Shown piece by piece: positions 1 to 64,000 of a stretch of 64,000 bases of DNA. The position numbers and the translations under genes were made by a program. Under the pieces are notes generated by a model. That model searched no databases. It worked only from the letters and a program-made list of their open reading frames with translations, and was not told the DNA's origin. Every line of letters starts with the position of its first letter. Positions within the stretch are counted from its first letter, which is position 1. Source of the stretch: Acorus gramineus (lineage: Eukaryota > Streptophyta > Magnoliopsida > Acorales > Acoraceae); contig CM060852.1 in NCBI GenBank assembly GCA_030737835.1, positions 3,711,813-3,775,812 of the forward strand, read 5' to 3'.

Positions 1-748
1 TTTCTATCGACGCATATGAGACTGGGATTGGGGCTGGAATAAAAACTATGTGTGACAACGCTCTAAAATTAATTTTTTTTTAAAAAATAACTTGAATATG
101 TCTTCCTATTTATTTTAAATTTATAAGTTTTATTTGAAAATGTAATATTTGTTGACATGATTATGAAAAGTATTTTTTTGTGATTTTTAAAAAATCTCAT
201 CTGTATCTTTATATATTTAATATATTTTTAGTATATTCTATTTTATAGGGATTTATTTATTTTTTATAAAAGAAATGATCTTATTTTTGTGATTTTTTTT
301 CTTTTTAAAGAAGAACTTGATGAGTTTTTTTTTTGTTATATTTTATTTTTAATCATTATTATCATTTTTTTTTCTTAGTCTTGATTTTTTTATTATTAAC
401 ATGATTAAAATATTTACTCAAAAATTTCAATATACATATATAGGACCTCATTTTATGAGCTGACCTAGAGCCCCACCTGGATTTTTTTATCTTATGGCCA
501 GCCCTGATTCCATTAGATGAAGCACTTGATATTCTTGAACAGGAGATATGACCAGAAAAACTTTGAGGATTTAAACAGGAGTTCCAATCACATTAAACAT
601 TTAATTTAAATCATAGAACATGCATAAAAATAATACACAAACAAAGACTTTCAAGCTAAACAAACTTTCTTTAGATATATTCGATGCAAATAAGTCAACA
701 CCTCTATTTGGATGGCTTTTATGATGAGACATAGAAGGAATTTTAAAA
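1..748. other. AT-rich intergenic DNA, possible hAT-like relic
   Basis: No coding region is visible. Bases near 24-42 (ggattggggctggaata) and 493-511 (tatggccagccctgattcc) are imperfect inverted copies with a GGGCTGG core, a sequence typical of hAT-type MITE ends, so about 24-511 could be an old non-autonomous element. No matching target duplication was found, so this is weak. Confidence 0.3.
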
Positions 749-1251
749 GGGAAAAATCCACATTACCCCATACTTTTCTTAAAATTTATATAACCCTATA
801 AAAATACTTAATAAATCCAAATAACCCCCTAAAAAAAATTACGTTTGCAGATAATGAATTTTTTATAAATATTATGTTTGGATAACCCTGGTAGAAAACA
901 CAGTATATAAAAAAAAACCTACAATGTGTTAAAAATGTAAAAAATCTTCCATACATGACGATTTTACTCTTCCAGATAGAATTTTATAATATATCCAGAG
1001 AGGGTAAAATCGTTATTTTTATAGGATTTTTGTATTTCATACTCATTGTAGTGGTTTTTTAGTATATCGTGTTTTCAATCATGATTAACTAAATGAAATA
1101 TGCGTAAAATATTAATCATCTATTAATAAAATTTTTATTTAGGAGGTTATTTGAATTTGTTATGTGTTTTCAGGGGTTTTATGAATTTTTTAAAAAGTTA
1201 AGGGGTTATATGAATTTCAATCACATTTCAGAATTGTATGGATTTTTCCCA
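749..1251. mobile_element. MITE with perfect 12-bp TIR (GGGAAAAATCCA family)
   Basis: The stretch opens with gggaaaaatcca and closes with tggatttttccc, a perfect 12-bp terminal inverted repeat. The flanks attttaaaa (left) and attttgcaa (right) match at 7 of 9 positions, as expected of an aged 9-bp target duplication of a Mutator-like element. Inside are runs such as 'ataaccccct' near the left end and 'aggggttat' near the right end. The central part (about 880-1160) is closely related to sequence at about 61740-62050 and 63110-63440, so copies of the family lie at both ends of the window. No transposase is present. Confidence 0.7.
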
Positions 1252-1358
1252 TTTTGCAAAAGAGTTGTTACATACAAAATAATACACAAACAACGACCCG
1301 AAATAACAGTTTCTTTCATGAAGAAAAACTGATGGAACCTTGGACTATAAACTATGGA

Positions 1359-1389
<31 letters not shown>

Positions 1390-3080
1390 GTGACTTTCAA
1401 ATTCAAATTCTGTCTATAATAGAAACATTATAATTTTGATCAAGCATATCAATCATGTGTGTATTTGATGCAATATATATTTAATTTAAAAACATGTTCT
1501 AGATACTGAGGTGGTATTGTCAATTCCAATCATCTACGTTGCCAATAACACACGTGGAGGGATTATTGGACCTTCTAGAACAGGGTTGCACGTGAGCTTC
1601 TTCTGTTTTTCAAAAGAAAATGTTAACAACCAATACAGTTGTAATTTTTAAAAATTATACAACACGTTATCTATTTTTATAGAAAATAAAATATATAATC
1701 TAATGAATTGAATCATTTATTAAAATATATAATTTTTTTAACAAGATAACCATCTTGATAAAATGAGTGAAATGAACTAATAAAGTGTGTATGATTGTAT
1801 TTTAGATTTTTTAATCAACAGAGCTTTAACGCAACGGTGCATCTATACACTCAACATTCATGTAACTATATTTACAAATGACATATATGTATTGTAGAGA
1901 AACACAAAAATGTATGTATTTAATATATTATGTAATCTATTTTAGAAATATGTAATTTGTTAGATAAATATTCAGTACCATTGCTTTATATTTGTTAACA
2001 GAATCATCAAATATTTTGTTTGGCTTATGGTAAAGCCATTATTGTTTGGCAAAAGGCCCACCAAATCAAATCTCAACTGAGTTCAAAAAGAAAAAGTTTT
2101 TCATATAGTTTCAATGTTTCATTAGTTGTACCTTTGCACTTTTATTTATTTATTATTATATGTGATGATGAACAAAGGCAAACAACATTTTTGTTTCTCT
2201 TTTTTTTTTTTAAATGTGAGTGGATGATGTACCTTCATTTAGAATCGTGTGACTTTTGAATTTATTTTATTTATATTAAAGTGTCAAAGCTTGGATCAAT
2301 TGTCGTTTTATACCGTATAAATATAAACAAAATAATATGAAAACAACATAATTTTTTTTATAATATACAACTCTCAATACCTTTTTGAAAATCTCATCAG
2401 AAGCTTATTAAACCTCAAAACAATGGGGAGAGCACCGAAACGAATCAATAAATTTAAATAAATCCAAAGATCATTTATTTAAATTAATAAATTATAAGAA
2501 AGCAATAACACATCAAGATTGCCGACAAACAACAACAATAATATATACGATTAGGACAACCTATCAATACGTCACATGATTTGGTATTCTTTTGTTCTAA
2601 CTATATATAACAAGATTTGAATGGGTTATTTAAATCTCTTATAAATTGAATGAGATCCACATGAATATATGGGGCACAGTATCACTATATTTAAGTCAAT
2701 CAAATATACTTTAATGAATAAGCTTATCAAATTTACTTTAATATTTGAATTATTGAGATTAAAAATGAATACAATTTTTTTTAAAAAATAATTGATACAT
2801 CACACCAGTTTGAAGTGATCACGTAACATATATTTTCAGAAATTGACAGTTGAAATCAGGACTTTGATGTTTCTCAATTTTTTTCAAAGATTCTGAAAAA
2901 GAAAATACATGGATAATTTAAAAAATTTAAATTATGATTAATTCAACGGTATAATTAAATACAATTAAAATATAATATAAACACATAATTTTATGAATAT
3001 TATATTCAAATACGAGATATTTTTTTATTTTTAGTTATAAGTTGAATATTTTTTAAATAATTGATAAACTAATTAATTTT
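1252..3080. other. AT-rich intergenic DNA with a (CT)n run
   Basis: A pure CT microsatellite lies at about 1359-1386. Apart from that I see only AT-rich sequence with short, unconvincing open frames and no recognisable gene. Confidence 0.5.
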
Positions 3081-3557
3081 GGGTTAAAGACATTTAGATT
3101 TCTGTAAACATGGATAATCCCATATAAATCCCTATCAAAGTTGGGGCAGACGTACAAATCCTTGAAAACTCACAAAAACTCGTATACATCTCTATCCTCA
3201 ACAAAATTTAATTACAATTTAAATTATCTTAGTTAACTCTAACTCGTATAATGAAATGACTAAATTATCCATAATTTCCCAACCCCTCCAAATAATGTCG
3301 AGGTAGAAGATGAAGAAATATAAAAGTTTTATAAAAATAATTTGGTCTTTTGCGTGGATTAATTTGTATTTATGATTATTTATAGGAACTATAATACTTA
3401 CACAAGTACATGGTGATGAAATATTCTGAAAATATTTCGTTAATTTGGATGATAATTGGATTTTTATGAATTCTTAGGGTTTGTATGTGCGCCCCAACTT
3501 TAACATGAACATTTATGGGATTACCAATGTTTGTAGGGATGTAAATGTTTTTAACCC
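3081..3557. mobile_element. MITE, GGGTTAAAGACAT family, copy 1
   Basis: It starts gggttaaagacattta and ends with the inverted form taaatgtttttaaccc. The inner arms also pair: 'aagttggggc' on the left and 'gccccaactt' on the right. It is flanked by attaatttt and tttaatttt, an 8-of-9 match, fitting a 9-bp target duplication (Mutator-like). A second copy of the family lies at about 52851-53337. Confidence 0.7.
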
Positions 3558-3990
3558 TTTAATTTTATATGTGTTAATACAATTTGTCATTCTCAAATCC
3601 CTAACGTATCGTATACATTCTTTAATAAAATATATTAGACTAGACTGAATTATACTAATATATATCATGTTAAAAATATGCATTAAAATCATTCAAATAT
3701 CTATCTATTTTTCTACGAAGATAAACCATTAAATTTGAAATATTAAAATGATTGACGGGTGGCCAATATGTTACATTTTCATTAACTTTTATTAGCATGT
3801 AAAAATCTTGTTAGCTCCATTCACTTGTTGTAACAAGTTATGCATTTAATTAAAAAAAATTTCTTATTTTTTATAATGATATCATTTAATTTATTAAAAT
3901 ATATATTTTATCATGTGAAAATTTTAATTTTAAAACATAAAAATATTAACAGACGGTAAGGAAATAACATTTCCAATGATGATAACTTTT

Positions 3991-4784
3991 GTGCGTATCT
4001 ATCCCCACCAAGTTTTTTTTTCTTACCCCACCAATAAAATTTATTCCCACCGATCTAATCAGGTCAACCAAACTTGGTCGTCATTTTAAGTTTTCGACGA
4101 CCGAACTTGGTCGTTATTTCATATTTTGGACGACCTAACTTGGTTGCCATTTTAGGTTTCAGACGACCGAATTTGATTGAACAGAATTTGTAATAAAGTT
4201 TTTAGTTTTTTTCTCTTGGAAACTTAATCCTATGACGTGTATCCTCCTTGGATCTTTCATGCCACTCCAAGTCTGAGTTGCAATATAGGGAGAATCAATT
4301 ATTATTTTTAAATGTAGAACATAAGAACAATTTTTTTACATAAGTGACGGACAAATTTTTAAAAGCTAAATATAAAATGTGTTTGGATCAACTAGTAGGT
4401 TTTTTTTTGTTTTTAAACAAAGAATCCGTTTAACTACGAATTCAAACGAAGCTTAAAAATAATATATATTTGTCTAATAAGATATTTTTCTATAAAATTT
4501 TGAATTAATTGAAATTATACTTACTTACATTTTTTTCAGTCCCTTAGCTGTTATTTGGGTAAAAGAATAAATGTAGAATATGATAGATAAACCCAAAAAT
4601 TTATTTGTTTACAAAGAACATGTAAATATAATTCTAGACCCTGTTCGACTAATTTCGATCGTCCAAAACCTGATATGGCGATCAATTTCGATTGATCTAA
4701 ACCGGTGAAAATACTAAACACTGTTTTTTTTTTTTTTTTTTAATTGGTGGGGTAAGAAAAAGAATTGGATGGATAGCAGTGCCC
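3991..4784. mobile_element. TIR element with internal 33-bp tandem repeat
   Basis: The ends form an imperfect inverted repeat of about 45 bp that includes ttcttaccccaccaat on the left and attggtggggtaagaa on the right. The element is bounded by taactttt on both sides (3983-3990 and 4785-4792), an exact 8-bp duplication. Inside, at 4067-4178, is a 33-bp tandem repeat of about 3.4 copies. It has no transposase and looks non-autonomous, perhaps hAT-like by its 8-bp duplication. Confidence 0.6.
4067..4178. repeat. 33-bp tandem repeat, about 3.4 copies
   Basis: Units begin at 4067, 4100, 4133 and 4166, each starting accRAAcTTGG-like and containing a diverged ttggtcgtcattttaagttt core. The period is a multiple of three. 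On the minus strand the units read as repeated 11-residue blocks ending T-K-F-G or T-K-L-G, but no start codon or longer frame supports a gene. Confidence 0.7.
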
Positions 4785-4969
4785 TAACTTTTCGAAGAAG
4801 TTTCCAATGATAGAGAAAAGGAAGGGCCCAATCCAGTTCGCTAAGTCAAGGTCCATTCATCCTCTGAAGCTTCCACGAAAGCACGTGTAAGACATGGATG
4901 TCATATCACCAATTTGTGGAGGGTATTTTAGGTAATACTCCCCAAACCGCGTTTATAGCGACTCGTCCC

Positions 4970-4976
4970 TATAAAA
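4970..4976 (+). promoter_or_regulatory. TATA box of the NAC gene
   Basis: TATAAAA in the context ccctataaaagac lies upstream of a pyrimidine-rich leader (ccttctctcc, ccctctctcactt) that continues towards the NAC coding exons. An ACGTG core (CACGTGT, 4882-4888) about 85 bp upstream could be a G-box/ABRE site. The transcription start is inferred near 5000. Confidence 0.5.
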
Positions 4977-5871
4977 GACAATTTTTGATATTTTTTTGAA
5001 AACTCGGGCCGACCATTTTAACCTTCTCTCCTTTTGATCGATCGACAGTTAGTTTTTCGAAACCCCTCTCTCACTTCTATCTTTGCTGTCTCTGATTTCT
5101 TCGATTTGAGGGTTTGTTTTTGATTGAAAATTGAGTGCGTGTTTTGTTTGGGGGAGTTTCTTGTTGTTCCTTTTTAGGGTTTTTCGATGATTTTTTGTTC
5201 GAATTTTTAATTTTTCTTGATGGTTTATTTTTGTGTTAGTCAAGCTCAGATTTATGTTTCTTTTGTTGGGCGTAAGTTTGTTTTTATGATTTTTTGGTTT
5301 AATTTTGGGTTTTTTTTTTTTTTCTTTATATATTGATTGATCATTTGTTTTGTATTAGTAAAAATCCGATTTTTATAGTTTGGATTTGAAATCTCATTTA
5401 TATTTGAGTGAAAATAATTCACATGCACACATGTAATGAAGAATTCATTTCTAGGGCATGATAAGTATTCATCGGAGGTTGTGGGGGTTTACATGAATTT
5501 ATGAAAGTCAGAGCTTTCCCTTGCAAAAGATTCCATCTTGATCTGTTTAAACATCGATACTGCTACCCTTTTGTGGAGTGTCGATTTAGATGTTGATACA
5601 CAGAAATCACTTGAAGCATCTCCATGCATCTTGCTTGCTCACTGGTTTATATAATTTGAATTGCAAACAACTTTTGAGGTTTTTTAAAGTAGACAGATGA
5701 TTCTTGGTTAATAACGGGAAGTTGGACTTGTTTAGAATTCAATACAGTTATGAATCTCTTAAGTGTTTTTCTATGTAAATTTACCTTTTTTTATATTTGA
5801 ATACTTATACCATGATACGAAAACATTCTGACTTATAATTTTTTGTTATTCAGGTGGAGATCTTTGGCAGG

Positions 5872-8359
5872 ATGGCAGTTCTAAACTTTTTGGTGTTGGA
5901 TTCATTACCGCTTGGTTTTGGGTTTCATCCAACAGATGCTGAACTCATTTCACATTATTTGAAGAACAAAATACTTGGTCAAAATATGGATGTTGAAGTG
6001 ATACCAGAGATAGATATATATAAGCATGAGCCATGGGACTTGCCTGGTAATTTCATTTCTGTAGAGTCTTAGGTTTTTTGTATTTGTGAAATATGAAAAG
6101 TATTTTGGTGTTTACAAGAATGCTTAATGGGAGTTCTCATGTGATTTAATCGTGAAATCTTACTTGCATGTAGATATCTGCTTCATTGGCCAGTGTATAT
6201 TAGTTGTTCCTGTTTTATTATATTTCTCACAGCATAAAATTCATCTTTCAGCTAAATCTCCCATACCCTCCAAAGATTGCAAGTGGCATTTTTTCAATGC
6301 AAGAGACAGAAAGTACCCCAATGGTTCTCGCTCAAATAGGGCCACAGTAGCAGGCTATTGGAAGTCTACTGGCAAGGACCGGAATATCAAAATCCGTAAT
6401 CGTGCAATTGGGACCAAGAAAACCTTAGTGTTTCATAAAGGTCGTCCTCCTTGCGGAGATCGCACTGATTGGATTATGCATGAATACCATCTGAATGAGA
6501 CTGAATGCAAAGGTGCACCTGGTATGAAGGTAATCATTTTGTACTTGCCCCTTTTTTGTCATTTCATATTTTAGTCTGTTATCACTCTTGTATTTAGTAT
6601 TCTTCATTTCCTGTATCTTGTTGTCAATAACTTGACCGTGGAATAAGTTTAACTCCATTATATATTGTAGATTTTATGTTTGTTTGTTTGTTTGTTTTTC
6701 TTGATGATGCGTGTTTATTAACTTATCTAGCAAGAAATTTAGTCAATGAAGATTCTCTCTTTATATGTCCCTGATTGTCTGTCTTTGATGTGTTTCCTCA
6801 TATTTAACCTCAAATAACCTCTTTAAGGATTAGCCAACTATTGATGATATACTCATGGACATGCTTCCTAGAGCAAATGAGTATTATAAAATTTGTTTGT
6901 TGAATTTGGTAAGGATCTCATGTTCAAGTTGTGCGTGAAGAGTGCATATTTTTCGAATAAAAAAAAAAGGTGTGCTTATCTTTCTTTTTTTGCTTGATCA
7001 CAGGATGCTTTTGTTATCTGCCGCATCACGAAAAAGAACGGAATGGGCTCAGAAGATGATGATGATCTTCCTTCAAATTTCACAGATGAAAACTCACACC
7101 TTCCAGAGGAGGACCCTCCCAGTCCGCCTAAAGTTTTAGATCCTACCTTGGAAATGGTAAAGGAGGAACCGCCCAGTCCACCTAAAGTTTTAAATCCCAG
7201 TCAGAGTGCAGTTGCAGATCCTGCTTGGCCTGAGGTTTCAAATCCCAATCTGCCTGAAGTTGTAGATGACTATGAGGCATGGTGCAATGAACTCTTATAT
7301 GTGGACATCGATAAAACTTATCTCACAGGGGATTCCAATATTAAATTTCAGGTATGTCATGTTTTGTTACACCTGGTTGATGTTTTAATCTCCTCAACTA
7401 AATTGGTATCTGAACAGTGTGTCATGTAATACGAACAAATAAAAGCATTCAATCCCTTATTCACATGAAAGAACTCAGATCTATATGGACTCCATTCACT
7501 TAGTTTCATTAAGATCCCATTTTCAGACCATCAACAGGATTCATGTGGAACAATGTGCTATTTTCAACTGATTCTTACTGAAAAATAAATTTATTATCAT
7601 AGTACATCTCTGCATTGGTGTTTAATATTTTTATGCTTCAAATTTGATACTACAAAAAAAATGCAAGTGTATCTCATATCTTCTTGTGTAATTCAGGCAC
7701 CAGTGGTAGACAACGTGCCTTCTCCAAAACAAGATATGGGAGGTTATGTTTCGGAGCCCAATCATCAGCTTGATATCTATGCAAGCTCCAATGAGCTCCC
7801 CTTCCTTCCTGCATATACGTATCTGGAAATGCCTGGTGGTGTTGAGTTCTCTCCCTTTATGACTGAGGAACATTCAGTGAACAGTTACCTATTTGACAAC
7901 GGATTCAACATGGATGATGTTTTAACAGCAGCAGATCTGCAGAGCCCAACTCATGCAAATAACACCACCAATGATACCGGAATCCAAATCCGACAGCGTC
8001 ATCCAATCCCCACAGATGAAGAGCAAAATAAAAGGATCAGGCTCCAGGTGCACAAATCAAGCAGCTCTGTAACGGTGAATCAAACTGTCAAGTTTGTCAA
8101 TAGAGATCACTGCCTTCGTTGCCAGGACAATGTCAGTGGGCCCCTCCAAGTGAAATCTGAATCAGAGCCGTCTATGCTTGATCACAAGGCCACGAGTAAA
8201 CCCCGACAAAGGAAATCGGCTTCACCAGATCAGGTCCAGAAAAGAGCCTCTCACCGACGTTGTTCATCAGCTGTTTTGGTGGTGACCTGTGTCATGGGAG
8301 CAGCTGCCCTGACATGTGGTTTTCTCATGAAAAATGCTTGGAGTTACAGGTTCATCTGA
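5872..8359 (+). CDS. Membrane-tethered NAC transcription factor (NTL type)
   Basis: Four coding exons, 5872-6046, 6252-6529, 7004-7351 and 7697-8359, join in phase into 487 residues. The NAC DNA-binding domain covers about residues 13-165: subdomain [20 protein letters not shown], then [33 protein letters not shown], the core [33 protein letters not shown] and DAFVICRI. The middle is acidic and proline-rich. The last ~30 residues hold one hydrophobic helix ([20 protein letters not shown]) followed by a short tail, so the protein should sit in a membrane until released by proteolysis, as known for NTL proteins such as ANAC013/017 and NTL6/8/9. The start is the first ATG after a clear acceptor (ttattcag) at 5853, so a 5'UTR intron is likely; GGC|GTAAGT at 5271 is one possible donor. 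Oddity: subdomain A has G where most NACs have R (usual form GFRFHPTDEEL). Confidence 0.9.
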
Positions 8360-9363
8360 GGCATTTTTTTTATTGCTTTTAAAATGTCTCGATGACTTTG
8401 CTTTGACTGTTTTTGTTATGTATCGATGTAAATATTTTTGATGAGGAGGTTTGAATTTGTTTGTAGGTTTTTTGAAAACATAGGACCATTTTGTATATTT
8501 ATACAGGTGTGTTGGTTGTTGTAAGATATTGATATACCATGATGAACATAGTTGTTGTAGACTTTGTTTCCTCATTTTGGATGGAGGATATTTTTGCTTT
8601 GTATTTATGATAATAATAGTAGTAGTTCACATATGCTTTGGATGTTCTGTTCTGAACTTCTGGTCAAAATCATGCAGAATAGTATTTTTATCGCATGAAG
8701 CTTCAGCTACACCAACCCCATGAAACACAAATATGTCCAACAAAGATTGATCTCTTCAATGGTTATAGAAAGCCTTCTTTTTTCTTTTGTCAAAAAAATG
8801 CCACCAAAAGAACTTGGATTTGAAGGTGGGTCTTCAATGGTGTTTCCCACCAAGAAATGATACACATGTAGAACAATAGTTACTTTTTCTCAAATTATGT
8901 AGATGTTAGCATGGAATAATTGTTGTCACAACAAATTGATCAATCAAAACCCTAATTTTTCAATGCCAACTTACCTGGCCCGTGTAGAGCCAAACTTTCA
9001 ATAACAATTTTATTTTCAGAAAAATTATTTTGTTAAACTTTCAACACATATAAATCAAGTTAAAATTCAAAAACACCCCAATTTTACGAAAACATAATCA
9101 TGAAGCTTTCTCAAGATCAGCAATACATAGGATTCCGTGATCTTCATTAAACCAGAGGAATACAACAAATTTTATAGTGTTACAGTAATATCATATACAT
9201 AGGCATATATATAATCAATCTATCAGATCACCTGAGTTTTTTTTGGTTTTCTTTTCATTTTAAGAATTAAAACTAAAACAAAACACAGAGAGCCCAGACA
9301 CACCTCCTGCAGCCAATCCGTCTGACGTGATACCGGCAAGGGGCGATGGCTCGAATTCGACAT
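8360..9363. other. Convergent 3' ends of the NAC and RING genes
   Basis: The two flanking genes run towards each other, so this stretch should contain both 3'UTRs. I see no further coding region. AT-rich runs and tatata-type sequence near 9190-9210 could serve as polyadenylation signals for the minus-strand gene. Confidence 0.5.
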
Positions 9364-12048
9364 TCAAACCCTCCGATTCCAACCCCAGAAGAATCCTTTC
9401 CTCCTCGACTCACCACCGGATTCTCCACCACCCTCCAACTCGGGCCGAGCAGACCTCGACCCAACTGAGAAGTGCCTCCTCAAAAACGGCCTCCTCACGC
9501 TGAAACTCGCTCCCATCTTCGGACCCTTCCCCTTCCACCTCCCTGACCCCACTGCCACCTCATCACCCACTTCGGAATCCGCATCCACCGCCCCTATCCT
9601 TGACATCTTGTTCCTCGACTTGACCTCAGACTCCGCCCTCTTCGGCTTCGATGACAACGGCTGCTCCCCAACCCTGCACGTCAGGCAGGGAGGGTCAAAG
9701 CGGTCTGCTTCGGGGGTCGCATGCTCGAGGCACTCTGCGTGGTAGACGTGCCCGCAGGCAAGGACAGCCACCACGGAGAGCTCGTTGTTCGTCCCCGCCA
9801 TGATTTTCTGGGCGCCCCACGGGGACTTGTTCCTCAACGGCTTTAAGCACACCCCACACGCCTTGGCATCTGTGTGTGCACCATCGATCTCGGCCGACCA
9901 CCTCTCGTCCCTCCCAGATGAGGAGGCCGCGACTAGCTCGGAGAACGCACGCGTGGACCACCCATCGGAAGAGCCACACTCGTTCGGGGACTTTGATGAG
10001 GGGGTCTGGCAGTCGGAGGACTGCCTCGAGAAATGGTGGTGGCTTGGTGAGCAGCGGGACTTCCAAGAGGGAAGCGAGTGGCTTCGGGAGGAGGGACACA
10101 ATGTGTATGCCACCGCCGCTTTGGAGATGGCGGATGGAGTGGAAGTCGAAGGTGTACAGACAGAGTCCTTTGCTGCGATGTCCGATGATTTCATGAAATC
10201 GTTTTCCTAATTAACAAGGATTATGCAACTCCAGGTCAAAAATCAAGGACTCTAAGAAAGTGGTGCAAGGCAGATGAATATAGATGCAGGAGCCGAGGAC
10301 TACTTTACAACTCACCTCAGTCGAGCAATTGCTTTGGAATGAGATATCTGCAGATAGAAACAGATTATTAGAAGAGCTAAATGTTGCAACTAGTCCTTTT
10401 GTTATTTCAAGCAACAAGGTTTCAGAAGCAGCTGAGCAGCATGATTGCATGGGACATATGACGACATAAATATGGATTCAACAGGAAGCATCTTAGTAAA
10501 TAAATTGTGTGACCAAAGACTTAATTTAAGAAAAGAGCACGGTCTAATCATATTTGCAACCTGGAAAAGAAAATGGATATACATAAACTAGACATTCTTC
10601 AACTGCTAGAAGGGAAGATATCTGCAATTGCGTGATAACATATTAACATGCACATCCATCTGTGCAACATAACCTAATTATCTATTATATCATATTCCTA
10701 ATATGCATTCATACAATTATGAGATGGAAAATGCAAAGATTAAATGCCACTTGCATTCAGGAATCCCAGAGAACCATACATTCAAAACAAGCAATCGGTG
10801 GGACAACGACGAACCAGAGACAACATTCTAGAGTGCTTTTTAGCCACAATAAGGCCCACGAGTCAAAGGAAATGAAGCACTTGAAGATTAATAAATGGGA
10901 AAAGAATCATAAGATTCATGCGTTGATCAAATGATGTTCCATCTACTCATCTAACAACCCCCTGCTCATAGAACCTGATATGGAATTTCATTTATACCAT
11001 TGCTTAGATATTGTTTTCCTCTCACTTCACTACCATACATTGGCAACTAAAAACATACATGCTTTAAGACACATTCACACAGGAATTATCATTTATGAGG
11101 GGATCCATGTAGACATTTCCACTTACTCTCAACATGAACAAACCCCATATTCTATGTCCAACCCGACAAATGACACAAATTGTCTGGGGGATTCTAGTAG
11201 AAATTTTAACAGCACCAAGCTCTCTTGCAAGTTGAGTGATCAGGAATTGGAGATCAAGTCTGCGCGCTTCTTTACCTGACAACTATGTCAACTTAAAGAT
11301 CTTTTATAATCAACATAAGACCCAAAGCATTAACCAAGATATTAATTATACTCACAGCATGTGGACCAGAATGAAACATTGTAGCCTTTTCAGCTTAAGT
11401 ATCAAACTTTACAAACAGGTTGTATAAAAAATCAGTTTCAAAATGAAAGATATCCATGCCTAGAGCTACAAACTGCTGATCAGAAACTAATGAACAATTC
11501 TAGAGTGCATGTATCACAAAGCCCTCCACACAATGCCTTCTAATGTAAAATGAAATATGTACCGAAAAAGAACTAATTATTCCTCACATAACTGAGATTT
11601 TCAACATGAACACATTCCATTGCTAATACAAACATAAGGACAATCACGAAAATAGTACAATTGTATAACGATTTAAAAAATAGAAAGCATTACCTAAAGT
11701 ACCAGCTGCAGAGTTCCCAGGGGTCCCCTCACTAACTGGGGACTTCTGCCACGACGGGGTCTGCAAGGAATCCAACAGGCTCCCTCCATCAGACAGGCCC
11801 TCATTCTCCGTGTCCCCTCCGGTCTTGATCTCCGACTCAATGCACCCGCTGTCTATTTGAGGAAGCTGCACAAGATCATCGGCAACCCCTTCCACGTGCG
11901 TCCGGCTGTCCCACCGGAAGCTCCACGAAGGGGAATACCTGGCCTGCCTCCTATGTGTGGCTTCTACAACATGGGTACTGCTTGGAAACGAACGGGTTCT
12001 GTTCACCAGGGTTTTCTCCCGTGCCGCAACACAACAGACACCACCCAT
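9364..12048 (-). CDS. RING-H2 zinc-finger protein (plant MGGVCCVAAR family)
   Basis: Exon 1 (about 12048-11694) encodes MGGVCCVAAREK, the typical start of a plant RING family, then SPSWSFRWDSR and LSDGGS; it ends at AG|GTAATG (GCTG|GTACTT at 11703 is the alternative). The large last exon (10206-9364) encodes QSSD..SPNECGSSDGWSTRAFSEL and then a RING-H2 finger: CGVC, a long loop, CGH, VYH, AEC and PPCLTC (C3H2C3). It ends in the basic family tail KGFFWGWNRRV. The domain predicts a ubiquitin E3 ligase; a Gly-Cys-Cys near the N terminus could allow lipid anchoring (inference). Problem: both possible exon-1 donors leave one base over, while the last exon starts in phase 0 at ttaattag|gaaaac. At least one small exon between 10207 and 11693 is therefore probably missing from this model. 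The last exon is much more GC-rich than the introns. Confidence 0.8.
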
Positions 12049-12776
12049 GACTATATTTATGAATGATTCCCCAAAGTGAATTTAAAAAAAAAAAAAATTG
12101 ACTTTGAGATCAAATATTCTCCTGCGCTTTCCCTTTATTAGCCATTCCGATGACCACCTACAAAAATACCAGGTTCTGATCATCAGACGGAAACCCTTAT
12201 CGCATAATATGTGAAACCCATGTAAAAATTCAGATTAAGAACAACTCTAAAAAAGAACAGAACCCCCAATATCTATATATAGATATATAAATTTTGCAAC
12301 ACAAAAGAAGAGATAATAGAAAGTCAGATAAGTTGTGAGAAATAGCGAGGGAAGCCGGGAAAGTAACAGAAGCAATTGCCCAAACGAGAACTTCCAATAT
12401 CAAATGGTTGAGCAAATCGAGCTTCACATTCAGGTCAGACGCAGTTATTGCAGTCAAATCCACCATTAGAGTGAAGACGCAGTTATTGAAAAAAAAAAAA
12501 GAGAGACTTGATTCACAATTCAACACTCATTTATTGAATCAGACTTTTATCTGAAAATAAATAAAAATCCCTAAAAAACCGGGGAAGATCAGAATCAACA
12601 CCTCAGACACCACGATCGAATCAGGTCGGTCCGATTCAGCGAAGAACAACCGACGAGTCGAGAGGGAACTGTTTTGTCTTGATCTTCTCTGCAAAGTATG
12701 AAAGGAGAAGAAGAAGTGAAGATGAGACGATCGAAGCGAACCAAACTTTCTAGGGTGTCGCAATCTGAGCCTCTTT

Positions 12777-12812
<36 letters not shown>

Positions 12813-12830
12813 TTCGCGGGCAGTGAGAGT
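12049..12830 (-). promoter_or_regulatory. Probable 5' leader and promoter of the RING gene
   Basis: On the minus strand a GA/CT microsatellite (12776-12804) is followed by leader-like pyrimidine-rich sequence (cttcacttcttcttctcc) and then AT-rich DNA up to the ATG at 12048. A 5'UTR intron is plausible, with tatag ending just before the start codon, but its donor is not clear. No separate gene is visible. Confidence 0.4.
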
Positions 12831-14550
12831 CACCGTTAGGTTTGACGGAAGGTGGGGTCGTGCGTTTCACGCTTGGACGGGACCTGCCACGTCAGATATT
12901 CTCTTTATTTTTTTATTCGATGTCAAATGAAATGGTTAAGAAAAAGAAGAGGAGATGTGGTTACTCTCGGGTGACAATGTCTCACAGGGACAGGGTTGTC
13001 CAGAGATTCGGTCAGGTGTCTCGCAGGGTCACGTGACGACGGGATAAATATCTAAAAAATAAATGATCAGGTGATGTAATATATATATATATATATATTA
13101 AGAATGGTGTTCTTAGATGTACTAGAGAGGTGCTTATATACTTAACCAAATCACGTACATAAATACGATATTATAAATGTAGTTATATAGTCTCAGATTT
13201 TTAGATCTTAAATTTAGTTTTATATTATTCGATAGTGCTATGTACTCATATTAGTAAGATATATATACTTGTTAATTTTTTTTTCATATTATCTATAATT
13301 TTATGAATATGATTCACTAAAATATATATATTTTATTTAATATAAAATCATTATCACATTCAATGAGGTATACTATTTTTAAAAAAAATCATAACATGTA
13401 CATACTATAATTGAGACTGAAATATAAAATACGTAACATTTTTCATATGATAATAGAACACTAAACACATCAAACTAGTTTTAAAAAAAATCACATAAAG
13501 AAAAAAATCATGTATCGTGAGAGATGTCATAAGAAATTTCTTGCTTGGCGAATGGTGATATGCATTTACATCACTGTTAAAAGGTGCATACAATACGTTA
13601 TCCATTTACACGTAACATGTCTAGGTGGCGCACCACCAGGTAGACTAAAACACATTCTCAATTAATAAAATAAAATTTATTTTTCATAGTTTTTTTAAAT
13701 AAAAAAGGAAGTATTATATCGTATTCCATAGTTTTTGTTATATGATTGATCATGAATAAGTTATAAATAAAATGTAAATAAGATATGAATAATAATTTAT
13801 AAAACATGAAAATAATTTAACATTCGAATCTTCTTTATATATAAGTAGTGATAACATTCAATTTGATATTAAATTCGTACCGATGAAATAGATTAAATTG
13901 AATAACATAATTCTAAAATAAAAAATTAATTTATCCCTTATCTTACATAGGCAAAGTCATTCTCTGACACAGGCAAAGTCATGTATTCATTTCAAACAAT
14001 TTTATTTATTTATTTATTTCCTATTTTATCATTTATTTTTTTTTGTCCTTTTCACCCAAAACATAGGCTGAGAGAACAAAGTGGGTGTAACATATGGGGG
14101 AGTAGCGGGAAGCAACAAGAGGGGCTTATGAGAGATGCGGAGTGCATGGGACGCATTCTTTTTGTCTTTTTCGTCGCCACATAATCGTTCATCGGTCGTT
14201 GATTCCGGGCCTGAAATTTCTTGGCAGTTTCCCTCCTGTACGATTGCCACGTGGAAACAGTAAATACAGCCTCGTCTTTGTCTCAAATGAAGTTATGAAC
14301 AGCCAGATACGCTGGTCCCCGGTTTCGCATGTGGTCAAAATAAAGCCATTCATGGAATTTGTACCCCCATATTGTCCTTGTAATGTTTTCCTAATTACTA
14401 TGAGACTTCAATCTAGCTTCAATCAAATATTATTATTTTTCTAATTTTTTCTCTCCTGATATTACTAATTTATCTGTGATATAAATGGAACATTTTATAT
14501 TTTTTTTAATTTTTGAATAAAATTTCAAACCCCTCAAAATGTTGCGTATT
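12831..14550. other. Intergenic DNA, (AT)n run and one G-box
   Basis: An AT microsatellite is at about 13080-13099. The less AT-rich patch 14070-14340 contains a palindromic CCACGTGG (about 14248-14255), a strong G-box, but no gene that it would obviously drive. Short open frames here lack any recognised family. Confidence 0.4.
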
Positions 14551-14559
14551 AGGAAAGAA

Positions 14560-15090
14560 AAAATATTTAACGGAGTCTTCACGAAATTGTTCATTGGACT
14601 TGGATTGCATACATAAATTGACATTTCTATGATATGATAGTATCAGTGCATTCGGTGAATGGGGACATTCATATAAGATTCCATTAGATCATATTTATCG
14701 ATAAAAGAATACTAAAAATAGATGAAACTTCATCAAGAGATGATAATTTGATTTTCTTTCTTCTGAGGATATTAAGTGAGAAGGATGATCGTGGAATTGG
14801 ATCGCTTACGCTACTTCTAGCATTCACTTATCAATAGACATCGTCCAATCGAACCTATATGGATGTCCCCCGTTCACTACAATGGATTGACGTTGGTATA
14901 TGACAAGAGGTTTATTTATATGTGCAATCCAAGTACACAGGAGATTGTTGGTCTTCCTAGAGATTGTGAAGGTTGCGTCAAAGATCTCTCCTTTAATCGG
15001 ATGCAACTTTTTGGAGGAGCACTTAGAGTGGGTCTAGGATTTGATTCAAAAATAAAAAATATAAAGTGGCCCATTTTTTTCACAAAAAAT
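14560..15090 (+). pseudogene. F-box-associated domain gene fragment
   Basis: A short open stretch from 14863 reads NGLTLVYDKRFIYMCNPST, then QEIVGLPR, and later RVGLGFDSK. This is the usual order of an F-box-associated (FBA) domain: 'G-L-L-Y-x-N-P-S-T-x-E' followed by 'G-F-G-Y/F-D'. Upstream (14590-14860) are diverged pieces that recur at 17030-17420 and 17690-17765. There is no F-box, no proper start, and the frame stops within 77 codons, so it is a remnant of an F-box gene rather than a working one. Its last part seeds the tandem repeats to the right. Confidence 0.6.
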
Positions 15091-15099
15091 TAGGAATAC

Positions 15100-16640
15100 C
15101 AAATAAGGAAAAGAGAAAAATTAAGAAAACAATAATAACGTTGATTCTTGAACACCCCTCCCAAACTCTTGAAGGGCATTACCCTTAGAATTTGTGCATG
15201 TAAGAGTGATGACAGAGCGGATTAGGATAGCATTGGTTTATCCTAATTCCAAATCTCATTCCAAAGCTATGATGAATTTGATTGTTCCATCCCAAATCCA
15301 TATAAAAGAATCATAGTAGGATATTATTATTTTTTTAGTTTTTCTCTTTTCCTTATTTGGTATAATTTTTATGTGAAACAAGTGAACACATTTATTTTTT
15401 TATTTTTAAATCAATACCAAACGCACAAAAAATTACATCGAACAAAAAAAGAGATCTTTGATACAGTCTTCACAGCCTTTAGGAAGACGAATGATATCCT
15501 TCATACTTAAATTTTGAACTTAAATTGCTTACATAAATCGATGTAACTTTTTGGATGAGCACCTAGAGTGGGTCTAGGATTTGATTCAAAAATAAAAAAT
15601 ATAAAGTGGTTAACTCGTTTCATTAAGTCAAGTGGTTAATTTTTCTGTGAAACAAGTGGACACTTTCTATTTTTTTTATTTTTAAATCAAATCCCGAACG
15701 CACTCTAAGTGCTCCTACAAAAAATTGCATCTGACAAAAGAAAGAGATATTTGATACAAGCTTCACAGCCTTCAGAAAGACGAATGATATTCTTTATACT
15801 TAAATTTTGAACTTAAATTGCTTACATAAATTGATGCAACCTTTTGGATGAGCACCTAGAGTGGGTCTAGGATTTGATTCAAAAATAAAAAATATAAAGT
15901 GGTTAAAAGAGTAAGTCTAGGATTTGATTCAAAAATAAAAAAATATAAAGTGGTTAACTTGTTTCATTAAATCAAGTGATTAATTTTTATGTGAAACAAG
16001 TGGACACTTTCTATTTTTTTATTTTTAAATCAAATTCCAAACGCACTCTGAGTGCTCCTACAAAAAATCACAATTGACAAAAGAAGAGATTTGATACAAT
16101 CTTCACAACCTTCAAGACGATGAATGATATCATTTATACTTAAATTTTGAACTTAAATTGCTTACATAAATCGATGCAACATTTTGGATGAGCACCTAGA
16201 GTGGGTCTAGGATTTGATTCAAAAATAAAAAATATAAAGTGCCTAACTTATTTCATTAAATCAAGTGGTTAATTTTTTTGTGAAACAAGGACACTTATTA
16301 TTATTATTTTTATTTTTAAATCAAATCCCAAACGCGCTCTAAGTGCTCATACAAAAAATTGCATCCGACAAAAGAAGAGGTATTTGATACAGTCTTTACA
16401 GCCTTCAGGAAGATGAATAATATCCTTTATATTTAAATTTTGTACTTAAATTGCTTACATAAATCAATGTAACTTTTGGATGAGCACCTAGAGTGGGTCT
16501 TGGATTTGATTCAAAAATAAGAAATATAAAGTGGTTAATTTGTTTCATTGAAAAATTTAAATTACCAAATAAAGAAAAGATAAAAACTAAAAAATAATAA
16601 CATATCAATAATGATTCAATAACACCCACTCCTAACTATG
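15100..16640. repeat. ~293-bp tandem repeat derived from F-box fragment
   Basis: The segment 'gatgagcacctagagtgggt ctaggatttg' recurs starting at 15554, 15847, 16187 and 16479, with an older relative at about 15014. The spacings are 293, 340 and 292 bp; the 340-bp unit carries an extra ~48-bp internal duplication at about 15907-15955. Each unit also repeats pieces such as 'cttacataaatcgatgcaac' and 'gaaacaagtggacac'. The repeated core is the same DNA that encodes RVGLGFDSK in the F-box fragment at 14560-15090. Confidence 0.75.
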
Positions 16641-17770
16641 AAGGGCATTACCCTTAGCGTTTTGTACATATAACGATGACAATGGGGCTGGTTAGGATAA
16701 TGTTGGTCAATCCTCATCCAAATCCTATTAAATAAAATAAAAACTAGAAAATTAATAATATCCTAATCCGAATAATGACAACGGAGAGGGTTGGGATAGT
16801 ATTGGTCAATTCCAATTCCAATTCCATCCCAAACCCTTGAAGGGTTTGATTTTATTATTAGGATATTATTATTTTAAAAAAGTTCTGTCTTATTTGATAT
16901 TCCTAATTTATCTGTGAAACAAGTGAACCACTATATTTTTTTCACGTTGAATCGAATCTCATACCCGCTCTAGGTGTTCTCCAAAAAGTTAAATTTGATA
17001 AAAGGAAAGATCTTTGACGAACAATCTTTTTTGTATTTGGATTGCACACATAAATCAACCCTCTATGGTACAATAGCATTAATCCATTGCAATGAATGGA
17101 GACATTTATATAAGGTTCCCCACTCTAGGTGTTCTCCAAAAAGTTAAATTTGATAAAAGGAAAGATCTTTGACGAACAATCTTTTTTGTATTTGGATTGC
17201 ACACATAAATCAACCTTCTATGGTACAATAGGATTAATCCATTGCAATGAATGGAGACATTTATAAGGTTCTATTGGACGATATTTGTCCACAAGAGAAT
17301 ACTAAAAATAGATGAAACTTCATAAGGGATAATAATTTTTTTTTTTTTTTGAGGATATCAAGGGAGAAGGATGATAGTGGAATTGAATCGCTTACATTGC
17401 ATATTAATGAATTCTAGGGCGTAGAAAGTGACGTACCAACAATTATGATAATAAAATATATAAATGAAGAAATCAACTATTATAACAGTGTTGTTCACAA
17501 TGTTTCAAATATTTTTGAGAATTTTTAAAGGACTAGCATCAAAGGATAATAGTATGATTTCTACATTTATGTATCCGACTATCATTATTATTGGTACACT
17601 ATTCTTAATGACCCAAAATTCGTTAACATGCAAAATGATCCAATTCCACTATCCTCCATTTATATTCTCAAGAAAAAATTGAATTATTATCCTTTGATAA
17701 AGGCACATACTCTTAGCATTCACTTGCCAACCGATATCATCCAATGAAAACTTATATGAATTTCCCCCTT
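16640..17770. repeat. F-box-derived repeats with a 155-bp tandem duplication
   Basis: Two near-identical 155-bp units run 16968-17122 and 17123-17277, both starting ctctaggtgttctcc and containing ttgacgaacaatc. The flanks carry diverged copies of the F-box fragment: aatactaaaaatagatgaaa and gagaaggatgat occur both near 14710-14790 and near 17300-17375. No intact gene is present. Confidence 0.65.
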
Positions 17771-18133
17771 TCAAACTCGTGATGAGTTTGATTGTTCTAT
17801 CTCAAATCCGTCCTAACAAAATTTTAAAAACTCAAACTCATCTCATCCCATCCCATCCCATTTAGAAGGAAACAAGTGTAAGAATCTACATTTTGAAATA
17901 ATTTTTAAAATAGACCGTACAAATTTTATACTTAAATTTCAAACATGGGTTTAGAAGGATCAGGTTCAGGTTTGATATGTAGGGGCTTAAACACTAACCA
18001 AAATTGAACCAACAACCCAAATTCCAAAACCAGCACTTGTGTAATACAAGTGAAACAAATACATATTGAAAAGTAATGAAATGCATCAATCAACATATAT
18101 TAAAAAACATAAATTTTAAGATGTAAAGAGAAC
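17771..18133. other. Intergenic DNA left of the small minus-strand gene
   Basis: It contains a short catcccatcccatccc run (about 17845-17862). If the small gene to the right uses its strong GTAAGT signal as a donor, a further exon could lie here, but I could not find one. Confidence 0.3.
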
Positions 18134-18477
18134 TTACAACTGATGCAACTGCCTCCTCATTCCACCAAACAGCATACCAGCAAACACTCCAATTATTGTA
18201 ACTGCTCCTCCCCAAGTCTCTGTCCCAGCCTTCCTCATATTTCCCTGATCAAAAGTTCAACATGAAACATAAATCAAATACAAACCCAAAATTAATAATA
18301 AAAAAAGCAAAACTTTCTTAGCCCACACTTCTGAATATGCTTTATACACCTAAACAATTGCTTCAAATCAATAAAAACAACAACTTTACTGAAGATAGTA
18401 AAGAAAACCCAAAAAGGAGTGAGAAGGATCTGAAGATACTGACCATTAGAACGCTTAGAAAAGATTTCTCTGTCCAT
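18134..18477 (-). CDS. Possible tiny membrane protein gene, unrecognised
   Basis: A TATAAATA box (18511-18504) is followed about 30 bases on by a short leader with an ATG at 18477, a donor ATG|GTCAGT (exon end 18444), and an acceptor gatcag (exon from 18244). In the second exon an ATG at 18238 opens 34 codons: MRKAGTETWGG, then a hydrophobic Gly-rich helix (VTIIGVFAGMLFGG), then MRRQLHQL and TAA at 18134. A single-pass membrane micropeptide is the simplest reading. The 18477 ATG lies only a few bases from the expected cap and is not in frame with the 18238 ATG across this junction, so it may be bypassed. The stop overlaps a perfect donor (TT|GTAAGT), so the gene may instead continue in an exon I did not find. 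I do not recognise the family. Confidence 0.35.
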
Positions 18478-18503
18478 GTCTTGTGTTTGTGTCTTGTTTG
18501 TCC

Positions 18504-18511
18504 TATTTATA
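18504..18511 (-). promoter_or_regulatory. TATA box upstream of the small gene
   Basis: TATAAATA on the minus strand, in the context cattataaatagg, with ACA-rich leader sequence (caaacaagacacaaacacaag) starting about 25 bases downstream. It supports minus-strand transcription into 18477-18134. Confidence 0.45.
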
Positions 18512-18689
18512 ATGGTTTAGAGAATGAATTTGAATCCCTAAAAATCTTGAGATATCCTAGATATGGGGAGAAAATTATTCCATATTAGGAATGTGCAATC
18601 AATCAAATTTTTAATTTGAGATTTGAAGAAAAATATGTTCATTTTAATTTAATTTGGAATATATATATGGAGATGAACTCTAGGGAGTA

Positions 18690-19565
18690 GGGAGACAAAT
18701 CTTCCCCATATTGGAAGTACATTAATTTGAATATAATTTGATATATGGTGATGAGACAAATCTTCCATTTTAGGAAGGTGCATTCATTTGAATTTCATTT
18801 GGGATTTATGGAGATGAAACTATGGGGAACCAAATTTTCCATATTGGGTAGGTGCAAACAATTAAATTTAGTTTAGGATTTGAACTCCATTTTTAATCTT
18901 TCTAGGAAGGTGCATTCATTTTTATTTAATTTGTGGAGATGAACTATAGGAAAATTCATCTTCTATATATTGGAAGTGTATTAATTTGAATATAATTTAT
19001 GATTTATGGTGATGAACTGGGGAGACAAATCTTCCATATTAGGAAGGTGCGTTCATTTGAATTTCATTTGGGATTTTATGGAGATGAAACTATGGTGAAC
19101 CAAATTTTGCCATATTGGGAAGGTGCAATCAATTAAATTTAATTTAAGATTTGAACTCCACATTTAATCTTTCTGGGAAGGTGCATTCATTTTTATTTAA
19201 TTTATGGAGATGAACTACAGGAAAATAAATCTTCCATAATGGAAGTGCATTAATTTGAATATAATTTAGGATTCATGGTGATGAACAAATCTTCCATATT
19301 AGGAGGTGCTTTCATATGAATTTAATTTGGGAGTTATAGATTCATTTGAATTTATGGGGATGAACTCCATAGATACAAATCTTCCATTTTTGGCAAAGTG
19401 CATTTATTTGAATTTAATTTAGGGTTCACATATAGATTAATTTAATTTGATATTTACGAAGATGAACTCCACCACATTGGAGAGACAAATTTTCCATATT
19501 GGGAATATAATGTGCATTAATTTGAAATTAATTTGGGATTTATAGAGATGAATATGAGAATTTAA
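18690..19565. repeat. ~260-bp tandem array made of shorter subrepeats
   Basis: Phrases such as attaatttgaatataattt recur at 18721, 18980 and 19249 (steps of 259 and 269 bp). Within each unit, motifs like 'ggagatgaact', 'caaatcttccat' and 'aggtgcattcattt' return every ~60-70 bp. This is a two-level, diverged satellite-like array of about three and a half units with no coding content. Confidence 0.7.
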
Positions 19566-20318
19566 TTTTCTTTAATTGATATTTGCAATTTTTCCATCTC
19601 CATTTAATACCACCATTTATTAAGACGGTTCAACATTAAATGGAGTGTGATTTTTTTTGGCCCCTACATAACCGATTAAGCTTTGATATATATTGTTTTT
19701 TTAAGACTAAATTTCATTCACATTAACAATAAAAAATTTTCACACTTCATTTAAAAAGAATCAAAACATGTTCGAACTGAAATAAGAGCAAAAAAAGAAA
19801 TGTACATAACAATATTAATTTTCCTTTTCGATTATCTTTTTTATGAATGTTTAATTTGTATTGGTCCACATGTGTCACTAAGAGATAATAATTACCATGC
19901 ATATGTCAGCTACAACAATCATGTATATACATTGTATGATGCATTTATATTATTTTTTCTTGTATATATACTATACAATACATTCGTGTACATAAGTTAT
20001 TGAAATCGTATACATAGAAGGTTTTATAACATATATATAGAATATTATTTTATATAGTAAAAGATAACCACCCCAAAAGTCATGCATATTGACCATGGAA
20101 TTTAAAGGTCCAAAGTCATGTTTCCAATTAGAGACTTGATAGACTGATTTTGTACTTTATTGACTTAATTTGATATGAATCTGTTGAAAAATCAAGCATG
20201 GGACAAAGAAAAAAACCAGAATTACAAGTCTAAAGACCTCACATTAAAAAACTGCATTTTTAATTTCCAAAGTCATGTTTCAAAAAAAAATTATCCTTGA
20301 AAAACTTCTCCCATAGTA
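19566..20318. other. AT-rich intergenic DNA
   Basis: Nothing recognisable; the open stretch at 19800-20003 is AT-driven and resembles no family. Confidence 0.4.
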
Positions 20319-20462
20319 ACTATAATATATATGATTGAAAATTTGAAACATGTGTGAGTGGTTTGCGATGATAAACCAGAGTTGTAATATGACTATAATA
20401 TATATGATTGAAAATTTGAAACATGTGTGAGTGGTTTGCGATGATAAACCAGAGTTGTAATA
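20319..20462. repeat. 73-bp exact-looking tandem duplication
   Basis: Two adjacent copies (20319-20391, 20392-20462) both contain gaaacatgtgtgagtggttt and gataaaccagagttgtaat. They are virtually identical, so the duplication is recent. Confidence 0.85.
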
Positions 20463-20562
20463 TCAATCTCATTTAAAGTTCCGCGCGCGTGCAATCAAAT
20501 TATCAGTAACAAGGTATATATACTTTGTTAAACAAATCATATTATTTTTTATTCTGTAAGTA

Positions 20563-20658
20563 AGTACATACATTAATTCATTGAAGTAATTCTTTTCCTA
20601 ATAAGTATATAGTACATACATTAATTCATTGAAATAATTCTTTTCCTAATACGTATAT
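20563..20658. repeat. 48-bp tandem duplication
   Basis: Copies at 20563-20610 and 20611-20658 both start agtacatacattaattcatt and include taattcttttcctaata, differing at only a few positions. Confidence 0.8.
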
Positions 20659-21459
20659 TGTTTAGTTACATGAAATATATCTTTAAAAATATAAGAATGC
20701 GATGACTATACGTGATACTGCGTGGAAGACTACTCCTAACATTTTTCATTATATAAAATGGTGGTTAGGTTCTTCTTCTTCTTCAAAAAAAAAAAAAAAA
20801 AATGGTGGTTAGGTTGGTGGAAATCCAATACCAAAATCAAAAAACAAATTTGTACATGTTGAACTTTGAGTAAAGAGAAGGGAAGGAAGAGATCTATTTG
20901 AAAAGCATCACACTTAGTGATTTAAACACTCAATTCTCAATAGAATTGACATCCCTTAATCATTGTTTTTAAATAAAAAGCCCTTTTTTCATATTCATTT
21001 TCAACTTCTGGTGTAAGTATTTAAAGAACCAATTTGAATCCTCGTTTGGACAAATTTTACACTTAAAAATTTAGAATTCCCAAACACGGATCGAACCAAA
21101 CAAGTTTTCCACTTAATATAGACAACTATGATAAAGATAGGATCAGATCTTTATCTAAAGACAACAATATGTTCTAATATTTTTTAGGTTCTCTCATTCA
21201 ATGTGGACACTCTTACTAAACATGTGAGATGGACACATAAGACCAAGTTGTCTATATTAGCAATCACCGATCGAGTCATTGCATCCATATTGATACCCCA
21301 TTTAGGGTTGATCCATTACATGTTGGTAGATATTAATATTTCTATTTGAGAAGACAAAAAAGTTAATGTTTTATTGTATTTGTACCTGTTAGTACTTGCC
21401 CACTAACATATTGTTAAAGGCCATCTTGTTCAAAATTAAATAAAAATAAAACAAACACA
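20659..21459. other. Intergenic DNA with a small duplication
   Basis: The phrase aaaatggtggttaggtt occurs at about 20756 and again near 20800, separated by a CTT run and a poly-A run, a small local duplication. Otherwise there is no gene or known element. Confidence 0.4.
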
Positions 21460-21802
21460 CTTCACGAGACCGGATCCAGTCAAGATTGAATCCGATCGAT
21501 CAGTTCGGTCAGTACCAAACTAGATACCCTTTAATTGAACTGCACAACCCATAAATCGAACTGCACAATCAATTGTTGGGTATATATATATTGCACTCTC
21601 TTATTGAATACTGATAATATTTAAGAATTCATTTTTTTTTAATAGCTGATTGAATTCAACAAGAGAGTGAAATATATACTCAATAATTAGTTGTGCAATT
21701 CAATTTATACGCTGTGCAGTTTGATTAAAGGGATGTCTAATTCGATACTGATCGAACTGACTGGATCCAGTTCTGACTAGATCCAGCCTCACAGTTCACT
21801 CA
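21460..21802. repeat. Foldback (long inverted repeat), about 340 bp
   Basis: The left arm (about 21460-21630) and right arm (about 21635-21802) are inverted copies along most of their length. Examples: 'accctttaattgaactgcac' on the left pairs with 'gtgcagtttgattaaaggga' on the right, and 'gcactctcttattgaat' with 'attcaacaagagagtga'. The transcript would form a hairpin with a stem of about 150 bp. It looks like a foldback MITE or a young inverted duplication; no target duplication was identified. Confidence 0.75.
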
Positions 21803-22066
21803 TGCACAAAACCTCCCACTTGATTCAAGATGATTTTACATATGGTTAACTAAACATCGTCACCAAGCTTAGGCATATCAGATATCTGCCACACACATCA
21901 GTCTCAACTGTAAATATATTACAAGGACTAGTATTACCAAACTCAGTATATGTTTGTAAGCTACATATATATGCTTCTCTACCACTACACCCTTCTTTAT
22001 TCTATTGATTTGTTGAGCTTATAAGACCTATATATATACATGTAGAGAAGAGACAGTGATGGCTTA

Positions 22067-23411
22067 TCAGTTGGGTATGGGCTTGAAAGTAGGCTTATCC
22101 ATGGCTGGTGCAGGATCATAGCTCCCATAGTCCTTGGTGTTTACTCTCAGCATTCTTTGGTGGGCACCAATTGCCTTCTCATTGTTGAGAGACTCCATCA
22201 TTGCCTACACATTCAAGTATTAGAAACTGAAAAGCTCGCATCTATCAAAGCAAACCAATAAGAAAAACTCATTTTTTTATTTGATGAGAAGGTATTCTTT
22301 CACTGTTGATTGTAATCTCTGAAAAGATAACATGACCATTATCATCAAGAACTAATCATAAAAGTTAAATGATGTCTGCCACTCTAAGTCACGCATGCTT
22401 CTGATATTGATATATACAGTTCAAGTGGCTGATGAAACAACCATGATCACAGAGAAAGTGTCACTTATAGGCAGTTTGGAACGAATTGTCAAACTGATTT
22501 TTTTTTTTTTTTTGAAAACTCAGTGTTAGTTAATCGGTTCCAAATATATGTTTTTTTTTTTATTTTAGCTTTTAGTTTTTTATTTTGATTTTTATGTTTT
22601 AACAAATTAAATTTCGTAGAAAACTGGTTGAGAGTGACTTTTATGGAAAAACCGATCAATATTTGAAAGCAGATTTTATGAAAAAAATATGATATGAGTT
22701 TGGAAACAATTGTTAAAGTGATACAACTTTTGTAAAATCGATTCCAAACAATTATTTTTTGAACATCAGTTTTTCGTTTTAAATTTTACTTTTTTGTATT
22801 AAAAGTAAACAAAACAAGTCATATATATGAAACTTAATTAGTGACATTTATGAGAAAACCGGTTGATCGAGAGTAACCTAAATGAAAAAATTATTTTGAA
22901 AATTAGTTCCAAACGTGGCCTTGGAACAATAGAAAGCGGTGCAATGCCTTCAATAATTAATCAATCTAAATCTGAACACTATAAACATTGATTTGAAGAA
23001 TACATGGTTAATCTTCACCAATAAACCATACATAAAGTTTTGATTTTTCTGATCCTAATTAAAACTATTTATTGGCATACCTTGGCCTCCATATGAACCT
23101 GCACCATTGAATTCTCAATTATAAGTTTCCGGGGTGATCCTGCAAAAACATTACTTTCTAATATGCATGAAGAGTTACCAAAAAAAAAAAAAAACTCAGC
23201 AAAACAATTGGAACATACATGCAATTGCATGTGATATCACACAAAAAGAACTGCATGCATGTAAATATTTGCTTGATTAGATTTTGATTAGTTTTAAAAA
23301 TGGTTAAACTTTGCCAGATAATTGAAGATTAAACACACCTGCGACCGGAAGCAACAATGTGGAGACAATGATTAATAAGAGGATTATCTCCTTAAGAGCT
23401 TTGAAAGCCAT
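22067..23411 (-). CDS. CIF-type (Casparian strip integrity factor) peptide precursor
   Basis: Three exons, 23411-23339, 23139-23081 and 22204-22067, join in phase (1, then 0) into 89 residues. Exon 1 is a secretion signal, MAFKALKEIILLLIIVS, then TLLLPVAG. Exon 2 is short and variable. Exon 3 ends in the mature-peptide region: after RMLRVNTK comes DYGSYDPAP, four variable residues, then KPTFKPIPN at the very C terminus. This matches Arabidopsis CIF1/CIF2, 21-residue peptides beginning DYG and ending PPFKLIPN at the precursor end, in length and fixed positions. In that family the Asp-Tyr is tyrosine-sulfated and the peptide is read by the receptor kinases SGN3/GSO1 and GSO2, in Casparian-strip, cuticle or pollen-wall surveillance. 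Which of these roles applies is unknown. The gene stands alone, with AT-rich flanks. The P-to-T and L-to-P changes in the tail differ from CIF1/2. I am fairly sure of the family, not of the subtype. Confidence 0.8.
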
Positions 23412-25020
23412 TGTTGAAAAATCTTTCTTTCAAGAATCTATTCTCTCCCCCTTCTGTTCCTTTTGTAGTAGAAAAAAGGGACACTATGTTTTTGTCTTTA
23501 ATTGTAGACAAGTGCAATCTCAGTAAGATTTATAATTTTTATATTCAAAAGATGTAAAAGTAGAGGCTTGCCACTTTCTCCATGTTGTGGTGTGGGTGTT
23601 AGTGGAACAACTAATCTATATATTCAAAATAATTCAAGCTGTACGTAGGCATGAATCCATGATCCTCACCATTTTGTTTGTTATAACCTAAGCTGCCCCT
23701 TTGTTATTTGAAAATAATTTTGAAGAGCTTTGCTTCGTCATTCAAATTGAAGTTAAATATGTTTTGGGTTGCCCGTATAAATTCCCCTATATATCTCATT
23801 AGAAAAAATATCTTTCAATGAGTTGTTACGTGGACAGGTCAAAGATAACAAATTTCTATGTAATATTGATTTGATATTACTCACATCAATGAGTTAAATC
23901 TAAAAAAAAAAAAAAAAAATCAATATGATTGCAAATGAGATATCACATGAAAAACACATGAAATACCATTACTCCTTAAAAAAAATTCAAATATTTTTTC
24001 ATGTTCCACTTCTTTTTCACTAGTTAGAGCTTTCATCAACTATCTGTTCAAAAATCGTCACAATATATTTTCTGTAACATCCATTTATGAAGAGACATGT
24101 TTCACATGAAAATGAAGAGTGTAACTAATTTTGGATGCTTTTGTATTTCTTTTTAGAAAAACTCAAAATAAATTCATCATTCCCAGTTATTAAGGGTTGT
24201 TCTGTCTTTTTATGAAGCAAGGGAGACAGGAGGGCATAAAAATAGGCCATATATGTAGATGGGGCCAGTGCTCCCAAATATCCTAAAGACAAAGACATGA
24301 AACCAAACACAATAAGAAATGACAGTGGTGGAGAATAAAGTGATCCACTACATGGCTTAAACAATTGATTGTTTGTTATTGTGCTCTACTCTTTCTGTTA
24401 AAAGTGGTGTTTAAGATAACTCTTCTTAATGCAGAGTGACTGTTCTCAAGCATGCTGAGGAGTGAGGACCATCATTTCATGCTTGTAGTTGTAGAAGTCA
24501 AGTTCACATGAAGTGCTACATTAATATATTCCCATTGATGGAGGCATTCTGGGCATGAATAGAATTAGTGATTTGTGGGAAATAAATGATCATAAAAAGG
24601 GTACACAAAGTTGAGAATCAAAACAATATCTATAGGATATACTAATTCAATTGTAAAGCATGCACTGGAGTTTTGTTGTCCAAAAAGCAATCAACACAAT
24701 ATCTGTGGGAATAAATGTTGATCTTATCTTGTATGGAGAGAAAAAAAATCAAGATGAACCTAAGCTGAGTACCTAACTAGGCTATAAGTTACATGCATGG
24801 AATATAAAAAACAATACAACTGCTGTACAAGGGTAGAGAACTATAAAGTTGGACTTTGAAGTCCATGGCCAAGAATGGAAGATAATGATGCACCACGTTT
24901 TAATGTTGTGTGTTACAGTTATGCATGGACGTTGTTATACACAATATTGTACGCAGTTCTTCGTGCAAACCTTTTTTGCTTGGTGAATTAATGTGGAAAG
25001 AAAAATCTGCATTTTATCAA
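23412..25020. other. Upstream region of the CIF-type gene
   Basis: This should contain the promoter of the minus-strand peptide gene; no clear TATA box was seen close to the start. A 79-codon open stretch on the minus strand (24364-24125, beginning MFKPCSGSLYSPPLS, hydrophobic) is less AT-rich than its surroundings but matches no family I know, so I do not call it a gene. Confidence 0.35.
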
Positions 25021-25029
25021 AGGGCGACA

Positions 25030-25650
25030 CGTGTCAAAAGTTAGGCAAGTGTGAACCATCATGCTCAGTAACTAATAACCCGATTTAACGAATGCGGAGC
25101 ATGTGAATATCAACTAGACACTCCTGAATAGGTGAGACACGACTAGACTGATCCCCCCGCGAAGTGACTCAGGTGTGGTTGGATAGCTTTACACCTCAAG
25201 GGCGAATGCCATATTACTTATTGAACAGGACCCTAAGTCCCGACTAGACGAGGACTGTGAGCAGAACCTCTAAAATGTTCAAACGTTCACTAAGTGAGTA
25301 ACTGTCAAGTTGTTGATTAAAGCTCATTATCTATTTAACCTAGGTAATTAAGGGCACATTTAACTATATTAAGGCAGGACAGTTACCATAAATCTCGCCT
25401 ACTAACAACCCTTAAAGAGGAAGACTGTTACAACAGCTACTTAGCCACTGAACCTTATAAAAAAGGGTAAGGTACATCAAATTAAGGCATGAGTTTTATT
25501 TGATAACAAGCCACATTAAGAGTGAAATTATCTTTTTTGAACTCCTTTACTGATTTAAACATCGGAATCCCCTTGGCTGGCACCACACAGTGTCTCCCTT
25601 ACTTCTTTATGAGGGCATGAATCATATTCGGTTCGGTTTAGATTCGGCAA
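25030..25650 (+). mobile_element. LTR relic, probably Ty3/Gypsy-type
   Basis: This block is less AT-rich than its flanks. It holds a TATA-like cttataaaaaag (about 25455) and, at about 25540-25590, the sequence 'ctgatttaaacatcggaatc' followed by 'cccttggctggcacc'. That pair resembles the 'tgacttgagcgtcggagt ... ccttggcaggcacc' signature of many plant Gypsy LTRs. No internal domain lies beside it. The ends are approximate and no target duplication was found, so it is an old solo LTR or LTR fragment, not whole. Confidence 0.5.
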
Positions 25651-27277
25651 ATAGACTCTTCGTATACGTGATTGGAGGGAGAATTTACCTCTTCAGTGAA
25701 ATATATGTAAAAATCATTGGGTCATATATATTTTTTATTTAATAAAATACATGTTTCATTATATATGTAAATACTTTCGAAGAAATCAAATCTTATGTGT
25801 ATTGTGGGGCTATATAAATTACTGCACATAGAACAGGGTTTAATGATCTCCATTATGGGTCGTTCCAATTTTGAAAGCATAGAATGTTGAAAAAAATTAC
25901 ATGGCTAACTGATTCAACTTTCTTTTGGCATTCATGAGCACTTGGATTTGACTCCTATTAAAAGAAAATGATTTGGTAACAAAATACTTGTCCAATTGAT
26001 GCATTGAGAGATAAGAAAAATCGGAAAACTTTTATTACTTCAATAAAATTACAAAAAAGCTAAAAGAGTTCTGAAGACTTCTTTTAAACTCAAATTTCAT
26101 AATCAAGCTGATGTGTACCAATTACAAAAATGATAATGCTCACATAAAAAAATAATAGGATCACCTGATTTTTTGTGATTTGTCTTGTCACTAAATCATT
26201 CAAGTTTTTTTTATCATAAGATAAAACACAAAAATTATTCCTTTTGGTATAAAGAGAGAATAGAGAGTAATAGCCAGTTTGATAACTCTTGGTCTAAAAA
26301 AGAATACATCAACATCAGGAATCCAGCTTTAGTAATTTCTATATAATTTTTTTTTTATCAATGGTTTGTAAAAATGAATACATAAATAGAGGGGGGCGCT
26401 GGTATATTTAATCCTTTTTACAGCTCAAAAGACAGTCCTATATGCATCGATAGAAACCTATTGAAACATATACATCGTCTATGCATTGTTAATTTTTTTT
26501 TTTTTACACTTACTAAAAATGAGTTCATTCAATTCGAAAAAGAGAATAACATATATTTTTTTTTATCAAAACATAAATATTATTAGAAAAAATTATTATT
26601 AAAAAAAATATGGTGGTCTGTTGCTTTGAACTGTAAAAAAAAGTCTAACATTTTCTATCAGAGGATTGTAGAAAATTTTACTGGGTGTTTTTAAGTGCTA
26701 ACTTTTTCAATTGGACAATACATTCAGTCAAATTTGTCGAGTAAAGGATGTTAACACCGTAATCGGGTCAATTTATAATGGAAGTCTGGGTCAAAGCTGG
26801 GTCTTGGACCTCCTGGCCATAGCCCAATATTCTTGTTCACGGGCTGGGCTTGGGCCCATTTACATGGAAATCTGTGCTCAAACCGGCTCGACAAAAGTGT
26901 CCAGGGTGACCCTATTTGTGCCTCTCAAATCTATTAGTAGACCCCTTTTATTTGTATGCCCCAGATATCTGATTCTCTCTCACTAAAAAATATTACTAGA
27001 TTAACTTTAAAGTAACAATAAAATCAATATCTTATTCTCTCTCACCAAAAAATATTACTGGATTAACTTTAAAGTAACTACAAAACCCTAAAATAATATT
27101 TATTATTTCATTGAGAATCTAAATATATCAAATATAACCCCCAAAAAATGAACAATATAAATCTTAAATCAGTGAATATTCAATTCTAACATATACCTAA
27201 ATACTTTTTTCAAATACATATAATAATAATAATAATATTTATTATAAAAGATTAGAAGAATATAAACCAAATGAATG
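25651..27277. other. Intergenic DNA
   Basis: A short tandem duplication lies at about 26967-27090 (two copies of attctctctcac followed by aaaaaatattact and gattaactttaaagtaac). The open stretch at 26711-26986 has no family resemblance. No gene is visible. Confidence 0.4.
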
Positions 27278-27736
27278 TAGGGGTGCAACTTGGATCGGGT
27301 TGAATCTGAACCCAATAGATTGAATTCGATTTTTACATGGATTGAGTTATAAAATTTTGTTTCGGATTGGTCAATTCGGATTGAGTTATAAATCGAGGTT
27401 TGGTTCGGATTAGTATCATAGACAACCTGATCTAACTTAAACCAATAGTCCCATAGTAGAAACTTGTATGATATTATAAATAAGTCATTGACCGTTGATA
27501 CTTGATTATTTATTTTAAAACTCTACTTTTGAAACAATATAATTTTTTTTTTTTAGTGAACTTAGATTATTTTAGCGGGTGATTAAAATTTATAAAATAT
27601 GTGTTTTTTTTTTATAAAAAAATTAAGCCTGACCCAATTTGAAATATGTGTTTAGGATAGAGTTGTCCTGTTAAAATTCAAATTTGGGTTAGGTTTGGGT
27701 CAGTCCGAATCCAATCCACAAGAGTTTGCAGCCCTG
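27278..27736. mobile_element. hAT-like MITE, TAGGGGTGCAAC family, copy 1
   Basis: The left end taggggtgcaac and the right end gtttgcagccctg are inverted matches. The flanks aatgaatg (27270-27277) and aataaatg (27737-27744) match at 7 of 8, fitting an aged 8-bp hAT target duplication. The inside repeats gggttgaatctgaaccca-type phrases. A better preserved relative is at 46613-47173. Confidence 0.65.
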
Positions 27737-27744
27737 AATAAATG

Positions 27745-28176
27745 TTAGGGTAAATGAGACAACAAGTGTTGCATTATTATTTGATTTTTTTTTTCTTTTC
27801 CTTGATCAGATAGATATTGATCGTTTTTGAATCGGATCGAAGGGATTTTTAGAGTTAACTGTAGAAAGAAAAAACCAATTTGTTCTGTTGTTCAAACCCT
27901 AAATAAAACCCTAGCCACCCCTCCCTCCTCCTATTTCTTTTTAGGGTTCTTGTTAGGTACGAATCGATCTTCTCTTTCTCGCTCGATCTTCGTTTATAAC
28001 CGGGTTAAATTTATATTTTTATTTTCGTACATGTATTGATCTTTATAGAACTGCATCAACCCTTTTTCGTCCTTTTGGTTTCAACAGAAGAATTTTCACC
28101 ATAAGAGATGGTGATTTTGGATATATTGAATTCTGATTAGGTTTCGTTTTCGTTGTAACAACAGTGTCATCGCGAT
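27745..28176 (+). promoter_or_regulatory. Promoter and leader of the PWP1-like gene
   Basis: Pyrimidine-rich leader-type sequence (ccacccctccctcctcc, tcttctctttctcgctcg) lies upstream of the ATG at 28177. No clean TATA box was seen. A 5'UTR intron is possible (gggttcttgttag|gtacg at about 27957). Confidence 0.35.
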
Positions 28177-31100
28177 ATGATTTCGTCGCTCTGTAGGGTC
28201 CCGAAGGGGGCGTTGAGGCCTGTCCCGGTCGTCGCCGAGCCGCCTTCGAAGGAAGAGCTCGAAGAGATGGTTAAAAGTGGATTCTTGGATACAAGGTTCA
28301 ACACAATCATTTTTTTTTTTTTATATAGGTTTTCAATAGTTGAATGGTTTGCATTTGTAATTCTGAAGTAATGATAGTGACGGTGAGGGAGACGAGGAGA
28401 TTGAAGATGGGCTGTCGAATGATATGGATGAAATCAATCATGCATTGACGGCAGCAGATGCATTGGGCAAGACTTCGGTGAGCGCAAACTTAGGGAACAG
28501 TATTCAATCAGTAACTGATGATCTGAAAGAGCTCGATATGGATCATTACGATGACGAAGATGATGGTAGCGGAGATCTTAATTGTGTCAAAGTTGCCTAA
28601 TTGCATTTCATTTAGCACTTACATTTGGATTGGATTGTTATCAGGAGTTGAGATATTTAGTGGTAAGCGTGGTGGAACCTATTATCCGAGTAATGAAATG
28701 GACCCATATCTCAAAGATAAGGATGTGAGTGTTTTTTTTTTTTGGTAACTGTTATATTGTGACTTTTTTCTGGGGTATCTTTAACTTCTGAGTAGAAGTT
28801 GCGGTGCTTCTAATAGAATGATGAAGAAGAAGAAGAAGAAGCCGAGGACATGACAATAAAACCGACAGATGCTGTTATAGCTTGTGTCTGTAATGAAGAT
28901 GATGTCAATTACCTGAAGGCATGTAATACTTCTTATAGATTGCTACTTGGTTTCTTGTTCTTTCCCCTGGCAGAGTGAGAAGTTTATTTCTTTGATAATA
29001 TTGATTCCTAAAATTTGCCGCAACCTCCGTTCTGGGCTATTTATTTATATTTATATTTTTTTGACTTGTGCGCACACAGATTGTGGTTTGCGGTCATGTG
29101 GTGGTTCAATCTTGTTTTAAGTGGAAATGTTAAAACTGTTGATGAATGTTTGAGGAATAGGCCAGTTTGTTTGAAGTGCCACTTAAGTTTAATGGCTTTG
29201 AATAAGCATGCTGGAACCATTTGGGGCTTTGGAGTTCGACTAGTTAAGTATTCTCTTTGATTTGTATAATGACTTTCAACTATCTGTTGATCTTCTTGTG
29301 GCAGGTTTCCAATATACGAGGAGTTTGATGATGGGGAGTCAAATATGTATGTTCACCATGATATCATCCTTCCAGCATTTCCCCTTTGCACAACATGGCT
29401 TGATTTTAAGCCTAAACTGGAGATCAAGGTGAAATACTTCAACGTGAAAGTGTTAATCTGGGTAGCTGGAATCTTAAATGAATTTTAAGGAACGTTGAGG
29501 TGTACTTTGAGTGTGTAGGCATTTCATTTTAATTTATGTAGGTACTTGCATACAATTTTTCCTCATTTCTGCTTAAAATTCTCAAAACATGGTAGATATG
29601 AAAATCATACCCATTACTCGTTAACATCCTCTTCCTTGACTGGTCATGTCAATAGCACTGCAGTATAATTTTTCCATACGAAAAATATTATATTATCGAT
29701 TAATCAAAATCCATTGGACCATTCAACATCTTAATATCATCCTTTAGAAGGATATTGATAGTAATTTTTCAGTAGATTGAGCTCAAGATTACTTGATGTC
29801 GAGACTTTTTAGCAACCCTTAATCTATCATACATGTGTTCCTTATATTGTGGATTACTTATAATCAGAAAACATCTATGATTAGCTTGTCTATTGTCCTA
29901 AATGGGGCTGATCTTATTTGTTCAGATAATTGTAAACCTAGTATCTATGTGTCATTTATTTTTCTTTCTTTATTGGTTCTCTAATAATTTTTAAATTATT
30001 GCAGGAGATTTTATAGCTATAGGATCAATGGACCCTGCTATTGAAATCTGGGATCTTGACATTGTATGTGATTCATCTATCTTTCCACCTCTTGGACACT
30101 GTTTCTGTATTCATGTATCACATTTCTTGCTGTTCTGGTTTCTTCTATCCAGATGGACGAGGTTCAACCATTTCTAGTATTGGGGGGTGTTTCTGAGAAA
30201 AAGAAAAAAGGAAAGAAGGTTAGTTATTCAGAGAATAAAATTTATTTTATCTTCTAGCTCTTTGGTTATACTGTTGTTTTATATGTTTGGATATTGAAAT
30301 TTTTTTATCTTGATGGTTTATAGCATTTCTGTCATATGATCATCTTGTAATTAGATACTGGAACTCTTCAATGTCCATTGATAAGCTATTGAAATATATA
30401 TTTTTAAAATGAAAATAATCGTCCACCAGTGTCTACATTTTTTTTTTCAAGTTATGATATGGTTTTCCCATTCAGGTTTATATTTATTCTAGCCATAATT
30501 CACAGGTTAAAAATTATGTGGATTATGTTTGCATGTTTTTCTTTTTATTCTTTGTTCAATCTCTACCAAAAATTTTCAACTTTTTTATTATAATAATAAA
30601 ATAACAGAAGGCTGGTAAGACCTGTTTTAGTGGAGCTTATATAGGCCTCAATCTAAATCATTGTAAGTTAATATATTTCTTAGTATATCATCTCAATGTG
30701 AGCTGTTATTTGAATTTGCATCAGATTTCATGATAGTTCATTACATTGTCCTTGGCTTCTGCAGAAATCAGTGAAGTATAAAGAGAACAGTTACAGAGAT
30801 GCTGTACTTGGTCTTGCATGGAACAAGATCCTTAGGTAAGCACAATGTAAACTTCACCCCACTGACAAGGTTTTCTGGTGAGTCTCGATAGTAAATGCTT
30901 GATTGTTGTCACTTATTCTCTTAACAGGAATCTCCTAGCGAGCGCAAGTGTTGACGAATCTGCGAAAATTTGGGATCTGGCTAAAGAGGCTTGTGCTTTG
31001 ACACTGCTGGATCTCCATACAGATAAGGCAATCACCCCACAAGTTGCATCTTATGATATGATTTATTGAATTTCGCTGCTATTATTTCAGATAGGCACCA

Positions 31101-34100
31101 ATGATACGATCCCGCTGGTTTTGCCTTCCACCTATAGAAATTTTCTTGGGCGCTGATAGATCCATTACTTTTATCCCCATTTCTCGCCCAACATCTGTGC
31201 ATTCATTTAGAAGGTATATGGATCCATGTACCTTCCAAATGAAGTCATATACCTTTTGCTATGTTTTGGGGTCTAAGGCATGGCAAATAATGGGCCTACT
31301 TAGAACTTTATATAATTTTCTTCACCCACATGAGCAGGAAGACAAATGCTGCTCGTTTTTTCTTTGTAAAATTTTCTAAAGAAAACATGCAATATTTTAT
31401 GATGTTCTTTGCATGGATGTTGGCTGTGGATGTATCAGTATCTAAATATGTTTTTGTTTTAAAATCTGGTATATAGTCCATCTTCCATACGAGTTTAAAT
31501 AAAGGTTACCTCTCCATTTGGATTTTGGTTAATTTGTTTTAATCATAATATTCAATGTGATCCAGAACAGATAATTTACAAGTATCAAAGTTGTCTGACT
31601 TATTCCTGAACTTTTTCTTTATTACTCTTGTTCCAGGTCCAGGCAGTTACCTGGAACCAAGATATTCCAGAGGTACTTCTTAGTGGATCTTTTGATCGCT
31701 CTGTGGTTATGGTAAGAGGATTGCCTTCTTTTTCCCTTCTTTCCTTTCACCGTGCATTCTTTTTTTTCTGGCATCTGTTTTGTTTTCCTTCAAATTTGTG
31801 GTTGGGACCAATCAGATTGCAATTTTGTTTTCCTTCAAATTTGTCTTGTCCATCTCTGACAGAGCTAAATTATCTCTGTATTGAATGGTGTTTTCTAGTT
31901 AAACACAGCAAGGGCTTTTTAGACTGCAGCTTGTACCTTTTCTTTGACCACTTAAGAGAAAATAATGCTAAACATTTGACTTTTTTTTTCGGAATTTAAG
32001 TAGAATATGTTAGTAAATATGTCACAAAAATGGATAATAATGGACAGGATAACTAAGAATATAGTAGTGAATTCTCCATGTTAATTATAGGATATTGACT
32101 AAGAACATAGACCATCTCTCATCATAGAAAAAATGACACTCTCCAGTTATTAAAAGTTTTTATGCTCTCTTTGGAAGATTATTCATTATTTTAATCCTGT
32201 TGATCATTTAATGATGCTTAAAATAAATAAAATTGTCTGTTGGAGCTCTGAAATTTTGATTTTCTTGCCATAAGCCGCTGATTCCTGCCCATGAAGTTTA
32301 TCATGCTCCAAACGGATCTTGAACTGGGATATATATTGTTTGATCTCAGCATTGTGTTTCTCTTGGAAAACAGTATTTAAAAGGCAACACAATGGACTTG
32401 GCAATTGGCAATTGTTGAAGTTCAAGTTAGTCACCAAAAAGTGTCTTGGGTCCACAACATGTTTATGTACTGCATTACCTGCATACAAACTTAACTTCTG
32501 TTGCCACATAATTACTTTATCTTATTCTATTTTATTATTAGAAGAAAATTTGGGATATAATTGATTTCTTTTGTAAATGATCTGCAGATGGACATGAGAT
32601 CTTATTCACGTACAGGATGGTCTGTCTCTGCTGATGTTGAGAGCCTGGAATGGGACCCACACAATAACAACTTCTTTGTGGTAAATTTACTGATTGTCTG
32701 AGTTATAAATTTGTTTCTCATGTGAATTTATGTGGAGGCCTTTTCTATCGACACTATTGGGCATGTTTGAATTCAGTTATCTCCCTGTTTAAAGCCAGTA
32801 TATTTCTACAACAGTTGTGTTTTTTTATTCAGACAGATAAAGTTTCTGAAAAAGTTGTCACCTCTTTCCTCAGCTTAGTATTTATTTTTGATGGAATAAT
32901 TATTCATTGTCTGATTGACCCTTGCATATGCTCAGGTCAGTCTTGAAGATGGTACGGTTCAAGGTTTTGATATTCGAGCAGCTTCATCAAATGCTGATTC
33001 TGGTGCTAAACCTAGTTTCACGCTCCATGCTCATGACAAGGCAGTTTGTGCAGTCTCATATAATCCATCCACTGCCAATGTAACCATAAGATCTTCAAAA
33101 TTCAGTAGCACAATGAAATGATTTACAGTAAAGCGTTAGTAATTGTTTATTATTATTATTATTATTAGTATTTTTACAGCTGCTTGCAACTGGTTCAACT
33201 GATTGATAAAATGGTAAGCACATAGCTTTTCAGAATGTCTCATTGTATGAATGTGTGAATAACTGTTCTAACAAGTTATTCCGTGTTAACGTCTCAGGTG
33301 AAACTTTGGGATTTGTCGAACAATCAACCATCTTGTGTAGCATCCCTAAAAGCTGTAAGTACTCTCTGTTGATTGTTGTGTGCTACTGAAATCTTGACTC
33401 ACCCACTCAATGACCCCATCTACTGTTTTGATGAGATGAAATACTGATCAATATTTGGTTAATATCATCATAATTTCGATCTCTTTCCCAACTATTAACA
33501 CTTCATGTTGTTTGTTATCATTGGCTCAAATATCAATCTTTTGAGCCCAGGATCCTATGATTTAAATTGCATAGCAATAAAATAGACTCCTTTATACATT
33601 TTTACTTTATCCATGAAATTCCTTGTTTTTGCCCAACCTTTTGCAATAATTGAAACATTCAAGAAAACTAGAAAAGTAGTTCTATGACATACAAGACAGA
33701 TAGAAACACGTCTTTTTTTACAAAATCTTAGTACACAATCCTCATATAACAAAACAAGCATCTTTGTTAGACACATGTATTTCACTATCTGATTTATTCA
33801 GACCAAAGTGATTCATATATCAATCTTTTATGTATAAACCGGGTTATTTGTTGATGATGCCCTTCATGTATTGACTAAATAGTTATGCTTGAATATACCA
33901 GGGTGCTGTGTTCTCTCTCTCATTCTCTGAGGACAGCCCATCCTTACTGGCTATTGGAGGTTCCAAAGGGAAACTGCAAGTAAGCAATACCAGTGATAGT
34001 CAATTTTACATTCATTATTGCTTCTTCAATGTTCACTCAACATTGATCACTTGCCAGGTATGGGATATATTATCTGATCCAGGCGTGGAATGGAAGTATA

Positions 34101-34159
34101 AAGGTTTGAGGAATCGAAATATGAATCTGCAACCGCCACCACCAACTGCTACAGATTGA
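28177..34159 (+). CDS. PWP1: PWP1-type WD40 protein gene, frame damaged
   Basis: Sixteen exons can be placed: 28177-28295, 28369-28565, 28645-28724, 28817-28918, 29305-29428, 30005-30063, 30153-30218, 30765-30835, 30928-31027, 31637-31711, 32588-32680, 32936-33079, 33180-33213, 33298-33354, 33902-33979 and 34058-34159. They cover the whole family length (~500 residues): MISSLCRVPKGALRPVPVV, an acidic stretch, YYPSNEMDPYLKDKD, MYVHHDIILPAFPL, FIAIGSMDPAIEIWDLDI, then WD repeats (LLASASVDESAKIWD, LLSGSFDRSVV, VKLWDLSNNQPSC, LLAIGGSKGKLQ) and a proline-rich end. PWP1 proteins act in ribosome biogenesis and chromatin in the nucleus. Frame trouble: exon 5 has the expected 124 bases, yet its conserved codons lie one base out of phase with exons 4 and 6. 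Exon 13 carries an extra TGAT that gives TGA TAA. Either this copy is decaying or the sequence has indel errors. Exons 4 and 9 end at GC donors. Confidence 0.8.
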
Positions 34160-35291
34160 TTTAAGTGTCAATAGTTTTCGACCAATGCATGCCGTTGCAG
34201 GAGGGTGTGGGGAATAGAGAGGTAGATATTATTTCTATAGCAAGAAAAGAGTGTACTAGGCTTTGTGGCCTATGTTTTTTAATCTTCTGGAGGGAGATAT
34301 TACATGCCCTTATGTATTATTTGAGCGATTTTGTGAAGGTTCTATGTGCTTTAAAGCTCAATTTTATTATTATTATTATTATTATTATTTGGGTTCCAGA
34401 TTGCATTCTTTGTAGTTTTCGTAATTTATCTATTTTAAGATGAGCATCTTTCAGGGTTTTGGTTTTTTAATCTTAAATTCAATTATTTGATTGGCTGAAT
34501 CAATTATACATCCAGAGTTTAATCTTAGTATATTTAGTTGTAATGGGTGTTCTTGATTTACTTGTTTTTTGGAACAATGAAATTCTATGAATAATTAATC
34601 AAATCCAAAAATTAATTTTGCAGAGAATCAATCAAATACTGAGCATCAGAGGTGAAAGTTGGTTCATCTTAACATGTTCCAGGGACATGTAACTGTTGTT
34701 TCTATCTCAACAATTCTCAACATCACAACAGAAAATTTGAAACTTCAATTGCAATATTTTTTAGGAAAATGATATGTCTAGCCCCCGTTGCAACTTTAAT
34801 TGCTGATTTTTTTTTTTTTAAATCATACTCTCCAAATGAAATGTGTATTATTATATAAAATGAAGTATGTACTTAAATACTTTAATGTATTTTTTTTCAA
34901 GTTAATAAAATGATAAAGAATCTTACACCATATATTATAATAGAATCTTATATACTATGATATCGCAATATATACTACATTATCATAGTATATGAAACTG
35001 CAAAACGGGCTGAGTGTATCAGCTCACTTTTTATTATCAATTAAAACAATAGAGTTACATTAGGAAATTGAATCAACTGCAGAAGAGAAACAGAAGATGG
35101 TTTTCCAAATACATGTTTCAGTTAAGCCAAGGACACTCAAATTTAATAATACAACACAGCTTCGGAACATTAACAAACCCCACCTGTGATTGATATAAAA
35201 TGTGGCAGGAGAATTCAGTGCAGATACAACAATTCTTCATATTCATTCATTTATTCTGCTGGATTGGGTGAGTTGGGTGTCACATTGTTCA
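34160..35291. other. Convergent 3' region of the PWP1-like and DnaJ genes
   Basis: Both neighbours end here. A TTA microsatellite sits at about 34362-34389. The rest is AT-rich UTR-like or intergenic sequence without further coding signal. Confidence 0.5.
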
Positions 35292-38200
35292 TCATGATGC
35301 GTCGGATGCTGACACGCCATCCTCATGTCGAAGGCTGTTATCTCTTCTATAAATAGCCTTGGCACCCTAATATATGATAGAGAAATAAAATACATGTAAA
35401 AGCATGCGTCTGCCAAATTTCCTTTTCATGATAAGATCTTCAAAGAAAATGAAAGCATATCATGTAAGGGCATGCACACCTAACTGTCATCACATACCCT
35501 TGGAGGAACAGAGACTCAGTTTGAACAAACTTTAACTTACTTGGAAAATGGTCCCCAACTTCTTCAATGCTTTGGCTCGTAACTTGAGCACATCCTTCGT
35601 AACACTGCTGTCTTTAAGCACCTGATATATGATATGAGGCATTTACAAATCACAATTGTCTCTATCTAAAGGAAAATAAAGGTAGAGAATGACCAAGGCT
35701 CACCGCATTGCAGACATGTGAAAGGGTTGACTCGATATCTACAACATTGATCTTCCACAAAGAATTTATCATAGCATCCTTCTTTTCTTCAATGAGCTTT
35801 AATGCGTTCTCTTGTTTATTTTCACCTTCCTCTAACCTCTTCATCCCTTCTTGTATCTGAATCAAAGATACAGCACCTAACATTTCAAAGACAAGGGAAC
35901 TCCTTCAAAAAAATTAATTGAATTTCTATATGAAAGTGCAAATAAATTACCTTCAAACGGGCTTATCACAGAGGACTCAGATATGCAGAATGAGCTATTA
36001 CCTGCAGCCGCTGTAACTTGTGATTTGATGAGATGGCCTTTATCTCGCACCCACTCTGCTATGTAAGGTACCCCCATAAACAATTTGCTCTTCCCAAGTT
36101 CTTTTGCAGCTCTTCTTGTGTAAATATACCCAATCGTGTGAAGCATAGCCTCGCCAAAAGCTGAATGTTGAAGTACATTAAAATTCACATGTAAAGCATG
36201 TGAGAAAACATATAAATTTAATAAGCATTGTTGTCTATTCAGCATGTAGGTCACACCTATTGTTAGTAATCAATCAGTTTACATTTAATTTAAGCAACAG
36301 CATATCCTATTTCCAAGAACCTGGGAATGAGAAAAATCAGATTTAGTTTGAAATAACTGAAAACGTTGAATTTTGACAACTGAATCCCTCATTATTATTT
36401 TCTCTGTGAGGAATAATTTTGAGGGTGGATGCCTCATTATTACATTTATGAGTTTGTGATGAACCACAAATTTTGTGGAATTACCATCATTAAGATTAAT
36501 CAAGCATATCACATATGAATATTTTTCACTCCGGGGATGATAAATTTAGGTAATGGACAAGAGCACATTTAATAGCCTAATATAGAATAGCTTTATGCAC
36601 ATTAAAATGATATACAGATATCTGACCTGCTTGTGAAAGGTGCTTGGCTTCTGAATTAGCCCAACTTACAAACTCATCATGCTGACCTTCAACATATGGT
36701 TGAAGTCGACTTTTGAGATTTTGTGCAAGTTTTTCTTCCCTTGTTTTTTGCAAATCCTGCATTTTTAACAAGATACAATGTATCACATTTAGTGGGGCAA
36801 GAAAATGAAGTTCATAGAAACTATCAGATTATACTTGGTTATGCAGAACCATTAAAATTGTACAAGAAATTAAATCCTTAATAAGTATTTTTCACAAAGC
36901 ACAACAGTATAATTGATGTCAGTTAGCTCAATCAACCAAAAATCCTCTAAAATATCAAAATGATATTTCTCCAAGGAAAATTAATTATGTCGGTGGCATA
37001 CATCCCTTCCTCGAAAATTATCTTGCAAACTAACATGCAACTGGATAAAGACTGTCAGCAATATGTATTAAAATTTACTGATGAAATGGAATCTCAGAAT
37101 GATGTGGATCAGACCCATTATTTTGGAAGCAACGTGTGTTTTGCTTCATTTCCTTTTTCGTCTTGATGGGCCCCAATTGTCTAGCAAACCAAGTTGAAAG
37201 GAAATCTTCAAGCAATCTGCTTTACTGGGACTAGATTTGGAAGAAACAATTCCCGAAGGCAATGAACAAGACACAGTGAGATGAATTATACCTGAGAGGG
37301 GATCTGCCAAAATATTTTTTATTTTTTCATATCGTCTGTGTCAAGAGAAGTGCAATTGCATGTCTCTAAGGAGTAAGGAGATATCTTTTTTTTTATACCA
37401 TGTAATTATGCATAGAAAATTGGTCCTCTTGAATAGGTTTTATCACTTCTTTCTTACGTAAAAGGCTGGTTCTTAAGAAACATAGGACAGGATGGTCATG
37501 CTACACAGTCAAATTTAAGTTTTTAGTGATGTCATACACTGCTACCACCCTTAATACCAAAACATTTTGGTGCAGACCGGCAGTCTAGCACATGCATCCA
37601 AGGATTCAAAAAACAAAAAACAGTAATTAATCTAATGATCGATGGAGTAGAATAACTTCATCAAAACTAAATAATACAACACACCTTCAATTTTTCATGA
37701 ACCTTCTGTGCCCGGACTTCTGGGACCTGTTCCTCCTCTTCCATTTCTACAGATGATATAGAAGCCAATGCGAGTTGCCCAACATAGTCTTCAAAATATT
37801 CACTTCCAAAAAGCATCCCGAATACAGCAGCAGGGTCCATCATGGAATCCCTGAATTGACAAATGATAATCAGAATTGATGATATCATATATCAGGTACT
37901 CGTTGCATAAAAAAGGTCAATGTGAAACAAGATAATTGAATCTATATACTACTTGTATTTAATTCGAAATAAAAATACCAACCAGAATTGGAAAGAAAAC
38001 TTCAGTCACATGAAAATCCTTTAAACATCATATAATCTGAATTTCGCTTACTGATGTTCATGGAAACTTACTGAGGAACCCCTTCCTTTCCATGTTTGTC
38101 ATATGCCTCACGCTTTCCTTGGTCACTTAGAACTTGATATGCCTCCCCAAGAACCTTTATATAAGATGGTCTAATCAGAATTAATTGAGCTCAAACATCA

Positions 38201-39664
38201 AATTGAAAAGTATGCTGGGTACTGACTACTGACAATATACTGAAAAAGTCAGATCAAACTTCAGAAATTGTAATTGTTAAAGAAAAGATAAACATGCATC
38301 AAATGAGAAGATAATTGATCCTAACTTGAAAGGCATGAACTGCTAACCCAAATTTATCATCCGAGATATATCATGAATCACGATTACAATAACAGAAATT
38401 ATGCCACCAACCTGAACAACTCATTTCTTCAAAAAAAAAATTGAACAACTCATTTCCTAAATTGGAAAGGCATTCACCGCTTTATGGATTGGCCATGCTC
38501 AAACGATCATGTGTCAGAGGAAATCACTTCTAATAAGTATATAACAGCCTACTATTTCTATGAGCAGTATGGGAACAAAACTTTGATAGAACTACTGGAA
38601 TGAAGACCAATGTTTTTGCATAATGTATTCTTTGCAAAAGACAACATATTTTCTCAATCAATGTTCTTGCATATGAAATACTTGCAAAAGACTGCAAGCT
38701 TGCTCATTTGTGAGCAATAATATGTACCGGCTTTTGTATAAATACGAGAAGCAAAAAAGCTATCACTCAAAGTGATCCCACATATTGTGATGTGCTTAAA
38801 GGGAAGAGACATTGGATACGATCAAATAAAATGACAGCTCTCAGGACGCAAAGCCAATGACTTTGTTCTGTTACTCCAAACACTTTACCATTGCTCCCAG
38901 TAAGTGACCCTAGAAAATATGAGAAGTATACCTCAACAAAGTACCATACCTGAAAATTGTGAGCGGCTTGGGGATCTCCAGGGTTTTTATCTGGGTGCAC
39001 CAGCCTTGCCTACAAAAGGTATGATCAAGTACATCACTTACCAAAACAGTACTTAACAAGCTCATTACCCTTGAGCATAAATATTGATTCAAAAGGCATA
39101 GGACAAACATGTGATGTAACAACAAAATGGAATCCAGAGACATTAAAAGAGAGCAAGCAAATCAAGTGGCAATCTGGAATGACTCAGAGAAACCATAATG
39201 ATGAAATAAAAGTTGGTGAGTATGACCATTAACAAAAGCATTTCAATATCCACTGAATCTTCATAAGCAAAAGATTAAGACAGTCGAACAGGTGGAATTT
39301 GGGTAATAAATGCCCCCATATATGTGAGTTACAAATTTCTCTGATTCCATTAGGAAAGTCATACATACACTATTTCCTAAATTGCTAGGAGAGCACTTTC
39401 AAGGAAAGAAATGAATAAATGTACATGAGCAGTGAATTAACTAAATGGTTACTCTGCAAAACCAATTAAAAACTTCAAGGTATATCACAAGCTCCATCAC
39501 CGTGTCTTACACCGCATCATATGAACAATCCCTGACCAACAAAATCCTTCAACATTTGTTCAAGTAATAAAAATTACCTTGATGTAGTAAGCTTTTTTAA
39601 TTTCTGCAGCAGATGCATCAAACTTCACACCCAAAATGTCATAGTACTCGGTGTCCTTCACCAT
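35292..39664 (-). CDS. DnaJ/DnaJ-X domain co-chaperone (DnaJ10-like)
   Basis: Nine exons join without a break into 337 residues: 39664-39578, 39009-38950, 38154-38072, 37850-37685, 36756-36627, 36160-36002, 35876-35704, 35621-35541 and 35366-35292. The J domain fills residues 1-70 ([19 protein letters not shown], helix II, the HPD motif in RLVHPDKNP at residues 34-36, then YDKHGKEGV). The HPD is intact, so it should stimulate Hsp70 ATPase activity. The remainder is the DnaJ-X region: [69 protein letters not shown] and a coiled, lysine-rich segment. This layout matches plant class C J-proteins related to Arabidopsis DnaJ10 (At1g76700) in order and length. There is no signal peptide or membrane helix. 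The ATG follows a 5'UTR intron acceptor (tttttag at 39681). Confidence 0.93.
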
Positions 39665-39680
39665 GGTTTTGAATCAAATC

Positions 39681-40345
39681 CTAAAAAACACCAGTCACAT
39701 AAAAATTAATCCAAAGGTAATATCCTTTAAATTTTCAAAATTCAAACATGATAAGTGAAAAAACATGATGGGTTATTATAAATGGCATCTTAAGCCTTTC
39801 ATGAAACACAATCCATCAACATGATGGAGATCATTCATGATGCATGGGTTTGGCATATACAAATAAATAAATTGAATATCTATACAAAAAAAAGATGAAA
39901 TTTAAATTACCCGGAACTACATTACCCTGAACAGAATTATATATAAGGAGAATCACAAAAAAAAAAAAAAAAAGCACAAACATATCAACACAGAATTGAG
40001 AATCTGCAATGTGTGTGACAACAATTCACACACATTATTAACAATTCACAACTCAATTAAATTTTTTTTTCCAAAAACCTATATGTCATCAATAAGGCCT
40101 CTATTTCTTCTCAATCAACAAAGTGAAATCAAAAGCAACACCAAGAAATTCATAATAAACATAAACATAACAAGAGACCTGCAAAACCAAAGCTTAAAAA
40201 TGGGGATTTGGGAAGTCAGATTCGAAGAAGAAGAAATGATTTTTGGGGAAAACAAAGAATCCTTCGTACGTGTTGTGTCAGACGAGAATTTATTTGGGGC
40301 ACGTTCAGAGTCCAAGCTGGAAAAGACAGGGTTTGTCCATCTATG
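39681..40345 (-). promoter_or_regulatory. 5' leader exon and intron of the DnaJ gene
   Basis: On the minus strand, pyrimidine-rich sequence (about 40345-40181, including catttcttcttcttcg) runs to a good donor TTGCAG|GTCTCT at 40180. The intron would end at gttttttag (39681), 17 bases before the ATG. The leader exon is less AT-rich than the flanks. The exact transcription start is not visible. Confidence 0.5.
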
Positions 40346-41288
40346 ACTCACACCTCGCTAAAATAGGACGTCTATATCTGACTTTTTCATTTTTCTCTTT
40401 TATTCTTGATATTCTATTTTTCTATTTTCAATATATTTTTGGTTTCCTTATATATGTACACCACGATTAACATTATGTCATTATTTATCCTTCAAAATAT
40501 AAATAGACAATTCAGCCTTTTCTTTTAGTTTTGGAAACCGAGTTTAAAAAACAGTTTTTTAATTTAAAATAATTTTTCAGAAAGAATTAAATTTTATATT
40601 TTTTATAAATAAAAGTTGTTTTTTAAAGATAGCTGAGAGCTCTTAAAATAAGTTTTAATTAAATATGGTTCATGAAATAATAAAATCTTCAATAAATATT
40701 ACAACTCTTTTGTTATGATTAGGGCATTAGGCAGACGGGGGTGAAGTGAAACGGGGTAAGATGAACATAAAAACATAACATGTTTGTTTTAAAGAAATAA
40801 ATTAATACAATAATATTAGAATAAGTAAAGATAAATTAATATTGGTTTTTCAATTTCTTTTGAAATAACGTTATTTTAATTAATCTATTTTACTGATCAA
40901 CATATCGAATCACTTGTCTTTATGTATTATTAATCATAAAGCCTATATGTTAAATAATGTTTTTATTTTTTATAAATTATTATTCATATTTTATTTATTT
41001 ATTTTATTAACAATTTATTTATAACTAACCAAACAATAAAAATTTTAAAGACTTCGTTATTATATTTTTTTAATGAGAATAATTAAAACATAAAATTTTT
41101 TAACTTATATTGAAATATTTGTGTAGAGTAACTTATGTAACTGTGTCCCGGAAATGTGCATGGCTCTAATTTGACTCCCACAAGGCTGGCCTATTGTTTC
41201 AGTTGTGCCATGTAAATCCACACATCACTCTTCATGCAGCCTTCCATAGTATCTAGACCAACCATCTAAACACAATCCTTCAAAATCA
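40346..41288. other. Intergenic region between DnaJ and PPR genes
   Basis: The two genes diverge from here, so both promoters should lie in it. It is strongly AT-rich and no specific element was recognised. Confidence 0.4.
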
Positions 41289-42902
41289 ATGGAAGCCATC
41301 ACCATGAGTCAGGCACTGCAGCTTCACCCTCAAACTGGTCCTTCCTCCCAAAACCTAAACCCACATGCCTCCAACACCACCATCAGATCTCTGGCAAATG
41401 GAGATGACCCTGAAAAGGCCCTCCTCTTCTACATAGCCCTGCAAAGACAAAACCAACCTCTAAAGCCAAACAACTTCACTTACCCTCCCCTCCTCAAGTC
41501 TTGCAGCAGATTAAGAGCAGCCTCTGAAGGGAAGCAACTCCATTGCCTAATCCATAAGAGTGGTCTACATAAAGACATGTTCACACAGAACTCCCTCATC
41601 CACATGTACTCAAGTTTCCAAGAATCAGAACCTGCGGTGGCGGTGTTCGAAAGAATTACTCAGAAAGACGTCGTCTCCTGGACCTCGATCATATGCGGGA
41701 GAGTCGATAATGGCCATCCGATCGAAGCTCTGCGTCTGTTTGATCGAATGCGGGGTGACAATGTTGCACCTAATGAGGCGACCATCGTCTCTGTCTTGCG
41801 AGCTTGTGCGGATGTTGGCGCACTTAGCTTCGGTCAGAAGGTTCACAAGTGCGTGATTCGGGATGGAATCGCTTGTAGGGTTAATGTGATCTCGGCTTTG
41901 ATAGACATGTATGCGAAATGCGGGTGCATAGAAAGTGCGAAGAGGGTGTTCGAGAACAGAGGAGGCATCAAAGGCGACGTCTTTGTGTGGACGGCTATGG
42001 TTCATGGGCTCGCGAGCAATGAGAGGTGCGGCGAAGCTCTCGATGTTTTTAATCGGATGAGAGATTTGGGTGTGAGACCGAATGCGAGGACTGCGACTGC
42101 GGTCCTGTGCGCCTGCAGAAATGCAGGGTGGGTTGATGTGGGATATCAGTTTTTCAAGAGGTTACCTGATTATGGGATACAGCCTGAAATACAGCACTAT
42201 GGATGTGTGGTCGATCTTCTTGCGAGGGCGGGATATCTGGAGGAGGCGGAAGAGCTCGCCAAAATGATTCCGGACGAGCCTGATGAGATTACATGGCGGA
42301 CATTGATATGGGCATGTAAGGCTCATGGAGACATAGATCGAGCTGAACGTTTGGTGGATGAATGGCTTTTGAGAATGGATGAAAATGATGGAAGTAATTA
42401 TGTGCTTCTTGGTAATGTTTATGCGAAAGCTGGGAAGTGGGAAGAGAAAGCGAGATTGAGAGAATCGATGGTTCAGAAAAGTATACGAAAAGAACCAGGA
42501 TTCAGCAGGATTGAATTGGGTGGAAGGATTCACGAATTTGTAGCAGGAGATTCTGATCATCCACAAGCCAAGAGAATTTATGAGAGGTGGAATCAGATCA
42601 TGAAAATGATGATAGAAGAAGGTTATAAGCCAAAGCTGTCGGAGGTATTGCTGAACGTGGATGATGAAACGAAGGCTTCGCAGCTGCACCACCACAGTGA
42701 GAAACTTGCTGTTGCATTTGGGCTGATCAGTACCAGACCAGGGACCAAAATATTGGTTGTGAAGAACTTGAGATCCTGTGAGGACTGCCATGCATCAATG
42801 AAGCTTGTTTCCAAGATCACACGGAGGGAAATAGTCATAAGGGATCGAATTAGATTCCATCATTTCAGCAATGGGGCCTGTTCTTGTGGGGATTACTGGT
42901 AG
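41289..42902 (+). CDS. PPR protein with C-terminal DYW domain
   Basis: A single intronless frame of 537 residues, as is usual for plant PPR genes. PLS-type pentatricopeptide repeats run from about residue 60 to 340: FTYPPLLKSCSRL, GKQLHCLIHKSGL, NSLIHMYSS, KDVVSWTSIICG, ALIDMYAKCGCIESAKRVF and PNARTATAVLCACRNAG. E and E+ motifs follow (VLLGNVYAKAGKWEEKARL, KEPGFSRIELGG). The DYW domain closes the protein: HHHSEKLAVAFGL with the HxE cytidine-deaminase signature, CEDCH as the zinc CxxC, and the last residues CSCGDYW. Such proteins bind organelle RNA and edit C to U in plastids or mitochondria; the target is not predictable by eye. The number of repeats is modest. The first Met (41289) or the sixth residue Met (41304) could start it; both precede a Ser/Thr-rich leader. 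It lies in an otherwise gene-poor stretch and is GC-richer than its flanks. Confidence 0.95.
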   Translation: MEAITMSQALQLHPQTGPSSQNLNPHASNTTIRSLANGDDPEKALLFYIALQRQNQPLKPNNFTYPPLLKSCSRLRAASEGKQLHCLIHKSGLHKDMFTQNSLIHMYSSFQESEPAVAVFERITQKDVVSWTSIICGRVDNGHPIEALRLFDRMRGDNVAPNEATIVSVLRACADVGALSFGQKVHKCVIRDGIACRVNVISALIDMYAKCGCIESAKRVFENRGGIKGDVFVWTAMVHGLASNERCGEALDVFNRMRDLGVRPNARTATAVLCACRNAGWVDVGYQFFKRLPDYGIQPEIQHYGCVVDLLARAGYLEEAEELAKMIPDEPDEITWRTLIWACKAHGDIDRAERLVDEWLLRMDENDGSNYVLLGNVYAKAGKWEEKARLRESMVQKSIRKEPGFSRIELGGRIHEFVAGDSDHPQAKRIYERWNQIMKMMIEEGYKPKLSEVLLNVDDETKASQLHHHSEKLAVAFGLISTRPGTKILVVKNLRSCEDCHASMKLVSKITRREIVIRDRIRFHHFSNGACSCGDYW

Positions 42903-43508
42903 CAGAAGGAAATATAGATTATTGATGTTCAGGAGGCATAATTTGAGAGATATTGGACAATCCATCAGAGTATCTGTACAATGACAGTAGATTTAGTACT
43001 TGAATAATGTGAAAAAATGATAATAGAAATGTACCCAACCCACCGCGAGTCCGCAACTGTGACAACACTGGTCGCGAAAGAGCACCTTGATAACAGGTTG
43101 TATATTCACTCCATGAGCAAGCCCCATAGCCTAGTTATCACCGCAATCACCAGTAGAGAGATGCATGCTTGGATTCAGGAGAATGATTTGCAGATTTGGA
43201 GAATTGGTTCTCAGGTTCCTCATTAAAGTTCCAAATTGTAATGCATCAATAGTCTAATTTCATCACTCCAATCCCTTCTGATACTACAACATTGACAATG
43301 ATTTCAAAACATGATATTTAATAATTCTAACATGACTTCACAATGAAACATAATTAACAGTTATCAGGAAACATGGGTGTATGTGCTTGCGTGTGCATAC
43401 ATGTACATACATACATACATACATACTTATATACATATACCATCTTAGTAACTGTTAATTGATAGAAGGATAAGAACCAAGAATAGATGAGCAGTTTCTG
43501 CACAAAAG
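42903..43508. other. 3' flank of the PPR gene
   Basis: An open stretch at 43017-43226 (+) has no recognisable family and is probably chance or 3'UTR. A (CATA)n microsatellite is at about 43400-43432. Confidence 0.4.
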
Positions 43509-44249
43509 TTAACCACCCCACTTTACATCAGTAGAAAATTTTGAAGTCTGGGTCATAGAACCATTCCCAAGAAACCCATTATGGATTGGACCATCTATAT
43601 CCCTAAACATTGGACTTATCTTGGACTGCTGAATCCCAAGATACACATAACATATTTACTGACAATTCTTCATGGAATATAAAAAATACAAGAATTCACA
43701 AATAAGCCTCTCAAGGGATCAAATTCATTCGGAGCAGATGTGTTCATATACCCGAATTTGTTACTGACTATTATATCCGCATTGTATCTAATGGACATTC
43801 AAAACACAATATCTGAATCCGAATTGGAATGAAGTATTTGAATTTAGAAAATTAACCAAATCATTATATTCATAAATATATTTATTTAAAAAAAATCATA
43901 TTTATAATACATTTTCTATCTGTATAGATTAATAAAATATTTTCAAAGAAGATATTGACTTCAAAATATTGAATAATTCATCTAAATTTTTGAATTCCGA
44001 AAACGGATTAAGATGTGATTTTTTTCAGAATAATTAACATGCTCATTCACTGAAAAAATCCTCAATTATTCTATTCAAATTGAATAATAGACCAATCAAA
44101 TCACGATAACAAATCAGCTCTTCTAAGCATCTAAATCAACTTAAGATTCAAGAAAACATGAAAGACTTTTTTTCAGCTCACCAGAACACAAAGGGTGAGG
44201 CACCGAACGATCGGAGGAGGCCCCCTCGCCGTCCGATTCCTGATCTCAT
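43509..44249 (-). CDS. Candidate two-exon small gene, unrecognised
   Basis: Exon 1 (44249-44182) reads MRSGIGRRGGLLRSFGASP, then FVF, and ends at a strong donor CTG|GTGAGC with two bases left over. Exon 2 (43602-43509) opens after gtttag with one base that completes a Trp codon, then reads DIDGPIHNGFLGNGSM and TQTSKFSTDVKWGG, and stops with TAA. The total is 53 residues, basic at the start. Phase agrees, exon 1 is GC-rich against an AT-rich background, and exon 2 has coding-like composition. Against it: several ATGs with short frames precede the chosen start, the exon-2 acceptor could lie elsewhere, and I recognise no family. A different exon chain is possible. Confidence 0.3.
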
Positions 44250-46612
44250 CGGAAATCCATTATAATCAGATGGTCATCTTGAGATCCACATCGCCCAGAT
44301 GAACCGCCATTTTTTGGGGGGTTTCGAAGCGTAGACGACATGTCAGGGTTTTCGATGGTCTCTCCCGCTCAAAATGAAAAAGACGATCACGGTTTTTATC
44401 GTTGTTCCTGAATTGCCCCTGGTTTTTCAGAAAATCTTCACCGTCGGATAATGATGATCTCAAGGTATCAACGGTTTGGATGCAAATGGGCTTCAAGATG
44501 GGCTGGTCCCTGTCCAAAATATATGTGTTAGCATCTTTCACTTACCGTATTAAGTTAAATTTTTTTTCATATTTTTTATAATAATATCATTTAATTCGTT
44601 AGAGTATATATTTTACATTTTATAAAAGTACATATCTCATTAAATAAGGTATATAATTTTTAAAAAATTAAAAACACGTGGGGGTGACTAACACTTTTCC
44701 TTTCAAAAATCCAATCCGCTTTTCAAAAATATTGTTTCAGAAGATTTTGAAACGCTGATAATTTAATATGAAAATGTTGCACTTGTCAAAAATCATTTGA
44801 ATCCATGTTTGTATTTAAATCTCAAAATTTACTTAAACATGGATCGAAACAGTGTTTTACCACATATGGGCAATCTAACCTCAAATGCTGATTCAAGCAC
44901 AAAATGCTTTCCTTTTCAAACAGCTTTTGTTTATTGGACTAATGCCCCACTAATGACATAAACAACCAAAATAAGGGGAAAGGCGCGAACTGATGTCATT
45001 CTTACAACAAGCTATGTTTATCACACAAAAAATTTAATTATCAGTTGTTTTGTGAAAGATTATATTTTATATAGACTTGCATCACATTATGTATAATTAT
45101 TTTGCATAAAATTATTGCATGGCTTCAAAGCTTCCTCCACCCACCACGAATATGCAAATACATGGATATCACTCTCAGCATAACCTATGATTTTAATCAA
45201 ACTTTAAAAGGCACTAAGTACCATTTTATCACCACCACCACCACCACTACAACAAGCTTTTACAATCACAGAGGCATGCTTAAAAAACAAACTACTCTCC
45301 CCCACTAAATCAAACACCCAATGAAGGAAATGAATAAATAAAAGTTTTTTTTTCTCATTTTCTTCCTCAGTTGAATATCTGAAGACAAGTGGTTGGTCAC
45401 ATGCACCGATCACCTTCCAAGTACAGATATTAATATTTTTCAATCAGCCTCTTTTCCTAACATGCAAATCAAATCCAAAGATGGAAGAGTGAGCATGACA
45501 TGAAATTTCATCACCCCAACCGTAACTCTTTTTTTATTATTATTTTTATGTGGTGGGACTAATATAGTATTAGCAAAGCATACATATTCACCCACTTGTT
45601 ATTTCTTCCTTTCATAAAGCACTGTCAGGAACCATGGAATTTTGAAAAGGATCCATCAAGAAAGCATCATTTTTTTGGGGGTCAGTGTATGCAGTTAAAA
45701 TTCCTATGAAAGTAAAGTATATGATTTATGCCTACCATGTTGAAAAAATACATCTCCCAACATCATTTTTTCTATGCTAATAGTCTAATACAACCACCTC
45801 AATTGACTGAATAAATTATAATGTGATATAATCATCTGATGCATAAATCAAAGAACAATGAATTAAAGCATTTTAAATTCACGTGGATTCCTCGGTTCCT
45901 GAATTCACGTGGCGTATAGATCGTGAAGACGTTTAAAATATAATCGGATCCAACGTCTCAGAGAAGTCCGTACGTTTTAAATTCACACAATAGTATTTTG
46001 TCCCCAGAAATGTCAATGGTTAATTTGGTAGTTTACCATTTTAAACTGCTGCTAATCTTTTCTTTTTTTCTTTTTGTTTGTGTGTGTTCATTGTCTGACT
46101 ATGTGACATATTGTATTAAGTGAAAAGGATTACATTATATTAGTGTTAATTACTTAAATAATGCATATCATGAATCAAGCATGACAGCCTTTGTCTCCTA
46201 TATGTATCATATTTTAAGGGGTAGATGGAGATGGGAATTCACAAAAGACCTTTAATTATTGTCAAGTTATTATTGATTCAAGTGTGATGAAGTACAGAGG
46301 TTGAGGACTACAAGAAAAAAAATAAAAACAGGCATCTATCTTCATAACATTTCACCTTGAACCACCCCCATATGTTATGTCCCCTTCATGAAATATAAAT
46401 AATGATATTTTTTTATTTCTGCTATTCCAATTCTCATGGGGTCTGGTACTACTGTATGACTTTGATGATTATTTTTTCCGAATGATCTGAAAACAGCCAC
46501 ATAGCCTGATGAGTGTCCTTGAATTTGAATTTATGGACACCTACATGATGAGACTTGTTTAGTTTGGAAATTTGGTCCTCCATCTGCTACATGGTTCTTT
46601 GTGTTTCTTTAG
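44250..46612. other. Intergenic DNA, partly GC-richer near 44.25-44.55 kb
   Basis: Bases 44260-44530 are clearly less AT-rich than their surroundings and could be promoter or leader of a minus-strand gene. The remainder, including a CAC/CCA microsatellite at about 45230-45247 and ACGTGG pairs near 45882 and 45908, holds no gene that I can support. Confidence 0.35.
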
Positions 46613-47173
46613 TAGGGGTGCAACTTAGACTGGTTGAACCTGACCCAACTCAACCCAATCCAGTTCATGGACGAATTTGGGTTGAAGTTTTTCTCTACTG
46701 GGTTCAACCCGATCTGAACCCGAACTAACCCAAACCCAATTCGGGTCGGGTTTGGGTTGGGGGGTCGGGTTATACGGGCTCAACCCGAACCCGAATTGGT
46801 AAATGTTTTTTTTATATTTTTGTTGAAAAGCGATGAAGTTATGTTTAGCTTATTTAAAATTTAGAATATGTATTCATAAACTATTTGGATTTTGTAAGTT
46901 TTTTTTTTTGTGGTGAATATACATTTAATTATTAGAGTTTATTGTGTTGTTTATTAAATAATTTTTATGATCTTTTAAGTATTAAACTCGAGCCCGACCC
47001 AAGCCCAACCCGAGCCAGAATTCAACCCGAACCCGATTCGAACCCGCGGGTTGAGGTCGGGTTCGGGTTGAACCCTTCGGGTTGAGGCCGAGTTCGGGCT
47101 CGGGTTCAGGTTGGGCTCTGTGCAATGTGGGTTAAAGCCGAATCCGACCTAACCCGCCTGAGTTGCACCCCTA
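46613..47173. mobile_element. hAT-like MITE, TAGGGGTGCAAC family, copy 2
   Basis: The terminal inverted repeats are taggggtgcaact (left) and agttgcacccctta-like agttgcacccc-ta (right). The exact 8-bp flank ttctttag occurs on both sides (46605-46612 and 47174-47181), the hallmark of hAT insertion. The inside is filled with alternating gggttcgggttgaaccc-type phrases that can fold back on themselves. 561 bp, no transposase. It is related to the element at 27278-27736. Confidence 0.85.
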
Positions 47174-47181
47174 TTCTTTAG

Positions 47182-49507
47182 CAATTTTTTTTTGAGCGGG
47201 CATTTTCCATTTAAAAAAGTTGTTAATAATTGGAGATAAAAAAGAACGTATTAAAGAAAAATACATGAAAAATAAGAGATCGTGCACATGAACGAAAGAG
47301 AGATATAGAAAATGTTTCTACCTCCCCTCTCTCACGCAAAGTCTCCAGATGTTAAGACAATGTCCAACACTGAAACATATTTTGAATATTATAGATCACA
47401 TATATAAATACCATAAAACACACATTATTTCAGTCTTTTTATACCGAAAGTATTGACATCTACCAACATCTAATTGATATACCTTAAATGGAGCGTCAGA
47501 ATAGATGCGATGACTTGATTAGTTGTCAACGTGAATAATCAATGCATATACTATAAATTATTGAATTGACAAAACCCAAATGAGATTATTTGATGTGATC
47601 ATGGATTAAATGTGTAAAAGCTCAAATCTGTCACACCTTAGGATCCATTTAAAAGGTCATATCACCCTGGCCCCATAACATTGGGCCATAAATACAACAC
47701 CATCTTAGGTTGGGCCATGATACGCTCACACCTCCATGGAAATAAGCACACCCTCTCCCTGGTATCCCCTTTATCAAGGGGGGACTTCTTCTTCTTCCCC
47801 CCAAAAAGAGAACCCTATACTCAAACTTGAAATCTCATTTTAATGGAGTTTAGGTTTCATCGTTTGAGGTTCTCGTCAAAAAGAAACTACGTGTGGTTTA
47901 ATCCTTCAAAAAGGGTATGTAGACAGTCTGATTTATATCAGGTTTAATCCAGACAAACATCCACTAAATCACTCCACCGTCTGGATCGTACTCGAGTCTG
48001 ACCTATTCAAGAAAGAAGACATTTTCACCTTCCAACATAATGGACCTGCCTCAAATTAATGAATGTGTACCTTTTTCTATCTGAATCAGTTTTATCGTGG
48101 TTATTGGATGCAGCTTTACTTGTACGGTAAAAAATACAGTAACAATCTTACAGAATCTTGCATTTGAGCCACATAAATTCCCCTTCTTTTTTTTTTCTTT
48201 TTTTTTTTTTTTTTCGGGTGGGGGAGGGAATATTATATCACACACCAATTGATGTTGAACTTAAACACAAGGAACAAAATAACAGGTATTGAGTCACTCA
48301 TTGCCACTGTAAAATCTTTCAAAGTTCTCCACCATCTTCAAAGACTCAAATTCTGGTGTTGGAACTTATGCTACCTTCTATTGTTATCTCCTTCATCATA
48401 TGCATTAAAATCTTTGCAGAAACTCATTCCATTCCACCCCACCATCAATCATTCAAAACAACTCCAACATTATAAAAATTAGAAGTTGCACTTTTTCATC
48501 ATATAATCTAAATAATAGAAGACGTAGGAATTTTCAAATCACCACCCAATAGAAACAAAGTATGGCTTTCAGTGCATGTGGGTCTAGATCATAATAGAAT
48601 TCATCTCATTTTGCATAAACACTAAATAATGCTCACAGGTCATAAGAACACACAAAGGCCAAAAACTCAGAAACCACCACCATCTTCAATTTAATTCTTT
48701 GTGCACTCCTCTTATACTTGACAAAAAAATAAAAAATAAAATAAATGACAAAAGAATAGAGAAATAAACAGTAGTGATGGCACCACCCACACGTCACATA
48801 AAAAAAGCTTTCATCAAGGTCCAACCACATCAATCCAGTAGAGGCGTGCTTCTACATATTATATGATTCATATAAAAGGATATAATTCACCAGTTAAATA
48901 CATTTTCTTCTCCCAATCACAAGTGGGCTATCTTTGTTGTCATTTTCTTCAGTCTCATCAATCAATCAACATAGAAACAAACACAAAATAAATAAAATAA
49001 GAATAGATAGAACCTGCTTTACTTTTAGTCCTAATTTCCGTGGTGTATAAATTCATGCACTTCAAAATAAATACATATACGTTTAGAACATCATTCATGA
49101 AAAAACAAAAGAGAATCCTCACCCAGCATAAACCAGTAACTCAAATACAAGAAAAGATACAGAATGAGACATTGGTGCAGCAATAGTGGATATTGTTACA
49201 TTATGCACTAATTTTTTTTAATAAAAAGGGGGGACCAATTACATTCATGGTTCATGAATGCATCCACAGCTAAATGTTTTAAATCCCTCAACTCCCACAT
49301 CACATATACAGACCAAAAAAAAAAAAACCAAACCAACCCATTGTCCATCTCATGGTCCCCAATACACTAAAAACTAAGCAATACATTTGTCCTCCCTCCC
49401 AACCCATTCATACATAAAACATAGCAACAAAACAAAGGAAACACCAATAGATAAGTAACACCTGCACATCCACCGCCACAAACCAAAGAGTGGTCTTTCC
49501 ATATAAT
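47182..49507. other. Intergenic DNA right of the MITE, 3' flank of the bZIP gene
   Basis: Bases 47640-47990 are less AT-rich and may be an old repeat (possibly LTR-derived), but I could not find ends. Poly-T/poly-A tracts occur near 48188-48214. The last ~250 bases before 49508 should be 3'UTR of the minus-strand bZIP gene. Confidence 0.35.
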
Positions 49508-49993
49508 TCAGTACTGAAAAATGTCTGCAGAGGCCATGATGGGCTGGTTCACACAGAACAAGTTGTTGTTCCATGGATTCATGGAGAACCCATCAATGGT
49601 GGCAGCCTGAGTTTCATCATAGAACAACCCATTAGCATTGTTTCCTCCTCCATTGTTCATGTAGTGGATGATCTCATTGAGGGACTGAAGTCTAGTGCTC
49701 AATTCAATCATCTGAGTCCGAAGGACCGAATTCTCCGATTCGAAGCGCGAGTAATGCTGGGTAGTGATGTTAAGGCTCGTTATGATCTGGCTGTTCTCCT
49801 TCCTCAGCTGGTTCACCTGCGCCAACAGATCGTCCAGATGCTTCTGCTTTCGCATCCTGGACCGCCTCGCAGACTCTCGATTCGACAGCATTCGCTTCTG
49901 CTTTCGTTGGTTCATCACCATCTGGAGGTCCTCCTCGGACCCAGAGTTTGGGAGGTGAGTAGATCCTGAAGAAGTACCACTTGAAGAAGCCAT
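49508..49993 (-). CDS. S1-group bZIP transcription factor (bZIP11/2/44-like)
   Basis: An intronless frame of 161 residues, typical for S1 bZIPs. It has a Ser/Gly-rich start, then the basic region NQRKQKRMLSNRESARRSR with the invariant N-x7-R spacing, then a leucine zipper from about residue 50 to 105 (heptad residues in LDDLLAQVNQLRKENSQI). A family tail DGFSMNPWNNNLF lies near the C terminus. S1 bZIPs bind ACGT-core promoters, pair with C-group bZIPs, and reprogram amino-acid and sugar metabolism under low energy. What fixes the subgroup is the leader: a sucrose-control peptide is encoded upstream (50346-50221), so translation of this gene is expected to fall when sucrose is high. The first in-frame ATG follows a leader with no ATG between the uORF stop and the main start. 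Confidence 0.95.
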   Translation of the reverse strand: MASSSGTSSGSTHLPNSGSEEDLQMVMNQRKQKRMLSNRESARRSRMRKQKHLDDLLAQVNQLRKENSQIITSLNITTQHYSRFESENSVLRTQMIELSTRLQSLNEIIHYMNNGGGNNANGLFYDETQAATIDGFSMNPWNNNLFCVNQPIMASADIFQY

Positions 49994-50220
49994 AGATGCT
50001 TATAATTGTGTATATACACAACACCCACCAATAAAAACTAGGATTTGGGGATGATAAGCAGGTCCCAGATAGTCCCAGATAGTAGTACTAGTTAATAAAA
50101 GACTTGATTTTTATAATTTTGGGCTTGAATTATTTTGATTGAACTATAGATATATATATCTATATATATATAAAAGGGAAGCAAAAGCAGGACCCTATAG
50201 ACTTCAGAGAGACAGAGAGT

Positions 50221-50346
50221 TCATGAAAACACGTAGAACCAGTAGAGGAAGACAACAGAGAATGACTGAACTAAGTGGGTCCTGCGTCGGAGGGAGGAGT
50301 TGATCATAAACCCGGACCGGATAATCTCACTGATAATAGGAGACAT
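50221..50346 (-). CDS. Sucrose-control uORF (SC-peptide) of the S1 bZIP
   Basis: 41 codons plus stop, 227 bases upstream of the bZIP start. It begins MSPIISEIIRSGFMINSS and ends THLVQSFSVVFLYWFYVFS then stop. As I remember it, the C-terminal part is identical to the sucrose-control peptide of Arabidopsis bZIP11, which stalls ribosomes during termination when sucrose is high and so represses the main frame. The N-terminal half (MSP-SEI--SGF-INS) also matches the Arabidopsis pattern, so selection has held the peptide, not just the tail. It overlaps the shorter uORF at 50374-50327 in another frame. Confidence 0.95.
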   Translation of the reverse strand: MSPIISEIIRSGFMINSSLRRRTHLVQSFSVVFLYWFYVFS

Positions 50347-50374
50347 GAAGCAGGTACATCAAAATATAATTCAT
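50327..50374 (-). CDS. Short overlapping uORF upstream of the SC-uORF
   Basis: 15 codons plus stop (MNYILMYLLHVSYYQ). It starts 28 bases before the SC-uORF start and ends inside it in a different reading frame. bZIP11-type leaders are known to hold several overlapping uORFs, and this one could tune how many ribosomes reach the SC-uORF start. It is small, so function is inferred from position only. Confidence 0.5.
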   Translation of the reverse strand: MNYILMYLLHVSYYQ

Positions 50375-50748
50375 GTGAAACACAAAGAGGGTTGTTTAAG
50401 ATTGGGTTTTCAGGCCTTGATTGAACAAGACCCAATTGAAGGATTCCTTCAAAAGGAGGGACCTTGAGACTGAAAAATCAAAACTTGGTGCAGAAAAACA
50501 GGATATCTGAACCAGAAACTCAAAACCCAACAGCAGAAAATTTAGCAGAGGATCCCCTCACAAACAGATAGGATTCTGAGCCTCAAAAGCCACCCCAAAC
50601 TCACAAAAAAAAACCCCCCAAAATCACAAAAAAACAGAACTTCAGAAGCTCAAAAAAGAAAGAAATAAAAGCCAACCAAGCAAGCAAATGAAAGCTTGAG
50701 GAAGGAAGAAGAAGAGAAAGAGGTTTGTGGATTTGTAAGTTATGAGAC

Positions 50749-50754
50749 TTTATA
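50749..50754 (-). promoter_or_regulatory. Putative TATA box of the bZIP gene
   Basis: TATAAA on the minus strand in the context ttctataaagtct, followed by a pyrimidine-rich leader (cctctttctcttcttcttcc). A start near 50720 would give a leader of about 730 bases, long enough to hold both uORFs and no other conserved frame. Confidence 0.5.
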
Positions 50755-50759
50755 GAAGA

Positions 50760-52276
50760 AAGAGAGAGAGAGCCCACCATATAATAAAAACATAAATAAA
50801 TAAATGAAATCAAAGAAAAGGAGCATTGGAATCTGCTCTCACACAGTTTGATGAGGGCATGTGGGGGGTGGGAGAGAGATTTCCACACAATCGTCCATTT
50901 TCACAGCTGTGGTGTTACAATTTTGGGTCCCACTTCACCTTCGCAGCCAAAAGAAACCATTGTTGTTTTCCATTTATTATTATGTGAAGATTCACAGAAC
51001 CAGTCAATCCATGGGGCGATCTCCTTTGATCTCACACACCATTCACACCACTTACCCTTTTTTTGGGGATGCGTGATTTATAAAAATAGACATGTTTTTC
51101 TTGACTTTAGGTTAATTTTTTTTTTATTATATTTTGAGCTACAATATTTCTTTTTATTCCCGTTATCAGATCCCACTGAATCCTACTGGGAGTGATTGTA
51201 TTTGTCAATACAAAATATTATAATTAGTCATTTCTATTCACTGTAGAATAATATACATGATTTTAATTTTTTTAAAATCGGATACCATGTCAGGCATCTA
51301 GCAATAATAAGAAATATATTATTGAACTTTTTATACATTTATTAAAAATAGATATATTCAATTTAAAATAAAACGATATACATTTTTTTTATATAAAAAA
51401 TAACTAATTAGATGATATTTGTTATTTAAAAATAATAATTAAAACATGTGCAAACTGAATGTAGAACTGCATTTGAAGTTGTATCTAACATTATTCATAA
51501 TTTTATAATAATGCATATGTATTTTGATAAATAAAGTACATAGCTCCAATGGATCAATACATACAATGTTATATTTTTATAATGGAGGAAATACTAGTAC
51601 AATGTTTAGAGAGAAAGACTGAAAGATAATACGTGTGTTGGACAAGTGATTTACATCTCTCTCTCTCTCTCTCAGGGGCTGGTCCCCTGCCAGGACCAGT
51701 AACAGATCATTTGATATGCATACATTGAACATGAATCATAGTTGGAATCACTGTACACATTCCATGGCACACCCCCACAAAGGACCCAGGATCATGTGTG
51801 CCCAAGTTTCAGTCGCCAATTTAGAAGGGGCTCCACTAAAGAAACTTTTTGGTTTGCCTTGTTATAAGAGGTATTTGCTTTTGGAAAATATTACCCACAA
51901 TATTTTTTATAGCCACAAATGCAATGGGTGCATGTTTAGATTTTTTTTTTTAAAAAAAAAAATTGTGTACATCATTTAATGGGATGTATAAGATTGTGAA
52001 CGAGACGAAAAATATAATTTTAATTTTAGAAAACTTACTTTTGTTATGTTTATGCAAGGATGTAACTAAAAACAACTTTTGTTTTTTTTTAAAACAGAAT
52101 CTTTTAAAACTATTCAAACTTGTTTCCATACGCTTTCTTAATCACAAAGCACTAAACTTTTGTGCTCATCGACCGGGTACCTCTTGTAATTGTTGACATA
52201 AAATGCTTATGTTCACTTAATGCGTTTAGAGTATGCATTTTTTTTTTATGGTTTACCATATTACTTATAATTTTAA
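50760..52276. other. Intergenic DNA, upstream of the bZIP gene
   Basis: A CT microsatellite lies at about 51656-51674. Several open stretches (for example 51716-51979) have no family resemblance. No gene is visible. Confidence 0.4.
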
Positions 52277-52844
52277 AAAGGGATTTTGCATATATACCTT
52301 TGTTAAATTTCACAGTGCAAAAAATACCCCTCGAAAAACCTTTAAGTTGTGCAACTGTGCCCCTATCACCGACGCTGTTAAGAACCCTAGTTAACATATG
52401 GTTAGAAACCCTAAGCTAACATAAGAAATGATCTAAATACTCTAATTAATGTAAAGAAATAAAAATTAACTCTACTTCATCACAAACCCTAGCTTCCATT
52501 TGAACTTTTTGAGAAGAAGAGGCTGAGGGATTTGATGAAAATGAGTATACAATGTGTTTGAGAAGTTTTTGAGAGAGATCAAATGGTAGAGAAGAAGAAG
52601 TGAAGTTTTGAAGATGGGGTGTTTGAGATGTTAAAATCGACTACAAAAATGATAAAAAGAGTAATTTTCCGTCCACTAACGTTGAGAAAACGGTGAAAAT
52701 TGGGTAAAGTTGACGGAATTTTAACCCAGGGGCACGGTTGCACAACTTAAAGGCTTTTGAGGAGTATTTTTGCACTGTGAGATTTAACATGAGTATTTTC
52801 ACAATATTGAGTTTTAACAAAGGTATATATGCAAAAATCCCTTT
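52277..52844. mobile_element. Foldback element with ~110-bp inverted ends
   Basis: The left end aaagggattttgcatatata and the right end tatatatgcaaaaatcccttt are inverted matches. The similarity continues inward: 'cctttaagttgtgcaac' on the left pairs with 'gttgcacaacttaaagg' on the right. The centre is unique AT-rich sequence with AGAAGAAG phrases. 568 bp, no coding capacity. It abuts another TIR element on its right. Confidence 0.75.
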
Positions 52845-52850
52845 ACTATG

Positions 52851-53337
52851 AGTTAAAGACATCTACATCCCTGTAAACATGAGTAGTCCCATATAAGTCC
52901 CTGTGAAAGTTGGGGCAGACACGTGAGTCCTTAAAAACTCACAAAAATCCAATTATCATCCTCGGATTAAATTTTCATTCAAATTTGACAGAATATTTTA
53001 TCACCATGTAATTCTGTAAACATTATAGTCTTCATAAACAATCATAAAAACAAATTAGTTCATGCAAAGATCAAATTATCCTTGCAAGACTTTTTATGTT
53101 TCTTCATTTCCATTGAGGTATTGTTTGAAAACGGTTAAAAATTTGAGGATAATTTAATCATTTCATGGCTATAAGTTAAAGTTGAGTATGGTAGGTTGTG
53201 TTAGGATTAATTTTTGTTCAAACTAGGGATATATATGGATTTTTATGAGTTTTTAATGACTTGTACGTCTGCCCCAATTTTGATAAAGACTTATATGAGA
53301 TTACTTATGTTTGCAAGTACTTAGATGTCTTTAACCC
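52851..53337. mobile_element. MITE, GGGTTAAAGACAT family, copy 2
   Basis: The left end gttaaagacatctacatccc and the right end cttagatgtctttaaccc are inverted. The inner arms 'aaagttggggcagac' and 'gtctgccccaattt' pair as in the copy at 3081-3557. The target duplication is obscured by the neighbouring foldback element only a few bases away. Confidence 0.7.
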
Positions 53338-54477
53338 TTGAAAAATTACCCCTATTTATCATAGCGGACTTCATGCCCAACATAAAAAATCGTTGTCTGC
53401 GTTCAAAATATCTCTGACAAATAATTTAATTATTTCTATATTTGTATGTATGTGATATACAATTTTATGACTCTAGTTGAACTCTGTGGTTATTAGTCTT
53501 TTTCTCCCTTTGTTTTGGTTCAACGTGACAAATTGATTCTCATGTGGAATTATATACATTTGTTTAATGTGTTGATCAACATTAAAATAATGGGCGGCTC
53601 AAATTTTCCTTCATTTTCTTAATTTTGTAATCTGCTTATCAAACTTTTTGCTTGCATGTGAAATGTTCTTTATTTTGAATTAATATATGTTTCATGTTTG
53701 TTCTTGTGTGATATTATTATTTTCACATTTATATGATGATTTCACACAAATAATTATACATGGTGATGATAGATAGTTCTACAAAAGGTAACACACTATG
53801 CCATAAATTTCAATGTTGTTCCTTTGTTGGGTAATCAAAGTTGTGGTAAACCCTTCATCTGTAGATATTTTGTAATGTATCTCATCTACCACCATTAATA
53901 ACATGTGGAAAAATAAACATTTCAGTGAACTCCAGCTCATATGGGGTCTGAATGTTTTGGGTATATGTATATAAGTGATTTAGAGGACCATATAATAGAA
54001 ACAATGGGAAACTGTTTCAATTCACTGTTGTCCCTCCGGGCTCCAACCAGTGACAAAAACCAGATTTAAATGCTGATGCAGTTACTGCAGGACTGCTTCA
54101 ATTCATCCATATTATTTATGCCACATTCAATTTCTTTGCAAATTTTTCTCTGCTTTAAAACAAGCACAACATTCTATTTGCCCTTTTAGACCTTTGTGAA
54201 TTAACAACATGAACACAAACAAACAACTTTTTGACTCCTCTCAATTTGAAGAAAAATTTGAGAAGCATCAGAATCACAAAGATATGGGAATTATTTACCA
54301 TGTGATATGCTTATGTCTTTCTTCTCCATGAAGAGGAGAGAAAAAGGTTAGAGAGGAAAAAAAAAAGGATGAGGAATCTTTGGTCTAGTAGACTAAATAG
54401 CCTGTCCACTTTTATGTCCACTTAGACATAAATTCTCTCTCATAAATTCTCTCTTGGTCATTTTGATCATGGGTGTG
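53338..54477. other. Intergenic DNA
   Basis: AT-rich, with no coding signal or repeat end that I can support. Confidence 0.4.
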
Positions 54478-54482
54478 GAATC

Positions 54483-55156
54483 TGTTGGAAATAGGGAAAA
54501 TGAAAGGAGACATGACCAATGCAAGTGCTTCAAGGATCAACTATGTTGAATGCTTTTAGACAGATTTTTCTCGTTCTGGTATAAACTGTGAGTACACCAG
54601 GGATTAACGAAGTGCTGCCTTTATGATACAATGAAGCCCACTATAGGTGTTAAGAACAGCGTGTGTACTATCTGTCTGAACCTCTTAGAACTCTCTGTTT
54701 GAATGGGCTGATGATGCTAACTCGTAATGGAAAAGGAAGAGAGAAGATGAGTGGTTGTTCTATGTGTTTTGGATTTGATGGTGTCCAGTCCATTTATAGG
54801 CATAACAGTGTCTTTTCATTCAAATGAGACACCCTTTCATGAATGGGGAGTTACAGCAACCGTCCGATCGGTGGTCCACCATTTTCACGCGATCGTGCGA
54901 AGTGTCAAGTGCGCCCTAAAACGCCCAATTCGCACACTCGCGCGTGGTGGTGCTTCGCATTACCCCGCATCAAAAGTCAATCATAAGGTGTCTACCAAAA
55001 AGACTTTACTAGAATAGATTGAGCTCTTCTTATAAACACTGAAAACCTTTTACAAACAACTGATATATGACTAATTGTTAGGACCACTTTCATCTTCTCA
55101 TGGGGGGACTACTAAAACCCAAACAATTTGAATTCAAATTATGAAAATACCCAACA
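54483..55156 (+). mobile_element. Solo LTR, probably Copia-type
   Basis: It begins tgttgg and ends ccaaca, the standard short inverted ends of an LTR. It is bordered by an exact 5-bp target duplication gaatc (54478-54482 and 55157-55161). At 674 bp with no internal retrotransposon domain it is a single LTR left by recombination between two LTRs. The exact target duplication suggests moderate or young age. The family is inferred from the tgttgg start; strand is nominal. Confidence 0.85.
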
Positions 55157-55161
55157 GAATC

Positions 55162-57544
55162 ATCATAAACGTCTCGTCACTCAATTATAATCACAGAGTT
55201 TCTGTACGACAAACATTCTATTTAAAAATGGTATGGGATACTAATTTATTCTAATTGTTATACATATAAAACTTTTATGTTGGATGTGAAGACACGACAC
55301 CAATAATGGTTAATAATTTAAATTATAAAAAAATATGATAATCCATCCAAGTTAAATGTAAACATGACCAGGAAGATATTAAACACAGAAAGTTTGTTCG
55401 ATAAACAGAGAGTTCTTTGTGACTATGATCTAACTAAATATATATTCCTTTTAAATAAGGTCTCGTGATCAAATTTTCTTTGTATTGGAAAAAATGGCTG
55501 CTGTAGCCAAACTCTGTGTTGGATCACCATCTGGAACATCGTTTTTGAAAAAAAAAACATCATGGTTTTGGCTTTTGTTTTTTAATGTGAATACATCTAA
55601 TTTGGATATACATGTCTTTTTGAACAGGTCAAATTACAGGTGAAGAGAGGAAGTAGTGATGAAGGGTCATTTACATAGGATAATTCACAATGTTTTCTTG
55701 GTGTCTCTTCAAAAGCACCAAAGATGGTACAAGGCGGCTTATATATATAATAGCTATTGATGGCAACATTAATTCATGATTTTTTGAAATGAATGGGGAC
55801 CTAACTTTTTTTTAACTTATTTGGAGATTGTTGGCCCATGTCATGCAAAATAGAGAGACAATGCTTACTCTCTCAAATAAAGTTGTTGAAAGGAACAAAG
55901 AAAGAAAGAATACATGAATGACGTTTCAACCTAAACTAATGTTTATAGTACAAAAGCAAATGCACTCAAGGTAAAGCTAATTAAGCACAAACTCTCGAAT
56001 ATGGCACATCTAAAACAAGACCAACTTGTAGATTAATCTATTCTAACTGTGAGGCAGGTAGGTAAAAAGAGGGTAATGGATTTTCTGCTTGTGTTTATTT
56101 GATTTTTGAAAAGTAAATTTAATCCAAACGCGGATTGATTGAAGTAACATGTAATGGTTTTATTATACTAAACCATAATAATTGAAATCAAAGATAGATT
56201 CACTGTATTGTAGCAGAGAGAGATGGTTCTTTCATTCTTTGAAACCAATTCCTTGTTCTAGAAGGAATATGTTAAATCTAGATTTATCTATGTTCTTCAT
56301 TTTTGCTTGTATCACACCACCACTCTAGTGAATAACTTATAAAATAAATGGTTCTTCATGAATTATTTTATAAACTTTAATGGTGTCTATATATATAAAA
56401 TGTGTTAGTTTAATTTGATTTACAGTTTATTTAGCATCATTAATCTATTTTAAATAAAGAGATTCTTTAATTAGTGACATTTTTTTAACCTTTTTCCCCC
56501 ACACGCAAGAGAATCTGTAATTGGGCTGGTACAACTTTCATTCAGCAGAACATGCAAGATTCAATGAATGACATTCTCTCTCCAAACCAACATTAGCTTC
56601 TCTTTCATTTTCAACTTGTCCTCCCTTGGCATGCTATAGGAGATGGAAAAGGGTACCCAATTCAAATGGGTCCCACCACCAGTGATGAAGTGGACTTGTG
56701 ACACGTGTCAGACATCCAATGGTTGTTTTAATAATGAACAGTGTTATTTTTAATCATATTTTATACGAATAGAATTAAGATTAAGAGTAAAATTGACTCT
56801 ATTAACGCTCTATAAAGACAATGCCTTTGCTTGAGACAGAATACCAAACCTTTATTTTTTCTTTGAAAAGGATATGCATTTGAGACCCATGTGATGTTCA
56901 CTAGCCTTTGTTTTCTTGTTTAGTAAGTTCACTCCCTTTGGAATTTGGAATCACTTGATTAATAAGTCTTGGCATTTGATTAAAAATTAGCACAATTTGA
57001 TTGAAAGAGAAGAGAATTATTCGATGTGATCAACGCGATGACGATCATTTGAAAGATCAACAAATTGTGTTTTAGTGATCTATGAATCTGTTATTTTGAC
57101 AGAGAGAGAATCAAAAACTGCTTCTCTTAATTATGGAAAACTAAACCAAGTGTGTGACAGTAAGATAGTTGTACTGGCTTATTGTATAGTTTCATTACTG
57201 AATGAGATGTATTATTATTTCCTATATGGGAATGGTCGGTGTGTGGGGTAGGCATAATTTGTACGAAAATATTATATGAGGTTATACATTTCACTTTATT
57301 GAAAGGGTTCCATTTATAATGTATAAATGAGTACCTCAAGCAGTGATGCCCACTGCTCTTTTAAATGGGAGTGAGTTGCCCTTACTATTTGTTACACATT
57401 TGATGGTACATTCCTGATTTTTTTTTCTTTATCTCTATGTATTTTTTCATGATCTTTTTCTTTATATTAGTACTATGTATTCTTTAAATTATCGTGCAAT
57501 CTATACAGCATCTCTGTTTAAAAGTGAAATTATCATAGCTGGAG
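55162..57544. other. Intergenic DNA
   Basis: AT-rich with short open stretches of no known family. A G-box-like gacacgtgtc palindrome is at about 56700. No gene is supported. Confidence 0.4.
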
Positions 57545-58026
57545 GTAAGGGTCATCAAAAAGCCCGTAGCCTGAAAGCTTGGCCCGGCCGGCTGGCTGGC
57601 CCGAAGTAGGCCCGTTCAGGCTGGCCCGTAGGCCTAAGGGGGGAAATCCAATAAATGAGTAACATGTAATTTTTATTTGAATTGTGGTTGAATTATATAA
57701 ATTATTAACATCTATGTAGGTGTCAACCTAGTTGGGTACATGTAATTATTTATTTTTTTAAATAATTAATTCATTTAATATTTTTATTTTAAAAATTCAA
57801 TAGATATAATTTTTTTTTTTAATATTATACTTTAAATTTTGTGTTATTTTAACATTATATACAAATGAACAACTTAAAATTAAAAAATCAAAAGAAATAA
57901 GATGTTTAAAATTTGAACCGTGGGCCCAAATCGAGACCGCCCGTGAGACCCGTTCAGGCCGGGGCCCGTGGACAGGGCCTGGCCCGTTTTTTGGCCACGG
58001 GCTGGCCCGACCCGTTGCCGACCACT
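57545..58026. mobile_element. hAT-like MITE with GGCCCG-rich ends
   Basis: The left end runs gtaagggtcatcaaaaagcc; the right end reads ggcccgacccgttgccgacc then act, an imperfect inverted match. The flanks agctggag (57537-57544) and ggctggag (58027-58034) match at 7 of 8, fitting an hAT 8-bp duplication. Both ends are packed with ggcccg phrases, while the middle is very AT-rich. No transposase. Confidence 0.7.
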
Positions 58027-58034
58027 GGCTGGAG

Positions 58035-59873
58035 ATGGAGATTTCGACTGACATGACAGAAGAGAGAAATGGAAAGATAAATTTACACGTATAACCCTGT
58101 GTACTGGTTTCATGAGTTTTTGTTCCACCATCCATTCTAATAAATACTAGCCTAAACCTACACAAGTTATGGTATATTAGGGATTTTATAGGTCCATCAG
58201 AACCCTCATAACCAATATAAATAAATAATTGGTAAAAGAATTAGGTTCATTTTCATCTCTCTTTCACAAAAAAGTATGTGACAATTCAGAATTCTATGCT
58301 GATGGGGTACCAAATATCTCCTATCTTTAAAAGATGTTAATGTACCTCCACCCCCCCATACAAATCACTCAGCTTTTAGTAGCTACCACCACCACAATGT
58401 TGTAGCTCTCCATATCAAAATCTCCCAAACAAAAAAAAAAAAAAAAAAAAAAGCTCTTTTAGTGGATGCCACAGTAAACAAAAAAACATACTTTTGCACG
58501 TGCACCCACTCAGATACACAACCCCCACACTGCAGCCAAAAAAAAAAAAAAACATTACCTCTTCATCTCTTTCATTTTAGGCTATCTGAAAATAGGGTGT
58601 TTGTTTGGCTTGCCTCTTGAGCAATGTATCTTTATAGAGGACTGGCATTGATATTAGATTAACTCCTAAAATAAGACCTTATTATATAATATATTCATAC
58701 AAGAACACTAATAACTGTCCACACAAAAAAAAAATCTTTTTGACGAACAAGAATATAAATTTTTTTGGAACCCTTGCTTATGGGGTCAGTGACAATCTAA
58801 CATGTCTAGGATCAATATGATGTCCATCACTCACTATCATTAAGAATAAAAGCATGGATTGTTGTCGAAAGAATATATACTGAGTGTTGCGTTAGGGAGT
58901 ACTAACAATTCTTTGTCAGTGTAATAAAACAAAAAAAAAAATTTATTTTCAGATATTTAAATGCTAAAGTAGTTATTCATGACGGGTTGATAATCGTAAA
59001 AATAATGAAAATTTGATTGATTTGTCTTCCTTTTTTTTTTTTTTTTTTTCTTTCTGTTTTCAAGCAGTGTATAATTCTTTTATCTTACTATATAAATAAG
59101 TTATAATTATTAAATGCATAAAACATGAATAAATAGTTCTAATATGTCATGGAATTACTATGGAGGTCATGCATCTACTCATTGATGTTTTTTTATTCAT
59201 TGAGGCCTTATTCACTCTCTATAATTGAGCATCTACATAGGATGCATAAACCATCAATTTTGAAATGAATTATTGGAGCATCATGAAAATAAACAACATG
59301 AATTGACAAGACTAGTGTGGTTTGAATCCCAAATTATGAGATGTGAAAGGCATACATGTGTGTTTTGATCAAGGCATTATTGTGGTCATCAGAATCAAAG
59401 AATCAAATTTTTTTATTTTTTAATGGGTGATGCAAAACTTGATTTGAATGGCTAGAGATGCCACCTACAGAAGGCTAGAGATGCCACCTACAGAAAGCTA
59501 GAATATGGGGTCTTCATTTGGTCTTCATTTGTGCCTATTATTAATTAAATGATTTAGAAGCCATGAAAAGCAAATATGGGCTTCATTTGGTATGTTTTAA
59601 GAACCCTAACCCACTAGAACCTACAAAAAGGCATATGAGATTTTTTATTTCATTTTATTTTTACATGATGAATCCTTCTAAAAGTTGTACCCCTAATCCA
59701 AAGCTGCTTTGATTTGATCCCCTGAAAGATTTAATAATATATTAAAAAATGTTATTGTTTGGGACAGTACCTCGTAGCTCCATGTATAGTCCCACTATGT
59801 TTTATTTTCCAAAGTATCTATGTGATATAATCAAACTTTATACTTACTTAATTTACTAAAGAAAACATTAGTT
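58035..59873. other. Intergenic DNA with long poly-A and poly-T runs
   Basis: Poly-A tracts occur at about 58431-58452 and 58538-58552, and a poly-T tract at about 59031-59049. A small direct duplication (ggctagagatgccacctaca, twice) lies at about 59450-59492. No gene is visible. Confidence 0.45.
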
Positions 59874-60325
59874 TTATAAAAGTATGTTTTTCCCCTAATA
59901 TGATAAAACATACATGGAGGCATGAGATTGTATACAATATTGCAAATAAAGACAAGTTATGATGCCCCAACAAAAAAGTGAAAAAATCAGTGACCAATTA
60001 AAAATAAAAATAAAAACCAGTCACATTTCCTGAGGAATTGTGCCCTATGCTGAGCCAGCCCATGGGCTAATCATGAGTGATCTCTTCTAGTCCGGCCCAT
60101 ACGTGATTTTTTTTTTAATGAAAATGTGTACATGTAATGAAACATGTATTTTATTTGAATACATATATACATTTTATTTTCAATAAAATTATGTATACTT
60201 CATTTATACACATATCCATATGAAAATAAAAGCATGTTGAAAATTAAAAGGGAAAAACCTATATAAACCATCCGTAATCTATTTAACCTCCTGACTTTCC
60301 CGAAGTCCATATAACCCCCCTTAAA

Positions 60326-60890
60326 CCTGTCAATCGGACAGATACGGATCGGATAGGCCCATCTCCATATCCGTATCCGAATTAGATATCCGAAAAAATA
60401 TTCGTATCCGATATCCGACGGATATTGAAAGTAAGTATTCATATCCGATTTGAAAATCCGGATTCGAATATGGATAATTATTCGAAATATCTGAAAATTC
60501 AAAATGAATATGGAATTATTAAAATATCCAAATATACAATATCCAAAAATAAAAATCATATATTTAATATTTGAAATATGTAAAAAAATCTAGTATAAAG
60601 CATAAATTTGGAAGGTTATACATCAAACATTACATGCTTTAGAGTAAAAATATAAAAAAAAAACTTATATTAATCCTAAAGATATAAATAAATAATTAAG
60701 TAAATAATAATATTTTCAGATAAGGATATTTTTCGGATCAGATACGAGCATATCCGTATCCGATCCAAAAAATTTCGGATACGGATAATTTTTTTAGATA
60801 CAGATACGGATTTTTCAGATATCAGATATTTTTTTTATTTTCGGATACAGATTCGGATCAAATACGAATATTTTTCGGATAATTGACAGG
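60326..60890. mobile_element. CCTGTCAAT-type MITE, nested copy 1
   Basis: Starts cctgtcaatcggacagatac and ends cggataattgacagg. The exact 8-bp phrase cttaaacc lies at 60320-60327 and again at 60891-60898, fitting an hAT target duplication that overlaps the written left end by two bases. The inside consists largely of 'ccgtatccga' and 'tcggatacgg' phrases in opposite orientation at the two ends. Confidence 0.75.
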
Positions 60891-61119
60891 CTTAAACCCC
60901 CCTGCCTATGTAAAATCCGTATACTTCATTTTCAATAAAGTTCTGTATACTTCATTTTATTTTCAATAAAATTCTGTATACTTTATTTATACACATATCC
61001 ATATGAAAATAAAAGCATGTTGAAAATTAAAAGAGAAAAACCTATATAACCCCCTGTAACCATCCATAATCTATATAACCTCCTGATTTTTCCTAAGTCC
61101 ATATAACCCCCCCCTTAAA

Positions 61120-61696
61120 CCTGTCAATCGGACAGATACGGATCGGATAGGCCCATCTCCATATTCGTATCCGAATTAGATATTCAAAAAAATATTCGTA
61201 TCCGATATCCGACGGATATTGAAAGTAAGTATTCGTATCCGATCTAAAAATACGGATCGGATACGAATACGGATAATTATCTGAAATATCCAAAATTTTA
61301 AATTGCCTATGGAATTATTAAAATATCTAAAGATACAATATCCAAAAATAAAAATCATATATTTAATATTTGAAATATGTAAAAAAATCTAGTATAAAGC
61401 ATAAATTTGGAAGTATATACATCAACCATTACATGCTTTAGAGTAAAAATAAAAATAAAAACTTATATTAATCCTAAAAATATAAATAAATAATTAAGTA
61501 AATAATAATATAATAATATTTTTGGATACAGATATTTTTCGGATCAGATACAGGCATATCCGTATCCGATTCAAAAAATTTCGGATACGGATAATTTTTT
61601 CAGATACAGATACAGATTTTTCAAATATCGGATATTTTCTGAATTTTCGGATACGGATTCGGATCAAATACGAATATTTTTCGAATAATTGACAGG
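61120..61696. mobile_element. CCTGTCAAT-type MITE, nested copy 2
   Basis: Same ends and the same cttaaac flanks as copy 1, with an added g at the right border. The host sequence to its right (61700-62049) is preserved and includes cttacaatgtgttaaaaatg, which is also found at about 920 in the free host element. Confidence 0.75.
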
Positions 61697-62510
61697 GCTT
61701 AAACCCCCTCTGCCTATGTAAATCTAAATAGCCCCATGAGTTAACTTTTCAGTGACAGATGAAGAATATTCTATTTGATTAACCCTGGCTAAAAATATAT
61801 TATACCAAAAACCCCTTACAATGTGTTAAAAATGCAAAAACTCCTCCATAAATAATGATTTTACCCTTCCAGACAGATTTTTATAATCTATTCAAATGGT
61901 AAATTGTTATTTACAGAGGGTTTTTCACATTTTTAATAAATTGTAGTGTGTTTTTTTTTTTTTTGATATACTAGGTTTTCAATCAGTGTGAACTAAACAT
62001 AATATTCACTTAATATTCTTCTTTTGTTAACAGAGTTTAATTCAAGGGGTTATAAAAGTATGTTTTTCCCCTAATATGATAAAACATACATGGAGGCATG
62101 AGATTGTATACAATATTGCAAATAAAGACAAGTTATGATGCCCCAACAAAAAAGTGAAAAAATCAGTGACCAATTAAAAATAAAAATAAAAACCAGTCAC
62201 ATTTCCTGAGGAATTGTGCCCTATGCTGAGCCAGCCCATGGGCTAATCATGAGTGATCTCTTCTAGTCCGGCCCATACGTGATTTTTTTTTTAATGAAAA
62301 TGTGTACATGTAATGAAACATGTATTTTATTTGAATACATATATACATTTTATTTTCAATAAAATTATGTATACTTCATTTATACACATATCCATATGAA
62401 AATAAAAGCATGTTGAAAATTAAAAGGGAAAAACCTATATAAACCCCTGTAAACCATCCGTAATCTATATAACCTCGTGACTTTTCCTGAGTCCATAAAA
62501 CTCTTTAAGT

Positions 62511-63081
62511 CTGTCAATCGGACAGATACGGATCGGATAGGCCCATCTCCATATCCGTATCCGAATTAGATATCCAAAAAAATATTCGTATCCGATATCC
62601 GACGGATATTGAAAGTAAGTATTCGTATCCGATCTGAAAATCCGGATTCGAATATGGATAATTATTCGAAATATCTGAAAATTCAAAATGAATATGGAAT
62701 TATTAAAATATCCAAATATACAATATCCAAAAATAAAAATCATATATTTAATATTTGAAATATGTAAAAAAATCTAGTATAAAGCATAAATTTGGAAGTA
62801 TATACATCAACCATTACATGCTTTAGAGTAAAAATAAAAATAAAAACTTATATTAATCCTAAAAATATAAATAAATAATTAAGTAAATAATAATATAATA
62901 ATATTTTTGGATACAGATATTTTTCGGATCAGATACAGGCATATCCGTATCCGATTCAAAAAATTTCGGATACGGATAATTTTTTCAGATACAGATACAG
63001 ATTTTTCAAATATCGGATATTTTCTGAATTTTCGGATACGGATTCGGATCAAATACGAATATTTTTCGGATAATTGACAGG
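62511..63081. mobile_element. CCTGTCAAT-type MITE, nested copy 3
   Basis: The left border is diverged (taagtctgtcaatcgg), while the right border keeps gacaggcttaaacc. The left half is nearly identical to copy 1 (ggattcgaatatggataatt) and the right half to copy 2 (gaagtatatacatcaacc), so it looks like a recombinant of the two. Confidence 0.75.
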
Positions 63082-63530
63082 CTTAAACCCCCCTGCCTAT
63101 GTAAATCTAAATAGCCCCATGAGTTAACTTTTCAGTGACAGATGAAGAATATTCTATTTGATTAACCCTGGCTAAAAACATATTATACCAAAAACCCCTT
63201 ACAATGTGTTAAAAATGCAAAAACTCCTCTATAAATAATGATTTTGCCCTTCCAGATAGATTTTTATAATCTATTCAAATGGTAAATTGTTATTTACATA
63301 GGATTTTTCACATTTTTAATAAATTGTAGTGTTTTTTTTTTTGGTATACTAGGTTTTCAATCAGAGTTAACTAAACATAATATTCACTGAATATTCTTCG
63401 TATGTTAACAGAGTTTAATTCAAGGGGTTATTTGAATTCACATTGATGTTTTAAAGGGGTTATACGAACTTTAAGAAAAGTCAAGGGGCAACGGTGGATT
63501 TCAAACAGGAGGTTATTTGAATTTTTTCTC

Positions 63531-63862
63531 ATACTATAAACAATTGTCGGAACGAGATATAATCATTGTTAATTTTTTTTTTCCACATTTTTCTATAAGT
63601 AAGTCTATATAATCTTGTATAAAAATGTATACACATATGTTATTTTTAAAGAGTCAGGGCAACTGTGAACTGAACAAGTGGCTAGGAAAGGGAGGATGTA
63701 AAATTTTCCAATAATTTATAGCATCAAAAGTCATGCAGATAAGGGCAAGACAAGGGCTACCTATTGATGAGACATGAGAGGGACACAAACCAGAGACCAC
63801 AAATTACTTATCCACAACCATATCTTTTGCACACACACAACCAAATGATTTGAGAGGGAGAG
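63531..63862 (+). promoter_or_regulatory. Presumed promoter and leader of the right-edge gene
   Basis: Lies between the end of the MITE nest and the ATG at 63863. The leader-like part contains cacacacaacca and gagagggagag. No clean TATA box was seen. Confidence 0.35.
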
Positions 63863-64000
63863 ATGGAAGGAACAACATGGGAACAAAGGCTCCAATCACT
63901 AACCCACATAATCACCCACCAAACAACCATACCAGGCCTTCACTCCCAGCTCTTCATCTCCTCCAAAATCCCATGCTACCTCAACTGGGACTATCCCCCT
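63863..64000 (+). CDS. 5' end of an unrecognised protein gene, cut by window edge
   Basis: 46 codons run open to the last base. The protein starts MEGTTWEQRLQSLTHIITH, followed by Ser/Thr-rich LHSQLFISSKIPCYL and NWDYPP. The ATG sits in a purine-rich leader (gggagagatggaagg), and codon use is balanced and GC-richer than the upstream DNA, which supports coding. It resembles the start of a conserved plant protein of unknown function, but I cannot name the family with certainty. Confidence 0.65.
   Translation, partial: MEGTTWEQRLQSLTHIITHQTTIPGLHSQLFISSKIPCYLNWDYPP

Follow-up and report, generated by a model that had tools for sequence, protein, structure and literature searches.

The stretch of Acorus gramineus DNA analysed here (64,000 nucleotides, hereafter the window) carries on its minus strand a gene for a small bZIP transcription factor, and the question raised by this locus is whether the leader of the gene contains a sucrose-control uORF (SC-uORF) of the kind described for Arabidopsis bZIP11 (AtbZIP11, also named ATB2 or GBF6). 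The initial annotation had proposed that it does, placing in the leader a 41-residue uORF together with a 15-codon uORF that overlaps the start of the former in another frame. Both uORFs were found upstream of the 161-aa bZIP ORF, the overlap amounts to 20 nt, and the span 50221..50374 consists of exactly these two frames. As an inventory of uORFs, the proposal was right for the two that it listed and incomplete otherwise, i.e. the strand, the ATG of uORF1 at 50359, the Met codon of the SC frame at 50307 and a third uORF were missing. The positions of the features are collected in Table 1.

Table 1. Features of the bZIP gene and its inferred leader, in window positions
Feature	Position	Strand	Description
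Inferred 5' part of leader	50375..50725	-	65% pyrimidine, ATG-free
uORF1	50327..50374	-	15 codons; first ATG at 50374, second in-frame ATG at 50359
SC-uORF (uORF2)	50221..50346	-	41 codons + TGA; first ATG at 50346
C-terminal part of SC-uORF	50221..50307	-	28 codons from the internal in-frame Met14, ATG at 50307
uORF3	50204..50224	-	6 codons (MNSLSL); ATG at 50224 overlaps the SC stop as ATGA
Spacer, uORF3 to main ATG	49994..50203	-	210 nt, ATG-free
Main ORF, small bZIP transcription factor	49508..49993	-	161 aa, single exon

The main ORF matches the Pfam models bZIP_1 (E=1.1e-11, residues 30-88) and bZIP_2 (2.2e-07). Its basic region contains the arrangement N38-x7-R46, and the heptad positions of the zipper are occupied by L56, L63, I70, T77, F84, L91, L98, L105 and M112. 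Apart from T77, every heptad position between L56 and L105 carries a hydrophobic residue, which makes a long zipper for a small protein. A comparison with solved structures gave 12 matches up to E=1, all of them weak, with CREB (0.0081) as the best. The main ATG has T at position -3 and G at +4. The bZIP domain and the SC-uORF itself are the basis on which the gene would be assigned to the S1 group, that of AtbZIP1, 2, 11, 44 and 53. Homology group 1 of the conserved uORFs includes five Arabidopsis S1 genes (PMC2075485, PMC3426882); uORFs are not kept in all S1 genes, since one study reports them for 5 of 10 genes in poplar and for none in apple and potato (PMC11120861).

Upstream of the bZIP ORF five ATG codons are clustered within 154 nt of the same strand. 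All five are in a weak context, with C or T at -3 and a base other than G at +4. The SC-uORF starts 353 nt upstream of the bZIP ORF. The frame of uORF1 differs from that of the SC-uORF, and uORF1 ends 19 nt ahead of Met14 of the SC peptide. Both uORF1 and uORF3 are in frame with the main ORF.

The peptide encoded by the SC-uORF is MSPIISEIIRSGFMINSSLRRRTHLVQSFSVVFLYWFYVFS (41 residues). Its residues S28, S30, L34 and Y38 are located at positions -14, -12, -8 and -4 relative to the stop codon. In AtbZIP11, the residues Ser29, Ser31, Leu35 and Tyr39 of a 42-residue peptide are thought to be essential for sucrose repression (Peviani et al. 2016, PMC4960570), so that all four are kept here at equal distances from the stop, in accordance with the earlier suggestion that the C-terminal residues are those of the sucrose-control peptide. 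The same source describes the position of the SC-uORF stop as invariant across angiosperms (PMC4960570). Three residues separate the Tyr from the stop both here and in AtbZIP11, i.e. the termination position matches the angiosperm invariant.

How often such a pattern arises by chance was estimated from shuffled sequences. Across all six frames of the 64 kb, the pattern S.S...L...Y...stop has a single match, the SC-uORF, which sits just upstream of the bZIP ORF in the right orientation. In 60 shuffles the mean number of matches was 0.17, falling to 0.05 per shuffle when an in-frame ATG was also demanded. These numbers bear on the explanation that the uORFs are chance reading frames of an AT-rich, T-rich leader and that the peptide has no function. 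Length is in accordance with it: of 2000 dinucleotide-shuffled versions of the inferred leader, 65% contained an ORF of at least 41 codons, so the length of the SC-uORF is not remarkable and was dropped as evidence. The explanation is nevertheless hardly credible in view of the residues and stop distance shared with AtbZIP11, the uniqueness of the pattern in the window and its location at a bZIP gene; it is further opposed by the depletion of ATG codons on either side of the cluster in the inferred leader (see below).

Because the four residues and their distance from the stop match AtbZIP11, the pattern has no second copy in the window and a bZIP ORF lies downstream, we identify the frame as an SC-uORF. 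By analogy with the characterized members of the family, it is very probably the conserved uORF (homology group 1) of a flowering-plant S1-group bZIP gene, and would act by stalling ribosomes at its stop codon in response to sucrose. This agrees with the initial annotation, which had called it the SC-uORF of an S1 bZIP gene: the residues, the stop distance, the bZIP domain and the anatomy of the leader all fit, and a response to sucrose would be expected from the family. We note that the identification is based on the C-terminal residues. A different outcome would be an SC-uORF that has decayed or become insensitive and represses translation constitutively, at any sucrose level. That the sucrose sensitivity of this particular leader is deduced from its relatives leaves room for such a state, yet all four residues and the position of the stop are intact, which makes it very improbable.

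The extent of the leader was judged from the sequence upstream of the cluster. The TATA of a TATA-like site, CTATAAAG, lies at 50754, and for this reason the start of the leader was put near 50,725. This 5' end is a guess, and the inferred leader of 732 nt depends on it; CTATAWA was found in 337 of 6388 stretches of 130 nt of the window. A 59-codon ORF with an ATG (50601..50780, minus strand) spans the inferred start site and has no Pfam match. A scan for sigma-70 promoters was set aside as inapplicable to a plant gene.

The distribution of ATG codons in the inferred leader is uneven. The 732 nt contain 5 ATGs as compared to 10.9 expected, a number as low as this being reached in 1.85% of 2000 shuffles, and all 5 are in the cluster. 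The rest of the leader (351 nt before the cluster and 227 nt after it, 578 nt together) contains 0 ATGs where 7.0 are expected, and this was equalled in 0 of 2000 shuffles. Elsewhere in the window, at positions of either strand that do not touch 49994..50780, ATG was absent from 198 of 12,554 stretches of 227 nt and from 30 of 12,503 stretches of 351 nt, and the same ATG-free layout was found at 0 of 24,701 overlapping positions. The lack of ATGs on both sides of the cluster points to use of the long leader. The sequence suggests that this leader is scanned and that the cluster of upstream ATGs is kept by selection.

Another possibility is that the SC-uORF is functional and a second transcription start lies downstream of it, within the AT-rich spacer, where TATA-like runs are located at 50172-50156. 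The resulting short transcripts would lack the uORFs, and the gene would escape sucrose control in some tissues. There are six TATAWAW matches within the 227 nt that separate the SC-uORF from the main ATG, and the spacer is without ATG, as would suit such a leader. On the other hand, 2217 of 6378 stretches of 227 nt in the window (35%) hold a TATAWAW match, and five of the six matches fall in a simple TA repeat. Since such matches are common in the window, we keep a downstream promoter as a weak rival only, and consider it unlikely. The TA-rich run itself (50144..50172, minus strand) includes a 20-nt perfect palindrome, TATAGATATATATATCTATA, and may be a second TATA or a simple repeat. Folding of the spacer is no better than that of its shuffles (z -0.79; 41 of 200 shuffles equalled or surpassed it), and a scan of the window with Rfam at gathering scores gave no match.

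Returning to the long leader with its SC-uORF, the family suggests how the gene would be controlled. Transcription of the leader, its translation, the stalling and the response to sucrose are all expected here on the strength of what is described for the relatives. Ribosomes would scan the long leader, meet the AUGs in weak context and make the SC peptide. At high sucrose the nascent SC peptide would stall the terminating ribosome at the SC stop, scanning would be blocked and few ribosomes would reach the AUG of the bZIP ORF. For uORFs that stall ribosomes, degradome reads at -16 and -46 relative to the stop codon have been reported (PMC9305500). At low sucrose the ribosomes would terminate and reinitiate over the spacer of 210-227 nt, or scan past the SC-uORF, and the transcription factor would be made.

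The two overlaps may tune this control, i.e. that of uORF1 with the start of the SC-uORF and that of the uORF3 ATG with the SC stop. One may speculate that uORF1, through its overlap, probably reduces initiation at the first AUG of the SC frame. It is also conspicuous that, given the ATGA overlap, a ribosome that stalls at the SC stop or is released there would sit on the AUG of uORF3. One could combine these elements into a gate of two steps, in which use of uORF1 sets whether a 41-residue or a 28-residue SC peptide is made, and uORF3 catches the ribosomes released at the SC stop. If this were true, the stringency of initiation would tune the sensitivity to sucrose; we regard the scheme as a conjecture that is decidedly unlikely to hold as formulated.

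Relatives of the two proteins were also sought in other collections. These collections served as a control and might have contained stray plant sequence. For the bZIP, 4 pattern matches in a collection of viral contigs and 33 in a collection of genome contigs were obtained, none of which was confirmed as a relative. A degenerate DNA pattern of the SC core had 0 matches in the same two collections, tblastn found no relative in plasmids, and no solved structure matched the SC peptide up to E=10. Fragments of the SC peptide did not occur in the text of papers among the matches listed; published alignments are given in figures, so that this result is silent on novelty.

Several other open frames of the window match models of known families, some of them only weakly. 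At 6128..8359 (plus strand) there is a gene for a NAC transcription factor, one open frame of which matches the Pfam model NAM (3.5e-26). A downstream open frame (7589..8359, plus strand), which has no Pfam match and ends in a hydrophobic stretch, perhaps belongs to the same gene; if so, this would suggest a membrane-tethered NAC protein. The frame 41292..42902 (plus strand) encodes an intronless PPR protein with an E motif and a DYW deaminase domain, the E+ motif being just below the Pfam cut-off, and it is probably an organelle RNA editing factor. On the minus strand, an open frame at 35880..36269 matches the X-domain of DnaJ-containing proteins (7.1e-17), and one at 9367..10206 is matched weakly by seven RING-finger models, all under the Pfam cut-offs.

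The leader can be compared with those that have been described in the literature. According to a review (PMC2738917), AtbZIP11 has uORFs of 18, 42, 5 and 18 residues in a leader of 547 nt. A study of AtbZip11 translation (PMC3020687) lists five upstream AUGs, apparently named 1, 2a, 2b, 3 and 4, of which uAUG1 and uAUG2a are weak, groups uORF2 and uORF3 as a cluster, and gives a spacer of 213 nt in its reporter. The present leader resembles this arrangement in that it is long, contains five upstream AUGs, has an internal in-frame AUG in the SC frame and carries a small uORF3 clustered with the SC-uORF. The weak context of all five upstream AUGs here parallels that of uAUG1 and uAUG2a there. 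The sizes are also close: the SC-uORF has 41 codons here and 42 in AtbZIP11, uORF3 has 6 as compared to 5, and the spacer is 210 nt as compared to the 213 nt of the reporter. There are differences as well, since uORF1 has 15 codons with two AUGs here and 18 codons in AtbZIP11, and the fourth uORF of AtbZIP11 has no counterpart in this leader. Translation of the AtbZip11 mRNA is reported to need reinitiation, aided by eIF3h and RPL24B (PMC3020687), and changing the internal start of the Arabidopsis uORF2 into a stop codon is reported to abolish repression (PMC2738917).

Tobacco tbz17 carries three uORFs; the SC-uORF comes second among them, includes a further Met and mediates sucrose repression (PMC3310857). 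The order of the uORFs and the second Met are the same here; the uORFs of tbz17, in contrast, use three frames, whereas uORF1 and uORF3 of the present leader share that of the main ORF, and sucrose repression has been demonstrated for tbz17 while here it would follow from family membership. Such demonstrations have been published for tobacco and for two gymnosperm leaders (PMC4960570, PMC3310857, PMC7284334), and further work of 2017 on this subject is cited in PMC7284334 and PMC11883436.

The SC-uORF of strawberry FvebZIPs1.1 is described as having two starts and a conserved pair of Arg residues, and alleles edited at these positions show higher translation of the main ORF and more sugar in the fruit (PMC7470447). 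The SC frame here likewise has two start codons and several Arg residues in a row (Arg20-22). In strawberry, the edited positions at the two starts and the two Arg codons occupy a stretch of about 15 nt; here the first ATG and Arg22 together span 66 nt, and the distance of the Arg run from both starts is unlike that in strawberry. The N-terminal part of the SC-uORF thus differs from that of strawberry and a match of the Arg residues is not established; a proposed match of the internal Met and the Arg pair to strawberry was accordingly withdrawn, as the features are present but the spacing differs.

Taken as it stands, the locus adds a plant gene to those that should be annotated with an SC-uORF, and it is a candidate for work on sugar control like that carried out in tobacco and strawberry. 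The switch itself is known, and the present gene is a clear but ordinary new instance of it; no new question is opened, since for Arabidopsis the literature already describes the element, the residues that matter and how it acts.
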